Source: Bacteroidetes bacterium HGW-Bacteroidetes-2
GTDB lineage: Bacteria > Bacteroidota > Bacteroidia > Flavobacteriales > Flavobacteriaceae
NCBI GenBank assembly: GCA_002842575.1
Contig: PHDJ01000005.1
Coordinates: 1-64,000 of the forward strand
DNA: 64,000 nt
Direction of reading: 5' to 3'
The position numbers and the translations under genes were made by a program. Below the pieces are notes generated by a model. It was not told the DNA's origin, ran no database searches, and saw only the letters and a program-made list of their open reading frames with translations. This document shows positions 1 through 64,000 of the stretch, one piece after another. Position 1 is the first letter of the stretch. Every line of letters starts with the position of its first letter.

Positions 1-2
1 AA

Positions 3-74
3 CAGCTAGGGTTTCGTTGCGTGCGCAGGACGAACAATGAAACCCGTGTTGAACGGAACCGGCTGCTAGTCTGA
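3..74 (+). CDS. C-terminal end of a probable SUMF1/FGE-sulfatase-type protein (partial)
   Basis: Only the last 23 codons lie in the window. The frame contains LGFRCV close to its end, which resembles the C-terminal GFRC/GFRL signature of formylglycine-generating-enzyme-like proteins, a family that includes the gliding proteins GldJ and GldK of flavobacteria. The frame ends in TGA and is followed 40 nt later by a good rho-independent terminator on the same strand, so a plus-strand gene ending here is reasonable. The fragment is too short to name the protein, and another family cannot be excluded. Confidence 0.4.
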   Translation, partial: QLGFRCVRRTNNETRVERNRLLV

Positions 75-113
75 TTACTATGGGGTTTTCGTTAAGTTTG
101 TTGAAAAGATTTT

Positions 114-141
114 AAGAGGAATCTAAGTCCTCTTTTTTTTT
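114..141 (+). terminator. rho-independent terminator
   Basis: Stem AAGAGGA / TCCTCTT with a 7-nt loop, followed by a run of T. It ends the transcript of the gene entering from the left edge. The rest of 75-296 shows no coding potential; a weak -7-like TATCTTGC lies just before the next gene. Confidence 0.75.
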
Positions 142-296
142 GCGTAGTGTTATCGGGTGGTTTTAGCGTGTTTTCCTTCACTTTTGAGCATAAATTCCCT
201 TACCTACAAGGGTTTCGTTGTTTCTGCAACTACCGCTTACTAACCCATACTACTTTTAAAATTTTATGATTTGTTGTATCTTGCAAAGAAAAAATT

Positions 297-464
297 ATGT
301 TTGGTTTATTTAAAAAGAAAAATCAGGAGGAAGTCCTTCAAGAAAAGTACAAAAAAATTTTAAAAGAAGCCTTTGAACTTTCCACTACAAATCGTTCCGC
401 TAGCGATAAAAAACAAGCAGAAGCGCAAGAGGTTTTAGAAAAAATAGAAGCCTTAAAAAAATAA
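297..464 (+). CDS. Lacal_2735 family small protein
   Basis: A 55-residue frame starting MFGLFKKK, highly charged, with a central LSTTNRSASDKK stretch and a Lys-rich end. This matches the small flavobacterial family known as Lacal_2735 (about 55-60 residues, unknown function). The length is full for the family. It has no signal peptide or membrane segment and is predicted to be a short cytoplasmic helical protein. Its stop codon lies directly against the terminator hairpin shared with the convergent RNase P RNA gene. Confidence 0.8.
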   Translation: MFGLFKKKNQEEVLQEKYKKILKEAFELSTTNRSASDKKQAEAQEVLEKIEALKK

Positions 465-468
465 AAAA

Positions 469-501
469 TCCCGCTGAAAGAAGCATCTTTCATACGGGAC
501 T
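469..501 (-). terminator. terminator of rnpB (usable from both strands)
   Basis: Inverted repeat CCG-TGAAAGA / TCTTTCA-CGG. Read on the minus strand it is followed by a long T-rich tract (complement of the A-run at the end of the upstream small gene), so it fits the end of the minus-strand RNase P RNA. Confidence 0.7.
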
Positions 502-511
502 TTTAATGTAA

Positions 512-830
512 TGCAGACCTATAAGCCGGATTCTGTAATTCACCAAAGGCGAATCCTTATCATTTATCTGGACCAAACATTACTGTCTGGCTCTATCTGC
601 CTACCCTCCTGCATCGAACGAGCCGCCCTCAAGCACAGGTTTACATGGCATTGCACCGCATAGAGTTTACATGATTTCACTACAGCATTACCTGTACATC
701 CTTTCTGTTGCACTTGTCCTACCCAGATATAAAATCGGGGTGACGGCCGCTAGCCGCTATGCTGCCCTATGGTGTCCGGACTTTCCTCCCTCCCGAATTT
801 GCATCGGGATAGCGATAAGGCAGTCTGCAA
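512..830 (-). ncRNA. rnpB: RNase P RNA, bacterial type A
   Basis: This is the catalytic RNA of RNase P, which removes 5' leaders from pre-tRNA. The minus strand carries the conserved 5' block GGGAGGAAAGTCCGGAC (complement around 772-794) and the conserved 3' block ACAGAATCCGGCTTAT (complement around 521-536). The two ends pair as P1 (GCAGAC / GTCTGC). The length of about 319 nt is normal for a type A RNA. A perfect -7 box lies 6 nt before the inferred 5' end. The end positions are estimated to within a few bases. Translated frames across this stretch are meaningless. Confidence 0.95.
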
Positions 831-833
831 GCA

Positions 834-841
834 CAAAGATA
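834..841 (-). promoter_or_regulatory. promoter -7 box of rnpB
   Basis: TATCTTTG on the minus strand is a perfect match to the Bacteroidota sigma-A -7 consensus TAnnTTTG. It is 5-6 nt from the inferred RNase P RNA 5' end. No clear TTG -33 box is seen. Confidence 0.7.
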
Positions 842-909
842 CATATTGATTTGTTAATATCTATTCTTAAAATTATTAGAATGCTATTTACTATTTACAT
901 CGCAATACT

Positions 910-917
910 TATATTTG
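910..917 (+). promoter_or_regulatory. promoter -7 box of dnaX
   Basis: TATATTTG matches TAnnTTTG exactly and ends 15 nt before the ATG at 933. A possible TTG start at 915 lies inside this box, which argues for the ATG at 933 as the real dnaX start. Confidence 0.65.
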
Positions 918-932
918 TTTCCACAACTTTCT

Positions 933-2699
933 ATGGAACACTTTATCGTATCAGCCAGAAAATACCGCCCCACTACCTTCAAAAGCGTAGTTGGCCAGCA
1001 AGCTATTACCAAAACTTTAGAGAATGCTATTGAAAACAACCATTTAGCCCAAGCTCTTCTTTTTACTGGTCCGCGAGGGGTTGGAAAAACAACTTGTGCA
1101 CGCATTTTAGCAAAAAAAATAAATCAGAAAAGTACAGAAGATGACCCGAATGAGGATTTTGCCTTTAACATTTTTGAGCTAGATGCAGCATCTAATAATT
1201 CAGTAGATGATATTCGAAATTTAACCGACCAAGTACGTATTCCGCCACAAACAGGAAAATATAAAGTATATATTATTGATGAAGTACATATGCTTTCTCC
1301 ATCGGCCTTTAATGCGTTTTTAAAAACTCTAGAAGAGCCACCCAACCACGCTATTTTTATTCTTGCTACTACCGAAAAACATAAAATCATTCCTACTATT
1401 TTATCGCGATGTCAAATATTTGATTTCAAAAGAATCACGGCAATCGATATTAAAAATCATTTGGCTGAAATAGCAGTAAGTGAAGAAATCATAGCAGATG
1501 ACGATGCTTTGCATATTATTGCACAAAAAGCAGATGGAGCACTTCGCGATGCGCTTTCTATTTTTGATCGGGTGGTAAGTTTCTCCGGAAAAAACTTAAC
1601 GCGACAAGCCGTTACTGAAAACCTGAACGTTCTTGACTACACCACCTACTTTGAAACTACTGATTTTTTATTACAAAATAACATACCTAAAGTGCTAGTT
1701 TTATTTGATGACATTTTAGCTAAAGGATTTGATGGACATCAATTTATTTCAGGATTGGCATCGCATTTTAGAGATTTATTAGTGTGCAGACATCCTGAAA
1801 CCATTTCTCTGTTAGAGGTTGGTGATCAAATAAAAACAAGCTATTTTCAACAAGCAAAATCGGCTAACTTTGATTTTTTAATCCGTGCTATTGATTTGGC
1901 AAACGATTGCGATTTAAAATACAAAAGCAGCAAAAACCAACGGCTTCTTGTTGAGTTATGCCTTATGCAGCTTGCTTCTATCATAACCGATGGCGAAAAA
2001 AAAAAACAATATCGGCACATAATTTCTCCACAACATCAATTAGCTGAAAAAAAAACCCATTACCTACAAACAAATTCAGAAAAAGCAGCAACAAATAATG
2101 TTGTTATAGAACCCGATGTCTCCTCTAATTTTTCTGATATTAAAGAAAACACCCTTCCATACAAGGAAGAAGTTATGCCCCCAAAAATAGAAAACACTTC
2201 CTTAGAGGAAAAATCTAAAAAATTAGTAAATCAAAATGCCGAAAGAATTTCAGCATTTTCTTTAAAAAGTATTGAAAAGAAAAAAAAACTAGCAGAAGAA
2301 TTTAATACCTTAGCTATCGATTTAGACAAACCACCAGAAGAAGCTTTTACCGAAACCGACTTGCAAGTTTTCTGGAATGAATACATTAAACTTTTAGAGC
2401 ATAAAGGCGAACATATATTAGCTTCACAACTACACATGAATTTGCCTGTTTTAAAGGGCAATGCCATACAGGTTTGTTATCCAAACCATACAATGAAAGT
2501 AGAGCTAGAGCGTTCACAACAAGACCTTTTAAATTTTCTTTCTAAAAAATTAAAAAACTATAGTATTATTTTAGAAATCGATGTCGATGAGAAAGCAGAA
2601 AAAAAATATGCCTATACGCCTAGGGAAAAGTTTGAAAAATTAAGAGAAAAATATCCATTAATAGATACCTTAAGGAAAACTTTTGATTTGGATATTTGA
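933..2699 (+). CDS. dnaX: DNA polymerase III subunit gamma/tau
   Basis: This is the clamp-loader ATPase of the replicative polymerase, 588 residues. The start is set at ATG 933 (MEHFIVSARKYRP), the usual N-terminus, and not at the in-frame TTG at 915. Visible motifs are Walker A GPRGVGKTT, Walker B DEVHML and the SRC motif (LSRCQIF). The AAA+ and lid domains and collar helices fill about residues 1-350, followed by a low-complexity Lys/Glu-rich linker and a tau-like C-terminal domain (about 470-588). The Cys residues of the usual zinc module, between Walker A and the DAAS motif, are absent. An 11-A run lies at the end of the collar domain (see findings). Confidence 0.97.
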   Translation: MEHFIVSARKYRPTTFKSVVGQQAITKTLENAIENNHLAQALLFTGPRGVGKTTCARILAKKINQKSTEDDPNEDFAFNIFELDAASNNSVDDIRNLTDQVRIPPQTGKYKVYIIDEVHMLSPSAFNAFLKTLEEPPNHAIFILATTEKHKIIPTILSRCQIFDFKRITAIDIKNHLAEIAVSEEIIADDDALHIIAQKADGALRDALSIFDRVVSFSGKNLTRQAVTENLNVLDYTTYFETTDFLLQNNIPKVLVLFDDILAKGFDGHQFISGLASHFRDLLVCRHPETISLLEVGDQIKTSYFQQAKSANFDFLIRAIDLANDCDLKYKSSKNQRLLVELCLMQLASIITDGEKKKQYRHIISPQHQLAEKKTHYLQTNSEKAATNNVVIEPDVSSNFSDIKENTLPYKEEVMPPKIENTSLEEKSKKLVNQNAERISAFSLKSIEKKKKLAEEFNTLAIDLDKPPEEAFTETDLQVFWNEYIKLLEHKGEHILASQLHMNLPVLKGNAIQVCYPNHTMKVELERSQQDLLNFLSKKLKNYSIILEIDVDEKAEKKYAYTPREKFEKLREKYPLIDTLRKTFDLDI

Positions 2700-2891
2700 C
2701 GTTTGTGCGCGAGTACGTTTATACTTAATCATTATAAATTAATTGGCATGTTTACTATTAAAATATTCATAGACCCAAACTGGATAAATACATTAAAAAA
2801 AACATAGAAGAGTTACTTGTCAACCAAAATTATCGAGAGCACATGGCAAAAAACATAGGTATGCTTAAAAAAAAACGATTACAATATTTGT

Positions 2892-3440
2892 ATGGCAACC
2901 AGCCAAGATGTTCGTCTAGAATGCAGACTTTTATTTACTCCTGATGATTTAACACATTATTTATATGCCCTTTTCCATTGCTCAAAATACAAAAAGAATT
3001 TTCACCATATACCGATGGATTTATTAAAAATTCTTGAAAAGACAGATTATAAATTATCTCTACAAAATTTTTGGCAACTAGTAAATTATGGGAGAGAAAT
3101 AAAAAGCCTATATTTTATAGAAAAAAAAACCTTAGAGCAAAATGCAAATTACTTTCCTGTTTTTAGAAACCCTATCGTTACACAAATAAAAGTGATCCAC
3201 AGGGGTACAAAAAAAGCCACGGGCGTAGATGTTTGTATAAATAAAATGCAATTTTACAAAAACGTTTCTGAAGAAGGGTGGGCATTTTGTCTAGACAGTT
3301 ACTCTCCAGCACAAAGATGGTTAGAAAACAAGACTGGAAAAAACGTAACCACGATGGATGTAGCTATTTTTAAAAAAAATATTTCTTTTTCAACGGAAAT
3401 GAGTAGATTGACTAAAAAAATTAATGCTATAACAATTTAA
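2892..3440 (+). pseudogene. Orphan fragment of a type ISP restriction-modification enzyme (C-terminal recognition region)
   Basis: The 182-residue frame resembles the extreme C-terminal part of type ISP (LlaBIII-like) restriction-modification proteins. Key stretches are FTPDDLTHYLYALFHCSKYKKNF, in which residues 16-38 match the D-Y-x-YA-LH-KY pattern; FWQLVNYGREI; and, near the end, SYSPAQRWLENKTGK, which mirrors the family YxPAQKWLKDRKG motif. The family is usually over 900 residues, with helicase/nuclease and N6-adenine methylase parts; none of these is present upstream, where 2700-2890 has stops in this frame. I infer a remnant of a lost R-M gene. It could still be expressed as a small protein from the ATG. 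Confidence 0.6.
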
Positions 3441-3457
3441 ATTAAATACCTAAACAA

Positions 3458-4039
3458 ATGCTCGGTTTAAAATTACCTACAGACCCTAGATGGGTAAAAA
3501 TTGCAGAAAAGAATCTGGAAGAAATACTTACAGACCATGCTTATTGTGAGCAGAAAGCGGCGTCTACGGCAATTTCATTCATTGTAAGTTTTCCAGAACA
3601 CCCTGATTTGGTTGAAGAAATGATTGGTCTAGCTAAAGAAGAAATGAGTCATTTTAAAATGGTACACGATAAAATTTTAGAACGAGGGTGGCTATTAGGG
3701 AGAGATAGAAAAGATGAGTATGTCTTAGCTCTACTAAAATTCTTTCCAAAAGGTGGGAGCAGAACGACCCAAATGGTGCATCGTTTACTTTATGCTGCTC
3801 TTATTGAAGCAAGAAGTTGTGAACGTTTTAGACTTCTTTCCGAAAAATTAATAGATAATGAGTTTAAACTTTTTTATAAAAAACTAATGGTTTCAGAAGC
3901 AAATCATTATGCCATGTTTTTAAGATTTGCACGAAAACACGGAAATTTAGAAGAAGTGAATAAAAAATGGCAAGAATTACTTACCTACGAAGCGTCTATT
4001 ATGAAAAATTTAGGCAAACATGAATCCATTCATGGGTGA
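3458..4039 (+). CDS. miaE: tRNA-(ms2io6A)-hydroxylase
   Basis: MiaE is a diiron monooxygenase that hydroxylates the isopentenyl group of 2-methylthio-N6-isopentenyladenosine at tRNA position 37. The 193-residue protein shows a ferritin-like four-helix iron site: E31, E62xxH65 (EEMSH), E117 and E147xxH150 (SEANH). The length is usual for the family. The gene begins 17 nt after the type ISP fragment and ends convergently, 14 nt from ppx. No own promoter is obvious. Confidence 0.93.
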   Translation: MLGLKLPTDPRWVKIAEKNLEEILTDHAYCEQKAASTAISFIVSFPEHPDLVEEMIGLAKEEMSHFKMVHDKILERGWLLGRDRKDEYVLALLKFFPKGGSRTTQMVHRLLYAALIEARSCERFRLLSEKLIDNEFKLFYKKLMVSEANHYAMFLRFARKHGNLEEVNKKWQELLTYEASIMKNLGKHESIHG

Positions 4040-4053
4040 AAGTGGATGCTATT

Positions 4054-4965
4054 CTAATTATTGACTTCAAAATTCTTAGCCTTTTCCTCTTTATACAAAT
4101 CTTTTATGATACCGTCAGAAAGGCCTATTTTAGGGATGTAAATTTTTCTGGCTCTACTCCATTTCATTGCAGAAAGATAAATGCGTGTAGCTGGAATAAT
4201 TACATCGGCGCGATCTGGATTCATATCTAATTCTACCATTCTATCTTCAAAAGAAAAGTTTTGAATATATTCATAATAGGAATTTAAATACATGTAAGAA
4301 AGTGATTTGCCTTGCGCTTTTCCACTTTGTTTAAAGATACTGTTTATGTTACCACCAGATCCAATGAGTGCTATTTTAGTGTAATGTTTTGTTTGATTTT
4401 TTATCCAGTGTTCAACTTCTTCCCACATGGTATCATCCACCATATCGTTAATTAATCTTACGGTTCCGAGCCTAAAAGATTTAGAGTTTATTATTTTTCC
4501 ATTAGAAAAAATTGTAAATTCTGTGCTTCCACCACCTACATCTACATAAAGAAACGTTTTATCTACCATAATCAAATCGCGAATATCCGTAGAAGAAATA
4601 ATAGTTGCCTCGACTTCGCCATCAATTATTTGAATGGAAACGCCTGTTTCTTTTTTAATTATTTTTGCTACCTCTATGCCATTTATTGCTTCCCGCATGG
4701 CAGATGTTGCACAAGCTCTAAAATTGGTTACCCGATGTGTTTCCATTAAAAGTTTAAATGCGTTAATGGTGTTTTTTAATCGTTTAATATTAGTGTCTGA
4801 AATATTTTTGTTCATAAACACATCTTCACCTAGACGAATGGGTACACGAACTAATGATGTTTTCTTGAAGACAGTATCTTTTCCTTCACGCTCAATAACC
4901 GTAGCAATGAGAAGCCTCACAGCATTTGAACCAATATCAATAGCACCGTATTTTTGAATTTTCAT
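4054..4965 (-). CDS. ppx: Ppx/GppA family exopolyphosphatase
   Basis: This is an actin-fold phosphatase of the Ppx/GppA family (303 residues), expected to degrade polyphosphate or pppGpp. Visible motifs are AIDIGSNAVRLLI at the N-terminus (phosphate 1 loop), DVGGGSTEF in the middle (phosphate 2 loop), and GSGGNINS. It has the short two-domain form typical of Bacteroidota, without the C-terminal HD region of the E. coli enzyme. It follows ppk1 by 23 nt on the same strand, so synthesis and breakdown of polyphosphate are probably co-transcribed. Whether the substrate is polyP or pppGpp cannot be told from sequence. Confidence 0.9.
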   Translation of the reverse strand: MKIQKYGAIDIGSNAVRLLIATVIEREGKDTVFKKTSLVRVPIRLGEDVFMNKNISDTNIKRLKNTINAFKLLMETHRVTNFRACATSAMREAINGIEVAKIIKKETGVSIQIIDGEVEATIISSTDIRDLIMVDKTFLYVDVGGGSTEFTIFSNGKIINSKSFRLGTVRLINDMVDDTMWEEVEHWIKNQTKHYTKIALIGSGGNINSIFKQSGKAQGKSLSYMYLNSYYEYIQNFSFEDRMVELDMNPDRADVIIPATRIYLSAMKWSRARKIYIPKIGLSDGIIKDLYKEEKAKNFEVNN

Positions 4966-4988
4966 TATTATGAGATTTCTTCTTTAAA

Positions 4989-7094
4989 TTATTGAAATGT
5001 TTTGTTTTTCTCTAATTTAGTTTGCACTTCTATTTTTTTTAAATAATATGTATATGTTTCTATTTGAGAGCGAAGTTTTGGTTTGTGGTTTGTTTTATAT
5101 GCATTATCTTGTTTTATAGAAATAATACGTGCTTTTACATTATCGTTCCAACAAATTTCAAAAGTTTCTAATAATTCCTTTTGAATTTCTAAATCATAAA
5201 TAGGGCAAGAAATTTCAACACGTGTGTCTAGGTTTCTAGTCATAAAATCTGCTGAAGAAATATATATTTTTGGAGTCCCACCATTTTCAAAAACAAATAA
5301 TCTTGGATGTTCTAAAAATTTATCTACAATACTAATAACTTCAATATTTTCACTCATTCCCTCAATACCAGGAATTAAACTACAAATTCCTCTTACAATC
5401 ATTTTAATTTTTACGCCAGCCCTACTCGCCTCATAAAGTTTATCAATTATATCATAATCGGAAAGACTATTAAGTTTTAATTTTATACCACTAGGTTTTC
5501 CTGCTTTTGCATTGACTATTTCCTTATTAATTAGCGTATTGATTCCATTTCGGGTATAATGAGGTGAAACTATAAGGTGTTTGTATTTTTTTATTTTGTA
5601 GTTAATTTGAAAAAAATCAAACACTTTGTTCACTTCTTTTAAAATACTTTGATTGGATGTAAATAAGGTATAATCTGTATAAATTTTAGCGGTAGTTTCG
5701 TTAAAGTTTCCGGTACTTATAAAACCATAACGCACAAGTTTTTCATTTTCTAAACGTTCTATAACACAGGCTTTGCAATGAACTTTTAATCCTGGTACTC
5801 CAAAAATTAACTGTATGCCTTCATATTGCATTTGTTCAGCATAATTAATATTAGCTTCTTCATCAAAACGGGCGCGCAATTCTATTTGAACGGTAACATC
5901 TTTACCATTTTTTTTGGCGTTTATCAATGAACTTGCAATATTTGAAATTTCTGCTAGGCGGTAAATAGTTATTTTTATGGTTTTTACTTTTGGGTCTAGT
6001 GCTGCTTCTCTTAAAAATTTTATCAAGTAAGCAAAATTTTGATAAGGTGCATATAGTAAATAATCTTTTTCTGCAATTTTATCGAGTAATCTACCTTGCA
6101 AAACCATTCCTGGTATAGGCAAGGGTAGGTGTTTTTCATAAAACAGCTCTTTTATTCCTAGGTTTGGGAAATTCATGTAGTCTCTTCTATTGTGGTATCT
6201 GCCTCCGGGAATTATGCTGTCTGTATCATCAATATTCATTTTTTTTAGTAAAAAATCAAGTGTTTCTTTGTCTATGTTTTTATCATACACTAAGCGCACA
6301 GGATCTCCTATTCTTCTATGTTTTACACTTGCAGATATTTTTTCAATGAAACTTTTACTCAGATCACTTTCAATGTCTAACTCGGCATCACGGGTTATTT
6401 TAATCATGTGTGTTGAAAAACTTTCAAAATTAAAAATGTTAAATAGTATGCCAAGACAATTTCGAATTAAATCGTCTAACATAATAATGTAATGCTGATC
6501 ACCAACCTTGGGCATAACAACAAAACGATCAACAGATTTAGGTAACTCAATTAATGCGTAAGCAATTTTATTTGGAAAAAAATTGTCTTCCGGTTTCATC
6601 TTTATTTTAACTGCTAGATATGCCGCACTATCTTTTAAAATAGGGAATTGGTGAAGATCATCTAGCATGATAGTTACCAATGCAGGTCTAACTTTTTGAG
6701 AAAAGTATTCTTTTATAAAATCGTTTTGATTTTCTGAAATTTCTTTTTCAGTAATAACATTTACGTTATACTTTTTTAATTGTTTTTGAATATTACTAAG
6801 TATTTCAAGACTTTCTGATTGTTGTGCAATTACGATTTTAGTTATTTCTTCTAATAATTCTTTTGCACTTATACCTCCCAATGCGCTTTTGCCTAATTTT
6901 CCAGCTAAATCAATGCGCTTAATAGTTGCATATCGAACCTTAAAAAATTCATCTAAATTGTTTGAAAATATTCCTAAAAATCGAAGTCGCTCTACTAATG
7001 GCACCTCTTCATCATCGGCTTCTTGAAGTACTCTGGCGTTAAACTGAAGCCAACTTAGTTCTCTATTTATATATTGATTTTGGTTTTTTGTCAT
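4989..7094 (-). CDS. ppk1: Polyphosphate kinase 1
   Basis: PPK1 reversibly makes polyphosphate from ATP. The 701-residue protein has the family architecture: an N-terminal domain (NRELSWLQFNARVL at the start), a middle domain, and two phospholipase-D-like C-terminal domains. The two conserved histidines are visible at H439 (LKVHCKACVIE) and H596 (LEHPRLFVFEN); the first corresponds to the autophosphorylated residue (H435 in E. coli). STGNFNETTAKIYTD and SADFMTRNLDTRVE are also present. It starts immediately after the sixA stop codon and is followed by ppx, giving the order sixA-ppk1-ppx. Confidence 0.97.
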   Translation of the reverse strand: MTKNQNQYINRELSWLQFNARVLQEADDEEVPLVERLRFLGIFSNNLDEFFKVRYATIKRIDLAGKLGKSALGGISAKELLEEITKIVIAQQSESLEILSNIQKQLKKYNVNVITEKEISENQNDFIKEYFSQKVRPALVTIMLDDLHQFPILKDSAAYLAVKIKMKPEDNFFPNKIAYALIELPKSVDRFVVMPKVGDQHYIIMLDDLIRNCLGILFNIFNFESFSTHMIKITRDAELDIESDLSKSFIEKISASVKHRRIGDPVRLVYDKNIDKETLDFLLKKMNIDDTDSIIPGGRYHNRRDYMNFPNLGIKELFYEKHLPLPIPGMVLQGRLLDKIAEKDYLLYAPYQNFAYLIKFLREAALDPKVKTIKITIYRLAEISNIASSLINAKKNGKDVTVQIELRARFDEEANINYAEQMQYEGIQLIFGVPGLKVHCKACVIERLENEKLVRYGFISTGNFNETTAKIYTDYTLFTSNQSILKEVNKVFDFFQINYKIKKYKHLIVSPHYTRNGINTLINKEIVNAKAGKPSGIKLKLNSLSDYDIIDKLYEASRAGVKIKMIVRGICSLIPGIEGMSENIEVISIVDKFLEHPRLFVFENGGTPKIYISSADFMTRNLDTRVEISCPIYDLEIQKELLETFEICWNDNVKARIISIKQDNAYKTNHKPKLRSQIETYTYYLKKIEVQTKLEKNKTFQ

Positions 7095-7580
7095 TTATTT
7101 TAAATCTTTTGGAAAAACTATTGCTATAGTTTTTCCTTTAGTTAAAGAATTCCAACTCTGTATGTCAAAATCTATTTTAACAAAACCACAAGTGGGTACG
7201 TTATCTATATACTTTGTTCCAAGTTTATTTGCAATTACGGTAAGCGCATGGTTGTGACCAAAAATCATCAATACCTCGATATCGTCTGAACAATTCTGTA
7301 TTATTTTTAACACATTTCCCCCAGAAAAATCATACATATCATGATTTTTTATAAAAGCAAATTCCTGCATTTGGAATGCTTTTTTAAATTGTAATGCAGT
7401 TGTTAATGCTCTATTTGCATCGCTGCTTATCATTAAATCTGGTTTTTTAAAAATAGAGGCTACAAATTCAGAAACCTTTTGCGCATCTTTTTCGCCCTTT
7501 TTATTCAATGGTCTTTGATGATCGATGACATCTTCTTCCCAAGAGGATTTTGCGTGTCTTGTTATATATAGTGTCTTCAT
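7095..7580 (-). CDS. sixA: SixA-type phosphohistidine phosphatase (histidine phosphatase superfamily)
   Basis: The 161-residue protein has the RHAKSSW motif at the N-terminus (catalytic RHG-type histidine) and a second histidine in FGHNHAL. This is the minimal SixA form of the histidine-phosphatase superfamily. SixA removes phosphate from phosphohistidine in E. coli; here the substrate is unknown. It is first in the sixA-ppk1-ppx cluster and its stop codon abuts the ppk1 start. PPK1 works through a phosphohistidine intermediate, so a functional link is possible but is inference only. Confidence 0.88.
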   Translation of the reverse strand: MKTLYITRHAKSSWEEDVIDHQRPLNKKGEKDAQKVSEFVASIFKKPDLMISSDANRALTTALQFKKAFQMQEFAFIKNHDMYDFSGGNVLKIIQNCSDDIEVLMIFGHNHALTVIANKLGTKYIDNVPTCGFVKIDFDIQSWNSLTKGKTIAIVFPKDLK

Positions 7581-7651
7581 TTTGTTTTATTTAGTATATC
7601 TCGCTTTTACATATATTTAATGGTAAAGAGATAATTTAGTGTCATTCAAGT

Positions 7652-8302
7652 TTATGGCGCTAAACGTTCCATTTTCCAATCATACTTATCTTTCCATGTA
7701 TATCTAATTCTATCGTGTAATCGGTTAGGTCTGCCTTGCCAAAATTCTATGGAAAAAGGTCTCACCAAAAACCCTCCCCAATTTTTGGGCCTTGCTATTT
7801 CCTTACCGGCATATTTTCGTTCTAATTCTTTTAACTTATTTTCTAATAAATTTCTGTCTTCTGAAATAACTTTACTTTGTTTAGAAACAATTGCACCAAG
7901 TTTACTGCCATTAGGTCTGGATTGAAAATAGGCTTCAGATACTTCTTCAGAAACTTTTTCTGCGGTTCCTTTTATGATAACTTGTCGTTCTGCATTTGGC
8001 CAAAAAAAAGAAAGACAAACTTTAGGATTTGCTATAATAGATTTTCCTTTTTCGCTATCATAATTTGTAAAAAATATAAAACCTTCTGCGGTATATTTCT
8101 TTAAAAGCACTACCCTACTTTTAGGAAAACCATCAAGTCCAATGGTAGAAATAGTCATAGCATTTGCTTCATCCATACCTCCAAGTTTTTCTACTTCATA
8201 AAACCAAGTCTGAAATTGCTGAATTGGATTTTCATCTACATTGGAAATTAGGAGTTCCGTTTTTTCATACGATTTTCTATAGTTACTTAAATCTTCATGC
8301 AT
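7652..8302 (-). CDS. pdxH: Pyridoxamine 5'-phosphate oxidase
   Basis: PdxH is the FMN-dependent enzyme that oxidises pyridoxine/pyridoxamine 5'-phosphate to pyridoxal 5'-phosphate. The 216-residue length is normal. Family signatures are PKSRVVLLKKY, FFTNYDSEKG, LSFFWPNAERQVIIKG, SRPNGSKLGAIVSKQS, and the C-terminal WGGFLVRPFSIEFWQGRPNRLHDR block, of which residues RPNRLHDR bind substrate. It is 71 nt upstream of sixA on the same strand, so co-transcription is possible. Confidence 0.96.
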   Translation of the reverse strand: MHEDLSNYRKSYEKTELLISNVDENPIQQFQTWFYEVEKLGGMDEANAMTISTIGLDGFPKSRVVLLKKYTAEGFIFFTNYDSEKGKSIIANPKVCLSFFWPNAERQVIIKGTAEKVSEEVSEAYFQSRPNGSKLGAIVSKQSKVISEDRNLLENKLKELERKYAGKEIARPKNWGGFLVRPFSIEFWQGRPNRLHDRIRYTWKDKYDWKMERLAP

Positions 8303-8416
8303 AATCTATATTTGGTATGCAATTTACGTGTTTTTGTACGATTTAAAAAAAAGGATGTGTGAAGTTAATTATAAATTTTTGAAAGAAAATAGAATGCATT
8401 CAAAAATAAAGAATTC

Positions 8417-9322
8417 CTAAAATTCAAAAACCTTAAAATCATCTGCAAGTTCTGTTTTTTCAAATACCAATTGTGCTTCTTCTTTAAAAAAATCTGTAGA
8501 GGGGTATCGGGTTGAAAAATGTCCTAAGATCAAAAGTCCTGCATTAGCTTGTTTTGCAATTGCTGCCGCTTGTTTTGCGGTGCTATGTTTGGTTTTTTCG
8601 CACAGGTGCTGGTGTTGGTCTAAAAATGTAGATTCGTGATATAGAGCCGTTACATTTTGAATGAGCGGAACAATATCTGGTTTATACATCGTGTCACTAC
8701 AAAAAGCATAACTTTTTGGGTTTGGCCCATCTTGGGTTACTTTTGCATTAGCAATTATCTCCCCTTCTTCATTAATAACGTCTGCACCACTTTTTATTTT
8801 TTGGAAATAGCTTTGGTGAATATTGGCTTGTAAAACAGCATCCATATTTAGTTTTCGTTCACCGGGTTTTTCTTTAAACAGAAAACCATTCGTATATACT
8901 CTATGATTTAATGGAATGGAATAGACCTCTATGGTTTCGTCTTCAAAAAGTAATGCAGATTCCCGGGATTCTAATTCGTGAAAAAGAAGGTTGTAGTTGG
9001 TAAAGGAATTTGCAAGTTTTAATTGTAAAAGGATTACTTCCTTAATTCCATTAGGTCCATAAATATGCAAATCTGCCTCTCTTCCCAAAAGGCGAAAAGT
9101 AGAAATCAACCCGATGAGTCCATAAAAATGATCGCCATGTAAATGCGAAATAAAAATATGTTTTACCCTCGCAAATTTAGCTTTACTTTTTCTGAGAGCC
9201 ACTTGGGTTCCTTCACCACAATCTACAAGAAACAGATGCCCTTTTATTTCTAAAAGCTGCGAAGTGGGATTGTTAAAGGTACGTGGTGTGGCTGAATAGC
9301 ATCCTAATATAGTAAGCTTCAT
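8417..9322 (-). CDS. rnz: Ribonuclease Z
   Basis: Metallo-beta-lactamase-fold endonuclease that matures tRNA 3' ends. The 301-residue protein carries HLHGDHFYGL (zinc motif HxHxDH), the N-terminal GCYSATPRTFNNPTSQLLE block, VDCGEGTQ, and later zinc ligands in FCSDTMYKP and GHFSTRYP. The length and motifs are those of the short (trz1-type) form. It ends the pyrB-STAS-rnz gene order on the minus strand, after a gap of 101 nt. Confidence 0.96.
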   Translation of the reverse strand: MKLTILGCYSATPRTFNNPTSQLLEIKGHLFLVDCGEGTQVALRKSKAKFARVKHIFISHLHGDHFYGLIGLISTFRLLGREADLHIYGPNGIKEVILLQLKLANSFTNYNLLFHELESRESALLFEDETIEVYSIPLNHRVYTNGFLFKEKPGERKLNMDAVLQANIHQSYFQKIKSGADVINEEGEIIANAKVTQDGPNPKSYAFCSDTMYKPDIVPLIQNVTALYHESTFLDQHQHLCEKTKHSTAKQAAAIAKQANAGLLILGHFSTRYPSTDFFKEEAQLVFEKTELADDFKVFEF

Positions 9323-9423
9323 TTTTTGATGGTATGATTATTAGATGGTTTGAAGTGCTTTATGGTAAATTTTGAATCTTTTTCTTGGATTTTGTCTTAT
9401 GTTATTTGTTATGCACTCTTACT

Positions 9424-9759
9424 TCAAAATCCTAGATCTTTTTCAATTTCTTCCATTTCAATGACATCTTCTGCTTCTTGAATTGTTGGAACCACAATGA
9501 GTTCTTCTGGAACACTATCTGGGTTTATGGCATCATTAATGATTACAAAAGATTTCTTTTTGGCTCTTTGGGTATTGGAAACTTTCAGAAAAAAAAGCAA
9601 TTCTGGAAGGGTTAAGTTAGCATACTTCGCTAGGTTTATTACTACATTCTCTTTAGAAAATTCTTTAGCAATTATATATTCTAAAAAAGTAGCGAATTCT
9701 AAAATATCGTCTTTTTCATCTTCAATAAGTTGAAATGTTTTGTGTTTGCTAACTTTCAT
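9424..9759 (-). CDS. Small STAS-like protein linked to ribonuclease Z
   Basis: A 111-residue acidic protein with no signal peptide or membrane segment. The pattern of a short beta strand, then VVINLAKYANLTLPELLFFLKVSN, then SFVIIND resembles the core of STAS/anti-sigma-antagonist domains (key residues N-L-x-x-Y near 42-47 and L-P-E-L-L at 51-55). Genes of this type often sit beside rnz in flavobacteria and are sometimes mislabelled ribonuclease Z; it has no zinc motif. Its start overlaps the end of pyrB by 11 nt, which indicates translational coupling. Function unknown. Confidence 0.8.
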   Translation of the reverse strand: MKVSKHKTFQLIEDEKDDILEFATFLEYIIAKEFSKENVVINLAKYANLTLPELLFFLKVSNTQRAKKKSFVIINDAINPDSVPEELIVVPTIQEAEDVIEMEEIEKDLGF

Positions 9760-10687
9760 GAACTTTAATTTTAGATGCTAGGAGATAAATAACTGCCATT
9801 CGTATAGCAACTCCGTTTTGTACTTGTTCTAAAATGATGGATTGTTTTGAGTCTGCCACATCGCTGGTAATCTCTACACCTCGATTTATTGGGCCAGGAT
9901 GCATAATTACGATTTCCTTTTTTAAGCTATCTAAGAGGACTCTGTTTACACCATATTGCTGTGTATATTCTCTTGTGGAAGGAAAATAACTAATGTCCAT
10001 ACGCTCGTTTTGTATGCGAAGCATATTTGCCACATCACACCACTCTAAGGCCGCCTTTAAATTACTTTCTACCTCAACTCCTATTTTTTCTATATATTTT
10101 GGAACAAGAGTTTTAGGCCCACATACTTTTACTTTAGCACCTAATAATTGTAGCGCAAAAATATTAGATAAGGCTACTCTGGAATGAAGAATATCGCCCA
10201 CAATAACCACTTTTTTTCCAGAAACACTGCCCAAGCGTTCTCTTATAGAATAACAATCTAAAAGTGCTTGTGTAGGGTGCTCATGTGCCCCGTCACCAGC
10301 ATTGATGATACTTGCATTAATATGTTGTGAAAGGAAAACACCGGCTCCCGGATTTGGATGACGCATCACCACCATATCTACTTTCATGGAAAGTATATTG
10401 TTTACGGTATCTATAAGTGTTTCTCCTTTTTTTACTGAAGAGGATGCTGCTGAAAAGTTTATCACATCTGCAGAAAGTCGCTTTTCTGCAAGTTCAAAAG
10501 AAAGTCTGGTCCGGGTACTGTTTTCAAAGAAAAGATTTGCAATGGTAATGTCTCTTAACGAGGGTACTTTTTTAATGGGGCGATTAATTACTTCTTTAAA
10601 ATGGTCAGCGGTCTCAAAAATGAGTTGTATGTCTGCCTGTGTGAGGTGTTTTATCCCTAATAAGTGGTTAACACTTAATTCGTTCAT
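9749..10687 (-). CDS. pyrB: Aspartate carbamoyltransferase catalytic subunit
   Basis: PyrB joins carbamoyl phosphate and aspartate in pyrimidine synthesis. The 312-residue protein shows the carbamoyl-phosphate loop FFENSTRTRLSFE, ASSSVKKGETL (the 80s loop), HPTQALLDCYSI, and HPGPINRGVEI near the C-terminus. No regulatory PyrI chain is encoded next to it. It follows pyrR by 105 nt on the same strand, so PyrR is the probable regulator of this gene set. Confidence 0.97.
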   Translation of the reverse strand: MNELSVNHLLGIKHLTQADIQLIFETADHFKEVINRPIKKVPSLRDITIANLFFENSTRTRLSFELAEKRLSADVINFSAASSSVKKGETLIDTVNNILSMKVDMVVMRHPNPGAGVFLSQHINASIINAGDGAHEHPTQALLDCYSIRERLGSVSGKKVVIVGDILHSRVALSNIFALQLLGAKVKVCGPKTLVPKYIEKIGVEVESNLKAALEWCDVANMLRIQNERMDISYFPSTREYTQQYGVNRVLLDSLKKEIVIMHPGPINRGVEITSDVADSKQSIILEQVQNGVAIRMAVIYLLASKIKVHES

Positions 10688-10792
10688 ATCTTTTGATTTA
10701 CGATTTTAGAAATATTATTTGTGCTACTTTGTTTTTATAAAATCTAATTTTGCTTTTTACCCTGCTTTTCTAACTATGTGCCAATTAAAATT

Positions 10793-11332
10793 TCAATTTG
10801 AAATTAAATATACGGTATCCTCTCCTTCATTTTCCTTCCAACATACCTTTACCTTTTCATCGTTAATAGCATCTACCTGTCTTCCACGATAATCTGGCTG
10901 TATGGGTAAATGTCTACTAAATCTTCTATCAATAAGGGTTAACAACTCTATTTCTGAAGGACGACCAAAAGATTGTATTGCCGTTAAGGCAGCTCTTATG
11001 CTTCTTCCGGTGTATAAAACATCGTCAATAAACACTATTTTTTTATCTTCAACTAAAAAATTGATGCTTGTTTTATTAGCTTCTAAAGGTTTTTCCCCTC
11101 GCCGAAAATCATCTCTAAAAAAGGTGATATCTAGATATCCTAACTGGATATTTTTAATTTTATAGTCGTCCTCTAACATGATTTTAATTCTATCTGCTAG
11201 ATAGATGCCTCTGGGTTGAATTCCTATTAAAACAGTATTATGAAACGTATTGTGGTTTTCAATTAATTGGCAGGATAACCGATGAAGAGCGATGTTAACT
11301 TCTTTAGCATTAAGCAACACTTTTTGACTCAT
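10793..11332 (-). CDS. pyrR: Bifunctional pyr operon regulator / uracil phosphoribosyltransferase
   Basis: PyrR is an RNA-binding regulator of pyrimidine genes and a uracil phosphoribosyltransferase. The start is placed at ATG 11332 (MSQKVLLNAKEV), not at an in-frame upstream codon at 11368, because a perfect -7 box at 11356-11363 leaves only about 17 nt of leader. The PRPP-binding motif VVFIDDVLYTGRSIRAAL is clear, as is GIQPRG near the N-terminus. 179 residues is the family length. I see no Bacillus-type PyrR attenuator in the short leader. Confidence 0.94.
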   Translation of the reverse strand: MSQKVLLNAKEVNIALHRLSCQLIENHNTFHNTVLIGIQPRGIYLADRIKIMLEDDYKIKNIQLGYLDITFFRDDFRRGEKPLEANKTSINFLVEDKKIVFIDDVLYTGRSIRAALTAIQSFGRPSEIELLTLIDRRFSRHLPIQPDYRGRQVDAINDEKVKVCWKENEGEDTVYLISN

Positions 11333-11355
11333 ATTGGTTTCAAATTTCTTTACAA

Positions 11356-11363
11356 CAAAAGTA
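11356..11363 (-). promoter_or_regulatory. promoter -7 box of pyrR
   Basis: Minus strand TACTTTTG, a perfect TAnnTTTG. It predicts a transcription start near 11349 and a leader too short for an attenuator. No matching TTG -33 box at the usual distance. Confidence 0.6.
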
Positions 11364-11766
11364 AACAAAAAATATCATAACCGCTTTAGCTAGTTTTTAA
11401 ATTTAAAATCTCATTAACCCCTCACTAGAAGCTTTGTTATTTTGTAAATCGTTAATTCGTCAATTGTTATTGAGTAATTAAGGATAAATATATCATCTCT
11501 AAGGGGATTTAAAACATGCTCTGTTTTTTCTACTACCAATATTTCGTCCATAACGGGACTTGATAAAAGATGTTATTTCAACACCGTTATGGGTAATATA
11601 TTATTGCCGTTTGTTTGAAAATTAAATTATAGGTTTAAAAAACCCCATTAGGGGTGACATATTGAAGGTGTTAATTAACTTAAAAAACCAATTATGTAAA
11701 AAGACCAAAAAAAGATAAGAGTGGGAAATACAAATGGGTATGTTCAATAAAATTTTATGCAAAAAA
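11364..11766. other. Non-coding interval between pyrR and rpsA, with inverted repeats
   Basis: About 400 bases without a credible gene. It holds a perfect 9-bp inverted repeat, CCATAACGG at 11548-11556 and CCGTTATGG at 11584-11592 with a 27-nt loop. It also holds a short hairpin at 11642-11655 (ACCCC-TAAT-GGGGT) which on the minus strand is followed by six T. Both lie upstream of the pyrR promoter, so they are not part of the pyrR leader. Confidence 0.5.
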
Positions 11767-11792
11767 AAGGACCGCTATTGCTAGCAGTCCTT
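11767..11792 (-). terminator. terminator of rpsA
   Basis: On the minus strand the stem AAGGACTGCT / AGCGGTCCTT (one G-T pair) is followed by a T-run. It lies 28 nt after the rpsA stop codon. Confidence 0.85.
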
Positions 11793-11820
11793 TTCATTAT
11801 ATAGAAATGGGTGGTTACTC

Positions 11821-13659
11821 TTATTTTTTACCGTCCATTTTGTCTTTCAATGCTTGTAATTGTTCATTAGCATCTCCTAAAGTTGGTTTAGCTTCAGCAG
11901 AAGTGTCTGCTTGTTTCTTCACAATTTCTTTAAGGATTTTTGCTTCTTCTTCTTTGAAAATTACCGTGTGCGACGCAACCACTCTTTTGAATTCTTTGTT
12001 AAATTCAATAATTTGGAAGTCTGCCGTTTCGCCTTTTGCAAGTTTACTTCCGTCTTCTTTCTCAAGGTGACGTGCGGGTACAAAAGCAATGATGTCTTCA
12101 TTAAAGTCTATAGTAGCACCTTTATCAACGATTTCAGAAATTACACCAGAGTGTGATGTACCTACTGCAAAGTCTTTTTCGTAAATATCCCAAGGATTGC
12201 TTTCTGTTTGTTTGTGACCTAAACTTAATTTACGACCATCCACATCTAGTTCTAAAACAACAACATCTAGGGAATCACCAACATTAGTAAACTCACTAGG
12301 GTGTTTAATTTTTTTAGTCCAAGAAAGGTCAGAGATATAAATTAAACCATCAATTCCTTCTTCTAGTTCTACAAAGACACCAAAGTTTGTGAAGTTTTTC
12401 ACGACACCTTTATGATTTGAACCTACGGGGAATTTAGTAGTAATATCTGTCCAAGGATCTGGAGTTAATTGTTTGATACCAAGTGACATTTTGCGTTCAT
12501 CACGATCTAAAGTAAGAACAACTGCTTCCACTTCATCTCCTATCTTCACAAAATCTTGCGCACTGCGTAAGTGAGTGGACCAAGACATTTCACTTACGTG
12601 AATTAACCCTTCTACTCCTTCAGCAACTTCAATAAACGCACCATAATCTGCAATTACAACAACTTTACCTTTTACTTTATCACCAATTTTCAATTCGCTG
12701 CTAAGTGCTTCCCAAGGGTGTGCATTTAGTTGTTTAAGACCTAATTGGATTCTGGTTTTAGCTTCGTCAAAATCTAAAATAACCACGTTTAGTTTTTGAT
12801 CCAGCTCTACAATTTCATTTGGATGATTAATTCTACTCCAAGAAAGGTCTGTTATATGAATTAATCCATCAACGCCACCAAGATCTACAAATACACCATA
12901 AGAAGTTATGTTTTTTACCACACCTTCAAGTACTTGACCTTTTTCTAATTGACCGATAATTTCTTTTTTCTGTTCTTCAATATCTGCTTCGATAAGTGCT
13001 TTGTGAGAAACTACAACGTTTTTGAATTCGTGATTGATTTTAACCACTTTGAATTCCATTGTTTTTCCTACATAACCATCATAGTCGCGAATAGGTTTCA
13101 CATCAATCTGAGAGCCTGGTAAGAATGCTTCGATGCCAAAAACATCTACTATCATTCCTCCTTTAGTTCTGCATTTAACGTAACCATTCACAATAGTAGC
13201 ATTGTCATGAGCTTCGTTTACACGATCCCACGCTTTGATGGTTCTTGCTTTTCTGTGTGATAATACTAATTGACCTGTACTGTCTTCACGCACGTCAATT
13301 AACACTTCAACTTTGTCACCAACTTTAAGATCTGGATTGTAACGAAACTCGTTAAGAGAAACCACCCCTTCACTTTTTGCATTAATATCGATGATAGCGT
13401 CACGATCAGAAAGATAAACAACTACTCCTTCTACCACTTCATCATTTAATGTGTCCACAAAATTTGCGGCAACTAATTTTTCAAATTCATCTAGTTTTCC
13501 TTCGTCGATAGGATCGATACCTTCTTCGTAATTGTGCCAGTTAAATTCTTCTAAAAATTTTTCAGGATTAGCTTCTTTTGCAGAAACTTCCTTTTTTGGT
13601 TCTTGAGCTACAGCAGATTCCTCTACTTGTACCTCTTCGTTTTTGATTTCTTCAGACAT
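11821..13659 (-). CDS. rpsA: 30S ribosomal protein S1
   Basis: A 612-residue protein made of S1 (OB-fold) repeats, which binds mRNA and brings it to the 30S subunit. An acidic N-terminal extension (about 1-60) precedes about six S1 repeats. The middle repeats are the clearest, with the recurring GVFVDLGGVDGLIHITDLSW-type core at about residues 260, 345 and 430 (key residues G-V-F-V, G-L-I-H, L-S-W). The end is a degenerate repeat and a charged Lys/Glu/Ala tail. Strong promoter and terminator elements flank it as a single-gene unit. Bacteroidota mRNAs mostly lack Shine-Dalgarno sites, which makes S1 important. Confidence 0.96.
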   Translation of the reverse strand: MSEEIKNEEVQVEESAVAQEPKKEVSAKEANPEKFLEEFNWHNYEEGIDPIDEGKLDEFEKLVAANFVDTLNDEVVEGVVVYLSDRDAIIDINAKSEGVVSLNEFRYNPDLKVGDKVEVLIDVREDSTGQLVLSHRKARTIKAWDRVNEAHDNATIVNGYVKCRTKGGMIVDVFGIEAFLPGSQIDVKPIRDYDGYVGKTMEFKVVKINHEFKNVVVSHKALIEADIEEQKKEIIGQLEKGQVLEGVVKNITSYGVFVDLGGVDGLIHITDLSWSRINHPNEIVELDQKLNVVILDFDEAKTRIQLGLKQLNAHPWEALSSELKIGDKVKGKVVVIADYGAFIEVAEGVEGLIHVSEMSWSTHLRSAQDFVKIGDEVEAVVLTLDRDERKMSLGIKQLTPDPWTDITTKFPVGSNHKGVVKNFTNFGVFVELEEGIDGLIYISDLSWTKKIKHPSEFTNVGDSLDVVVLELDVDGRKLSLGHKQTESNPWDIYEKDFAVGTSHSGVISEIVDKGATIDFNEDIIAFVPARHLEKEDGSKLAKGETADFQIIEFNKEFKRVVASHTVIFKEEEAKILKEIVKKQADTSAEAKPTLGDANEQLQALKDKMDGKK

Positions 13660-13775
13660 GGAAGATTAAATTAATTTGTATTCTGTATATATAGAAAATT
13701 CAAGCAACATAAACACAGAAGTGTTAGTACTATGGTTTAAAAAAAATCCCTTTATAATTTTCGACGTTGCTAAAA
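13660..13775 (-). promoter_or_regulatory. rpsA 5' leader, possibly structured
   Basis: The start predicted from the promoter gives a leader of about 115 nt. Near its 5' end AGCAAC (minus strand 13771-13766) can pair with GTTGCT (13708-13703), enclosing a 5-bp hairpin AACAC-TTCT-GTGTT (13725-13712). This could be an autoregulatory structure for S1; that is inference from pairing only. Confidence 0.35.
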
Positions 13776-13781
13776 GGAGCG

Positions 13782-13811
13782 CAAAAGTACTACTATTTTT
13801 TTAATATTCAA
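13782..13811 (-). promoter_or_regulatory. promoter of rpsA (-33 and -7 boxes)
   Basis: Minus strand TACTTTTG (13782-13789) with TTG at 13809-13811 and a 19-nt spacer, a full match to the Bacteroidota consensus TTG-N19-TAnnTTTG. It is the best-formed promoter in the window, which fits a highly expressed ribosomal gene. Confidence 0.8.
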
Positions 13812-13890
13812 ATATTTATTGCGCTAAGAAAGATGCTTTTAGAGTGATTTTACTTTTATAAATTTTATGTAGATTCGTAATCTCACTTTA

Positions 13891-16269
13891 ATGAAATTAA
13901 TTATGTTTAAAAACCTTCTTCTTGTTGTTATTTTACTCCTATTTTCTAACTCTTTTTTTGCACAACAAAGTAATCTTACTGTTGAAAAAATAATGCAAGA
14001 CCCCAAGTGGATAGGCACTTTTCCTTCTAATATAGAATGGAATGTACATAGCGACGCTATATATTTTAACTACAACAAATACAATAACCCTTCAGACTCC
14101 TTGTATCTAATTTCTTTAAAAGCGCAAAATACTATTGAAAAAGTAAGCTGGAAAGATGAAAAAAATAGGGTTCCAAATAGCGGAGCTTATAATGCCTCAA
14201 AATCCAAAAAAATATATGTAAAAAACAATACCCTTTTTCTTTATGACATAAAAAGCAGAAAAGAATTAAAAGTATTAGAATTATACCAAAACATAAGGAA
14301 TCCAATTTTTTTAGCAGATGAGAATAACATTGCTTTTACTTTTGATCATAATGCATATATCTACTCACTAAATAATGGGAATTTAAATAAATTAACTAAC
14401 CTAAAAGCTGGTGAAGACAGCAAGAAAAAAGAAGATAATTTAACAGAAAAAGCAACATGGCTAAAAGAAGACAACTTGCAGGTACTTCAAGTTATTAAAA
14501 AACGAGAAGATAAAAAAGAAGCTTCAAAAAAATATAGAGAGTACTCAAAAGAAAAAGTAGCAAATCCCTTTTATACTGGAAAGAAATCGGTCTCCAATAT
14601 TCAGGTTTCACCAGATGCTAAATATGTAACCTTTAATTTAGTAACTCGCAATGAAAATGAGCAGACCATTGTGCCAGATTATATAGATGCATTAGGATAT
14701 ACTGTAGATTTAAAAACCCGAGAAAAAGTGGGCAATGAAAAAACACAGGTGGAACTCGCTATTTATCATATAGAAAAAGATACCACATATATGGTAAAAA
14801 CAAACCAACTTTCAGGAATAAACGATTTACCAGATTACACAAAAGACTACCCTGAAAAAAAATGGGACTCCGTAAATCGAGAAGTCCTTATTTCCAGAGC
14901 ATATTTTTCAGACAACGGCAAAAACGCTATCGTAAATGTGCGCTCAAAAGACAACAAAGACCGATGGATTGCCAAACTAAACCTAGAAACAGGCGATTTA
15001 GAAACTTTAGATAGGCAACGCGATGAAGCATGGATTGCAGGACCTGGTATTGGCTGGTTAATGGGAGGCGCTACTATTGGCTGGTTACCCGATAACCAAC
15101 ATATTTATTTTCAATCAGAAATTACAGGCTATTCACACCTCTATATTATAGATGTGACAAATAAAGTTAAAACAGCATTAACCTCTGGATCCTTTGAAGT
15201 TTTTGATCCTGAAATTTCAAACGACAAAAAAAACTGGTATCTAACTACATCAGAAATACATTCTGGAGAAAGACATTTTTATAAAATGCCCTTGATGGGT
15301 GGTGCCATGATAAAACTTACATCACTAATCGGAAATAACGAAGTTTTTCTTTCCCCCGATGAAAAATATTTAGCCATTCGACATTCTTATAGCAACCAGC
15401 CATGGGAATTATTTTTAAAGAAAAACAATCCAAAAGATAAAGAAAAACAACTCACTTTTGGACAATCTGAAGCGTTTAAAGAATACAATTGGCGCGACCC
15501 ACAGCTAGTAAACTTTCAAGCTTCAGACGGCACCATGGTACCTGCCAGACTTTACACACCCGATGCATCGGTTAAAAATAATGCCGCTGTACTATTTGTG
15601 CACGGTGCTGGTTATTTGCAAAACGTTCATAAATGGTGGTCTTTATATTTTAGAGAATATATGTTTAACAATATGCTAACGGATTTAGGTTATACCGTTA
15701 TTGATATTGATTACCGCGGAAGTGCTGGCTATGGGAGAGATTGGCGCACAGCTATTTACAGGCACATGGGAGGAAAAGACCTTTCTGACCAAGTAGATGG
15801 TGCAAATTATCTAATTACGGAACACGGCATTAATAAAAACAAAATTGGACTCTACGGAGGAAGTTATGGCGGATTTATCACACTTATGGCACTTTTTAAT
15901 GCACCAGAAACCTTTGCTTCCGGTGCAGCACTTCGCTCGGTAACTGACTGGGCACATTATAACCATGGTTATACTTCAAATATTTTAAACGAACCCGCAA
16001 ACGACCCAATTGCTTATCGCCGCTCCTCACCTATTTACTTTGCCGATGGTTTACAAGGCCATTTGCTTATTGCTCACGGTATCGTTGATATAAATGTACA
16101 TTTTCAAGACGTAGTGCGCTTGTCGCAAAGATTAATTGAATTAGAAAAAAACAATTGGGAAATGGCTATTTATCCAGCAGAAGACCACGGTTTTATTGAA
16201 CCCAGTAGCTGGATAGATGAATATAAAAGAATTTTAAAACTGTTTAACAATACATTATTGGAAAATTGA
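13891..16269 (+). CDS. Secreted S9 family prolyl oligopeptidase / dipeptidyl peptidase IV-like
   Basis: A 792-residue serine peptidase with an N-terminal signal peptide (hydrophobic core LLLVVILLLFSNSF, then FAQ). Residues about 30-520 form the beta-propeller part (DPPIV N-terminal type), followed by an alpha/beta hydrolase domain. The catalytic triad is visible: S658 in GGSYGG, D733 in GIVDIN and H766 in EDHGF. It probably acts in the periplasm on proline-containing peptides. An alternative start is the Met at codon 5. A near-consensus TACTTTTA lies about 40 nt upstream. The gene stands alone. Confidence 0.92.
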   Translation: MKLIMFKNLLLVVILLLFSNSFFAQQSNLTVEKIMQDPKWIGTFPSNIEWNVHSDAIYFNYNKYNNPSDSLYLISLKAQNTIEKVSWKDEKNRVPNSGAYNASKSKKIYVKNNTLFLYDIKSRKELKVLELYQNIRNPIFLADENNIAFTFDHNAYIYSLNNGNLNKLTNLKAGEDSKKKEDNLTEKATWLKEDNLQVLQVIKKREDKKEASKKYREYSKEKVANPFYTGKKSVSNIQVSPDAKYVTFNLVTRNENEQTIVPDYIDALGYTVDLKTREKVGNEKTQVELAIYHIEKDTTYMVKTNQLSGINDLPDYTKDYPEKKWDSVNREVLISRAYFSDNGKNAIVNVRSKDNKDRWIAKLNLETGDLETLDRQRDEAWIAGPGIGWLMGGATIGWLPDNQHIYFQSEITGYSHLYIIDVTNKVKTALTSGSFEVFDPEISNDKKNWYLTTSEIHSGERHFYKMPLMGGAMIKLTSLIGNNEVFLSPDEKYLAIRHSYSNQPWELFLKKNNPKDKEKQLTFGQSEAFKEYNWRDPQLVNFQASDGTMVPARLYTPDASVKNNAAVLFVHGAGYLQNVHKWWSLYFREYMFNNMLTDLGYTVIDIDYRGSAGYGRDWRTAIYRHMGGKDLSDQVDGANYLITEHGINKNKIGLYGGSYGGFITLMALFNAPETFASGAALRSVTDWAHYNHGYTSNILNEPANDPIAYRRSSPIYFADGLQGHLLIAHGIVDINVHFQDVVRLSQRLIELEKNNWEMAIYPAEDHGFIEPSSWIDEYKRILKLFNNTLLEN

Positions 16270-16315
16270 TTACCGTTATAGTTGCGTTAATTAAAATACC
16301 CAATCATTAAACCAA

Positions 16316-16346
16316 TTGCAAAAACCCTTAGTTTTCCTTACTTTTG
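16316..16346 (+). promoter_or_regulatory. promoter of the E1 gene
   Basis: TTG at 16316-16318, a 20-nt spacer, then TACTTTTG at 16339-16346. It predicts a start near 16353, only about 7 nt before the first ATG (16360). This makes the second ATG (16369, MQTKSQ) a serious alternative start. Confidence 0.7.
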
Positions 16347-16359
16347 CAATTCAAAATAA

Positions 16360-18783
16360 ATGCCAAGTATGCAGACCAAATCACAAACTAAAAGTGCTCT
16401 TTCTTTTGATGAATTTCAAACAGAGGTACTAAACGATTATAAAATAGCAGTAACCAGTAGAGAATGTAGTCTTCTTGGACGACGGGAAGTACTAACAGGA
16501 AAAGCAAAGTTCGGAATATTTGGTGACGGAAAAGAAGTGCCACAACTAGCTTGGGCAAAAGCATTTAAAAATGGCGATTGGCGTTCTGGATATTATCGAG
16601 ACCAAACTTTTATGATGGCAATTGGCGAAATGACTATACAACAATTTTTTGCAGGATTATATGGAAATACCGATATAAAACAAGAACCTATGGCTGCTGG
16701 AAGACAAATGGGTGGTCATTTTTCTACACATAGTTTACACGAAGATGGAAGTTGGAAAAATTTAACTGCACAAAAAAACTCAAGCCCCGATATTTCTCCA
16801 ACAGCAGGGCAAATGCCTCGATTACTAGGCTTAGCGCAGGCTTCTAAAATTTTTAGAAATGTAAAAGGCATCCCAAATAAAACCAATTTTTCAATCAATG
16901 GAAATGAAGTAGCTTGGGGCACTATCGGAAATGCAAGCACAAGTGAAGGATTGTTTTGGGAATCTATAAACGCAGCTGGTGTGCTTCAAGTGCCTATGGT
17001 AATGAGTGTTTGGGATGATGAATATGGCATTTCAGTACATGCAAAACATCAAACCACAAAAGAAAATATTTCTGAAATATTAAAAGGCTTTCAAAGAAAT
17101 GAAACAGAAAATGGCTTCGAAATTCTTAAAGTAAACGGATGGGATTATCCTTCATTAGTAGAAATTTATGAAAAAGCAGGTAATATAGCTAGAGAAGAAC
17201 ATGTCCCGGTTCTTATCCACGTAGTAGGGCTTACACAACCACAAGGCCATTCAACTTCAGGCTCACATGAACGATACAAAAGCAAAAACCGCTTGGCATG
17301 GGAGGCTGCTAATGACTGCAACCTAAAAATGAGGGAGTGGATAATAGCAAACAATATTGCTACTGAAGAAGTCCTTTTAAGCATAGAAAACTCGATTAAA
17401 AAGGAGGTTCGCAGTGGCAAAAAATCTGCTTGGGAAGCCTTTGTTTCTCCACAAAAAGAAGAACAAAACGAATTAGTAAGTTTATTAAATAACGTCGCCA
17501 ATTCTAGTGGAAATAAAAACCTTATTCTGAAATTAAAAAATGATTTAGAAAGAATCCAAGAGCCAATTCGTAAAGAAATACTTTCTACAGCAAGAAAAAC
17601 CTTACGATTTATTGCAAAAGAAAATTCTACTGAAAAAAAACAATTACAAGATTGGATTTCAAAATATTACAAAAAAATACAGCCAAAATTCAGTAAATAT
17701 TTATATAGTGAAAACCCAAATAATGCACTAAGCATTTCAGAGGTTAAAGCGTCTTATGCTACAGATGCTGAAATGGTTGATGGAAGACTAATTCTAAGAA
17801 ACAATTTTGATGTTATTTTTGAAAAATATCCAGAAGCCTTAATCTTTGGCGAAGATAGTGGAACCATTGGTGATGTAAATCAAGGACTAGAAGGAATGCA
17901 GGAAAAATACGGAGAACTACGTGTTGCAGATACTGGTATAAGAGAAGCTAGCATTTTAGGACAAGGCATTGGAATGGCACTTCGCGGACTTCGCCCTATA
18001 GCTGAAATTCAATATTTAGATTATGTTTTATATGCTCTACAAATTATGAGCGATGATTTAGCCTGCATCCAATACCGCACAAGTGGCAAACAAAAAGCAC
18101 CACTTATTGTAAGAACCCGTGGTCATAGGTTAGAAGGTGTTTGGCACAGTGGTTCACCTATGGGAGGTTTAATACATCTGTTGCGAGGCTTGTATATTTT
18201 AGTGCCTAGAAATATGACCAAGGCCGCAGGTTTTTATAACACCCTTTTGGCAACAGATGAGCCAGCATTAATTGTAGAATGTTTAAATGGCTACCGATTA
18301 AAAGAAAAAATGCCAAACAACCTCGGAGAACTTCGCACCCCAATCGGTGTGGTTGAAACCATAAAGGAAGGCACAGATATTACCCTTGTATCTTATGGCT
18401 CTACAATGCGTATTGTAGAAGAAGCGGCAAAAGAACTTCAAGAAGCTGGCATTTCTGCTGAAATAATAGATGTACAATCTTTACTTCCTCTAGATGTAAA
18501 TCACGATATTGTAAAAAGCGTCGCCAAAACTAATCGATTACTAGTGATTGATGAAGACGTACCTGGTGGTGCATCGGCATATATTTTACAACATATTTTA
18601 GACGACCAAAATGCGTATGTTCATTTAGACAGTAAACCACAAACCCTTACTTCTAAAGCACATAGACCCGCTTATGGAACCGATGGCGACTATTTTTCAA
18701 AACCCTCTATGGAAGATGTTTTTGAAAAAGTCTATGCAATCATGAGTGAAGTTGACCCTAAAACATACCCTTCATTACTATAA
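16360..18783 (+). CDS. 2-oxoacid dehydrogenase E1 component, alpha and beta subunits fused
   Basis: An 807-residue thiamine-diphosphate enzyme. The N-terminal part (about 40-370) is an E1-alpha domain with GQMPRLLGLAQASK and GDG/GNAS ThDP-site elements. The C-terminal part (about 450-807) is an E1-beta transketolase-like domain (EDSGTIGDVNQGLEG, DTGIREASILGQGIGMA, RTRGHRLEGVWHSGSPMGG, VIDEDVPGGASAYI). A helical linker joins them. Fused alpha/beta E1 proteins are known in Bacteroidota and are probably the branched-chain 2-oxoacid dehydrogenase E1; the substrate cannot be read from sequence. No E2/E3 genes are adjacent. Confidence 0.9.
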   Translation: MPSMQTKSQTKSALSFDEFQTEVLNDYKIAVTSRECSLLGRREVLTGKAKFGIFGDGKEVPQLAWAKAFKNGDWRSGYYRDQTFMMAIGEMTIQQFFAGLYGNTDIKQEPMAAGRQMGGHFSTHSLHEDGSWKNLTAQKNSSPDISPTAGQMPRLLGLAQASKIFRNVKGIPNKTNFSINGNEVAWGTIGNASTSEGLFWESINAAGVLQVPMVMSVWDDEYGISVHAKHQTTKENISEILKGFQRNETENGFEILKVNGWDYPSLVEIYEKAGNIAREEHVPVLIHVVGLTQPQGHSTSGSHERYKSKNRLAWEAANDCNLKMREWIIANNIATEEVLLSIENSIKKEVRSGKKSAWEAFVSPQKEEQNELVSLLNNVANSSGNKNLILKLKNDLERIQEPIRKEILSTARKTLRFIAKENSTEKKQLQDWISKYYKKIQPKFSKYLYSENPNNALSISEVKASYATDAEMVDGRLILRNNFDVIFEKYPEALIFGEDSGTIGDVNQGLEGMQEKYGELRVADTGIREASILGQGIGMALRGLRPIAEIQYLDYVLYALQIMSDDLACIQYRTSGKQKAPLIVRTRGHRLEGVWHSGSPMGGLIHLLRGLYILVPRNMTKAAGFYNTLLATDEPALIVECLNGYRLKEKMPNNLGELRTPIGVVETIKEGTDITLVSYGSTMRIVEEAAKELQEAGISAEIIDVQSLLPLDVNHDIVKSVAKTNRLLVIDEDVPGGASAYILQHILDDQNAYVHLDSKPQTLTSKAHRPAYGTDGDYFSKPSMEDVFEKVYAIMSEVDPKTYPSLL

Positions 18784-18837
18784 ATTGGCATATCATCGAA
18801 AAAAACAATTTTAAGTTTTCTTGTTAAAAAATAATTT

Positions 18838-18845
18838 GATCTTTG
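18838..18845 (+). promoter_or_regulatory. probable promoter -7 box of the asnB leader
   Basis: GATCTTTG differs from TAnnTTTG at one position. It is placed 24 nt before the leader-peptide start, as expected for the start of the attenuator transcript. Confidence 0.4.
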
Positions 18846-18868
18846 TAAAAAAAACAATACCATTTGAA

Positions 18869-18907
18869 ATGAATAACAACAATTTAAATAATAATAATTA
18901 TACCTAA
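18869..18907 (+). CDS. asnB leader peptide (Asn-rich, 12 residues)
   Basis: The frame reads MNNNNLNNNNYT and then TAA. Eight of the 12 codons are asparagine (six AAT, two AAC), in two blocks of four. It lies between a probable promoter and a strong terminator just upstream of asparagine synthetase. This is the layout of the his, trp and thr leader peptides: when charged tRNA-Asn is short, ribosomes would stall on the Asn codons. The stop codon touches the first arm of the pause hairpin. It is too short to be found by ordinary gene callers. The match of codon identity to the downstream gene makes chance unlikely even in A+T-rich DNA. Confidence 0.82.
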   Translation: MNNNNLNNNNYT

Positions 18908-18948
18908 CAAGAAAAACTTGTCAAGATACTCTGGCCTGTCAAGTTTTT
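18907..18948 (+). promoter_or_regulatory. pause and antiterminator pairings of the asnB attenuator
   Basis: Segment 1 (ACAAG, 18907-18911) pairs with segment 2 (CTTGT, 18917-18921) as a small pause hairpin. Segment 2 (AAAAACTTG, 18912-18920) can instead pair over 9 bp with segment 3 (CAAGTTTTT, 18940-18948), which is the 5' arm of the terminator. The two pairings exclude each other. A ribosome stalled on the last Asn codon (18896-18898) would cover segment 1 and favour the antiterminator. Confidence 0.75.
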
Positions 18949-18968
18949 AAATTTGATAGGCTTTTTTT
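18934..18968 (+). terminator. attenuator terminator before asnB
   Basis: A 13-bp stem, GCCTGTCAAGTTT / AAATTTGATAGGC (two G-T pairs), with a 2-nt loop followed by seven T. It ends 20 nt before the asnB ATG, so it must be bypassed for asnB to be transcribed from the upstream promoter. Confidence 0.88.
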
Positions 18969-18988
18969 ATAACTTTAAAACTTAAATT

Positions 18989-20659
18989 ATGTGTGGAATT
19001 GTTTGTGCATTTCGTTTAAAAGAATCGTCAGAATCCCTTCGCCCTCAGCTATTAGCTATGTCAAAATGCATCCGGCATCGGGGACCAGACTGGAGTGGCA
19101 TTTTCAATAATGACAAAACCATTATGGCACATGAACGTTTGGCTATTGTGGACCCTACTTCTGGAAAACAACCTTTGTTTAGTGATGACCATAATCTAGT
19201 ACTTGCTGCTAATGGCGAAATATACAACCACCAGCACTTGCGAAAACAATTTGAAGGTAGATATATCTTTCAAACAAAATCAGATTGCGAAGTAATACTT
19301 GCTCTTTATAAAGAAAAAGGCTCCACATTTTTAGATGAGCTCAATGGAATATTTGGTTTTGCGCTATATGATGTTCAAAATGACGCCTATTTTATTGCCC
19401 GTGACCATATGGGAATCATCCCCTTATATATGGGCTGGGATAAAAACGGCACTTTTTATGTTGCATCTGAATTGAAAGCATTAGAAGGTGTTTGTACTAA
19501 AATTGAACTATTTCCTCCTGGACATTATTTAGACAGCCGAGAAGGTGAATTAAAACAATGGTACAAAAGAGATTGGATGGAGTATGAAGCCGTAAAAGAT
19601 AATGCAACAAGTATTTCAGAAATAAAAACAGCTCTTGAAGCTGCTGTTCACCGCCAATTAATGAGCGATGTGCCTTATGGTGTTTTACTCTCTGGTGGTT
19701 TAGATTCTTCGATTACATCAGCGGTGGCTAAAAAATATGCCGAAAAACGTATAGAAAGCGATGATAAAGATGGCGCATGGTGGCCACAATTGCACTCTTT
19801 TGCTGTTGGATTAGAAGGATCTCCCGATTTAGCCGCTGCACAAAAAGTAGCAGCACACCTAGAAACTATTCACCATGAAATAAAATTTACAATTCAAGAA
19901 GGAATTGATGCTATTAGAGATGTTGTATATCATCTAGAAACGTATGACATTACAACCATTAGAGCTTCTACCCCAATGTATTTGATGGCAAGAGCTATAA
20001 AAGCTATGGGAATAAAAATGGTGCTTTCAGGAGAAGGAAGTGATGAAATTTTTGGAGGCTATTTATATTTCCATAAAGCGCCTAATGCCGAAGAATTGCA
20101 CAAAGAAACAGTAAGAAAATTAGACAAACTCCATATGTATGATTGCTTACGTGCCAATAAATCTCTAGCGGCTTGGGGTATTGAAGGCCGAGTACCGTTT
20201 CTGGATAAAGAATTTATGGATGTGGCAATGCGCATTAATCCGAAAGATAAAATGATTAATGGCGAACGCATGGAAAAATGGGTTCTTCGTAAGGCCTTTG
20301 AAGACATGCTTCCACATAGTGTTGCTTGGCGTCAAAAAGAACAATTTTCTGATGGTGTAGGTTACAGCTGGATTGATACTTTAAAAGAAATGGTAGCTCA
20401 AGAAGTAACAGATGAACAATTAGAAAACGCACAATACAAGTTTCCACTACAAACTCCAACTAGCAAGGAAGAATTTTATTACCGTTCTATTTTTGCAGAA
20501 CATTTCCCTAGCGATGCTGCCGCTATGTGTGTTCCTTCCGTGCCTTCTGTAGCTTGCAGTAGTCTTATTGCTTTAGAATGGGACGCTTCCTTTAAAAACT
20601 TGAACGACCCGAGTGGCAGAGCTGTAGCTAATGTCCATTCAGATGCCTATCAAAATTAA
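18989..20659 (+). CDS. asnB: Asparagine synthetase B (glutamine-hydrolysing)
   Basis: AsnB makes asparagine from aspartate, ATP and glutamine. The 556-residue protein starts MCGIV, giving the N-terminal nucleophile Cys2 of the class II glutamine amidotransferase domain (about 1-190). This is followed by the synthetase domain with the ATP pyrophosphate loop SGGLDSS (about 235) and GEGSDEIFGGY. The length and motifs match E. coli AsnB. Expression is very probably controlled by the Asn-codon leader and terminator immediately upstream. Confidence 0.97.
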   Translation: MCGIVCAFRLKESSESLRPQLLAMSKCIRHRGPDWSGIFNNDKTIMAHERLAIVDPTSGKQPLFSDDHNLVLAANGEIYNHQHLRKQFEGRYIFQTKSDCEVILALYKEKGSTFLDELNGIFGFALYDVQNDAYFIARDHMGIIPLYMGWDKNGTFYVASELKALEGVCTKIELFPPGHYLDSREGELKQWYKRDWMEYEAVKDNATSISEIKTALEAAVHRQLMSDVPYGVLLSGGLDSSITSAVAKKYAEKRIESDDKDGAWWPQLHSFAVGLEGSPDLAAAQKVAAHLETIHHEIKFTIQEGIDAIRDVVYHLETYDITTIRASTPMYLMARAIKAMGIKMVLSGEGSDEIFGGYLYFHKAPNAEELHKETVRKLDKLHMYDCLRANKSLAAWGIEGRVPFLDKEFMDVAMRINPKDKMINGERMEKWVLRKAFEDMLPHSVAWRQKEQFSDGVGYSWIDTLKEMVAQEVTDEQLENAQYKFPLQTPTSKEEFYYRSIFAEHFPSDAAAMCVPSVPSVACSSLIALEWDASFKNLNDPSGRAVANVHSDAYQN

Positions 20660-20679
20660 AAGGTAATCTTTTCAGTTGC

Positions 20680-20717
20680 AAGGGCCTTCTATACCGTTTG
20701 GTTTAAAGAAGGTCCTT
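20680..20717 (+). terminator. hairpin after asnB (probable terminator)
   Basis: An 11-bp stem, AAGGGCCTTCT / AGAAGGTCCTT with one G-T pair, lies 20 nt after the asnB stop. It is not followed by a good T-run, so termination efficiency is uncertain. The rest of 20718-20898 holds no supported gene. Confidence 0.5.
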
Positions 20718-20898
20718 AACTATTTATTCACATTTATACACAATAACTTTAAAAAAATAGTTAATTATTTAAGGATTAATACTTAACGAGTTAATTATAT
20801 GATAATGTTTTATTTAATGCTATTCTTGCTTTTAATACCTCTACCTTCACCGTTGAATTTTTTTTTAATTTTCTCAACTAACTAATAATCAGTAAAAA

Positions 20899-21906
20899 AT
20901 GGATTTTACTAACCCATTAGTATATGGGGTTCCTTGCTTTTTAGGGCTTATCTTATTATAACTTACCTATAGCAAAAACACTCAAAACAAAGATCTTTAT
21001 CAATGGAAAGACCTTCTCTCTAGTTTATCACTTGGAGTTGGCTCTGCGGTGATTGCTGCTCTGGTTAAAACAGTTTCTGCTATCTTTATTTTTACTCTTG
21101 TTTATGAAATTTTTAATCCTATTGTGAACGGTATTCGCATCAATATTTTTGGGTGGAATTCTTTTGGATATGTATGGTACGTCTGGCTATTATGTATGCT
21201 TTTAGACGATTATACCTACTATTGGTTTCATCGTCAAAACCATATGGTTCGTTTTTTATGGGCTGCTCATATTGTTCATCATTCATCTGATAACTTTAAT
21301 TTAGGAACTGCTGTTCGAAATGGTTGGTTTACCATTTTATACAAACCGTTTTTTTATGTTTGGATTGTAATGATTGGTTTTCCACCAGAAATGCTTGTGG
21401 TTTGCTTAGGAATAGAAGCCTTATGGCAGTTTCAGCTACACACAAAGTACATACACAAATTGGGCATTATTGAAAAATTTATTAACACCCACACCATGCA
21501 TCAAGTGCATCACGCTAAAAACCTCGAGTACATGGACAAAAACCACGGCGGAATTCTTAATGTTTTTGACAGAATTTTTGGAACATGGAAAGAACTAGAT
21601 AAAAAAATTACTATTGAATACGGTGTTACTAAACCTCCTAATTCCTATAATATCTGGATAATTTTAACTCATGAATATAAAAACATCTGGCAGGATATGA
21701 AAAAATCCTCAAACTGGAGGCATAAATTTATGTATGCTTTTGCTGCGCCAGGCTGGAGTCATGATGGCAGTACTTTAACCATTAAGCAGGTTAGAAAACA
21801 AATAAAACAAGAGGCTTTAAAAATAATTTCTGACTTTAATATAGAAGAAATTCTTTGTGAAAATAAAGAAAATTTGGTGGTTGAAATATTTTCAGAAACA
21901 GGTTAA
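20899..21906 (+). pseudogene. Sterol desaturase / fatty acid hydroxylase family, interrupted by a TAA at codon 21
   Basis: The frame from ATG 20899 (MDFTNPLVYGVP) runs to 21906 with a single in-frame stop, TAA at 20959-20961. A one-base change from GAA would restore a Glu in LL-E-LTYS, inside or just after the first membrane helix. The remaining 314 codons are open and keep the diiron His clusters: HRQNH, HIVHH and HQVHH. The enzyme family hydroxylates or desaturates lipids in the membrane. A shorter product could start at GTG 21049 but would lack the first helix. I infer a recent nonsense mutation or a sequencing error. Confidence 0.85.
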
Positions 21907-21964
21907 CACACGATGTTTATTATTCTTTAATTAAACATTAAACCCATCTGAGCTACTCAAAAAA

Positions 21965-22804
21965 CTACGGCAACCACTTTTTATCAAAATTTGGCTTTCT
22001 TTTTTCTAAAAATGCATTTCTTCCTTCTTTAGCTTCATCGGTCATATATGCTAAACGTGTAGCTTCCCCAGCAAAAACTTGTTGTCCTACCATTCCATCA
22101 TCCGTAAGGTTCATTGCAAACTTGAGCATTTTTATAGAAATAGGAGATTTTTCTAGAATTTCAAGAGCCCATTCATAAGCAGTATCTTCCAATTCAGCGT
22201 GTGGAATTACAGCATTTACCATTCCCATATCAAAAGCTTCTTGTGCGTTGTAATTTTTTCCTAAAAAAAATATTTCCCGAGCCTTCTTCTGTCCAACCAT
22301 TTTTGCAAGATAAGCAGAGCCATAACCCCCATCAAAACTAGTCACATCTGCATCGGTTTGTTTAAAGATGGCGTGTTCTTTACTTGCCAAAGTTAAATCG
22401 CAAACCACATGAAGACTGTGCCCACCCCCTACTGCCCAACCGGGAACCACCGCTATAACTGCCTTTGGCATAAAGCGAATCAATCGTTGAACATCTAGAA
22501 TATTCAATCTGTGGTAGCCATCTTCACCTACATAACCTTGGTCGCCACGTGCTTTTTGATCACCGCCGCTGCAAAAACTGTAAACACCGTCTTTAGAAGA
22601 TGGTCCTTCGGCAGAAAGTAAAACAACACCAATCGTAACATCTTCTTGTGCATCGTGAAAAGCATCTAGCAGTTCGCTCGTAGTCTTTGGGCGAAAAGCA
22701 TTGCGAACCTCTGGGCGATTAAAAGCTATTCTCGCAACGCCCTTACTTTTTTTATAGGTTATATCTTGGTATTCTTTAGCTGTTTTCCAATGTGCCTTTT
22801 TCAT
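21965..22804 (-). CDS. menB: 1,4-dihydroxy-2-naphthoyl-CoA synthase
   Basis: MenB closes the second ring of menaquinone from o-succinylbenzoyl-CoA. The 279-residue crotonase-fold protein has the MenB-typical N-terminus (W-x-x-A-x-x-Y-x-DITY), the FNRPEVRNAFRP block, FCSGGDQKARG (oxyanion region), GWAVGGGHSLH, and DADVTSFDGGYGSAYLA. These separate it from ordinary enoyl-CoA hydratases. No other men genes are beside it. A perfect -7 box lies 45 nt upstream of its start. Confidence 0.97.
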   Translation of the reverse strand: MKKAHWKTAKEYQDITYKKSKGVARIAFNRPEVRNAFRPKTTSELLDAFHDAQEDVTIGVVLLSAEGPSSKDGVYSFCSGGDQKARGDQGYVGEDGYHRLNILDVQRLIRFMPKAVIAVVPGWAVGGGHSLHVVCDLTLASKEHAIFKQTDADVTSFDGGYGSAYLAKMVGQKKAREIFFLGKNYNAQEAFDMGMVNAVIPHAELEDTAYEWALEILEKSPISIKMLKFAMNLTDDGMVGQQVFAGEATRLAYMTDEAKEGRNAFLEKRKPNFDKKWLP

Positions 22805-22848
22805 ATATTATATATTAAAATGAACGATCCAATAATGTCCGCTAAATG

Positions 22849-22856
22849 CAAATTTA
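22849..22856 (-). promoter_or_regulatory. promoter -7 box of menB
   Basis: Minus strand TAAATTTG, a perfect TAnnTTTG, about 45 nt before the menB start. No TTG box at standard spacing. Confidence 0.5.
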
Positions 22857-23038
22857 AACTTTTATAGGTGATTTTTTAGGAATAATAAAGTTCGTTTTCA
22901 CAATGGATAAGTGCTATAGACTTGAAAAGCCTTGATTGTTACTATTTTATTAAATAATCTTTAATAAATTCTTAATTATTTTGATTAATTTTTATTACTT
23001 TTAATTTAACTAAAAATTAACTCCTTAATTAAAAACTT

Positions 23039-25708
23039 ATGAAAAAAACACTACTTATTATAATTTGTGTATTCCTTCCTAGCTTTTTGTTTGCTCAAGT
23101 GGTAAGAGGAACTATAACAGATATTTCAGGAACAGTATTGTCTGGCGTAAATGTGATAGAAAAAGGTACTTCTAATGGTACTATTACCGATTTTGATGGA
23201 AACTATACCATTCAAGTAAACGAAAATGCTACTTTAGTTTTCAGTTATATTGGCTTTGAAACCTTGGAAGAAAAAGTAGATGGCAGGTCAAACCTATCCT
23301 TAACGCTTCAAGACGGGATGCAGTTAGGTGAAATTCAACTTGTTGGAACTAGAAGTCCAAAAAGAACAGCCATTGACACTCCTGTTGCTATTGATATTAT
23401 AGATGTTAGGGAAGTATCTACCCAAACAGGACGTATTGAATTAAATGAATTATTGCAATATGCCGCTCCCTCCTTTAATGCAAACAAACAATCTGGATCT
23501 GATGGTGCCGATCATATTGACCCAGCCACATTACGTGGTTTAGGACCAGACCAAACCTTGGTATTAGTAAATGGAAAAAGAAGACATCAATCCTCGCTTG
23601 TTAACATATTTGGAACACGAGGAAGAGGAAATACAGGTACCGATTTAAATGCCATTCCAGCTTCGGCAATAAAAAGAATTGAAATTTTAAGAGATGGCGC
23701 ATCTGCTCAATATGGCTCTGACGCTATTGCCGGAGTTATTAATTTAGTATTGAACGACAAAATAGACGTTTTTTCCGCAAACATAAATTACGGCTTTTTC
23801 AACACCAATGCAGACGGTAATTTTCCAGCAGGAACGCCAAATACAGATGGCAATCGGTTAGATACTGAAAGAGATGGAAATGCCATAGACAAAGACAAAG
23901 ATTTTGATGGAGGCTCAGTAAAAGTAACTGCCAATTATGGTGTGGGTATAGGAGAAAAAGGATTTGCTAATTTTACTACAGAATACATTAGTAAAAACAA
24001 AACACTTCGCCCTGGATTTGATTTTAGAAGAGGAATGGGAGAAGCTGCAATAGATGGTTTTAACTTCTTTGGAAATCTATCTATGCCTATTTCTGATAAA
24101 ACTGATTTTTATGCCTTTGGAGGCAGAAATTATAGAGATACCGATGCTTTTGCATTTACAAGAAATAATCCAACCGAAAGAAACGTAATTAGCATCTACC
24201 CAAATGGATTTACACCTAGAATTACATCTATAATCACCGACAACTCAGTAACTGCAGGATTTAGAACTAAAAATGATGCTGGTTGGAAAATAGATATAAG
24301 TAATACTTATGGAATCAATGACTTTCACTATTTCATTAAAGGAACGTTAAATGCTTCGTTAGAAGAAGTTTCTCCCACCGATTTTGATGCAGGTGGACAC
24401 AGTTTGAGCCAAAACACAACCAATTTAGATTTTTCAAAATATTATGATTCCATTTTAGAAGGATTTAACCTTGCTATAGGTGCAGAATACAGAACTGAAA
24501 ACTTCATCATCTTTGCCGGCGAGGAAGGCTCGTATGGAACGTATGATACTAATGGTATTTTAATTGTTGATCCTACCACACAAACACAACCCACAGACCC
24601 TATAACAGGAGAGTTACGCCCAGGTGGATCACAAGGTTTTCCGGGATATAGCCCAGCTAATGAAGTGGACAGAAGTCGCTCTAATATTTCCTTATATGTT
24701 GATGGAGAATTAGAGATTACTGATAAATTATTAATTGCTGTTGCGGGTAGATTTGAAGATTATAGTGATTTTGGCAGCACTATTAACGGAAAATTTGCTG
24801 CACGTTACAAAGCCACAAACAACATTAATGTTAGAGGTTCTGTAAGTTCAGGGTTTAGAGCTCCTTCCTTAGCTCAATTATATTACAACTTACGATTTAC
24901 TAATTTTGTGGGTGGACAAGGATTAGAAACCCAATTATCTCCTAACAATAGCCCAGTTACTGCATCCTTTGGTATAGGCCCACTTAAAGAGGAAACCGCT
25001 TTTAATGCATCTTTAGGTTTTACTGCTAATTTTGGAAGTTTCACTGCAACCGTCGATGGGTATTTTATAGATGTTACCAACAGAATTGTCTTAACAGGAA
25101 ACTTTGATGCACCACAAATACCAAATGTAGAAGCTGCTCAATTTTTTGCAAATGGGGTTAATACCGAAACTACCGGTTTAGATATTGTACTTTCCCATAA
25201 AGCTAAAATTGGAAATGGCACTTTTACATCTAGTTTTATTGGTAATATTAATAACATGACCATTACAGATGTAAAAAATGGAAATTTAGACGAACAAACT
25301 TTTTTTGGCGAACGCGATAAAGCATTTTTATTAGCCTCTGCTCCAGACAGTAAATTAACCTTAAATTTAAAATATAATATTAAATGGTTTGACGCTGCAG
25401 TAGGCCTAACAAGATTTAGCGAAGTAACTTTATTAGATTTTCAAATGTTTGAAGACGTAGCTAATTATGGCAGTTTAGCAAACCAAGTTGCTGCTGCTTC
25501 CGATATTTACAGTGAAAAATATGTAACTGACTTAAATTTAGGCTTTAAACTAAATGAAAATATGAAACTTAATCTTGGAAGCAATAACCTCTTTAATATC
25601 TACCCAGACCAACAAGACGATTGGAGCGAAGGTGGTGGATATTGGGACTCCGTACAAATGGGATTTGGGGGTGCATATTATTATGCAAAATTGAATCTTA
25701 ATTTTTAA
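23039..25708 (+). CDS. TonB-dependent outer-membrane receptor with carboxypeptidase-regulatory-like domain
   Basis: An 889-residue outer-membrane transporter. A signal peptide (core LLIIICVFLPSFLF, cleavage near FAQ) is followed by a CarboxypepD_reg-like domain (about 20-95, VVRGTITDISGTVLSGVNV, key GTITD/GNY). The TonB plug comes next (about 115-240, with TLRGLGPDQTLVLVNGKRR and AIKRIEILRDGASAQYGSDAIAGVINL), and then a beta-barrel ending in Phe (LNLNF). No SusD gene follows, so it is a stand-alone receptor. The plug matches the group often seen in receptors for siderophores or other small ligands; the ligand is unknown. Confidence 0.93.
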   Translation: MKKTLLIIICVFLPSFLFAQVVRGTITDISGTVLSGVNVIEKGTSNGTITDFDGNYTIQVNENATLVFSYIGFETLEEKVDGRSNLSLTLQDGMQLGEIQLVGTRSPKRTAIDTPVAIDIIDVREVSTQTGRIELNELLQYAAPSFNANKQSGSDGADHIDPATLRGLGPDQTLVLVNGKRRHQSSLVNIFGTRGRGNTGTDLNAIPASAIKRIEILRDGASAQYGSDAIAGVINLVLNDKIDVFSANINYGFFNTNADGNFPAGTPNTDGNRLDTERDGNAIDKDKDFDGGSVKVTANYGVGIGEKGFANFTTEYISKNKTLRPGFDFRRGMGEAAIDGFNFFGNLSMPISDKTDFYAFGGRNYRDTDAFAFTRNNPTERNVISIYPNGFTPRITSIITDNSVTAGFRTKNDAGWKIDISNTYGINDFHYFIKGTLNASLEEVSPTDFDAGGHSLSQNTTNLDFSKYYDSILEGFNLAIGAEYRTENFIIFAGEEGSYGTYDTNGILIVDPTTQTQPTDPITGELRPGGSQGFPGYSPANEVDRSRSNISLYVDGELEITDKLLIAVAGRFEDYSDFGSTINGKFAARYKATNNINVRGSVSSGFRAPSLAQLYYNLRFTNFVGGQGLETQLSPNNSPVTASFGIGPLKEETAFNASLGFTANFGSFTATVDGYFIDVTNRIVLTGNFDAPQIPNVEAAQFFANGVNTETTGLDIVLSHKAKIGNGTFTSSFIGNINNMTITDVKNGNLDEQTFFGERDKAFLLASAPDSKLTLNLKYNIKWFDAAVGLTRFSEVTLLDFQMFEDVANYGSLANQVAAASDIYSEKYVTDLNLGFKLNENMKLNLGSNNLFNIYPDQQDDWSEGGGYWDSVQMGFGGAYYYAKLNLNF

Positions 25709-25715
25709 TAAAACA

Positions 25716-25770
25716 CAAACAAGCATAAAAAAAGCGGAATTTAATAATCCGCTTTTTTTATGCTTGTTTG
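25716..25770. terminator. 23-bp perfect bidirectional terminator
   Basis: Two perfectly complementary 23-nt arms (25716-25738 and 25748-25770) with a 9-nt loop. The stem contains GCGGA / TCCGC flanked by A and T runs, so it can work on both strands. It lies 8 nt after the TonB receptor stop. Confidence 0.88.
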
Positions 25771-25852
25771 AATTAGAAAACCTTACACGATTATTTTTTT
25801 TATTAATTTTAATGAATATGATTTGCCAATACAAGTTCTTATTAAAATAAAT

Positions 25853-25860
25853 TATATTTG
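25853..25860 (+). promoter_or_regulatory. promoter -7 box of the TPR/AraC gene
   Basis: TATATTTG, a perfect TAnnTTTG, 20 nt before the ATG at 25880. Confidence 0.6.
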
Positions 25861-25879
25861 ACTATACGGACACCAAACC

Positions 25880-27421
25880 ATGAAAATCATATTTTTTTTT
25901 CTACTATTATTATCATGTAATTTTTCTTTGAACTCTCAGAAAAAGGGAGAGTCTAATGATTTGCTCAACACTGCTGAAAATTTAATACTTATAAATCCAA
26001 ACCAATCCATAAAAATTGGAGAACAAATTTTAAAAACTGCTTCCACCGAAATTGAACCTGAAAATATCCATTTAATTCTTTCAAAAAGTTATTTCATAAA
26101 AGGGGAATTAAAAAATGCCATTGAACACTTATTTATTACAAAACAAGACGCTATCCAGAACAACAATCAGGAAACCTTAATTAAAGCACTATTTCATGGC
26201 ATTACCATTTCTAAATTTTTAGGTCTTGACAAATTGACTGACCGATTTTATATAGAAGCTTCCCAGCTTATCAATTCATTTACTAACCAAGAGCTTAGAG
26301 ATAAATATACCCTACAAATACAATGGATTCAGGCAGATTTATTAAAAAATTCAGACCTTTTAAAAAAAATCATAACAAAAACTTCTTCTCCTGAGCAAAA
26401 TCCCAAATATTTTATTGAAAACAAATTAATTACAGCCCAAATTTTAAATTCTCTTGGAGAATTGCAATTAAACAGAAACAACCTAGATTCTGCAAAATAT
26501 TATTTTGAAAATTCCTTATCAAAAATCAGAACGGATCAAAATACAAGTTTTTTAGAATTGCAAATTCTAACTAATTATTCTACTTACTTTTTTTTATTAA
26601 AAAAGTATCAAAAAGCGATTGACACGCTACAAAAGGCCCTAATAATTTCTCCAAACTTTAAAAATGCCTACTACGAAGAAAAAATTACAGCCCAATTAGC
26701 TAAAAATTATATAGCTCTTGATGACAAAATGAAAATTCAAGAATTTGATCTAAAAGCAACAGAAGCTGCTAACGAACTCTTGACTCAAGTTAATCTTGCA
26801 TCAAATGCAATTTTTAATGCCTTACAAAAAGAACAGAATATTAAAAAAAATGAATTACAACAAAAATTCAATATTTTAAAAATAATTATAGTAAGCGTTA
26901 TATCCTTTTTAATTTTCCTTTGGATTTTTATAAAATGGTTAACAACTAAAAATTTAAGTCACGCACAAGACGTGGTAAATTATCTAAAATTAATAGACGA
27001 ATCTGATAAAAAAGAAGATTCCATAAAAAAACAATTAGTAAAGAGTAACAGAATTCCAAAAGAAACTGAACAAATTCTTATTGATAAGCTAAAAAAATTT
27101 GAGAGTGGCAATAAATATACAAATCATGATATGTCATTAGCCCAAATGTCTTCTCAATTTGAAACCAACACAAAATACCTTTCAGAAGTTATAAATAAGC
27201 ATAAAGGAAAAAATTTCAATTTATATATTAATGACCTTCGAATTAAATATATTGTCAAAAAATTAAGGTCAGAACCCAATTATTTGCAATATAAAGTAAG
27301 TTACCTTGCCAAAGAAAGTGGTTTTTCATCGCATAGTAGTTTTGCAACCATATTTAAAAATATAACAGGAATATCGCCTAATGTGTTCATTAAGCTTTTG
27401 AAAAAGGATTTAAAAAAATAA
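25880..27421 (+). CDS. Membrane-bound TPR sensor with AraC-type DNA-binding domain
   Basis: A 513-residue protein. A signal/anchor sequence (FFFLLLLLSCNF) precedes a long helical region of TPR-like repeats (about 30-310), placed in the periplasm. One membrane helix (about 333-352, IIIVSVISFLIFLWIFI) leads to a cytoplasmic AraC-type helix-turn-helix domain (about 405-510; YINDLRIKYIVKKLR, SYLAKESGFSSHSSFATIFKNITGISP). This TPR-TM-AraC layout is common in flavobacteria for regulators of membrane or uptake genes. It follows a TonB receptor and precedes a paralogue by 18 nt; the signal sensed is unknown. Confidence 0.88.
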   Translation: MKIIFFFLLLLSCNFSLNSQKKGESNDLLNTAENLILINPNQSIKIGEQILKTASTEIEPENIHLILSKSYFIKGELKNAIEHLFITKQDAIQNNNQETLIKALFHGITISKFLGLDKLTDRFYIEASQLINSFTNQELRDKYTLQIQWIQADLLKNSDLLKKIITKTSSPEQNPKYFIENKLITAQILNSLGELQLNRNNLDSAKYYFENSLSKIRTDQNTSFLELQILTNYSTYFFLLKKYQKAIDTLQKALIISPNFKNAYYEEKITAQLAKNYIALDDKMKIQEFDLKATEAANELLTQVNLASNAIFNALQKEQNIKKNELQQKFNILKIIIVSVISFLIFLWIFIKWLTTKNLSHAQDVVNYLKLIDESDKKEDSIKKQLVKSNRIPKETEQILIDKLKKFESGNKYTNHDMSLAQMSSQFETNTKYLSEVINKHKGKNFNLYINDLRIKYIVKKLRSEPNYLQYKVSYLAKESGFSSHSSFATIFKNITGISPNVFIKLLKKDLKK

Positions 27422-27439
27422 ACTAGAATTTTAAAAGAG

Positions 27440-28585
27440 ATGCAATTACGATTTTTATATTGTAAAAAGAAAATACTTCTAAGTGTTCTACTTAGTAGTT
27501 TTTTAATGTCCTTTTCACAAAAAAAATATGATATTATTATAAACGAAGCAAATCCTAACGTCTATGAAAACCCAAACAAAGCCATAAAAATTGGTTTAGA
27601 AATATATAATGCTTCTGATAGTTCTTTAGAAAATAAAGTAGAAGCTTTAATGCTAATTTCTACAGCGTATTCCTCAAAAAGAATCTATGAAAAATCACTA
27701 GAATTTGCCAATAATGCTTTAGAATTACTCCCTAATATAAAAAATAATTCTTTTAAAATAAAAATTTTAAATAAAATAGGCTCCCAATACCAACAATTAA
27801 AAATTTATGATAAAGCAATTTCTTATCTTGACAAAGCACTTCAAATAGCAAATGAAGAAAAAAACAAAGATTCTATTTTAAATTTATTAGGATACAACTA
27901 TGGCGCAAGAGGTTTTATATACAGAGAACAAATGAGCTGCGAAATTGCCTTAAATTATTTTAATAAAGCCCTTTATTTTTTTTATAAAAACCTTGAAAAC
28001 GACCCAATAATGAATGCAAACATAAGCATCATTACCTATAACAAAGGAAACTGTTTTCTTGCTACCTTTAATATAGATTCTGCTAGGATTAATTTTAACA
28101 ACGCCATTTACTTTGCAAAGTTTATAGATGCAAAGAGTTTACAAGCATTTGCCCAAAAAGGTTTAGCTGAAGTATATACTTCAGAAGGACTATTTACAAA
28201 AGCTATTACAATTTTAAATGAGGCACGTGTGAATTCCTCTGACGTTGAAGATTTAGTTTTAAATCAAGGAATATACAAAGGCCTTTCCAATAATTATCTT
28301 GCTTTGGGTGATTGGAGCAATTACCAACATTTCAAAAAAAAATATGAAGAAACTATTCAAGAAATTAAAAACACAGAAACCACTACCATAAATAATTCAT
28401 TAGCCAATCTTTTAGAAGAATTTGACGCCGAAACAAAACAACTTGCTGCTAAAAACCAATATGCCCTATTAGTAATTATTCTGGTAATCTTATTTTTTTT
28501 CATTTTAATAAGCAAAGCCTTATATGTTTATCGAAAAAAATTAAATGGTTTAAAAAAAGTTTTCCCAAAAAACTCCACTACCTAA
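27440..28585 (+). CDS. TPR membrane protein, paralogue of the upstream regulator without the AraC domain
   Basis: A 381-residue protein with an N-terminal signal/anchor (LLSVLLSSFLMSFS), TPR-like helical repeats (about 30-320; NPNKAIKIGLEI echoes NPNQSIKIGEQI in the upstream protein), and one membrane helix (about 340-362). Only about 18 cytoplasmic residues follow the helix. The AraC-type DNA-binding domain is absent, and no remnant of it is visible in the 160 nt downstream. Because it is 18 nt from the upstream gene, it is probably co-transcribed. It could modulate the full-length regulator, for example by hetero-oligomer formation; that is inference. Confidence 0.8.
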   Translation: MQLRFLYCKKKILLSVLLSSFLMSFSQKKYDIIINEANPNVYENPNKAIKIGLEIYNASDSSLENKVEALMLISTAYSSKRIYEKSLEFANNALELLPNIKNNSFKIKILNKIGSQYQQLKIYDKAISYLDKALQIANEEKNKDSILNLLGYNYGARGFIYREQMSCEIALNYFNKALYFFYKNLENDPIMNANISIITYNKGNCFLATFNIDSARINFNNAIYFAKFIDAKSLQAFAQKGLAEVYTSEGLFTKAITILNEARVNSSDVEDLVLNQGIYKGLSNNYLALGDWSNYQHFKKKYEETIQEIKNTETTTINNSLANLLEEFDAETKQLAAKNQYALLVIILVILFFFILISKALYVYRKKLNGLKKVFPKNSTT

Positions 28586-28748
28586 TCTTTTTTTTTAATC
28601 CCTAATCACAACTATTAGTATTTATAAATCAGTTACTTATCTAGTATTAAACACTTTCAAATTTCGTCAATTTTAATAGCATAGTAATTTATATAAAGCG
28701 TAAATTTATTTACTTTGCACTAAATAAATTAATTAAAATATTTTTAAA

Positions 28749-30416
28749 ATGAAAAAACAGTACAAGAAAGTTGGATTGCTTTTTTTGGGTGTTGGGCTCA
28801 GTTTTTCTGCTGCAGCGCAGGTAACTAACCTAGGAGCAAATTTTGAAGCAAACGGTGTATCCAACCAAGGAATGGCAGTTTCTGGAAGTATAGGAAATTC
28901 AAATTTATTATGGACTCAAGCAACAGGTCTTCAGGTTATTGGAAGTATAACTAATGGTTTCCCAATGGCTGGAAGAGCAACCATTTCAGCAGACGGACTA
29001 AAAATTAGTGCAACTCTAACAAACCCAGCTACAAATTTTAACGAAGCAGGGCTGTATAACGTTACTACAAGCAGTTGGACCTTTTTAGGAGGTCTTGGTC
29101 AAGTACTAGATTCAAGTACAAGTTCTGCTTGGGGAACTTCAAGTGATGGAAATACTGTTGTTGGGCTAGCTTGGGTTACAGGAGGCAATGCACATGGTTT
29201 TAAATGGACAAATGCTATTGGTTTAGAAGATTTAGGCAGCTCTGTAGCAAACAGAAGCTCAAGAGCTAATGATGTTAATGCTGATGGCTCTATTATTGTG
29301 GGCTGGCAAGATGGTCTAGATGGTTTTAGACAAGCCGCTGTATGGAATAACGGCGTTCAAACTGTATTATCTTTCCCTAATAACGACCCTGTAAGTGAGG
29401 CTGGAGCTGTTTCTGCAAATGGAAATTGGGTAGTAGGAAGTGGAAATTTTTCAAATAATAATGAGGCTTGGAGATGGAGTGAATCAACAGGAATAATAAA
29501 TATGGGATCTATTTTTGATCCTTCATGGAGAGGTGCTGCAACAGCTATTAACGCAGATGGAAGTAAAATTGTAGGATTTTATAGACCAAATGGACCTGCA
29601 CTATTTGGACAAGGTTTTTTCTGGTCTGAAGAAACTGGTATGGTAAATTTAAACGATTATGTAACTAGTTTAGGTTTTGACGATTTAGGTATTATCCTTT
29701 CATTACCTCTTGGAATGTCTGATGATGGAACCGCAATTGTAGGTATGGGATTGGGAGCGGCTGGCCCTGTTGGTTTTTTAATACAATTACCTTCAGAAGG
29801 TATTGCCAACAATAACTGTTCTGGTGCAATAGCACTAATCTGTGATGAAACAGTTATTGGAAGCACCGTTGGTGCCTCCGATTCAGGTGGCAATATTGCC
29901 CCAGATGTATTTTATAGTTACACAGGTAATGGTGTTGCTGAAAACATTACCATCTCCTTATGCGGTCCAGGAACAAACTTTGATTCTTTTTTACGCATAT
30001 TTACAGATTGTACTTTAACTACCGAAGTTACAACTAATGACGATTTTTGTAATGAACAATCCGAAGTAACTTTTGAGTCTGATGGCACTTCCTCCTATAT
30101 TATTATGGTAGAAGGTTTTAATGCAGAATCTGGTGATTTTGAGTTAACTGTAACTTGTGGCATTTTGGGAGTTAGTGATTACACATTAAACAGTATTGTT
30201 CTTTATCCAAATCCTACAAAAGAAATTCTTAACTTATCTTCAAATATTGAAATAGACCATATTGAAATTTATACGATAAGTGGTCAATTAGTTTTATCTA
30301 AAACAATCCAAAACACCTCTAGTATTATTTCTATTTCTTCATTAAAACGAGGAGTTTACATTGCCAAAGCAATTTCAAAAAACGCTTCAAAATCTTTTAA
30401 AGTTATCAAGGAATAA
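28749..30416 (+). CDS. T9SS-secreted protein with HAF-type repeats
   Basis: A 555-residue secreted protein. The signal peptide (GLLFLGVGLSFSAAAQ) is followed by repeats of the extracellular HAF type (about 35-350; recurrent A-x-x-V/I-x-x-D-G-x-x-I/V-V-G and W-x-x-x-x-G/A, e.g. DVNADGSIIVGW, AINADGSKIVGF). A pre-peptidase-like beta domain with Cys pairs follows (about 355-475), and then a type A T9SS sorting domain (about 480-555; VLYPNPTKEILNLS, LKRGVYIAKA, KSFKVIKE). Function unknown; it is exported across the outer membrane by the gliding/T9SS machinery. Confidence 0.88.
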   Translation: MKKQYKKVGLLFLGVGLSFSAAAQVTNLGANFEANGVSNQGMAVSGSIGNSNLLWTQATGLQVIGSITNGFPMAGRATISADGLKISATLTNPATNFNEAGLYNVTTSSWTFLGGLGQVLDSSTSSAWGTSSDGNTVVGLAWVTGGNAHGFKWTNAIGLEDLGSSVANRSSRANDVNADGSIIVGWQDGLDGFRQAAVWNNGVQTVLSFPNNDPVSEAGAVSANGNWVVGSGNFSNNNEAWRWSESTGIINMGSIFDPSWRGAATAINADGSKIVGFYRPNGPALFGQGFFWSEETGMVNLNDYVTSLGFDDLGIILSLPLGMSDDGTAIVGMGLGAAGPVGFLIQLPSEGIANNNCSGAIALICDETVIGSTVGASDSGGNIAPDVFYSYTGNGVAENITISLCGPGTNFDSFLRIFTDCTLTTEVTTNDDFCNEQSEVTFESDGTSSYIIMVEGFNAESGDFELTVTCGILGVSDYTLNSIVLYPNPTKEILNLSSNIEIDHIEIYTISGQLVLSKTIQNTSSIISISSLKRGVYIAKAISKNASKSFKVIKE

Positions 30417-30440
30417 TTTTTTGAATGATTTAACAAAGAA

Positions 30441-30473
30441 AAAAAGGTCTTTTCAAATTGAAAAGACCTTTTT
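30441..30473. terminator. bidirectional terminator between two convergent T9SS genes
   Basis: A 14-bp stem, AAAAAGGTCTTTTC / GAAAAGACCTTTTT, with a 5-nt loop. A-run and T-run flanks make it usable on both strands between the convergent genes. Confidence 0.85.
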
Positions 30474-30493
30474 TAATTTAATTAAAAACCTAC

Positions 30494-33400
30494 TTATTTC
30501 TTCACAATTCTTTTAACGACACTAGCATTTTCAGAATATATTTGTGCAAAATACAATCCGGAGGCAATATCATTTAGTAAAATTACCGATTGATTTTCCA
30601 TTGCAGACAAATCATAAATACGTATGATTCTTCCATTTACATCGGTAATAACTACAGACTGAAGTACTTCATCACTTTTGTTTAAAATAGTTACTTCTCC
30701 AGATGTGGGATTTGGAAATAAAACAACAGATTGGTTAGTAAAAGTTTGATCACCAATGCTTAAAAGTTCTTCTACTTCCAACTCAAAATCACAGGTTACC
30801 TCATTACCTGAAGCATCAGTTACCGTGATTTCAATGGTGTATATACCTTCTGGAAATTCTGTTCCAGCGGCCGGTGATTGTACAATATTTGTAATAGGAT
30901 TTGTACAATTATCAATAGCTGATGCATCTCCTAAATCGAAATAATCGGGAATTGTAAACATTTCTCCTTGCACAATTTGTACAACTTGATTTGCTGGACA
31001 AGTCAAAACTGGTGCTAAAGTATCTTCAACAGTTACCGTTACTTGTGTAGCATTACTATTTCCAGAACCGTCAGTTACCGTTAAAGTTACTGTGTTTGGT
31101 CCTAAATCAGCACAAGCAAAATTTGTAATGTCTAGTGCCATTGTGTCAATGCTACAATTATCGGAGGAGCCGTTATCCACATCAAATGGTAAAATAGTTA
31201 CTAATCCATTAGCATCTAAAGAAACAGTAATGTTTTGGCCAACAGCCACAGGATTTATATTGTCCATTACGGTTACTTCAAAAGTGCACGTAGCAATATT
31301 ACCTGAACCATCTTCAATTTCAAAACTATTTATGGTTGTACCAACAGGGAAAACGGATCCAGAAGCTAGTCCTGAAATTTGTGTAGTTACAGGTTCTGGA
31401 GAGAAAATACCAGAAACACGAACATCATCCAACCAAACCCCAGCACCAGTAACAGAGCTATCCGATCCCATTCTCCATCGAAATTGAACGATTTGTCCGT
31501 CTAATGCAGCGTTTAAATTTACAACGGTATCTACAAAACCTCCTGAGCTACCTGTCCATGCCGCTCTACCAGGTAAAGGATTACTGCAACAAGTGCTTAA
31601 GGAACCGTTATACCCGCCTGAAGAAAACGTTCCTCCTCCATTTAAAATATCGTTCCAAGTAGTGCCTGCATTTATAGTAAATTCTAATACCATTCCGTCA
31701 AATCCACTTTCAGTTTGATAATTATTTTTAAAGAGAAGTTGTGCAGAAGTACTTGCTATTGCTATAGGTGAAGAAATTAATGAAGATAAATTTGCGCTTC
31801 CAGGATTATTAGCAAAAGCTGCATTTGGCGAAGAATTAGAACCTGAATTTACGGTTGTCCAAGTTATCACAGTGCCTACCTCTTGTGTAAATGTCCAGCC
31901 TACAGGTAAAGAAGGTGCTGTTACGCCGTCAAAGTTTTCTGCGTATTCTGCAGCACATCCAGAAGTTCCTACGGGAGGACTAAAAGTAATCACTGCACCA
32001 CAGGAACCTGCATCTGCATTTACAAAAATATCGGCTTGACAATTAGTAACTTGTAAAGATTCAAACACTTCAATAGTATCGCTTGCAGTTGAAGCTGTAG
32101 CACAGGCACTTGCAAATACTTCATAATTTATAAGGTGTATTCCAACTCCTGCGATTTCAGGATCAAAAGAAAACGTAGATCCATTTCCATTGTCGGTTAC
32201 GCCAGGGCCGCTGTACACGCCGCCAGGAGGTGTCCCCCCACCTAAGTTTGTTAAAACCCCTATTGTTTCACAAACATCACTTGGGGCAGTAAAAGCGGCA
32301 ACACCAGAAGGAGTGTCAAATGCTTCTGTTCCATCTGAACGGCTTGCGGAGCTTCCCTGAATAGCACTTACACCAAGACCTCTTTTGGCAAAAGCATCCC
32401 AAATTGTACATTGGTTTGCACCACCATATAACGCAACATCTGCAGCTAAAATAGCATCTCTTCCATCTACAAATCCTGGATTACATGGTTGTAATTTTAA
32501 GGCTTCTGTTACTAATGCCAATGCCATGTTATTTCCGCCAGTTCCATTATAAAAATCGGCATCAAAACCGTATACATCTATAAGACCCCAAGTCATTTCC
32601 CAAAGCATCGTTGACCATACCGAACCAACGCCATGTGGCACTGCTGCTGTTTTTATATGATCGTAAGTTTGTGGGTTTATTGCCATATCTGTATTGTATG
32701 GAAATGGTCTTATACCAGGCCCACCGGCTCCCTGTCCAAAAAGATAGGTGCCAACAGCTCTAGATTGTGTGGAAGTATCAGATGCGTCCATTGTCATTAA
32801 TAAACCATACCAGTCACTCCATCCTTCGCCCATTTGTTCTGAACCACTTAAACATCCTGAATTACCTGCACCACCCGTTAATCTATTGCTTATTCCATGA
32901 CCGTATTCATGCACAATAACTAGATTATCAAAATCGCCATCTTGGGTGTTACAAATAAACATTTGCATTCTGGGTAAGTTTCCATCGGTAGGTGTGCTAA
33001 AATTGGCGTTACAAGTACCGCTTCCGTCTTGTGCCTCTGCTCTTACAAAATCATTACCTAGGCCTCCATTTCCATAGTTATTGGATTGAAAATTTCCACT
33101 GGCTTCATCAAAACCATATATATAAATTAAATCGTGAATTAAGTTATTCCAATAAAACAAATTGGTAATGGCAGCAGATTCACTTTCATTTCCTCCTGAA
33201 AATATTGGATTAAATGGAAAATCAAAAACCAGTGTTGGGCCTCCATCTGGCTGAAAACCGGAATTATTGCCATCTTCATAGGCGTTTACATTGTTGCCTC
33301 GTGTTACTGTAAATTCAGCACCTATAACGCCATCGGTATCATGCCATCCAAAAGGAGACGCTGTTGTATTTACGGCAGTTGTTTCTAGGGTTCTTGGGCC

Positions 33401-34183
33401 AAAATATGGACTTTCTGTAGGCATTGCAATAACACGATAACTTCCTGTTAATATGGCACCATATTCTTCTAAAACTGGGGTTTCATTTTCTAAAAAACCA
33501 GGTGTAGCAAAATATTTATCCTCTTGATGTGAGTGGGTTAAATTACAAGAAGTCGTCCAATTTATTTTATCTACAACTTCACCGGTATTAGCATTTACTC
33601 TAACGTTATACCATTCAGTTTTAGTGATAGATTCTATAGAAAGATCCCAAACCAATACTACATTATCCTTTTCTAAGCGGTGGTACATCAATCGTGCAGG
33701 TATATCCGATATTGAAATTCCTGAGGAACTTATGCGAGTTTCTTGGCTAGGTGTGTTTTTTTTCTGAAGAACTGATAAAGGCTCCCCAATAACATATCCT
33801 AAATGTGCCGCAGCCTTTTGAACCGCTTGAATTGCTGTTATTGATGGATTTGCAGTTCCTTTTACCTTTTGTTGTGCATCTTTTATAAAAGAAATATGCG
33901 ATTGAAAAACGGATTGATCAGACATGCTGTGCACACTGGATTCTGTGCCAAGAATTTCTAAACCATTTACTACTTGTCTTAAATACAAATGATGTATTCC
34001 GCTAGTGCTGCTAGTGTGTTCGCTAGTGATATTCCATGAGGAAATGTCTTTTACCGTTGCTTTGTTCTGTTTGGTAAGTTTTAGTAATTCATTTTCTACA
34101 ATTTTATGTGAAAATTGTGCTTGGGCGGTGAAACAACAGACACCTAAAACAAGTATTAGACTCTTAAGGATCGTTTTTTTCAT
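30494..34183 (-). CDS. T9SS-secreted M36 (fungalysin) metallopeptidase with HYR domain
   Basis: A 1229-residue secreted protease. After a signal peptide (SLILVLGVCCFTAQAQ) comes an FTP propeptide region (about 20-220), and then the M36 catalytic domain with the zinc motif HEYGHGISNR (about 425) and a downstream Glu-bearing GEGWSDW. The later part has a MAM/jelly-roll-like segment (about 770-930), two HYR-type repeats (about 935-1145, NITVSLDANG, VTVTDGSGN) and a type A T9SS sorting domain at the end (VVLFPNPTSGEV ... VVKRIVKK). The role is extracellular protein breakdown. It is convergent with another T9SS client. Confidence 0.93.
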   Translation of the reverse strand: MKKTILKSLILVLGVCCFTAQAQFSHKIVENELLKLTKQNKATVKDISSWNITSEHTSSTSGIHHLYLRQVVNGLEILGTESSVHSMSDQSVFQSHISFIKDAQQKVKGTANPSITAIQAVQKAAAHLGYVIGEPLSVLQKKNTPSQETRISSSGISISDIPARLMYHRLEKDNVVLVWDLSIESITKTEWYNVRVNANTGEVVDKINWTTSCNLTHSHQEDKYFATPGFLENETPVLEEYGAILTGSYRVIAMPTESPYFGPRTLETTAVNTTASPFGWHDTDGVIGAEFTVTRGNNVNAYEDGNNSGFQPDGGPTLVFDFPFNPIFSGGNESESAAITNLFYWNNLIHDLIYIYGFDEASGNFQSNNYGNGGLGNDFVRAEAQDGSGTCNANFSTPTDGNLPRMQMFICNTQDGDFDNLVIVHEYGHGISNRLTGGAGNSGCLSGSEQMGEGWSDWYGLLMTMDASDTSTQSRAVGTYLFGQGAGGPGIRPFPYNTDMAINPQTYDHIKTAAVPHGVGSVWSTMLWEMTWGLIDVYGFDADFYNGTGGNNMALALVTEALKLQPCNPGFVDGRDAILAADVALYGGANQCTIWDAFAKRGLGVSAIQGSSASRSDGTEAFDTPSGVAAFTAPSDVCETIGVLTNLGGGTPPGGVYSGPGVTDNGNGSTFSFDPEIAGVGIHLINYEVFASACATASTASDTIEVFESLQVTNCQADIFVNADAGSCGAVITFSPPVGTSGCAAEYAENFDGVTAPSLPVGWTFTQEVGTVITWTTVNSGSNSSPNAAFANNPGSANLSSLISSPIAIASTSAQLLFKNNYQTESGFDGMVLEFTINAGTTWNDILNGGGTFSSGGYNGSLSTCCSNPLPGRAAWTGSSGGFVDTVVNLNAALDGQIVQFRWRMGSDSSVTGAGVWLDDVRVSGIFSPEPVTTQISGLASGSVFPVGTTINSFEIEDGSGNIATCTFEVTVMDNINPVAVGQNITVSLDANGLVTILPFDVDNGSSDNCSIDTMALDITNFACADLGPNTVTLTVTDGSGNSNATQVTVTVEDTLAPVLTCPANQVVQIVQGEMFTIPDYFDLGDASAIDNCTNPITNIVQSPAAGTEFPEGIYTIEITVTDASGNEVTCDFELEVEELLSIGDQTFTNQSVVLFPNPTSGEVTILNKSDEVLQSVVITDVNGRIIRIYDLSAMENQSVILLNDIASGLYFAQIYSENASVVKRIVKK

Positions 34184-34700
34184 AGTAATAAAATTAGGAT
34201 TTAAGGTTTATTTTGGGGATATATATTAAAAAATAAAACCAATTATACTAAATAAAAGTTGTTTTGTGAGCTAGTTTAATAAATATTCGATAAAAAGTTA
34301 TTAGATTAGCTTAAACCTCTTCCATATTTCATAAGTTGAGAACATAAAATTTTAATGGATTTTTTTATGTTATATTCTCTGCACAAGCAAAAATTAAATG
34401 CAGCAAGACATTATGACTTTAAAAAAGAGTTTTCAACAATTTTTGAAATATATTTAAAATCTTTTAGATTTATTTATACCATTATAGGGTATTTGACACA
34501 TAGGTTTTGTTGAAAAATAATTTCTTTACAACGCATTATTTGTTTTCTAACTGCTTGCTGTTTGATACAGGTGTTATCTTCTAAAGTAAATTCAATAAAA
34601 CTGGTTTTAGTTTTGCTGTTTATTTTTCAACCTTTAATGGATAAAAAGTTTATTAAAAAAAAAATGGAATGTATTTAGAATGAGCTTGGTTTTTGAAAAT
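34184..34700. other. Non-coding interval between the M36 protease and the DUF4331 pair
   Basis: About 520 bases, very A+T-rich. The longest frame worth mention is about 50 codons from ATG 34355, without recognisable features. I see no RNA gene, repeat or mobile remnant here. No consensus promoter for the M36 gene was found in its first 100 bases. Confidence 0.4.
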
Positions 34701-34738
34701 AAAAAAACTGCATTGGTTTTTACTAATGCAGTTTTTTT
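34701..34738 (-). terminator. terminator of the DUF4331 pair
   Basis: A 14-bp stem, AAAAAAACTGCATT / AATGCAGTTTTTTT, with a 10-nt loop. It lies just after the stop codon of the lipoprotein gene on the minus strand. Confidence 0.85.
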
Positions 34739-34755
34739 ATTAAAAGATTGCTCGT

Positions 34756-35415
34756 TTAAAAAGGCGACGCTAAATAAGGAAAATTGGCTAAAAATGGTTT
34801 GTCATTTTCACTTACACCATCACGAATAAGCAAAGGTTGATTATTTGTGCCATCATTTAATGGATTATTTACATCTGCCCCACCATAGAGTAATAGCAAA
34901 TGAAAATCCATTACATCATCTTGTAATCTTCTTCCGGTTAGGATGTTTGTACCATCATAAAAAGTAGCAACACCTGTTTGTCCTACCCAAAGTACATCTT
35001 TGGAAAGCAGGGAGGTAAAAGCAGCAGCATCTTGACCTAATATATTAGTAGCATAAGCCGGATTATGAAGCATTAAATTAGCCTGCATATCTTGCTGAAA
35101 ATTGACAGTTAATTCAGATGGAATCGTGGTATTATAGGCATCTCGCAAACCAAGAGTTACGAAAACTATAGACACTGCAGGTCTTCCTACTTGGTCTTCT
35201 TGCACATAGATGCCAGAAAAGTCGAGACCTCCAATAGCATCTTCGCAGGGTTCACAATTGCTTCCGCCGCAGTCAATTCCTACCTCATCACCATTTTGAA
35301 TGCCATCGGTGCATGTTGGGTCAGGAATAATAATATTATTAGATATCTCATCTGTGCATTGCACAAAAAGTAATGCTAAAAACAAAAATGGAATTATATA
35401 AAGTAATTTTTTCAT
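34756..35415 (-). CDS. DUF4331-family lipoprotein with a DCGG cysteine motif
   Basis: A 219-residue protein with a lipoprotein signal (IIPFLFLALLFVQC, lipobox Cys at about 20). A short Cys-rich segment of the pattern C-x-DGIQNGDE-x-x-x-DCGG-x-x-C-x-x-C (about 35-58) follows, a motif common in surface proteins of flavobacteria. The remaining domain (about 65-219) resembles the second half of DUF4331 proteins. It follows the DUF4331 gene by 9 nt and shares its terminator. Function unknown; location cell surface or periplasm. Confidence 0.7.
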   Translation of the reverse strand: MKKLLYIIPFLFLALLFVQCTDEISNNIIIPDPTCTDGIQNGDEVGIDCGGSNCEPCEDAIGGLDFSGIYVQEDQVGRPAVSIVFVTLGLRDAYNTTIPSELTVNFQQDMQANLMLHNPAYATNILGQDAAAFTSLLSKDVLWVGQTGVATFYDGTNILTGRRLQDDVMDFHLLLLYGGADVNNPLNDGTNNQPLLIRDGVSENDKPFLANFPYLASPF

Positions 35416-35424
35416 CGTTTTTTT

Positions 35425-36123
35425 TTATTGCTTTCTTTTAGTTTCTACCCACATAGAAAAAATGGGCGTGGTAGGTGCATTTGGGTTGATTCCAATTGCG
35501 CCTGTACCTAATAAAGATTTAGGTAATTCAATAACAATGGAAAGTGTATTTGTGCCAGCAAAGGTGTCTTGACCTATCTCATTAAAATCTGTAACTTCAC
35601 CTGATACGATTGCGTTATATCTGTTTAAATCAAAAAAGAAAGCATCGTCACGAGCACCTGCAAAAAACTGCATGCCATTATTGGTTGCTATGATAGCCTC
35701 TGCATTAGCGGTGCCTGAAGAAATAGCTACTTTATTAAGTGTAGCAAATGTAGCAATTTCACTTTGTAATCCTGCAGAAATAGGCACAACGGGGCCAAAA
35801 AAATACATTGTGTCTCCTCTTTTTGTGGCTTGAATGACTAAATCTTCTATCAAGTCGCCTGTGGTGTCTATATTGAATTCTACTAACACATCTTCATCAA
35901 ATTGTGCTATTTGTGTAGGAGCCCCGGGCGGCAATAAACCCTGAAGGTTTGCTACCAAAACTAAATTGTTTGTGTTTGCACCCTCAAAAGCATAAAAACT
36001 ACTCAAGTCAGATGACGTACCACTAACCGCGGGAGCGTCAATATGATCTCCTGCAAGTAAAAAAGGAGCTGTAATAAGCATTCCTACGAAGGCTATAGTA
36101 ACGGCTAATTTTGTTTTATACAT
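35425..36123 (-). CDS. DUF4331-family secreted protein
   Basis: A 232-residue protein, start set at ATG 36123 (MYKTKLAVTIAFVGMLI), which begins a clean signal peptide; an in-frame codon at 36156 would add a less plausible N-terminus. After cleavage it begins GDHIDAPAVSG, the N-terminal signature of DUF4331 (DHxDAP). The domain is beta-rich, of unknown function, and found in periplasmic or surface proteins. It forms a two-gene unit with the downstream lipoprotein; the two may act as one complex. Confidence 0.82.
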   Translation of the reverse strand: MYKTKLAVTIAFVGMLITAPFLLAGDHIDAPAVSGTSSDLSSFYAFEGANTNNLVLVANLQGLLPPGAPTQIAQFDEDVLVEFNIDTTGDLIEDLVIQATKRGDTMYFFGPVVPISAGLQSEIATFATLNKVAISSGTANAEAIIATNNGMQFFAGARDDAFFFDLNRYNAIVSGEVTDFNEIGQDTFAGTNTLSIVIELPKSLLGTGAIGINPNAPTTPIFSMWVETKRKQ

Positions 36124-36249
36124 AATTTCAGTTTTAAATATTAAAATAAGAAGCATTCTTTTTCTTCAAAATAAAGGATTTTTTTGTTTATAAAAATACA
36201 ACGTTCAAAAATAGACAATATTTGAGGACTAATACATAAACTTAACTCG

Positions 36250-36257
36250 TAAATTTG
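36250..36257 (+). promoter_or_regulatory. promoter -7 box of the LETM1-like gene
   Basis: TAAATTTG, a perfect TAnnTTTG, 22 nt before the ATG at 36280. Confidence 0.55.
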
Positions 36258-36279
36258 CATTGAAAAAAAAAACAAAATA

Positions 36280-37482
36280 ATGAATCCATCATCCTCGGGT
36301 TGGATAGATAAATATCTTTTTATTTTGGAAAAGGCTCAGCCAACGATTTCTTTTCCGGCAGCACATGTATTTTATTCTGCCTTGCGAGAAGTAGGGTTTG
36401 TGTACGGCTTCTCTGTAAGAACCGTTTTTGTTCATGATTTTTCCAAAGTTTTACTAACGGAAGAAGAAATTTCAAAAGTAAACACGCTACACGCTTTATT
36501 AGTCACTTATTTTCAATATTATCCAGATGCTTCCTATGAGGATGCCATTCAAAACATTTTACAATTTTATACTAATTTAATTCAAAAAAAAACCGGATTT
36601 TCCATAAAATCACCTTTAGGGTCTTCCAAATCGAAAGATTTAGAACATATACTTTCACAGCGGGTTGAAAAAAACAAAGCATTAGAAAAGTATAATTTTG
36701 AGCGTATTATGACCTATGCCCTTTTATTTATTGATGTGCTTGCCTATCAATTTTTCTTAAAAGGGGGCAAAAAAACAGATGCTTACGCTGAAGCAATTGA
36801 ATTAAAAATTCTTCAAGTATGCTATTTAGCCCTTCAAACTAAAAATCAAAAAACTGCTTATGATATTCTTTTAATCGATTTGTTTAAAGCCTCTGAACAA
36901 TATGCTGGAAAAGGAATGGATAAGCCTATTACTATACAAACTGTTGATGTTAACATTTTTTCTTCTTCTGTTGAAAAACAATATGTGCTAGATTTATGCT
37001 GTCTTGCCGTTTGGAATGATTTTAAAATAGAAGATTCCGAAATCTCTTTTTTAAATTCTTTGAATACTAAATTAGGGCTTCCTAAAAATTCTGCAGTGGA
37101 AAGTTTAGCTATTTTAAAAACATTTGCCTCAAAAAACTCTGCCTCTATTCAATTGTTTCAATACAAACATCCGGTTAAACAATTGTATAACCAATCGACC
37201 AAAGCAGTGAAACTACTTATTTTAAGAAACAAAAACCGATTGGTAAATGAACTTTCGCAAAGCAAGGAATTAGTGTTACTCTTAAGTAAATCAACCTATA
37301 CCGATTTAAATACGGAGGAAAAAAACAAAGTAAAAGAGCAGCTTTTGGATGTTTGTAAAACGATACCATCGCTTACTATATTTCTTTTACCCGGTGGCTC
37401 GTTGTTACTGCCATTATTGGTAAAATTTATTCCACAATTACTGCCAAGTGCTTTTAATGATAATAAAATTCCGAAGAAATAA
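36280..37482 (+). CDS. LETM1-like domain protein
   Basis: A 400-residue, mostly helical cytoplasmic protein. The last 90 residues (LILRNKNRLVNEL ... CKTIPSLTIFLLPGGSLLLPLLVKFIPQLLPSAF) match the LETM1 domain, with its conserved FLLPGGSLLLPLL hydrophobic hairpin and the preceding K-EQLLDVCKTIPS helix. LETM1 in mitochondria is a cation/proton exchange factor with ribosome-binding ability; the bacterial role is not established. The N-terminal 300 residues show no domain I recognise. Stands alone on the plus strand. Confidence 0.8.
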   Translation: MNPSSSGWIDKYLFILEKAQPTISFPAAHVFYSALREVGFVYGFSVRTVFVHDFSKVLLTEEEISKVNTLHALLVTYFQYYPDASYEDAIQNILQFYTNLIQKKTGFSIKSPLGSSKSKDLEHILSQRVEKNKALEKYNFERIMTYALLFIDVLAYQFFLKGGKKTDAYAEAIELKILQVCYLALQTKNQKTAYDILLIDLFKASEQYAGKGMDKPITIQTVDVNIFSSSVEKQYVLDLCCLAVWNDFKIEDSEISFLNSLNTKLGLPKNSAVESLAILKTFASKNSASIQLFQYKHPVKQLYNQSTKAVKLLILRNKNRLVNELSQSKELVLLLSKSTYTDLNTEEKNKVKEQLLDVCKTIPSLTIFLLPGGSLLLPLLVKFIPQLLPSAFNDNKIPKK

Positions 37483-37552
37483 TATAAGAAATGTGGTTTT
37501 AGGTTCTTCTTTGTAATACAATACAAAAAGTGGGACACAAGCCATTCTTCTT

Positions 37553-38326
37553 TTACTGCAACCATTCTTTAAAATCTTTCACTCGTTCTCTGGCTACGAT
37601 GATATCTTCGTTAGTAAAATTTTTAAGTTTAATTTTCAGGCGACTGTTGCTGTAAGTCACTATATCTTGTATGCTGTGAATTTGAATAAAAAACTTTCTA
37701 TTCACTCTGAAAAAATTTTTGGGAGAGAGCTCATTTTCTAATGCTTCTAAAGAGGTTTCTATTAGATAATTTCTTCCTTCTGTTGTGAAAAGATAGGTCC
37801 CCTTATTTTCACTATAAAAGCAACCTATTTCATCAGCGGAAATCATTTTTAAGTGTGATCCAACTTTTACAGTAAATCGTTTTTTGTATTCACGTTCAAG
37901 AGGATTGATTAATAATTTTTTGATTTCTTCAAAATTAATTTGCAGGTTTTTAGTGGTTTCATTCTTTCCAAAAGCAGCCTTCATACTTTGGTATTTATTT
38001 ACAGCGGCTTGCAACTCTTCTTCGTCTATAGGTTTTAATAGATAGTCCACACTGTTTACTTTAAAAGCTTGCAAGGCGTATTCATCAAAAGCTGTAGTAA
38101 AAATAATGGCACTTTGTATATTCACTTTTTCAAAAATTTCAAAGGAAAGACCATCACTTAGCTGAATGTCTAAAAAAAGCACGTCTGGATGCTCATTTTT
38201 TTTAAACCAATCTATAGCATCTTCCACAGAATACAAGGTAGTAATCACTTTTACATTCTGTTTTTCTAACATGCGACTAAGTCTTCTTGCGGCGGGTTTT
38301 TCATCTTCGATGATAATTGTATTCAT
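37553..38326 (-). CDS. LytTR-family response regulator
   Basis: A 257-residue regulator, start set at ATG 38326 (MNTIIIEDEKPAARRL), where the receiver domain begins. The receiver spans about 1-120 with phosphoacceptor D53 (VLFLDIQLSDG) and the K in LLKPIDEEEL. A LytTR DNA-binding domain spans about 155-257 (FTVKVGSHLKMISADEIGCFYSENKGTYLFT ... FFRVNRKFFIQIHSI). It follows the histidine kinase and 2TM genes on the same strand, forming a LytS/LytR-type two-component system. Target genes are unknown. Confidence 0.93.
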   Translation of the reverse strand: MNTIIIEDEKPAARRLSRMLEKQNVKVITTLYSVEDAIDWFKKNEHPDVLFLDIQLSDGLSFEIFEKVNIQSAIIFTTAFDEYALQAFKVNSVDYLLKPIDEEELQAAVNKYQSMKAAFGKNETTKNLQINFEEIKKLLINPLEREYKKRFTVKVGSHLKMISADEIGCFYSENKGTYLFTTEGRNYLIETSLEALENELSPKNFFRVNRKFFIQIHSIQDIVTYSNSRLKIKLKNFTNEDIIVARERVKDFKEWLQ

Positions 38327-38452
38327 ATATTTGTTTCTGCTTGTGTGTTGCCGGTTGCCGTTTTTTGGTTTCAGGTTTTCAAGTTTGAACATGTTTTATC
38401 CTCGTCTCAAAATCCATAAATCACATATCGTTAATTTCAAATCATTACTCAT

Positions 38453-38779
38453 TTACTCCCACTTTTTTTGTTGTTCTTTATCTTTCTTCATTAGCTCCAT
38501 AATCTTTTTTTCTTCCCATTTTTTTCCAAGGAACAAAGATGGTCCGAAAACTGATGCCCAATGAGCAAAAAGGCCAATACCCCAAAAGAAAGCAGTGTAA
38601 AGATTAGATGTTTCAAAGCCAAAATTTCCAAATATTTTGAAATTGAAATTTGTGTTCATAGCGATGATGGCAATATTAACAAATAAATACACCAAAAGGT
38701 GAATATAAAAACCTTTGATTTCTTTTATTTGTTTTTTTGCTGCTTTATACCTTTCTTCTTCTTGATAATTGCGCTCCAT
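38453..38779 (-). CDS. 2TM domain protein
   Basis: A 108-residue membrane protein with a charged N-terminal helix (AAKKQIKEIKGFYIHLLVYL), two membrane segments (about 27-45 and 62-82), and a C-terminal charged helix beginning KKWEEKKI. This is the 2TM domain (PF13239), common beside LytS/LytTR systems in flavobacteria. Its ATG overlaps the stop of the kinase gene by one base (TAATG), indicating coupled translation. It is closely related to the 2TM segment fused to that kinase. Function unknown. Confidence 0.85.
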   Translation of the reverse strand: MERNYQEEERYKAAKKQIKEIKGFYIHLLVYLFVNIAIIAMNTNFNFKIFGNFGFETSNLYTAFFWGIGLFAHWASVFGPSLFLGKKWEEKKIMELMKKDKEQQKKWE

Positions 38780-40134
38780 TAGTTCCAGGTTTTTTTGTTT
38801 TTTTCATCTTTTTCCATAATTTCTCTAATTTTCTTTTCTTCCCAAGAGGATCCATAACCAAAAACGGAAAAACCGTGAATGGTAAGACCAAGTCCCCAGC
38901 CAAAAAGTGGAAACCAGAACCATTGAAACCTAGAATAGGTATATAAATTTATAAAAATCAGAAAAGGAATGACCACACAGTAAGATATCAGGTTACCGTA
39001 GAATTCTTTTATTTCTTTTACGCGTCGTTGCGCTTTGTAATAAGCATTGTTTTCATTAAATTGATTTGTATTTTCCATGACATTGATTTGTTTAGTTAGT
39101 ATTGGTATTTTCACTTTAAATACCTTTTCATTTTGTTCAATGAATACATTTCTTTTTGTGATGATGCCATAGCGGTTTACAATGTTTTGTAGACCGACTC
39201 CTTTTCGGGTTTGCATAACTTCTTTTTTCTGGTAATCATTTTCCACCACCAGATAATTATCCTTTTCATAGATGCGAATGTTTAAAGGTCTTGTGTTGCT
39301 TACAATATTATGCTTTACCGTGTTTTCCAAAAGTAGTTGCAGGGATAGCGGTACTACTTTGGCATCGGGATTTTCAAGTCGCTCTGGCACTTCATAAAAA
39401 ACACTGTTTTCAAACCGCATTTTTAGCAAATCCATATAGGTTTTGGCAAAAGCCAGTTCCTCTTCCACACTTACAAGTTCCTTGTCTTTTTGTTCTAACA
39501 CATAGCGGTATATCTTAGATAAAGAGGTAGTAAACCGTTGTGCATTTTCAGGGTTTTCTTCTATCAGCGATGTCAAAACATTCAAACTATTGAATAAAAA
39601 ATGAGGATCAATCTGGTTTTTTAAACTTTCAAATTGTGCGGAAGCTGTACCTGCTATTATTTTTTGCTCTTTTAGCTTGTTCTTCTGTAATTCCTTGTAA
39701 AAATGAATGGCGTGAAACAGAAGTACAATTATTAGAGTAATAAGAACAGAAACAACATAATAAGAACTTCTTTCCCCTTCAATAAATGTAGCATAGGTTT
39801 TTTCTTCCAATACCACATTAATAAAGAGTCGTATAAAAAATATTCCTATGAGTGTTAATACCACACTTCCGATAATACCTAATACTATCCTATATTTTGT
39901 ATGCTTGCCCCATACTACCCTTTTATTTATGTAGTCAAAAAAACCTCCGTTAATAAGGGTGAGAACCACTGCATATAAGAGATAATACCCCACGTCTTTT
40001 GCAAATACTGCATTCCATTCTATCGATTTTCCGGAGGATATATCTATAAGATAAAATATTCCTGCTATGGCAAAACCAATTACAAGCCCAATAATTATGG
40101 TTTTAAAGATATATTTTATTACAGATTGTAGCAT
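38779..40134 (-). CDS. LytS-type sensor histidine kinase fused to a C-terminal 2TM domain
   Basis: A 451-residue protein. Four membrane segments lie within about residues 10-145. A His_kinase domain follows, with H178 in QIDPHFLFNSLN, and an ATPase part (about 265-345; LLLENTVKHNI, KGVGLQNIVNRY). The kinase would normally end at about 350 (VKIPILTKQIN). The frame instead continues through M353 (ATG 39078) into a complete 2TM domain (about 365-451, AQRRVKEIKEFYGNL ... SSWEEKKIREIMEKD). This is a fusion of two modules that are usually separate genes. It is followed by a second, separate 2TM gene and the response regulator. Confidence 0.92.
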   Translation of the reverse strand: MLQSVIKYIFKTIIIGLVIGFAIAGIFYLIDISSGKSIEWNAVFAKDVGYYLLYAVVLTLINGGFFDYINKRVVWGKHTKYRIVLGIIGSVVLTLIGIFFIRLFINVVLEEKTYATFIEGERSSYYVVSVLITLIIVLLFHAIHFYKELQKNKLKEQKIIAGTASAQFESLKNQIDPHFLFNSLNVLTSLIEENPENAQRFTTSLSKIYRYVLEQKDKELVSVEEELAFAKTYMDLLKMRFENSVFYEVPERLENPDAKVVPLSLQLLLENTVKHNIVSNTRPLNIRIYEKDNYLVVENDYQKKEVMQTRKGVGLQNIVNRYGIITKRNVFIEQNEKVFKVKIPILTKQINVMENTNQFNENNAYYKAQRRVKEIKEFYGNLISYCVVIPFLIFINLYTYSRFQWFWFPLFGWGLGLTIHGFSVFGYGSSWEEKKIREIMEKDEKNKKTWN

Positions 40135-40154
40135 TATTCCATTTGATTTACTAC

Positions 40155-40778
40155 TTATTTACATTCGTTGACTTGTTGCATAGCACGATCTTTTCCCCAG
40201 TTGGGATGAAAAGGTGTTTCCGGTTTAAAGGTATCAAAAAGTTGAACAGCTTTTTCAATTTGCAGACATATTGGTGTGGTATCTGTACCAAAAAATCGTG
40301 CAGATCCCATCTCAAATTCTGCCTTGTTAAGTACCACTCTAGGATTTTCAGGGGCGATGCTTTCTGCCTGTCCATAAATTTGCATTACTGTGCCTGAAAG
40401 TCTTTGCCCGTTGGTCATAGGATCATGTGCAATCCACGCAGTATGTATCATCGCTTGCATTACCATCAATTCTACATTGTATGGGTCTTTGTCGAGTTCA
40501 TAATCCAATGCCGCTTGAGCCTTGGCTAACAGTGCACTAACCTGTTTGTTGTCTTTGGTTTGAAAAGCAGTGGTTGTGTTGACCAAAGCCACATAATAAT
40601 TGGGCAGCCAGTTGTCCTTTTCTGCGGAAGCTATCCTTTCAAAGAGAGCGGTTGCTTCGGTAATATTCCCTTCTTCCCAATGCTGAAATGCTTTTTGCAT
40701 TCCTTGTTCATAATTGCTCTGTGCCATCATAGCTATGGAGCTAATGGTGAGGGCTAAAATTAAAAGTACTTTTTCCAT
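40155..40778 (-). CDS. Periplasmic TPR-type protein
   Basis: A 207-residue protein with a signal peptide (VLLILALTISSIAMMAQ) and TPR-like helical repeats (YEQGMQKAFQHWEEGNITEATALFERIASA; QIYGQAESIAPENPRVVLNKAEFEMGSARFF). It has no catalytic motif. It lies 20 nt upstream of the kinase gene on the same strand, so it is probably co-transcribed with the two-component system and could be an accessory or sensory part of it. Similar small TPR proteins of unknown role are common in flavobacteria. Confidence 0.75.
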   Translation of the reverse strand: MEKVLLILALTISSIAMMAQSNYEQGMQKAFQHWEEGNITEATALFERIASAEKDNWLPNYYVALVNTTTAFQTKDNKQVSALLAKAQAALDYELDKDPYNVELMVMQAMIHTAWIAHDPMTNGQRLSGTVMQIYGQAESIAPENPRVVLNKAEFEMGSARFFGTDTTPICLQIEKAVQLFDTFKPETPFHPNWGKDRAMQQVNECK

Positions 40779-41195
40779 GATACTTGTATTTTTTGGTTAT
40801 TGATAGGGCAAATATCCAACGAGTGTGTTTAAGAAAAAAATTGTTCTTACTGAACTGTGCTTTTTTAGAGATGAATTGCATTTTAAAATTTGTAACGCCC
40901 AAAGCCACTTCTCTCACTAAAGTTATTTGTTAAATTTAGAAGAAGCAGCAACATATTTAACGCTTAAAAATGTGTTATGATTTTTTTTATTTACCAAACA
41001 GGGTCATTTGTGAGAGAAATGAATACCTTTCATCCTTCAGAATATTTTATCTGCTTTATCGAATATTTTTTTTTATATCGTATGTTTTTAGTGAAATATT
41101 TTCAGCGGCTCTACACACTTCAAACTTAAAATATTGCTTCTATAAAAAACCCATTCTTAAAAAAATAGGTATATTACGCTAATACTTTTAGCAAA
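40779..41195. other. Non-coding divergent interval before hemG
   Basis: About 415 bases between divergent genes. A short frame on the plus strand (40970-41182) has a Phe/Tyr/Ile-rich composition typical of random A+T-rich sequence and no start context, so I do not call it. TACTTTTA, one base off the -7 consensus, lies about 15 nt before hemG. On the minus strand GATATTTG (40809-40816) could serve the TPR/kinase operon. Confidence 0.4.
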
Positions 41196-41717
41196 ATGAA
41201 AATAATTTTACTGTATTCATCCATTGATGGTCAAACTTTAAAAATTTGTTCTAAAATTCAAGAAGAATTAGTTGCTCTAAACCATAATGTTGCACTTTTT
41301 TCTATCCTAAATTTCCGCCAAACAATTCTAGATTACGACAAAATTATTATTGCTTCCAGCATACGTTATGGAAAGCACAACATAAAAATAGTGGAATTTA
41401 TTCACGAAAATGTTATCTTATTAAACACAAAAAAAGCAGTTTTTATTTCTGTGAATTTAGTGGCTCGTAAGGATGAGAAAAGCCAAGCACATACCAATCC
41501 GTATGTTATAAAATTCTTGAATAGCGTATCTTGGAAACCTAAATTAGTGGGGGTTTTTGCAGGAAAAATAGATTATAAAAAATACACTTTTTTTGATAGG
41601 ACTATGATAAAACTAATCATGCTAATGACCCATGGTCCTACCCATTCTGACGCTGAAATTGAATATACAAATTGGTCTAAAGTAACAAATTTTGCAAAAC
41701 AAGTTGATGAATTATAG
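41196..41717 (+). CDS. hemG: Menaquinone-dependent protoporphyrinogen IX dehydrogenase
   Basis: HemG oxidises protoporphyrinogen IX to protoporphyrin IX in haem synthesis, passing electrons to quinone through FMN. The 173-residue flavodoxin-fold protein has the FMN-phosphate loop YSSIDGQTLKI at the N-terminus, IIIASSIRYGKHN and the family insertion with KPKLVGVFAGKIDYKKY. Length and motifs match the short HemG type. It fits a menaquinone-using organism (menB also lies in this window). Confidence 0.92.
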   Translation: MKIILLYSSIDGQTLKICSKIQEELVALNHNVALFSILNFRQTILDYDKIIIASSIRYGKHNIKIVEFIHENVILLNTKKAVFISVNLVARKDEKSQAHTNPYVIKFLNSVSWKPKLVGVFAGKIDYKKYTFFDRTMIKLIMLMTHGPTHSDAEIEYTNWSKVTNFAKQVDEL

Positions 41718-41760
41718 TTAATTAAAAACAGTTTATTACCTCCCATTTCCTAACGGAAAC

Positions 41761-43920
41761 CTATAAATTATCTAACTGATTTCTTTTTTTATCCTCGCTA
41801 ATGGTCCAAAAGAAGCCTATAAAAAAGAAACGATCGGCAGTAGGTGTAATAGCGCGACGGTTAAAAATCCCTTCATTGTTCGGAGTTGTAGCATACTCAT
41901 ACCCAAAAACATTTTTGGAACCCAAAACGTTAGAAACAGAAAAATACAAGATTTTTTGTGCGCTTAGTAAATACGCCCAATTAAAACTTAAACTGTTATA
42001 ATCTTTGGTTTTTCCTCCCATAAATTCAATCTCGTTTGGGTTATTATATGGTCTTCCTGAGCTATACAAATGGCTAAAACCCACTTGCGAACGCCAGTCT
42101 TGTATCCAGTATTTGGTAACTAAAGAAGCCGTATGGTCTGCAATAAAACTCAGAGTTGCCTGAGTTGGAAAGTTTCTGTAATCACGTTCACTATCTATAT
42201 AGGAATAGGAAACCCAATATTCCAGATTCTTAATAGTCTTGCCGTCTCGCCAAAAAATATCTAGGCCAGTGGCATAACCACTTCCGGTATTAGTAAATGC
42301 GGAATTAAAAACAACAGCTTCCGTATCGTATTTTACCAAATCAGAATATGCTTTATAATATACTTCTGCTCTAAATAGCTTTCTGTTTTTACTGAATTGG
42401 TAATTTAATATATAATGGGAAGCTTTTTCAGAATTAAACTGGTCAGAATATTTAATAAACTCACTTTCAGGTATCTGAGTAAATATGCCATAAGCCAAAG
42501 AAAACTGACTGTTTTGTCCGGTTTTATATCCCATGGAAATGCGTGGCGCAATAAGTTTTTCTTCTAGTAGATCATTATAAGATGCCCGCAATCCTACTTT
42601 TACTGCAAATAGGTTTGAAAAAAGAAAATCTGTTTCTGTATAAACTGCGCCTAACTGCGATTGATACCCAATGTTAAAAACGCTTTCAGGTGTCTCTATA
42701 AAATCTTCATCAAACTGCGTTCTAAAATAATCGACACCAAAAGAAAATCGAACACCATTAGAAATTTTCTTACCAAGTTTCGTTTTCAAATGTACTGCAT
42801 GTTCGGTGTTTTTTACTTTGGAAGCATCTATACCTATATTATTTGTGCCATAACCATAACTGATACCGGTGAAAATTTGCCAGTTATTTCCGAAGTAATT
42901 TTTATATGTAGTATTCAGATAAAAGTTATTGTTTTTTAAATCAATTTTTACTTTCTCTGTTGTGTTTATATTTTTCTGATTCAAATCAAAATTAGATGCA
43001 TCAAAGGCAGCATATACTTTCCACAAACCATTTTTTAATTGTTGCCTATAAATTACCTCTCCTGAAAGGGATTCAAATGGTTTGTTCCAATCTATATTTT
43101 CTGGCACAGCAAATTGATAAGGTGCCAAATTAACATAAGCGGTATTTAAACTAAGCGAACTTTTTTCCCATTTTTTGGTATGCCCAACGCCAAGACCAAC
43201 AGACATAAAGGAAATATCGGTTTTATCCTGTAGGGCGATATCTTCTGTATTTAAAAGTAATACCGAAGAAAGAGCTTCGCCATATTCCGCACTGTAACCA
43301 CCTGTTGAAAAAGAAATTCCGCTAAAAAGAAAGGGAGAAAACCTGCCGCGTGTAGGTAAATTTTGAATGGTAGCACCATAAGGTTGTGCCACACGAATAC
43401 CATCGACATAGGTTTGAGTTTCACCTGCTTCACCACCTCTAACAAAAAGACGCCCGCTTTCGCCTACATTTTGAGTTCCAGGTAAGGTTTGTAATGCTGC
43501 TACAATATCACCCGCGCTTCCGGCGGTGGTAACAATATCTAAAGGTTTTAAAACCGAGACCCGCGCTTTCTCTCCTGCCTTAAAAGATCCTGCGCTTAGC
43601 ACTACAGCATCTAGGGCATTTACATCTTCCCGCAATACAATTCTTAAGTTTGAAAATTCATTGATACCCCCTTCTTTTCTAAAGGTCTGAAAGGATAAAT
43701 AGGAAACAATAATAGTCTGTAATCCGGTAGCCGAAGTGGTAAAATAAAAATTGCCGTTTTCAGAAGAAGTGGCGCCGTCATAGGTTCCTTCAATAAAAAT
43801 ATTAGCTCCCATAATAGAAACCCCTTTCACATCAGTAACATTACCTGAAATAGTTGTTTGCGCAAAAAGAGACCAAGCACCGGAAAATAAAAAAGCTAAA
43901 AATGGTAAGGTGATTTTCAT
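41761..43920 (-). CDS. TonB-dependent receptor with CarboxypepD_reg-like domain
   Basis: A 719-residue outer-membrane receptor. A signal peptide (PFLAFLFSGAWSLFAQ) is followed by a CarboxypepD_reg-like domain (about 20-100, TTISGNVTDVKGVSIMGANIFIEGT region), a plug domain (about 115-220, SAGDIVAALQTLPGTQNVGESGRLFVRGGEAGETQTYVDG; key RGG, YVDG) and a short beta-barrel. There is no SusD partner. The barrel is smaller than in the first receptor of the window. Ligand unknown. A long inverted repeat lies about 100 nt upstream (see below). Confidence 0.9.
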   Translation of the reverse strand: MKITLPFLAFLFSGAWSLFAQTTISGNVTDVKGVSIMGANIFIEGTYDGATSSENGNFYFTTSATGLQTIIVSYLSFQTFRKEGGINEFSNLRIVLREDVNALDAVVLSAGSFKAGEKARVSVLKPLDIVTTAGSAGDIVAALQTLPGTQNVGESGRLFVRGGEAGETQTYVDGIRVAQPYGATIQNLPTRGRFSPFLFSGISFSTGGYSAEYGEALSSVLLLNTEDIALQDKTDISFMSVGLGVGHTKKWEKSSLSLNTAYVNLAPYQFAVPENIDWNKPFESLSGEVIYRQQLKNGLWKVYAAFDASNFDLNQKNINTTEKVKIDLKNNNFYLNTTYKNYFGNNWQIFTGISYGYGTNNIGIDASKVKNTEHAVHLKTKLGKKISNGVRFSFGVDYFRTQFDEDFIETPESVFNIGYQSQLGAVYTETDFLFSNLFAVKVGLRASYNDLLEEKLIAPRISMGYKTGQNSQFSLAYGIFTQIPESEFIKYSDQFNSEKASHYILNYQFSKNRKLFRAEVYYKAYSDLVKYDTEAVVFNSAFTNTGSGYATGLDIFWRDGKTIKNLEYWVSYSYIDSERDYRNFPTQATLSFIADHTASLVTKYWIQDWRSQVGFSHLYSSGRPYNNPNEIEFMGGKTKDYNSLSFNWAYLLSAQKILYFSVSNVLGSKNVFGYEYATTPNNEGIFNRRAITPTADRFFFIGFFWTISEDKKRNQLDNL

Positions 43921-44021
43921 GTCTGTGAATTTGATACTACAAAAATGCAGTAGGAAGAAAAGCTTCCCTAAAAAATAAAACTGAACTGTGATAATAATGG
44001 GATGAATGGTAGGAATTGTGT

Positions 44022-44054
44022 TTTTTTGTAATCAAGTTACGTGATTACAAAAAA
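44022..44054. repeat. 13-bp inverted repeat upstream of the TonB receptor
   Basis: TTTTTTGTAATCA and its exact complement TGATTACAAAAAA are separated by 7 nt. The T-run is on the 5' side and the A-run on the 3' side on either strand, the reverse of a terminator. It is therefore more like a DNA-binding site or cruciform. It lies 102 nt before the receptor start. Confidence 0.6.
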
Positions 44055-44102
44055 GAAAATAGAGAAGAGAATAAAATAACCGAGGATACAAAATTAAAAA
44101 AA

Positions 44103-44122
44103 AGACCCTTGAGAGGTGGTCT
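44103..44122 (-). terminator. short terminator after the basic mini-gene
   Basis: On the minus strand AGACC / GGTCT with a 10-nt loop is followed by eight T. It lies about 50 nt after the stop of the 28-residue basic frame. Confidence 0.55.
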
Positions 44123-44171
44123 GTGAATAACTGTTTTTTGAATGTCTTGCCCAAGGCAAGAGTTGCTGAGA

Positions 44172-44258
44172 TTACTTCTTTTTAAGAGAAGTCTTCGGAG
44201 CCTTTTTTGGTGCTGCTGTTTTAGGCTGAGGCTTGCTGTTTGACTTTTGTGTTGCCAT
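44172..44258 (-). CDS. Very small basic Lys/Pro/Ala-rich protein (28 residues)
   Basis: Frame reading MATQKSNSKPQPKTAAPKKA and ending PKTSLKKK. Nine of 28 residues are Lys and none is acidic, and the A/P/K composition is unlike the surrounding A+T-rich noise and like histone-H1-type tails. It has its own downstream terminator. It may be a nucleic-acid-binding peptide. It is below the size normally annotated and I do not recognise a named family, so it remains a candidate gene. Confidence 0.5.
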   Translation of the reverse strand: MATQKSNSKPQPKTAAPKKAPKTSLKKK

Positions 44259-44404
44259 AATTAGCTTTATTAAATTATATTAAATGTATAACAGATTTTT
44301 ATTCCTTTTTCATCCTTAGTAAAAATTTAACGAAAAATTTATCCTAATTATCTAATCTTAAAAAAGGGGGAATGCATATTTTATAAAATAAAAATATTTT
44401 GCTG

Positions 44405-44454
44405 TTTTTTCTTAAGGGTACTTATTTTTTCTTAAGGGTACTTATTTTTTCTTA
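44405..44454. repeat. 20-bp direct tandem repeat at the end of the NDH-2 gene
   Basis: Two exact copies of a 20-bp unit (core CTTAAGGGTACTTA plus six T) followed by a partial third copy (TTTTTTCTTAA). The partial copy contains the stop codon and last Lys codons of the NDH-2 gene, so the repeats extend from the gene end into the downstream spacer. Confidence 0.85.
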
Positions 44455-45719
44455 ATGTAGGGTCTAATAATTAACCTTGCAGCCTGATCAAAGTTAATGT
44501 AATTGTAGGTCCAGTTAAAAAAGGTAACAATTCTGTTTCTAAAGCCTACTAAAAACCATAAATGCACAAACATCCATAAAAACCAAGCAAAGAAGCCACC
44601 AAAGTGGAGTTTTTTATAATCGGCTACAGCTTTGTTTCTGCCTATGGTTGCCATAGACCCTTTATCGATATAACTAAATTGATTTGGTTGCTTATTTTTC
44701 AGGATTAAAAGCAGGTTTTTGCCTAAATTTTTTCCTTGCTGAATAGCTGGTTGTGCTAGCATAGGATGCCCCTTAGGATAGGTTTCGGTTTTCATTTGTG
44801 CAATATCCCCAATGGCATAAATAGCCTCATACCCAATAACTTTATTGAAAGAGTCCACACGATATTTATTCCCTCTTTCTGTGAAAGATTCTACTGCAAG
44901 TCCTTGTACTGCAGCTCCAGTTACTCCTGCCGACCAAATAAAAGTTTCCGTTTCAAAACACAAATTGCTGTTTGTGGTTACAGTTTTTCCGTCATAATTT
45001 TTCACAAAAGTATTTAAATGAATGGCTACACCCATTTTTTTTAAAAAACGCTCTGCTTTTTTAGAAGCAAATAAACTCATAGGCGGTAAAACTCTCGATT
45101 CGCCTTCAATCAGATGAATGGTCATTTCTTGGGCATTCAAATTAGGATAGTCCTTTTTAATGATGCCATTTTTAAATTCGGCTAAAGCCCCTGCGAGTTC
45201 CACACCTGTAGGGCCAGCACCTGCAATTACAAAACTCATTAGGCTTTTTCTTTGATTAGCATCTTCACAAACAACTGCCTTTTCAAAATTTTCTAAAACT
45301 AAACTCCTAATATTTAGTGCTTGAGGCACTGTTTTCATAGGCATACTGTTTTGCTCAATATCAAGGTTTCCAAAAAAATTGGTTTTACTTCCACTGGCAA
45401 TTACTAAATAATCATAGCTAATGATTCCAATAGAAGTGTTAATTTCTTTAGTTTCTGCTAGAATTGCCTCTACCGATGCCATCCGGAAATGAAAATCGCG
45501 GTAGTTTTTAAATATTTTTCTGAGAGGATAGGCAATAGAGTCGGGCTCTAAACCGGAGGTTGAAACTTGATATAACAAGGGTTGAAAAGTATGGTAGTTA
45601 TGCTTGTCGATTAGTACAATTTGGATAGGCTTATTTTTAAGGGATTTCACTAAAGAAATACCCCCAAACCCACCACCAATAATAACAACTCTAGGATTTT
45701 TACTTTTTGGAATATTCAT
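44442..45719 (-). CDS. ndh: Type II NADH dehydrogenase (NDH-2)
   Basis: A 425-residue FAD enzyme that passes electrons from NADH to quinone without proton pumping. It has the N-terminal FAD motif VVIIGGGFGGISLVK (GxGxxG), a second dinucleotide motif FVIAGAGPTGVELAGALAE (NADH site), and the late FAD motif AIYAIGDIAQM. A C-terminal amphipathic/hydrophobic segment (FFAWFLWMFVHLWFLVGFRNR, residues about 382-402) anchors it to the membrane. Length is normal. The last codons and stop are part of a 20-bp tandem repeat. Confidence 0.93.
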   Translation of the reverse strand: MNIPKSKNPRVVIIGGGFGGISLVKSLKNKPIQIVLIDKHNYHTFQPLLYQVSTSGLEPDSIAYPLRKIFKNYRDFHFRMASVEAILAETKEINTSIGIISYDYLVIASGSKTNFFGNLDIEQNSMPMKTVPQALNIRSLVLENFEKAVVCEDANQRKSLMSFVIAGAGPTGVELAGALAEFKNGIIKKDYPNLNAQEMTIHLIEGESRVLPPMSLFASKKAERFLKKMGVAIHLNTFVKNYDGKTVTTNSNLCFETETFIWSAGVTGAAVQGLAVESFTERGNKYRVDSFNKVIGYEAIYAIGDIAQMKTETYPKGHPMLAQPAIQQGKNLGKNLLLILKNKQPNQFSYIDKGSMATIGRNKAVADYKKLHFGGFFAWFLWMFVHLWFLVGFRNRIVTFFNWTYNYINFDQAARLIIRPYIKKK

Positions 45720-45844
45720 AAATTTATTTATGGTCTATAAAGATAGTCTTTGCTTAGTGTTTGACCATCTAATTAGAGTAAATTTGGGATTAAATGTAAC
45801 AAAATAAGACTAAAACATACTAACAAGCAACTAACTTCAAATCT

Positions 45845-46339
45845 TTGAGTAAAGAATTAGAACATAGTTTTGTAACCCAACTGCAAGCAAACCAAAACAT
45901 TGTGCATAAAATCTGTAGGCTATATACCAACAGCACTGATGCACATAATGATTTGTTTCAAGAAATCACCATTCAGCTTTGGAAAGCATTTCCAAAGTTT
46001 CGTGGCGAATCAAAATTTAGTACCTGGATGTATCGTGTAGGGTTAAACACTGCAATAACCCTATACCGAAAGTCTAAGCGAACGATAGATACTCAAGATT
46101 TTGAAGCCGTTAGCTTTAGGATTTCAGCAGAAGATTATGACAACACCATTGAAGAACAGTTAGAATTGATGTATGATGCGGTAAAGCAACTGAATGATAT
46201 TGACAAAGCATTGGTTTTTTTATATTTAGAGGATAAAAATTATAAGGAAATTGCAGAAACCTTGGGTATTTCAGAAGTCAATTCCCGAGTGAAAATGAAT
46301 AGAATTAAAGAAAAATTACGCACTATTTTAAATCCGTAA
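45845..46339 (+). CDS. ECF-type RNA polymerase sigma factor
   Basis: A 164-residue sigma-70-family factor with region 2 (about 25-90; AHNDLFQEITIQLWKAFPKFRGESKFSTWMYRVGLNTAI, with the FSTWMYR signature) and region 4 (about 110-160; KALVFLYLEDKNYKEIAETLGIS-EVNSRVKMNRIKEKL). The best start is TTG 45845 (MSKELEHSF); no ATG is available before region 2. It is followed 4 nt later by a membrane protein that is probably its regulatory partner. Confidence 0.9.
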   Translation: MSKELEHSFVTQLQANQNIVHKICRLYTNSTDAHNDLFQEITIQLWKAFPKFRGESKFSTWMYRVGLNTAITLYRKSKRTIDTQDFEAVSFRISAEDYDNTIEEQLELMYDAVKQLNDIDKALVFLYLEDKNYKEIAETLGISEVNSRVKMNRIKEKLRTILNP

Positions 46340-46343
46340 TACG

Positions 46344-46985
46344 ATGGATGAATTAGAATTATTAAAAAAAGACTGGAAAACGAGAGAGCAAAAAAATCCA
46401 CAACTCTCTTATGACGATATTTATAGCATGTTGTTTAAAAAATCTACTTCCATTGTGAAATGGATTTTTATCATCAGCATTGGAGAGTTACTTTTTTGGT
46501 CAGGATTAAGTTTATTAACTCCAAAATCATCTTATGAAATTCTGGATAAATTTGGTGTTACTCAAATTTTATGGGGAATAAACATCATACATTATATAGT
46601 TTTTATAGGGTTTATCTTTTTGTTTTACAAAAATTATTCGGGCATAAAAGTAACCGATTCAACCAAACAGCTTATAAATAACATCATTAATACCAGAAAA
46701 ACGGTTCGTTATTTTGTAATTTATAATGTGGTAGTTTTTGTTCTGACTCTTATTTTTATCAACATTCTTTATTATTTAAAAAGTGATGTTTTAATTGATT
46801 ATATAAAAGAACAAAATGGCTCAATTTATAATCCATCCACTTTTCTTAATTACTTTTTTATAATACAAATAGTTATTGGAGTGCTTATGCTTGGACTTCT
46901 TCTGTTGTTTTATAGGGTAGTGTATGGCATTTTATTACAAAGACTCAAAAACAACCATAAGGAATTAGAAAAAATAGAAATCTAG
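46344..46985 (+). CDS. Membrane protein partner of the ECF sigma factor (anti-sigma-like)
   Basis: A 213-residue protein with a charged cytoplasmic N-terminus (MDELELLKKDWKTREQ) and four membrane segments (about 38-58, 73-93, 119-139, 168-192). Genes with this layout are regularly found directly after ECF sigma genes in flavobacteria, and an anti-sigma role is inferred from position. It has no zinc-binding anti-sigma motif. It starts 4 nt after the sigma factor stop. Confidence 0.7.
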   Translation: MDELELLKKDWKTREQKNPQLSYDDIYSMLFKKSTSIVKWIFIISIGELLFWSGLSLLTPKSSYEILDKFGVTQILWGINIIHYIVFIGFIFLFYKNYSGIKVTDSTKQLINNIINTRKTVRYFVIYNVVVFVLTLIFINILYYLKSDVLIDYIKEQNGSIYNPSTFLNYFFIIQIVIGVLMLGLLLLFYRVVYGILLQRLKNNHKELEKIEI

Positions 46986-47117
46986 TTTGGAAAGAAGGAA
47001 TTTACAATTTACACATAATCGTAAATTAGGAATAATTAATAGACTATCTGGTAAACCTAGGCTTATATTTTCGGTTATGAAACCTGAAAATTAAGTAAAT
47101 TTTACCTTTCAAGATCA

Positions 47118-47921
47118 CTAATATTCCCATTTTCTCTTTTCATTAAGTTCTTCTTCTTTTTTAAGCTCCTCTACCGGAATTACTTTTAAAAAGGAAGGGT
47201 GTTGCTCAATAGCAAATTCTATTTTTTTTACAATATCGTCCATAGTATCGTTTTCATAATCAATGTCTAAAGGTTTTTTTATTTCCATAGATTGTAGGAT
47301 CCCCCGTTTTTTAATGCGAATACCTTTTTTATCAAAAGAACGTCTAAAACCATCAATGACAATAGGCACTACAACAGGACGATATTGTTTTATGATATGT
47401 GCTGTGCCTCTTCTAATTGGTTTCCAAGGTTTTGTTGTGCCTTGCGGAAAAGTTATCACCCAACCATCTTTAAGAGCCAAAGCTATATTACTGATGTCAC
47501 TCATTTTAACTTGGCGGTTTACCTCTTTACCTTTTTCTCTCCAGGTTCTATCAATGCTTATAGAGCCAGCATAGGCAAGAACTTTTGGAAGAAAACCCGA
47601 CTTCATCGTTTCTCGAGCGGCCACATAATAGATATTTAATTTAGGCCTCCATAAATAGCCTATATTTTTTATGGAATCTTCTCTTCCACTTAAACTGGCG
47701 TTAAAAACATGAAACATGGCAACGACATCGGCAAAATACGTTTGGTGATTTGATACAAACAAAACGCCAGTTTCAGGAAGGTTTTTAATAATTTCAGAAC
47801 CTTCAATGTGTAATTCATTAAACCCATTGAAACGTCTGTGGGTCATAGCACCCATAATGCGAATTATCCAAAGTTTTAAAAATAATATATGACCGAAAGG
47901 ATTTTTTTTAAACAATCCCAT
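47118..47921 (-). CDS. plsC: 1-acyl-sn-glycerol-3-phosphate acyltransferase family protein
   Basis: A 267-residue membrane-associated acyltransferase of phospholipid synthesis. The catalytic motif NHQTYFAD (NHx4D form) is at about 57-64 and the glycerol-3-phosphate-binding FPQGT at about 153-157. A hydrophobic N-terminal stretch comes before the catalytic motif. Length is normal for PlsC-like enzymes. The exact acyl acceptor (lysophosphatidate or another lipid, for example an ornithine lipid precursor) cannot be told from sequence. Confidence 0.85.
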   Translation of the reverse strand: MGLFKKNPFGHILFLKLWIIRIMGAMTHRRFNGFNELHIEGSEIIKNLPETGVLFVSNHQTYFADVVAMFHVFNASLSGREDSIKNIGYLWRPKLNIYYVAARETMKSGFLPKVLAYAGSISIDRTWREKGKEVNRQVKMSDISNIALALKDGWVITFPQGTTKPWKPIRRGTAHIIKQYRPVVVPIVIDGFRRSFDKKGIRIKKRGILQSMEIKKPLDIDYENDTMDDIVKKIEFAIEQHPSFLKVIPVEELKKEEELNEKRKWEY

Positions 47922-47996
47922 AGATAGTTATAATTTTGAGGTTGAAACAAAAATGACACCCACTAAAAGGGGTGCTAATATACAAAAAAACAAAGG

Positions 47997-48638
47997 TTAT
48001 AAAACTTGTTTTAACAGTTGTCGTATTTCACTAAGCATCATTGCAGTTGCGCCCCAAACTACATGATTGTTAAGTAAATAAGCCGGGACATCTAAATCTG
48101 TTGCGTACGAGGTTGTTATCTTTTTTGAAATAAGAATACTATCTTCCATAAAATGAGATATTGCAACTTCTATAAGCGCTTCTACTTCTGTTTCTTGCAG
48201 TATAAAATTTGGTGTTTTTTCGGTAATTCCAAGAAAAGGCTGCACAATAAAATTACTTGGTGGCACATACATTTGGGTAAGTTTTTTAAAAATAGTGATG
48301 TCCTTTTTAGGCACGCCTATTTCTTCCTGCGTTTCCCGAAGTGCCGTATCTTCTAGAGAAGTATCTAGTATTTCAAACTTACCTCCAGGAAATCCCACTT
48401 GTGCTGAGTGTACTCCTGTATAGGTTTTTCTTAAAATTAATATTAGTTTTGCTTGTTCTTGATAATCTGGATAAAAAAGGGCTAATACACCTGCTTTTTT
48501 GGCAATATTCATTTCTAACGCCTTTCTTTTTAGCTCTTGTAATCGTTCTATCGGAGCCATTTTATACTGAAATTTTTCGCCAGGAAGTTCTAAGTTTTTT
48601 ACTTTTGAAACAGATTCTTTAAATTTTTTAAATTCCAT
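47997..48638 (-). CDS. Nudix hydrolase, CoA pyrophosphatase type
   Basis: A 213-residue protein with the Nudix box GGKFEILDTSLEDTALRETQEEIGV (GX5EX7REUXEEXGU; key residues G, E, R-E-x-x-E-E at about 100-120) and the preceding HSAQVGFPGG typical of the CoA pyrophosphatase (NudL/YeaB) subgroup. It would split CoA or related dinucleotides. Its start codon is only 2 bp from the start of the divergent gene, so any promoter for it must lie within that neighbour. Confidence 0.88.
   Translation of the reverse strand: MEFKKFKESVSKVKNLELPGEKFQYKMAPIERLQELKRKALEMNIAKKAGVLALFYPDYQEQAKLILILRKTYTGVHSAQVGFPGGKFEILDTSLEDTALRETQEEIGVPKKDITIFKKLTQMYVPPSNFIVQPFLGITEKTPNFILQETEVEALIEVAISHFMEDSILISKKITTSYATDLDVPAYLLNNHVVWGATAMMLSEIRQLLKQVL
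48600..48607 (+). promoter_or_regulatory. promoter -7 box of the PPIase gene, inside the Nudix gene
   Basis: TACTTTTG, a perfect TAnnTTTG, 34 nt before the ATG at 48641. It lies within the first codons of the divergent Nudix gene, as the 2-bp spacer requires. Confidence 0.5.
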
Positions 48639-48640
48639 TT

Positions 48641-49354
48641 ATGAAAAAATCGTTGCTATTGATATTTTTAAGTTTCTTTTTACTGAGCTGTGAAGATAAA
48701 AAAAAAGTGCCGGATGTGAAGGAAATTTTAGTAGAAGAAAAAACAATTTCTAAAGAGATAATTTCTGAAATAAATACTATTTCAAACACAGAAGAAACAA
48801 AACAAACCCATATATTTCTAACCAATGAAAATATAGAAGAATTTTTATTACAGTATGGTATAGAAAACCCAGAAAAAAAAGTAGCACTAAATACCTCTCT
48901 AGGTACTATTGAATTAGAATTATATACCGATACTCCTTTGCACAGAGCAAATTTTATTTATATGCTGAAAAATGGATATTGGGACACCACTTTTTTTCAT
49001 CGTGTACTTGAAAATTTTATTATTCAGGGTGGCAATAGTGACCGACAGGAAACTAGTAAACTGCGAAACAAACTAGGAAAATATACCATTCCAGCCGAAA
49101 TAAAATACAAGCACCACCGAGGTGCACTTGCCTCGGCTAAGGAATATCGTGAAAATCCGGATGACCGCTCCTCTCCTTTTGAGTTTTATATTGTACAAGC
49201 CCCAAATGGGGCAAATCACTTAAATCCTAACTACACTGTTTTTGGCAAGGTAACCTCTGGTATGGACGTAGTTAATAAAATAGCAAAATTAGAAACCGAT
49301 GCTTCTGAATGGCCACTTTTAAACGTGTTTATGGAAGTAAAAATCTTAGACTAA
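48641..49354 (+). CDS. Cyclophilin-type peptidyl-prolyl isomerase lipoprotein
   Basis: A 237-residue lipoprotein with signal LLLIFLSFFLLSC (lipobox Cys about 17), a charged linker (about 18-80), and a cyclophilin domain (about 82-237; FFHRVLENFIIQGG is the active-site segment, and YTVFGKVTSGMDVVNKI the C-terminal part). It catalyses proline isomerisation in the periplasm to help protein folding. It overlaps the convergent TRIC-type gene by 4 bp at the 3' end. Confidence 0.92.
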   Translation: MKKSLLLIFLSFFLLSCEDKKKVPDVKEILVEEKTISKEIISEINTISNTEETKQTHIFLTNENIEEFLLQYGIENPEKKVALNTSLGTIELELYTDTPLHRANFIYMLKNGYWDTTFFHRVLENFIIQGGNSDRQETSKLRNKLGKYTIPAEIKYKHHRGALASAKEYRENPDDRSSPFEFYIVQAPNGANHLNPNYTVFGKVTSGMDVVNKIAKLETDASEWPLLNVFMEVKILD

Positions 49355-49965
49355 GGGGTTTCTTTTCGATAAACAGAAGGTAAAGAAAGATGAAAACGAA
49401 CCACAAAAAGGCGTATAATTATTACAATTAATCCTGAAATAACAATTACCCAATTGGTTTGCATTTGCAAATAGCTTAGTAGAAAATAAAATATCCCTCC
49501 CACTATGCAAGCCGTTGCATAAATTTCCTTTCTAAAAATAACGGGAATTTCATTACAGAGTATATCTCTAATAACGCCACCAAAACAGGCTGATATAGTG
49601 CCAAGAGAAACGCAAATTATGGGGTGCAAGCCCATTTGAATTCCTTTTCCAATGCCTACAATAGTGTATAAAGCAATTCCAATAGTATCAAATAAAAACA
49701 ACGATTTTCTTACATAATTAAGCTTTGTTCTAAACATTACTGCAACTATTGCTGAAATAAAAATAACATACACATACGTCATATTGTGCATCCAACTAAT
49801 AGGTACATCAAGCAATACATCACGTAAGGTGCCACCACCTACAGCGGTTACAAAAGCAATTATCAAAATACCAAAAGCATCCATTCGCTTTTGCATTGCA
49901 GTTAACACCCCTGAAATAGAAAAAGCTATTGTTCCAAAAACATCGATTAGCAAGTAGATACTCAT
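49351..49965 (-). CDS. TRIC-type cation channel family protein (UPF0126)
   Basis: A 204-residue membrane protein with two repeated halves, each bearing the family motif: GTIAFSISGVLTAM plus AVGGGTLRDVLL in the first half, and TIGIALYTIVGIGKG plus CFGGVIRDILCNEIP in the second. About seven membrane segments fit the prokaryotic TRIC fold, which forms trimeric cation channels. It starts directly at the stop of the RDD gene, so the two are probably co-transcribed. Confidence 0.88.
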   Translation of the reverse strand: MSIYLLIDVFGTIAFSISGVLTAMQKRMDAFGILIIAFVTAVGGGTLRDVLLDVPISWMHNMTYVYVIFISAIVAVMFRTKLNYVRKSLFLFDTIGIALYTIVGIGKGIQMGLHPIICVSLGTISACFGGVIRDILCNEIPVIFRKEIYATACIVGGIFYFLLSYLQMQTNWVIVISGLIVIIIRLFVVRFHLSLPSVYRKETP

Positions 49966-50678
49966 TATTGTTGGGTATAATAGTTATAATCTTTTAAGAT
50001 AGTGTCAATAAATTGCATAGGATTTTCTTCAAATTGCACTTCCATAACTTGGGCTGCTTTACTAGAAAGTTTTAAAATAATATTGTGGTTTCTTTCCTCT
50101 TTTGCTTTTGTAAAGATGCTTTTTATGTTTTGGATTTCTATATCCTTAAAAATAAGCACTTGTGGATATTTGGGCTGATATTCTTTTGGAAGATCCATAA
50201 TTATGGTGTCCAATAAAAGAATGGTTTTCTTTTCAGAAATGACCATAGTTGCGGCGGCAATATCGCCAATGCGTTGTCCTTTTCCATTAAGTAAAATAGT
50301 TACAATTGCTAATGCGCCACTGGTTATGCTTATATCTACTATACGCAATAACCATCGCAAAAGATAATTTGAAAAAGCAGGCTTAGAGCCATCGAGTTTT
50401 ACCACTCGTAATTGCATAACTGCTTTACCTGGACTTCTGCCATTCCATAACATTTCAAATAATAAATGATAAAGAAAAACTGGAAGACTTATGGTTATCA
50501 AAAAAAGAAAATAATAATCCTCTGGTATTTGAATTCCCGAAAAAAAGATGCTCCAAAAAATTATATAAAGAGAGATAAAAAGCATATCTAAGACAAATGC
50601 TAAGATACGATCGCCTATTTCTGAAACATTCTGATAAATATTGACATTTTGTGCGGTTTCCATTTGAAAATTATCCAT
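49965..50678 (-). CDS. RDD family membrane protein
   Basis: A 237-residue protein with the RDD domain (about 15-135): GDRILAFVLDMLFI (the R-D signature), two membrane helices and NGRSPGKAVMQLRVV. A soluble C-terminal part (about 145-237) is rich in charged residues. RDD genes usually accompany MoxR operons; here it is divergent from the MoxR operon across a 37-bp spacer, so the two units may share a control region. Function unknown. Confidence 0.88.
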   Translation of the reverse strand: MDNFQMETAQNVNIYQNVSEIGDRILAFVLDMLFISLYIIFWSIFFSGIQIPEDYYFLFLITISLPVFLYHLLFEMLWNGRSPGKAVMQLRVVKLDGSKPAFSNYLLRWLLRIVDISITSGALAIVTILLNGKGQRIGDIAAATMVISEKKTILLLDTIIMDLPKEYQPKYPQVLIFKDIEIQNIKSIFTKAKEERNHNIILKLSSKAAQVMEVQFEENPMQFIDTILKDYNYYTQQ

Positions 50679-50715
50679 TAAATATGTTTCTTTGATGAAT
50701 TATAAAAAATATTAG

Positions 50716-51695
50716 ATGCGCGAGGCTGCTTTTGCAAAACAAAATAAAGACAAATGGTTACGATTTGAAAATGTTCTGATAAATAATATCCAAATAAATC
50801 CGGACGAATTAAGTGCTTTATATATTGAAATAACTGACCATCTAAGTTTTGCACAAACTTTTTATCCTAATAGTAATACCTTAAAATATTTAAATAGCCT
50901 TTCGGTTTTAGCGCATCATAAAATATACAAAACCAAAAGAGAATCGCGCTCTCGATTTATCACTTTTTACACGCGCGAATTTCCACTTTTTTTTGCTCAA
51001 TACCAAAAACAATTGGCTATTGCCTTTTTAACTTTTGTTTTATTTTCAATAATTGGTGCCTACTCTACAGCTACAGACAAAGATTTTGTAAACCTTATTT
51101 TGGGCGATGGATATGTAAATATGACGTTGAGCAATATTGAAAAAGGCGATCCTATGGCCGTTTATAAAGAAATGAATGAAATAAACATGTTTTTAGGCAT
51201 TACTATTAATAACATTAAAGTAGCCCTAAATGCTTTTGTTTTTGGTCTATTTTTAAGTTTAGGAAGCCTATATATTTTAATGCAAAACGCTATTATGCTA
51301 GGCTCTTTTCAATATTTTTTCTATGAACAAGGATTGCTTTGGGAGTCTGCCCGAACAATATGGATTCACGGTACTATTGAAATTTCTGTTATCATTATTG
51401 GCGGTTAGGTTTGGTGATGGGAAATAGCTTACTTTTTCCAGTCACTTACACTCGGCAGCAATCGTTTATGCGTGGCGCAAAGGACGGTTTGAAAATTTTG
51501 TTGAGCACCATTCCATTTTTTATTATCGCCGGTTTTCTTGAAGGGTTTGTTACAAGGCACACCCAAATGCCAGACTGGCTAGCCATTCTAATTATTAGCG
51601 GCACTTTCTGCTTAATTCTATTTTATTATGTACTTTATCCTATAAAAATAAATAAAAAACATGAAACAATTTTTACAATTCAAAAAACAACGTGA
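50716..51695 (+). pseudogene. SpoIIM-like (DUF95) membrane protein, frameshifted near 51405
   Basis: The first part (50716-51408, 230 residues) contains the SpoIIM core: four or so membrane segments and the motif IWIHGTIEISVIIIGG. It then stops at TAG 51406. The expected continuation GLVMGNSLLFPVTYTR is found at once in the -1 frame (51411-51695). A lost base in GGCGGTTAGGTTTG explains both pieces; the normal sequence there would read about G-G-A-G-L-V-M-G. I see no slippery heptamer. SpoIIM-like proteins are standard members of MoxR operons. The gene is first in the operon, so a frameshift here might also reduce translation of the next gene, which overlaps it by 35 nt. Confidence 0.82.
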
Positions 51696-52530
51696 CTTAG
51701 GCGATATATTAACCGACACTTTTAAATTTATAAGACTTGAGGGCAAGTCCTTATTTATACTTATTTTAAAAATATGCGGCCCGGCGCTATTGGTTATTTT
51801 ACTCTCTTTTATATATTATGCCCAATCTACAATGAGTAGTTTCGGTACTGTTTTTTCAAACAATACTAATTTTAACATTTTCTCAACTGATGTGATTTTA
51901 TCAATCATCCTAATGCTTATTTCTATGATGATTTATTACGCATTGCTTCAAAGTACCGTGCTTAGCTATATTAAAATCTACATAGAAAATAAAGGCATAG
52001 TTTCAGAGCAGCAGGTAAGAGATGGGGTTAAAAACTCGTTTTGGAACGTTCTTGGGTTAAGTTTTTTAGTGGGTTTGCTACTAGTAGTTGGTTTTGCTTT
52101 TTGTGGCTTTCCCGGAATCTATCTTGGAGTGGTTTTAGCAATTACATACTCTATAGCCATTTTTGAAAAAAAAGACGTAACAGACACCATAGGGTATAGT
52201 TTTAAACTTATTAAAGGCGAATGGTGGAATACTTTTGCAACGTTTTTTGTGGTTATTATTCTTTTTTATATCATTCTTGTCATTTTTCAGATCCCGCAGT
52301 ACATTTATTTTTTTTCTAAGTCCTTTACCAGTGGCGAAGACTTTAGTGCTGACCCTGCACAAGTTTTTGATTGGGTTTATATAGCATTAAATAGTATTGC
52401 TATGATTGCACAATACTTATTATATACAATACTAGTAATAGCTTCATCTTTAGTGTATTTTAATTTAAATGAAAAGAAAAACTTTTCAGGCACCATAGAA
52501 ACAATAGATGCAATAGGCAATAGAGAGTAA
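51661..52530 (+). CDS. Multi-pass membrane protein of the MoxR operon
   Basis: A 289-residue protein with a cytoplasmic N-terminus (KKQRDLGDILTDTFKFIR) and about six membrane segments (about 31-52, 75-96, 121-150, 187-212, 241-267). The pattern resembles the membrane domain seen in glycerophosphodiester-phosphodiesterase-linked or DUF975-like proteins (RDLGDILTDTFKFI start, YSFKLIKGEWWNTF in the middle). It overlaps the SpoIIM-like frame by 35 nt. Function unknown; operon context points to cell-envelope protein assembly. Confidence 0.8.
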   Translation: MKQFLQFKKQRDLGDILTDTFKFIRLEGKSLFILILKICGPALLVILLSFIYYAQSTMSSFGTVFSNNTNFNIFSTDVILSIILMLISMMIYYALLQSTVLSYIKIYIENKGIVSEQQVRDGVKNSFWNVLGLSFLVGLLLVVGFAFCGFPGIYLGVVLAITYSIAIFEKKDVTDTIGYSFKLIKGEWWNTFATFFVVIILFYIILVIFQIPQYIYFFSKSFTSGEDFSADPAQVFDWVYIALNSIAMIAQYLLYTILVIASSLVYFNLNEKKNFSGTIETIDAIGNRE

Positions 52531-52534
52531 CCCA

Positions 52535-53293
52535 ATGCAAAAAATACTTTTAATACTTTTTCTGTTTTCATTCAATTCCAGCACCATTGCTCAGGATTCT
52601 ATTGTCGTTCCTCTAAAAAAAGAAGTACTTTATGACCGTGACGGCGAAGTGAATCTTTTGAAATTTGATCAAGAAAAAATTGAAAGTTTAAAAAAAAACC
52701 CGGATTTTGACTATTCTGAAAAAGAAACCGAAGATAATTCATGGCTGAAATTTAAAAGGTGGCTGTGGCAAATATGGTCAGGATTTTGGAGTTGGCTATT
52801 TGGTAATTATCAAGGAAACAGCTTTTTGGTTTTTTTGGTGAAAATTATTCCATACATAATCATTATTGGACTCGTAGCCTTTGTAGTTTGGGTATTTTAT
52901 AAACTAAATATCGGTGCTAATCTATTAAAATCAAAGGCAAAACCCGAGGTTTTTTTTACCGATGAAGAAGAAATTATAAAAAGTAAAAACATTCCAGAAC
53001 TCATTGAAAAAGCTGTTCTAGAAAAAGAGTATGGCTTAGCTGTGCGCTATTATTACTTATTGCTTTTAAAAAAATTAGCCGAAAGTGAAATAATAACCTA
53101 CGAATTTGACAAAACGAATAGCGATTATATAAAAGAAATTACTGAGGAAAAAATACAAGTTAATTTTTTAAAAGTAACCACCATATACGATTATATATGG
53201 TATGGTAACTTTACCATTTCAGAAACAGATTTTAAGAAAGCCCAACAAATTTTTAACTCATTAGAACTGCAAATTCCAAAACGTATTGACTAA
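52535..53293 (+). CDS. DUF4129 domain protein of the MoxR operon
   Basis: A 252-residue protein with a signal peptide or N-terminal anchor (ILLILFLFSFNSSTIAQ), a periplasmic stretch, a membrane helix (about 105-128, IIPYIIIIGLVAFVVWVFY), and a C-terminal cytoplasmic DUF4129-type domain (about 150-245, EYGLAVRYYYLLLLKKL ... DYIWYGNFTISETDFKKAQ). DUF4129 often appears in transglutaminase-like proteins and MoxR operons. It lies 4 nt after the preceding gene. Confidence 0.83.
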   Translation: MQKILLILFLFSFNSSTIAQDSIVVPLKKEVLYDRDGEVNLLKFDQEKIESLKKNPDFDYSEKETEDNSWLKFKRWLWQIWSGFWSWLFGNYQGNSFLVFLVKIIPYIIIIGLVAFVVWVFYKLNIGANLLKSKAKPEVFFTDEEEIIKSKNIPELIEKAVLEKEYGLAVRYYYLLLLKKLAESEIITYEFDKTNSDYIKEITEEKIQVNFLKVTTIYDYIWYGNFTISETDFKKAQQIFNSLELQIPKRID

Positions 53294-54515
53294 AATTCAA
53301 AAAATATTAGCCATAGTTTTTCTGATAACCATAGCTGCCTTGGTATATGTTGAATCTACAAAGCCAGTACCTTTAAGTTGGTTTCCCAGTTATTCCAATG
53401 AGGATAAAATTCCGTATGGCACCTATGCATTATTTAATTTATTGCAAGATACTTTTAAAAATAAAGTAGAAGAAGTCAACCTAGCTCCTTTTGAAAAATT
53501 AAACGACTCCACCTTTTTTGGAACTTACCTTTTCATAAACAATACCATAAATTTTGATAAAACAGAGCTAGAAAAACTTCTAGCATGGACAGAAAAAGGA
53601 AATACCACGTTTGTATCGGCAAATTACCAAAGTGAAGCACTTCTAGACTCTTTAAAATTGAAAACAAATGCGGCATTTCTTTTCAATAAATTTGAAACTC
53701 GTGCACTATTAAATCTAGTAAACAAAAAACTTGCCGCAACCACACCTTTCCTTTTAAATAAAGATGTACCAATATTATATTTTAAAGAAATAGACACTAC
53801 GCAAACCACCGTATTAGGAATAACTCAAGTATTTAATGACGCTCTTATTATAACAAAACCATTGGTCAATTTTATAAAAATACCATTTGGAAAAGGCACT
53901 TTGTACTTACACAATCAGCCAGAAATTTTCACTAATTATTTTCTTCTTACCGAAAATAATATACAACACACCCAAAATGTACTTTCTTACATAAGCAATA
54001 ACACTACGATATACTGGGATAATCATTATAAAACCGGTAAAAAAGTAAATTTTTCACCTTTACACCTTTTATTTGCAAACAAACACTTAAAATGGGCCTA
54101 TTATTTTGTACTATTTAGCAGTATTCTTTTTATTATTTTTGAAGGAAAACGAAAACAAAAACCAATCCCGATAGTAACACCGTTAACCAACAAAAGCTTA
54201 GAATATACCCAAACTATAGCATGGATGTATTTAGAAAAAAAAGAACATCAGGAAATTGCAAAAAAACAAATAACATTATTTTTAGAATTTATACGCATTC
54301 GCCTTCGAGTAACTACAGAACATTTTAACAACCGTTTTTTTGAAGCAGTTGCCTTACGAAGTAATTCATCTGTGGAAGAAGTTAAATCTATATTTGCAAA
54401 CATAGAAAGCATACAAAAAAAGACGGAAATTAGTAAAGAAGAATTACAAACTCTATATCATAAAATCAATCATTTTAAAACTAAAGTAGATGGAACAACA
54501 GCAAACAAACAATGA
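53286..54515 (+). CDS. DUF4350 domain protein of the MoxR operon
   Basis: A 409-residue protein with an N-terminal membrane helix (ILAIVFLITIAALVYV), a periplasmic DUF4350 domain (about 30-240; SWFPSYSNEDKIPYGTYALFNLL, key S-Y-x-x-x-D-K-x-P-Y-G-T), a second membrane helix (about 265-282) and a cytoplasmic helical tail. The start is TTG 53286, overlapping the DUF4129 stop by 8 nt. The order with MoxR and DUF58 is typical for the MRP subgroup of MoxR operons. Confidence 0.83.
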   Translation: MTKIQKILAIVFLITIAALVYVESTKPVPLSWFPSYSNEDKIPYGTYALFNLLQDTFKNKVEEVNLAPFEKLNDSTFFGTYLFINNTINFDKTELEKLLAWTEKGNTTFVSANYQSEALLDSLKLKTNAAFLFNKFETRALLNLVNKKLAATTPFLLNKDVPILYFKEIDTTQTTVLGITQVFNDALIITKPLVNFIKIPFGKGTLYLHNQPEIFTNYFLLTENNIQHTQNVLSYISNNTTIYWDNHYKTGKKVNFSPLHLLFANKHLKWAYYFVLFSSILFIIFEGKRKQKPIPIVTPLTNKSLEYTQTIAWMYLEKKEHQEIAKKQITLFLEFIRIRLRVTTEHFNNRFFEAVALRSNSSVEEVKSIFANIESIQKKTEISKEELQTLYHKINHFKTKVDGTTANKQ

Positions 54516-55488
54516 CGAAGTGCATTTTAATACCCGCATACCACTTGAGGAGTTAAAAATAGCGGTAGAGGCAATAAAAAAGCAGTTAGAAAAAATAATT
54601 ATAGGACAAAATGACTTAATAGAATTGCTTATAGTAAATCTTCTTGCAAATGGGCATGTACTCATAGAAGGCGTTCCAGGAATTGCAAAAACAATCACGG
54701 CAAAACTTTTTGCTAAAACCTTAAAAACAAACTTTAGCCGAATACAATTTACCCCAGATTTAATGCCAAGTGATATTTTAGGAACCTCGATATTAAACAT
54801 GAAAATATCTGAATTTGAATTTAAAAAAGGCCCCATTTTTTCAAACATTGTGCTTATTGATGAAATTAATAGAGCTCCAGCAAAAACACAGTCGGCACTT
54901 TTTGAAGTGATGGAAGAAAGGCAAATCACTATGGATGGCATTAAATATGAAATGGAATATCCTTTTATGGTCATCGCTACCCAAAACCCTTTAGAACAAG
55001 AAGGAACCTATGCTCTTCCGGAAGCACAATTGGACCGTTTTCTATTCAAAATTAAAGTAGGTTATCCAAAACTGCAAGAAGAAATACGCATATTAAAATC
55101 GCATCATGACCGTAAATTAGAAGTGCCTTTAGATAAGGTTGAACCCGTTTTAACCTCAGCAGAATTAAAAACCTTTCGCTCCTTGGTTCAAGAGGTTCTT
55201 ATTGAAGATAAAATTTTTACCTATATTGCTCAAATAGTAGATAAAACCAGAAATCATCCACATTTATATTTGGGTGGCTCCCCAAGAGCTTCCATTGCTA
55301 TAATGAATGCTTCAAAGGCTTTTGCAGCCATACAAGGGCGCGATTTTGTGACTCCTGAAGATATAAAGAAAACCCTAGCTCCGGTGCTAAGTCATCGCAT
55401 TATTCTTTCGCCAGAAAGAGAAATGGAAGGTATGACGGCAGAAACTGTAATTGAAAGTATAGCCCAATCTATTGAAATACCAAGATAA
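54490..55488 (+). CDS. MoxR family AAA+ ATPase
   Basis: A 332-residue ATPase. Walker A is GVPGIAKT (about 58-65), Walker B VLIDEINRAP (about 122-131), sensor ATQNPLEQEGTYALPEAQLDRF (residues about 156-177), and the C-terminal lid has GGSPRASIAI. MoxR proteins act as chaperone-like factors with VWA/DUF58 partners in assembly of enzymes or envelope complexes. It overlaps the DUF4350 frame by 26 nt and abuts DUF58 directly, its classic partner. Confidence 0.95.
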   Translation: MEQQQTNNDEVHFNTRIPLEELKIAVEAIKKQLEKIIIGQNDLIELLIVNLLANGHVLIEGVPGIAKTITAKLFAKTLKTNFSRIQFTPDLMPSDILGTSILNMKISEFEFKKGPIFSNIVLIDEINRAPAKTQSALFEVMEERQITMDGIKYEMEYPFMVIATQNPLEQEGTYALPEAQLDRFLFKIKVGYPKLQEEIRILKSHHDRKLEVPLDKVEPVLTSAELKTFRSLVQEVLIEDKIFTYIAQIVDKTRNHPHLYLGGSPRASIAIMNASKAFAAIQGRDFVTPEDIKKTLAPVLSHRIILSPEREMEGMTAETVIESIAQSIEIPR

Positions 55489-56820
55489 GTGATTACAATT
55501 CTAAAATCTCTTTACCTTACTTCACGTTTTTTTTACGTGATGGCATTTTTTGCTTTACTTTTTTTAATTTCATATTGGTTTCCAATTCTTTATGGAATCG
55601 GTTGGGTTTCCGTTTTAGCTTTTGCAGTTTTTATTCTTATGGAAATGAGCATGCTTTACAGCAGCAAAGGTTTTGAAGGACAACGCATTTTACCTGAGAA
55701 ATTTTCAAATAGCGATAGTAATGAGGTTCACCTAAAATTTAAAAACAACTACCCATTTACTGTAGAAGTGGCAATTATCGATTCGTTACCCGTACAATTT
55801 CAAAAAAGAGATTTTTTAAAGAACATTATACTGCCTGGAAAATCACAAAACACCTTTCTATATGAGGTTAGACCTGTAGAACGAGGTGAATATATTTTTG
55901 GAAATTTACACTGTTTTGTTACCTCAAAAATTGGATTACTAAGAAGAAGATTTATTTTTAATAACAAACAAATGGTAAAAGTATATCCCTCTTTTATACA
56001 AATGAAACGATATGATTTTCTAGCAATAGACAACAGGCTTACCTCTTTGGGAATGAAAAAAAATCGTCGCATTGGCAACACCTTGGAGTTTGAACAAATA
56101 AAAGAATATGTAGTAGGCGATGATGTAAGAAATGTAAACTGGAAAGCAACTGCAAAAAACGCACAACTTATGGTAAACCAGTATCAAGATGAAAAAATGC
56201 AGCCCATATATTCAATTATTGACACTAGCAGAGTGATGAAAATGCCATTTAACGGATTAAAATTAATGGATTATGCCATAAATAGTGCCTTAGCATTTTC
56301 AAACATTGCACTAAAAAAAGGCGATAAAGTTGGTCTAATAGATTTTTCAAATAAAGTGAAAAAACATTTACCTGCAGATAACAAAAAAAAACATTTAAAC
56401 ACCATTTTAGATTCGCTTTATAACATAAATACCCATTTTTTAGACGCAGATTTTGGCGCACTACAATCACTAGTAAAAAGGAGCATAACCCACAGAAGCC
56501 TTTTACTAGTTTACACTAATTTTGAGCATATTTCCTCCTTACACCGGCAATTGCCTTATTTACAGGCCATCGCAAAAAAACATGTCCTTGTAGTTATCTT
56601 TTTTGTAAATACCGAACTTTCTAAACTTGCTACTCTAGAAGCTAAAACCATTCCTGAAATCTACCACCAAACCATTGCTAAACAATTTCAATATAACAAA
56701 AAAGTTATGGTGAAGGAATTGCAAAAAAGAGGCATACAAACCATATTGACAACACCTGAAAATTTAACGGTAAATACCATTAATAAATATTTAGAAATTA
56801 AAGCGAGAGGGCTTCTTTAA
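55489..56820 (+). CDS. DUF58 domain protein (VWA-like, MoxR partner)
   Basis: A 443-residue protein with two N-terminal membrane helices (about 12-55), a beta-rich periplasmic-type segment, and a DUF58/VWA-like domain (about 185-440). The DUF58 signature GNTLEFEQIKEYVVGDDVRNVNWKATAK (key D-D-x-R-x-x-N-W-K-A) and a degenerate MIDAS start in SIIDTSRVM are visible. The start is GTG, directly after the MoxR stop. It is the last gene of the operon; no hairpin terminator is evident after it. Confidence 0.92.
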   Translation: MITILKSLYLTSRFFYVMAFFALLFLISYWFPILYGIGWVSVLAFAVFILMEMSMLYSSKGFEGQRILPEKFSNSDSNEVHLKFKNNYPFTVEVAIIDSLPVQFQKRDFLKNIILPGKSQNTFLYEVRPVERGEYIFGNLHCFVTSKIGLLRRRFIFNNKQMVKVYPSFIQMKRYDFLAIDNRLTSLGMKKNRRIGNTLEFEQIKEYVVGDDVRNVNWKATAKNAQLMVNQYQDEKMQPIYSIIDTSRVMKMPFNGLKLMDYAINSALAFSNIALKKGDKVGLIDFSNKVKKHLPADNKKKHLNTILDSLYNINTHFLDADFGALQSLVKRSITHRSLLLVYTNFEHISSLHRQLPYLQAIAKKHVLVVIFFVNTELSKLATLEAKTIPEIYHQTIAKQFQYNKKVMVKELQKRGIQTILTTPENLTVNTINKYLEIKARGLL

Positions 56821-56896
56821 GAATTTTATTTTTAACTCTAGCACTATTTTTTTCAGATAACTACTAGATTTTTTCATAGATTTTTCTTATTCTATA

Positions 56897-56904
56897 TATC
56901 TTTG
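56897..56904 (+). promoter_or_regulatory. promoter -7 box of oxyR
   Basis: TATCTTTG, a perfect TAnnTTTG, 19 nt before the oxyR ATG. Confidence 0.6.
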
Positions 56905-56923
56905 CATAATAAATTTAAATAAA

Positions 56924-57874
56924 ATGACCATTACCCAATTAAAATATGTTTTAGTAGTTGCTGAATATAAAAACTTCACAAAGGCTGCAGAAAAAATATT
57001 TGTAACCCAACCTACCCTTAGCATGCAAATTCAAAAACTAGAGGAAGAATTAGACATCCTTATTTTTGACCGTAGCACAAAACCCCTGAAGTTAACTACT
57101 ATTGGCGAAAAAATAATTACGCAAGCTCGAAAAATAGTGGCTGAAGCTGAACGAATGCAAGATGTTGTAGATCAAGAAAAAGGATATATAGGTGGTGAAT
57201 TTAAATTAGGAATCATACCAACCGTAATGCCCACTTTATTACCAATGTTTTTAAAAACATTCGCAAAAAGATATCCTAAAGTACACTTAAAAATTGAAGA
57301 GCTGAATACACAAGATATAATTAAAAAACTAAGCGAAGGGCATTTAGATGCTGCCATAGCTGCCACGCCGTTATTAAATGAAAATATATCTGAGCGTGTC
57401 GTTTATTATGAGCCATTTGTGGGTTATATTACAGAAAACCACAGGCTTTTTGAGAAACAAAAGCTAACCATAGAAGACCTAGACCTTAATGATATTTTAT
57501 TATTAGAAGATGGACATTGTTTTAGAGATGGCGTAATAAATTTATGTAAAACCTTTAAAAAACATACCGATGACACCTTTCAATTAGAAAGTGGAAGTTT
57601 TGAAACCCTTATAAAATTAGCAAACGAAGGTTTGGGAATGACGCTATTGCCATATTTACATACCCTAGACATTAAGGAAACAGAGAAAAAAAACCTGCGC
57701 CATTTCATTACACCGCCACCAGCAAGAGAAGTGAGTATTATTCAAAATAAAAATGAATTAAAACCTCAAATAGTAAATGCATTATACGATGTTATCTCCG
57801 GAATTGTTAGAGGAGCTATTGCCTTTCAGGATGTAAAAATCATAAGCCCTGTGGGCAATAAAAAGGCTTACTAA
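56924..57874 (+). CDS. oxyR: Hydrogen-peroxide-sensing LysR-type regulator OxyR
   Basis: A 316-residue LysR-type regulator with an N-terminal winged helix (about 1-60; MTITQLKYVLVVAEYKNFTKAAEKIFVTQPTLSMQIQKLE region, key residues QLKYV and TQPTLS) and a periplasmic-binding-like sensor domain. The redox pair typical of OxyR is present at C199 and C208 in GHCFRDGVINLC, the same spacing and even numbering as E. coli OxyR. This separates it from other LysR regulators. It would switch on peroxide defence when the cysteines form a disulfide. No target gene (katG, ahpC, dps) is adjacent. Confidence 0.93.
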   Translation: MTITQLKYVLVVAEYKNFTKAAEKIFVTQPTLSMQIQKLEEELDILIFDRSTKPLKLTTIGEKIITQARKIVAEAERMQDVVDQEKGYIGGEFKLGIIPTVMPTLLPMFLKTFAKRYPKVHLKIEELNTQDIIKKLSEGHLDAAIAATPLLNENISERVVYYEPFVGYITENHRLFEKQKLTIEDLDLNDILLLEDGHCFRDGVINLCKTFKKHTDDTFQLESGSFETLIKLANEGLGMTLLPYLHTLDIKETEKKNLRHFITPPPAREVSIIQNKNELKPQIVNALYDVISGIVRGAIAFQDVKIISPVGNKKAY

Positions 57875-57977
57875 AAAGAAAATAAATTTAATGAACTTTT
57901 GCGTTTGAATCTAACAACACTTAAATTAAATTCAAACAAAATAAATTTAGTCCCTTTTTAGCAAGCCCGAGTTATAA

Positions 57978-58175
57978 TTAGGGTTTCAAATAAATTAAAC
58001 ATTGGTTTAAATCGGGGTTTTGCATAATAAGCGAATTTACCCACACTTTTAACTCCTCAATTTCATAGGGGAGTAAACGTTGTAAAGCTTTTTTTAGTTC
58101 TTTGCAGAATAAGGTAGCATCAAAACTAACCTTTGCAAGTACGGCTTTAGTGTAATCAAACATAGCTCTTGCCAT
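57978..58175 (-). CDS. Small conserved flavobacterial protein (65 residues)
   Basis: Sequence begins MARAMFDYTKAVLAKVSFD and contains LFCKELKKALQRLLPYEIEELKVW. It is a compact helical protein with no signal peptide or membrane segment. I recognise it as one of the short conserved proteins of Bacteroidota with unknown function; length and the LLPYEIEEL core are as in other members. It stands alone between oxyR and the polysaccharide genes. Stretches 57875-57977 and 58176-58363 hold nothing I can support. Confidence 0.72.
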   Translation of the reverse strand: MARAMFDYTKAVLAKVSFDATLFCKELKKALQRLLPYEIEELKVWVNSLIMQNPDLNQCLIYLKP

Positions 58176-58363
58176 AATTATGAGTTTAGATTAAAATTTA
58201 AGGCTTAAAAGAGTAACTATGCAGAATAGGCAGAAGAATTAAAATTAATATGTCTAATTTACTAAAAAAACAGATTGAAAAAACATTTTTAAATAAATTT
58301 AACATTGGAAATTTAAAAAAATAAAAGAGAACCATAAGATAAATAACCTTAGTTCTAATAAAA

Positions 58364-59758
58364 TCAATACCCTCGATAAAATATTACGGTGCTTAGTGTT
58401 TTTAAAAGAATATTTAAGTCTAAAAACAAACTACGCTTTTTTATATAAAACAAATCGTATTGCAATTTTTCCAAAGCGTCTTCTGTAGATGCTGCATAAG
58501 TGCCTTTTACTTGTGCCCATCCTGTAAGCCCTGGTTTAATGATATGCCTTATTTCATAAAAAGGTATTTTTTTGGAAAGCTCTTTCACAAAAACAGGGCG
58601 TTCAGGTCTTGGACCAATTACACTCATGTCCCCTTTCAAAATATTGAAAAACTGTGGTATTTCGTCAATACGTGTTTTACGGAGTATTCTACCAAATTTA
58701 GTTACTCTTCCATCCTCTTTTGATGCCCAAACGGCACCATCTTTTTCGGCATCTTTCACCATGCTTCTTAGCTTTATAATAAAAAATGTCTTTCCATGTT
58801 TTCCAACTCGCTCTTGAAAATAAAATAATTCTCCTCTATTTCCTATTAAATTGCCTATCAAAATAAAAGGCAATAAAATAATGCCTATAACGATACCCAA
58901 GAGAGATACTACTATATTTGTTAATTGGTGAAAAAGCAAATACAGTTTGTTTTGATTGCTCCTGCTGAATGGAAAATAACGGTAAAAATCTTTATCTACA
59001 TGATGCACCGGAACTCTAAAGGTAAGCTCTTCATAAACTTGTTCATATTCTTTTATAGGAAAACCTCTCTCTAATAAATCTAATAATTCATTATATATAG
59101 TCACAGAAATTTTTTTTGAAATACCCGTTGCTACAATAATTTCTGAAATAGCATATTCTTTAATAATTTTCTTTATATCAAGGGTTGTAAATTCTAGAAT
59201 ATTCTCATAAACGATTTTATCTAATTTTGTTTTACTTGTATCTAAATATCCAATTACTTTATAATTAGGGTCAGATTTTTCAATAGCATGGATCATAATA
59301 CCAATATCTGATGCATTTCCTAAAAGTAAAATTTGTTTGTAAAACCTTGGCGAAGAAATAAAGGTTATATAGGTTAACCTCCATAAAAATAATGCCACGA
59401 CTATTGCAACAAAGAAATATACAATTTGCAACCTATTGTTAGGAAGGGTTGGGGTATAAAAAGGTGTTAATAAATAGAAAAGTACCGTTAATGATACCGT
59501 TAATATAATATTTTTAAAAACGATTTCTGCCTTGCTTGCTTTTTGCAAATCATACATTTCAAAAATAGTTCCGAATATAGAAATATATAAAGCAAGTACA
59601 ATAAGCCACTCCCAGCGCTCTGTTGATATAGAGAAATAATCAAAATTAAATAAAATTCCAACTAGATACAATACCAATAAAACAGATAGTACATCAAAAA
59701 TACGCAATAGAACTTTGCGTTCTGATATTTCAAAATGGATTTTTGAATTGGTTTTCAT
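58364..59758 (-). CDS. Polyprenyl glycosylphosphotransferase (undecaprenyl-phosphate sugar-1-phosphate transferase, WcaJ type)
   Basis: A 464-residue initiating enzyme of exopolysaccharide synthesis that places a sugar phosphate on undecaprenyl phosphate. The N-terminus has four membrane segments (about 17-130) and a CoA-binding-like domain (about 135-240). A further membrane hairpin (about 280-305) precedes the catalytic bacterial sugar transferase domain: FIIKLRSMVKDAEKDG, LRKTRIDEIPQFFNILKGDMSVIGPRPERP, KPGLTGWAQVKG. The sugar (glucose, galactose or other) is not decided. It forms a block with a glycosyltransferase and a polymerase on the same strand. Confidence 0.93.
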   Translation of the reverse strand: MKTNSKIHFEISERKVLLRIFDVLSVLLVLYLVGILFNFDYFSISTERWEWLIVLALYISIFGTIFEMYDLQKASKAEIVFKNIILTVSLTVLFYLLTPFYTPTLPNNRLQIVYFFVAIVVALFLWRLTYITFISSPRFYKQILLLGNASDIGIMIHAIEKSDPNYKVIGYLDTSKTKLDKIVYENILEFTTLDIKKIIKEYAISEIIVATGISKKISVTIYNELLDLLERGFPIKEYEQVYEELTFRVPVHHVDKDFYRYFPFSRSNQNKLYLLFHQLTNIVVSLLGIVIGIILLPFILIGNLIGNRGELFYFQERVGKHGKTFFIIKLRSMVKDAEKDGAVWASKEDGRVTKFGRILRKTRIDEIPQFFNILKGDMSVIGPRPERPVFVKELSKKIPFYEIRHIIKPGLTGWAQVKGTYAASTEDALEKLQYDLFYIKKRSLFLDLNILLKTLSTVIFYRGY

Positions 59759-59790
59759 CGTTTAAATTTGGGAATTAAAAATACAATTTC

Positions 59791-60798
59791 TTATTCAAAA
59801 ACTGACTTCCAAAGATGTTTTACTTCGTTCCAATCAAATGTTTCTACTTTTTTTCTTGCAGTTTTAGCAATGGTTTGTGCTAATATTTCATTTTGCAGCA
59901 AATGTTTTATTGCCGTAGTCATTGCCTCTGCGTCTTCAGGATTTACTAATATTGCTGTTTGTCTGTCTTCTAAAAGGTAAGGAATTCCTCCAACATTAGT
60001 AGATACAATAGGAATACCTAATGCCATTGCCTCTAAAATGGTAAATGGTGTGTTATCAAAGTTTGCTGTATTGATAAAAATAGTAAAATCTTCAGAAAGT
60101 GCAAGCCAATCTTTTTTACTTAATTTTCCAGTAAATGTTACGGGGATATTATTTGCAATCGCCCATTTTTTACATTGCTCTAAAGACCCATCTTTATCAG
60201 GCCCTACCATACATAAAGTGGCTTCTGGATAAGTTTTTCTTATTTTGTCTATTACTTTCAACGCCATTAAAGGGTTGTATATTTTAGAAAAAGAACGCAC
60301 CCACAGGAATGCTGGCGCCATTTTTCTTTGCTTAAACACATAGTTTTTTAGTTCTAAACTGTTAGGTATCAATACTAAATTAGAATATCCCGCATCTTTG
60401 AATTTTTGAAGCAAATACCCAGATGGAGTTACATTTACTTTTGCTTGTTGAAAAAGCCTGTTGCTTAATTTTTTACTTTTTTGTAAGCGATATGGTAAAT
60501 TACCTCCATGCAGAATAGGTATGTATGGAATTTTAAAAAATCTGCACCACCAAGCAACCGTAACAGCGTAGTAAAAATTAGTAGTGCTGTAGGTATCTAT
60601 TAGAACAATATCTATTTTATTTCGGTATTTGATGATAGAAAAACACATATCCAATAGCCGCAATCCTTTATTTTTTTTATTCGATGCTGTGTGTACCAGA
60701 TAGCCTTCCTTTATTAATAAGGTGCCAAGTATGTCCACAGAAGTGGGTGTAAAATTATTCTGCTTGAGTTGGTTTCCTATGTAAAGTATTTTTTTCAT
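59791..60798 (-). CDS. Glycosyltransferase family 4 protein
   Basis: A 335-residue GT-B glycosyltransferase. The start is set at ATG 60798 (MKKILYIGNQLKQNN), the normal beginning of the N-terminal Rossmann fold; the longer frame to 60825 adds an implausible tail. The C-terminal donor domain has FLWVRSFSKIYNPLMALKV, MVGPDKDG, and the conserved TPFTILEAMALGIPIVSTNVGGIPYLL (key E-A-M-A-x-G-x-P-V). The sugar donor is unknown. Its 5' end overlaps the polymerase gene by 44 nt, which indicates coupled expression. Confidence 0.9.
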   Translation of the reverse strand: MKKILYIGNQLKQNNFTPTSVDILGTLLIKEGYLVHTASNKKNKGLRLLDMCFSIIKYRNKIDIVLIDTYSTTNFYYAVTVAWWCRFFKIPYIPILHGGNLPYRLQKSKKLSNRLFQQAKVNVTPSGYLLQKFKDAGYSNLVLIPNSLELKNYVFKQRKMAPAFLWVRSFSKIYNPLMALKVIDKIRKTYPEATLCMVGPDKDGSLEQCKKWAIANNIPVTFTGKLSKKDWLALSEDFTIFINTANFDNTPFTILEAMALGIPIVSTNVGGIPYLLEDRQTAILVNPEDAEAMTTAIKHLLQNEILAQTIAKTARKKVETFDWNEVKHLWKSVFE

Positions 60799-62128
60799 TG
60801 ATGATATATAACAGGCACAAACCATATATAAAGCCAGGTGCTGCGAGCCGCATCGAGGAATGATTTATGGTAAATATCCAAAAAAAATAAAAAGCAAAAA
60901 AGTAGATACTTGGTTTGTAACGCAACCAATAAAATAATGGAGATAAAATAAGAATAAACAAAGCCAATAAACCTGCTACTCCATGTTCAGAAAGCATCCT
61001 ACTTATTTCGTTATGTGTTGCAGCAGTAATTCCGGTTTTAGCCTCCCGATATTCTTTTATTTTGCCAATTCCTATACCTGTTAAAGGTGCATTAATAAAT
61101 GCATCTAACTCTGCAGATACTAAATCTGCTCTACCAGTGGTTACATCCTCTTTTACACGACCAGCCGCATCTTGATTTGAATACCGTTTGTCTATAAATC
61201 CTAGGGTTTGAAAAGAGGTAAACATCCAGGTAATTAATATTATTCCTGCAACACCAATTATTTTTGGAAGTAATTTTGCTTTTGTAAAAGCGTCTGATTG
61301 GTAAAAGAAAAGTGCCAAGAAAGCAGCCCCACAAACTGCAGCGGTTATAATACCACCCCTAGAAAAAGTTATAAACCCTCTATACAAGACCAAGCATAAT
61401 AAAATTAAATCTATACTATTCACTAATCTGCTTTTTATAGTAAACAATCGTATAAATAAAAGTAATGCTCCAAGTCCTAAAACAGTAGCTACCTGATTGG
61501 GTCCGAATCCTCCTGAGGCCGCAAAATTTGAAGATGTACCACTAAGTGAATCTCTTATATTTGGTGTGTATATATACAAATAAAGGGATAATGTAATTAT
61601 TGGTAAAAGTATCGCAAGAAACAGGTGGTGCATGCGGTTTGCCGTAATTTTTCTAAAAAAACAATAAATACCAACAATTCCAACAGTTACTGGACCGCTT
61701 ATATTAAAAGCTATTGTGGTTCTTACGTTGGTGTCGTAATTAAGATTTATGGCTGAAAAAAGAACTCCAGGCACTAATAAAAAAAGGTATATCCAATAAC
61801 CAACTGCCCTTTTAGAGGATCCACTAAGAAAGAGCCCTAATACAAGAAAAATAATTACTAAATATTTTCCAGATTCATAAAAAAAAGCACCTCCAGTCAT
61901 TCTAAAAAAAAGTTCGGCTCCTGTAATATATGCAGCGGCTAAAAGCGCTTCATCATTTTTGTTTCCCTTATTTAAAATTAAAAAGAAAAAAAAACCTACG
62001 ATACCTAGATAAATAAATTGTGATGACAATGGAAAAACATAAACAAGAAATGCCATTCCGGCATGCAGAAGCAACAACTGTATGTAAGTAATTCGTTTTA
62101 TTGGTCTTACTCTTATTGCCTTCATCAA
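60755..62128 (-). CDS. O-antigen ligase / Wzy-type polymerase
   Basis: A 457-residue membrane protein with about 11-12 membrane segments. The large periplasmic loop and Wzy_C signature lie at about 340-385 (FINAPLTGIGIGKIKEY ... AATHNEISRMLSEHG; key residues GIGIG and HNE). It is the polymerase or ligase of the polysaccharide made by the neighbouring genes. Position after the promoter at 62181 makes it the first gene of the block wzy-like, GT4, WcaJ-like. Confidence 0.87.
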   Translation of the reverse strand: MMKAIRVRPIKRITYIQLLLLHAGMAFLVYVFPLSSQFIYLGIVGFFFFLILNKGNKNDEALLAAAYITGAELFFRMTGGAFFYESGKYLVIIFLVLGLFLSGSSKRAVGYWIYLFLLVPGVLFSAINLNYDTNVRTTIAFNISGPVTVGIVGIYCFFRKITANRMHHLFLAILLPIITLSLYLYIYTPNIRDSLSGTSSNFAASGGFGPNQVATVLGLGALLLFIRLFTIKSRLVNSIDLILLCLVLYRGFITFSRGGIITAAVCGAAFLALFFYQSDAFTKAKLLPKIIGVAGIILITWMFTSFQTLGFIDKRYSNQDAAGRVKEDVTTGRADLVSAELDAFINAPLTGIGIGKIKEYREAKTGITAATHNEISRMLSEHGVAGLLALFILILSPLFYWLRYKPSIYFFAFYFFWIFTINHSSMRLAAPGFIYGLCLLYIINEKNTLHRKPTQAE

Positions 62129-62180
62129 ATAAAATATTCTTTAAAAATAAGCATTATTGGGTTCTGTTCAATTTTAATCC

Positions 62181-62188
62181 CAAAAATA
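62181..62188 (-). promoter_or_regulatory. promoter -7 box of the polysaccharide block
   Basis: Minus strand TATTTTTG, a perfect TAnnTTTG, about 53 nt before the polymerase start. Confidence 0.5.
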
Positions 62189-62240
62189 CAATCTATATAA
62201 AGAAAACCGTATGCTTCTTGTATCTTTCAAACCTAAAAAA

Positions 62241-63296
62241 TTAACGTATTATTATTTTTTCTGAATGAATCATCATTTCATTTTGCAACTGCACAAAATA
62301 CATACCTTTTGATAAATTGCCTAAATTTATTTCTTGATTGGTATTGCCACTTAAAACAAATTTTCCTGAAATACTATAAACGCGATATTCAAACACAGTT
62401 TGCGATACATTTTTTACATACACCAAACCGTTTGTAATTGTAGGATATAGAAATGGAGTATCTATATTATTATCTGCAACCTCTAAAACATCCCATGTTT
62501 GTTCCGCATCCGGTCCATTCCATAAGATGGTAGCTAAATAGGGGTTGTCTATAAAAGGATTTCTGTTTCCTTGTACATCAAATATAACCGTGTTTCGCTG
62601 TGTTTCCAAAGAAGAAACTGGATCTTCTGCATTCCATTCCAGAAAAATATCTGGCATATCCCCTAAATTTGAATAGTTTGTAGAACCAATTCCAACAGTA
62701 ACCGCTGCACATTGGGTAGGATAACGAACATAAAGATACATGATAATTCGCGCTACATCGCCTTTCCATTCATTACCGGGATAAAAATTACTATCTGGTG
62801 TTATTTTTGCATTTCCACTACCTTGCTCATAGGGTCTGTTGTTTCTTGAGCTATTCATCTGGCTGTCGCAGGCATGCAGTCCGTGAGCATCTGTGCCGGC
62901 ATTTGGATAATTGGTTTCTAAAGGTGGTGTTGCTAAAGATCTAGGGAAAATGTGCTCTCTATTCCACAACCCAATACAAGAGCTGGATGTGCAGTTTAAC
63001 TCTTTATTTCGTAATCTATCGGTTTTTGAAATACCATCAAAATCATCATATCCATAAAGTAATAACACATCTTCTGCTTGATTGGGTTCTAAATCGGCTA
63101 TTTTTAAAATATCCCAAACCTCAGGCGTATAATTAAGCTCATAGCTGTGGGTTGTGGTTATTAAATTTGTAAGTTGTTGCTGAATTTCTTGCGGAGATAC
63201 TGTAAAATCTACTTCGTTGTAATATTCGGGTATTTGTGCTAGTAAGCATAACGGAGTAACTAGAAAGAAGAGCAAGTAGGTTGCTTTTTTTTTCAT
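62241..63296 (-). CDS. T9SS-secreted endonuclease I
   Basis: A 351-residue secreted nuclease, start set at ATG 63296 (MKKKATYLLFFLVTPLCLLAQ), a proper signal peptide; the longer frame adds 16 unlikely residues. The endonuclease I (EndA/NucM) fold is shown by LWNREHIFPRSL and GTDAHGLHACDSQMNSSRNNRPY, which hold the catalytic His and the metal ligands, and by NEWKGDVARIIMYLYVRYP. A type A T9SS sorting domain ends the protein (residues about 275-351, VFEYRVYSISGKFVLSG ... GMYFVQLQNE). It would degrade extracellular DNA, a nutrient or phosphate source. Confidence 0.92.
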   Translation of the reverse strand: MKKKATYLLFFLVTPLCLLAQIPEYYNEVDFTVSPQEIQQQLTNLITTTHSYELNYTPEVWDILKIADLEPNQAEDVLLLYGYDDFDGISKTDRLRNKELNCTSSSCIGLWNREHIFPRSLATPPLETNYPNAGTDAHGLHACDSQMNSSRNNRPYEQGSGNAKITPDSNFYPGNEWKGDVARIIMYLYVRYPTQCAAVTVGIGSTNYSNLGDMPDIFLEWNAEDPVSSLETQRNTVIFDVQGNRNPFIDNPYLATILWNGPDAEQTWDVLEVADNNIDTPFLYPTITNGLVYVKNVSQTVFEYRVYSISGKFVLSGNTNQEINLGNLSKGMYFVQLQNEMMIHSEKIIIR

Positions 63297-63423
63297 TTTT
63301 TGGGGAGTTTTAGATAAAGTGTGAATATAGTAAAAAAAAAGCACAACAAGATTTTATATACCTCTAATTCCCGTTTACCCATTTTGAAGTACCTTGCAGT
63401 ATTATTTCAAAAAAAATCTAACA

Positions 63424-64000
63424 ATGAAAATATATTTTATTAGTATAGTATTGCTCTCTTTTATTCTTAGGCTACAAAGCCAGAAACTTCCTTTGGTTTT
63501 AAATTCAGAAACCTATGTTTTTCAAGAGAATGCTGAAGGTTTTATCATTAAAGAGGAATTGCTTACGCATATTCAGTTTCTAGCCTCTGATGAACTTGAA
63601 GGCAGAAAAACAGGAGAATATGGAAATCTAGTTGCCAGAAATTATATCGTTTCTTATTTAGAATCTTTATCTTTAAACGTAACCTTACAGCCATTTTCTT
63701 TCCAAAGAAAAAAAGAAAAAATTGAAGGTATAAATATTCAAACGGTTATAAAAGGCACCGATTTTCCAGATAATTATCTGGTTATATCGGCGCATTACGA
63801 TCACGTAGGCATAGGAAAAGCAGTTGAAAATGATTCTATTTATAACGGGGCAGATGATAATGCTTCAGGAATAGCTGCCTTGCTAGTTTTAGCAAAGTAT
63901 TTTCAAGAGAATAAACCTAAAAATTCGCTTATATTTATTGCACTTGATGCTGAAGAAATGGGATTGCAAGGCGCAAAATATTTTGTAGAAAACAATAAAG
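63424..64000 (+). CDS. M28 family zinc peptidase (partial, runs off the window)
   Basis: The frame from ATG 63424 is open to the window edge (192 codons). It begins with a signal peptide (IYFISIVLLSFILRLQSQ) and a PA/M28 start (IQFLASDELEGRKTGEYGN). The zinc-ligand motifs follow: SAHYDHVG (His and Asp), NGADDNASGIAALL (bridging Asp) and ALDAEEMGLQGAKYF (catalytic Glu pair). This is the aminopeptidase/M28 type. The C-terminus, with the last His ligand, lies outside the window. TACCTTGC, near the -7 consensus, lies about 35 nt upstream. Confidence 0.9.
   Translation, partial: MKIYFISIVLLSFILRLQSQKLPLVLNSETYVFQENAEGFIIKEELLTHIQFLASDELEGRKTGEYGNLVARNYIVSYLESLSLNVTLQPFSFQRKKEKIEGINIQTVIKGTDFPDNYLVISAHYDHVGIGKAVENDSIYNGADDNASGIAALLVLAKYFQENKPKNSLIFIALDAEEMGLQGAKYFVENNK

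Follow-up and report, generated by a model that had tools for sequence, protein, structure and literature searches.

An asparagine-codon leader and candidate transcription attenuator upstream of asnB in Flavobacteriaceae, with stem-unrelated counterparts within Flavobacteriales

The asnB locus and its leader region

The window analysed here, a stretch of 64,000 nucleotides from Bacteroidetes bacterium HGW-Bacteroidetes-2, carries a gene for glutamine-hydrolysing asparagine synthase B, asnB, whose product matches the family NF006949 (asparagine synthase B) with 940 bits against a cut-off of 499 and is the single match in the source genome when this is searched with the AsnB protein. The same genome encodes asnS (580 bits), and a direct route from the Asn pool to charged tRNA-Asn is therefore to be expected. 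A 2-oxoacid dehydrogenase gene on the same strand ends 85 nt before a short leader frame, and between this frame and asnB sits an intrinsic terminator (Table 1). hisG was not found in the source genome, which is 99.99% complete by estimate, suggesting histidine auxotrophy or a gap.

Table 1. Positions in the window of the leader, its pairing strands and asnB.
Feature	Position	Strand	Remarks
Putative -7 promoter element GATCTTTG	18838..18845	+	23 nt before leader ATG
Leader ORF MNNNNLNNNNYT	18869..18907	+	12 codons; ATG 18869-18871, TAA 18905-18907
1:2 (pause) hairpin ACAAG-AAAAA-CTTGT	18907..18921	+	Overlaps stop codon
Strand 2 AAAAACTTG, antiterminator 5' arm	18912..18920	+	Fully complementary to CAAGTTTTT
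Strand 3 CAAGTTTTT, antiterminator 3' arm	18940..18948	+	Within terminator 5' side and loop
Intrinsic terminator	18933..18968	+	12-13 bp stem, loop TTTA, seven T
asnB, glutamine-hydrolysing asparagine synthase B	18989..20659	+	Presumed controlled gene; 20 nt past T run

The leader peptide consists of Met, four Asn, Leu, four Asn, Tyr and Thr, so that Asn accounts for 8 of its 12 codons (18872-18883 and 18887-18898), and direct reading of the sequence agrees with the first-pass annotation, which had described a 12-residue frame with eight Asn codons directly before asnB. On both strands of the window no other ATG frame of 8-25 codons contains six or more Asn, and 60 dinucleotide shuffles of the window gave on average 0.25 such frames (maximum 3) and none with eight or more. 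The notion of a chance Asn frame was rejected on account of this uniqueness in the window and rarity in dinucleotide shuffles.

Three alternative pairings had been proposed to follow the frame, and two of them, the pause hairpin at its stop codon and the 9-bp antiterminator with its full complementarity, can be read directly from the sequence. The third, a 13-bp terminator followed by seven T, holds as to stem length and T run (18962-18968), whereas its start lies one base before the 18934 originally given, because the thirteenth pair is the G-U pair 18933-18962; the remaining 12 pairs run from 18934 to 18961. The fold of the leader region (-19.1 kcal/mol, z -3.5) and that of the terminator alone (-16.2 kcal/mol, z -5.4) were each equalled by 0 of 200 shuffles, and the antiterminator fragment alone is unremarkable (-8.2 kcal/mol, z -1.1; equalled by 27 of 200).

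The range 18838-18988 delimited by the first-pass annotation evidently takes in the putative -7 box. The motif GATCTTTG is a weak match to the Bacteroidota TAnnTTTG box, and no good -33 element was identified before the leader in the window. In the wider set of 48 aligned leaders described below, a TATTTG, GAnnTTTG or TAnnTTTR box lies 26-36 nt before the leader start in 24, by a hand count made without a chance control, and a strict TAnnTTTG occurs within 75 nt upstream of the leader in only 3. No strict TAnnTTTG was found between terminator and asnB in any of the 48 loci, an absence that is weak evidence against a transcription start downstream of 18968, because the upstream box itself is present in only 3. 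A perfect sigma-70-type promoter, TTGACA-16-TATAAT (12 of 12 positions), is found antisense to the leader (window 18897-18924, - strand). Bacteroidota promoters follow a consensus other than the sigma-70 type, so this match is probably a by-product of the leader sequence.

Distribution of the element among relatives

Two covariance models of the element, hereafter class A, were built from 14 (R1) and 48 (R2) sequences and searched in 397 Flavobacteriaceae genomes. R2 matches 40 of the 397 at 53.7 bits or more, so that at least 40 carry the element, and all 40 matches lie upstream of asnB, each with a frame of 3-10 Asn codons; the next match (L125, 49.4 bits) is a plain hairpin with no asnB. 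Since 39 of the 40 matched genomes contributed to R2, the independent result is the count obtained with R1, namely 38 genomes at 56.8 bits or more, at least five of which belong to the R1 building set. Twelve weaker R1 matches were inspected, of which two are members, already within the 40, and ten are plain hairpins that lack both a downstream asnB and an Asn run; one of these (L134) has a frame of 3 Asn in 13 codons. The possibility that the element has spread to other genes was rejected, given that each model has one match in the source genome and that the weak matches inspected outside the membership are plain hairpins. In several family genomes a palindrome close to AGACCTGTCAGGTTTTTAAAACCTGACAGGTCT recurs among such weak model matches (L124, L125, L126, L128, L129 and L131) and looks like a dispersed bidirectional terminator or a REP-like element.

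Class A is absent from most relatives. Among 80 named asnB loci, 12 carry it, scoring 65 bits or more with R1; as 11 of these were in the R1 training set and the twelfth has a leader identical to a training one, their scores are expected and the informative result is the gap to the other 68, the next score being 39.5 bits, elsewhere in its locus. The carriers are Aequorivita, Luteirhabdus, Thermobacterium, Planktosalinus, Pukyongia, Patiriisocius, a Marixanthomonas bin, L006 and four other Flavobacteriaceae, with leaders that include MIRFRLNNNNNNNNNNELP, MVRFNLNNNNNNNGNP and MLLANNNNNNTMP. In the other 68 loci no ATG frame of 8-25 codons within 320 nt upstream reaches 25% Asn, two of them (L013 with 7 nt and L062 with 174 nt) holding too little upstream sequence for this count. 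Four loci without class A (L012, L016, L020 and L032) have an unrelated terminator-like hairpin upstream of asnB. Among the 80, one of 13 Flavobacterium-labelled loci has an Asn leader, and this one, the metagenome bin L006, encodes an AsnB that falls outside the clade formed by the other 12.

Searches with R2 were extended to 395 genomes of the order and 395 of the class, sets that include family members and that were searched under stricter filters and E up to 1e-4. Beyond known members they returned L140, L141 and L142, which are hairpins with no asnB in their loci. As R1 and R2 are blind to the other leader classes described below, the lack of further matches in the order and class does not amount to a lack of Asn leaders.

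In every class A member examined the Asn frame, the terminator and the antiterminator co-occur before asnB, which is the outcome that the first-pass annotation had anticipated for a Flavobacteriaceae comparison, and a terminator kept without the Asn codons, named there as evidence to the contrary, was not encountered among the 48 aligned leaders.

Conservation of the stems and of the leader codons

The alignments underlying these comparisons comprise 14 and 48 rows; A2 omits L019, whose leader is identical to that of L011, and A4 omits L090, L084, L085 and named copies of the same genomes. The terminator (3:4) is paired in 98.8% of cells in both, with five double-change pairs in the 14 rows, where none of 500 shuffles equalled the covariation score, and with double changes at 9 of 10 pairs in the 48. 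The antiterminator (2:3) is paired in 98.4% of cells in the 14 rows, as against 24-65% when the register is slid, with no covariation above shuffles; in the 48 rows pairing is 98.7%, or 99.5% without L122, which is offset by one column in A4 and was counted with subtype 1, and double changes occur at one pair only (A-U 29, G-U 5, G-C 12).

RNAalifold added to the 14 rows a 1:2 hairpin spanning the stop codon. In the main subtype (32 rows) this stem is 93.8% paired and has one covarying pair (G-C 16, U-A 10, unpaired 6), and in the second subtype (16 rows) it displays no covariation. When double-change cells are counted, 0 of 2000 shuffles match the observed number for 3:4, 2:3 and main-subtype 1:2, a count that is inflated by the relatedness of the rows; when the number of pairs with a double change is taken instead, nearly all shuffles match the observed value for 2:3 and 1:2. 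Compensatory changes, which had been predicted for all three stems, are thus strong in the terminator, while in 2:3 and 1:2 they are confined to one position each.

An Asn-containing frame occupies the same place in all 48 aligned leaders, 47 of which start with ATG and one (L101) with GTG. In the 47 ATG leaders Asn makes up 316 of the 663 codons after the start, with 3-10 Asn per leader (five hold only 3 or 4). Counted back from the stop, codon -4 is Asn in 45 of 47 leaders, and codon -6 likewise in 45 of 47. The end of the stop codon lies 2 nt from strand 2 in 42 of 47 leaders, the leader in the window being among the five that depart from this spacing, with a longer one. The distance from the end of the match to asnB varies from 15 to 124 nt.

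The choice between the two Asn codons is uneven, with AAT used 232 times and AAC 84 times in the leaders and 411 and 327 times in the asnB frames of the same loci where sequence allows (odds 2.2, Fisher p ~5e-8, a value inflated by related rows). This excess would be expected if the leader read a property of tRNA-Asn other than its charging, for example queuosine at the wobble base, since unmodified tRNA would be slower on AAU. tRNA-Tyr is likewise a Q-tRNA, and the two most divergent class A leaders, L127 and L135, add Tyr-Tyr past the Asn run (NNNNYYAMP and NNNNNNYYPRR). However, the controlled gene makes asparagine and not queuosine, and the AAT bias may stem from local A+T content or from asnB codon bias, which makes a sensor of tRNA modification very unlikely.

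Ribosome occlusion and the proposed mechanism

The effect of a ribosome on the class A leader was calculated by folding the RNA left free of it, with the 3' edge placed 10-14 nt past the first A-site base (five assumed footprints). All 48 leaders form the antiterminator when the ribosome sits at Asn codon -4, whereas with a ribosome at the stop codon 4, 2, 0, 0 and 0 of 48 do so across the five footprints. The stop codon is therefore placed as an attenuator needs it, a terminating ribosome masking strand 2 and a stalled one leaving it free; since the strands were picked for their complementarity, the calculation speaks for consistency and is not proof. Without a ribosome the antiterminator forms in 47 of 48 leaders at equilibrium and 1:2 does not outcompete 2:3, so the class A 1:2 hairpin does not explain a low basal read-through.

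Taken together, the Asn frame with its nearly fixed spacing, the conserved and covarying alternative stems, the constant association with asnB and an asnS gene in the genome argue that the element is very probably a ribosome-mediated transcription attenuator of asnB that senses the supply of Asn-tRNA(Asn), and the classical attenuation reading put forward in the first-pass annotation finds support in the conserved frame, stems, spacing and gene linkage. We infer that a promoter precedes the frame, that the frame is translated, that ribosomes stall on it, that the hairpin terminates transcription and that the switch responds to Asn. Transcription would start just upstream of 18869, and when charged tRNA-Asn is plentiful the ribosome would pass the eight Asn codons, reach the stop and cover strand 2 (18912-18920), so that strand 3 would pair with strand 4 and the terminator would halt transcription ahead of asnB. 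Under asparagine shortage the ribosome would stall at the Asn codons and leave strand 2 free to capture strand 3 as the antiterminator, and RNA polymerase would read into asnB. Asparagine synthesis would in this manner probably be on only when asparagine is short.

Other leader classes before asnB and their history

Inspection of the sequence upstream of asnB, carried out independently of the class A model, revealed two further types of Asn leader. Class B, found in 21 of 22 loci of another Flavobacteriaceae genus, has leaders such as MIKNNNIRFNNNSLLT and stems that differ from those of class A: strand 1 lies inside the frame and pairs with the region that follows strand 2, strand 2 itself (GGTAG or AAGTAG) has CTACTT as its partner, and the terminator takes the form AAAAGGTCTACTT...AGTAGGCCTTTT. 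The 2:3 stem is 99.2% paired, with no double change and no covariation above shuffles; 3:4 is 98.8% paired with two double-change pairs (7 of 500 shuffles as high); and 1:2 is 86.3% paired with five double-change pairs (11 of 500) and a covariation score reached in 1 of 500 shuffles. RNAalifold, when unaided, recovers the terminator only. In the occlusion calculation the antiterminator forms in 21 of 21 leaders with the ribosome stalled at either Asn run, in 0 of 21 with the ribosome at the stop and in 1 of 21 without a ribosome, so that the predicted folding of class B, likewise calculated on strands picked for their complementarity, gives textbook switching.

The class B loci also bear on a rival account, in which the hairpin merely ends transcription of the 2-oxoacid dehydrogenase gene upstream, and an AT-rich spacer has produced the Asn frame by chance. 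That gene ends close to the leader on the same strand in the window, and 36 of 59 class A and B loci have a relative of it within the 1.5 kb upstream (10 more hold too little sequence). However, no such gene was found upstream at L004, L052 or any of the 21 class B loci, and the element is still there. In the aligned class A leaders the Asn frame persists with a mixture of AAT (232) and AAC (84) codons, stem 2:3 is kept, and the spacing from stop to strand 2 is nearly fixed; such a frame is also rare by chance in dinucleotide shuffles. A terminator serving only the upstream gene is hence highly improbable, and it was rejected because the element stays with asnB without that gene upstream.

Class C comprises Asn-codon leaders before asnB in 3 of 4 loci of another Flavobacteriales family (one genus, four genomes), in which strand 3, CCTGCC(GCA), finds its complement in GGCAGG or TGCGGCAG at the leader end; with three sequences class C is only tentative. 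The same codon choice is thus met in leaders with unrelated stems, which bears on whether the leader might be a general sensor of translation stress or antibiotics, similar to ermC, in which any ribosome stall opens asnB. Any stall on the leader Asn codons would indeed free strand 2, but the leader codons are above all Asn (316 of 663), the gene is asnB and classes B and C repeat that codon choice, so that such a general sensor is highly unlikely and sensing of Asn-tRNA(Asn) supply is preferred.

In a further sample of 29 loci, of which L172, without a start, was set aside, 5 of 28 asnB loci have an Asn leader (two class A, one B, two C) and 23 have none; L195 and L174 are without a leader. 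In a sample from another order (14 of 291 genomes, E up to 1e-200), none of the 14 asnB loci has an Asn frame together with a terminator. Two loci of this order (L202 and L203, family f99) have a terminator without an Asn frame, and here an apparent tRNA gene and a short terminator precede asnB.

Two quick asnB trees, supported by SH-aLRT only, were used to place the leaders. In the first (93 rows) 2 changes account for the distribution of the class A label, where shuffled labels require 22 on average, and the leader is missing from one clade of 67 rows, among them Maribacter, Flavobacterium and Lutibacter. In the second (65 rows, all classes) each of A, B and C has branches of its own, those of A at two places in the tree; leaderless rows are interspersed, and the distinction between leader and none needs 4 changes. 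The three classes share Asn-rich frames and switching logic, yet their strands 1, 2 and 3 are unrelated and their asnB clades are separate with leaderless genes among them. It is conceivable, at somewhat less than even chances, that attenuation of asnB by Asn sensing evolved on three or more occasions within Flavobacteriales, or was rebuilt there beyond recognition. Deep divergence with losses may be the alternative to an independent origin of the classes.

Relation to known attenuators and riboswitches

Leader-peptide attenuation is textbook knowledge, but as far as we know its documented cases cover few amino acids and come chiefly from Proteobacteria, Actinobacteria and some Firmicutes. The enterobacterial trp, his, thr, ilv, leu and phe leaders combine a frame rich in codons for the product with 1:2, 2:3 and 3:4 pairings and a U-tailed terminator. 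The asnB leader shares with them the codon-rich frame, the 2:3 and 3:4 pairings with a putative 1:2 hairpin, the U-tail and a stop codon that would let the ribosome cover strand 2, and differs in its amino acid (Asn), gene (asnB), lineage (Flavobacteriales) and leaders of 11-19 codons. To our knowledge no Asn-specific member of the leader-peptide attenuators has been known, and a literature search of partial coverage found no description of an Asn-specific leader peptide.

PMC1262725 reports predicted attenuators in Actinobacteria (trp, leuS, ilvB and cys leader frames), likewise from comparative prediction of leader peptides with alternative hairpins; those systems concern another phylum and other amino acids, and the main text contains neither 'asparag' nor 'asn'. 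In PMC9723704, strong clues were presented for leader-peptide attenuation before amino-acid biosynthesis operons of Flavobacterium psychrophilum, that is, in the same family and by the same class of mechanism as proposed for the asnB leader, and 'asparag' and 'asnB' do not occur in that main text. The searched text of PMC7366714, which mentions small frames in B. thetaiotaomicron that resemble leader peptides, and that of PMC2965389 are equally free of 'asparag'.

The mechanism class is known and the Asn specificity is, as far as the covered literature shows, new for leader-peptide attenuators. By all comparative tests run, and with the reservations given, the sequences point to a real, conserved Asn-codon attenuator of asnB. 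An Asn form in Bacteroidota, in three stem-unrelated versions before asnB, would extend the amino-acid repertoire of these switches, and three versions at one gene would show how readily they evolve. The leaders also open a way to study how asparagine levels are sensed in flavobacteria, and as a natural series they lend themselves to working out which parts of an attenuator it cannot do without.

T-box riboswitches likewise sense tRNA charging and control amino-acid genes by termination, and in a few species they control asnS, according to PMC2494555. Unlike the asnB leader, they bind tRNA directly without a leader peptide. Control of asnB by a T-box or another riboswitch is exceedingly improbable, as the Rfam search gave nothing at gathering score at the leader, the nine matches of a relaxed search there all lying far below their own gathering scores and none being a T-box, and as the PMC2494555 survey lists 0 T-boxes in seven Bacteroidetes/Chlorobi genomes. 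A T-box or other known RNA family was accordingly rejected for the leader. At gathering threshold the whole window has one Rfam match, away from the leader, namely RNase P RNA (RF00010) at 506-831 on the - strand, with 189.8 bits.
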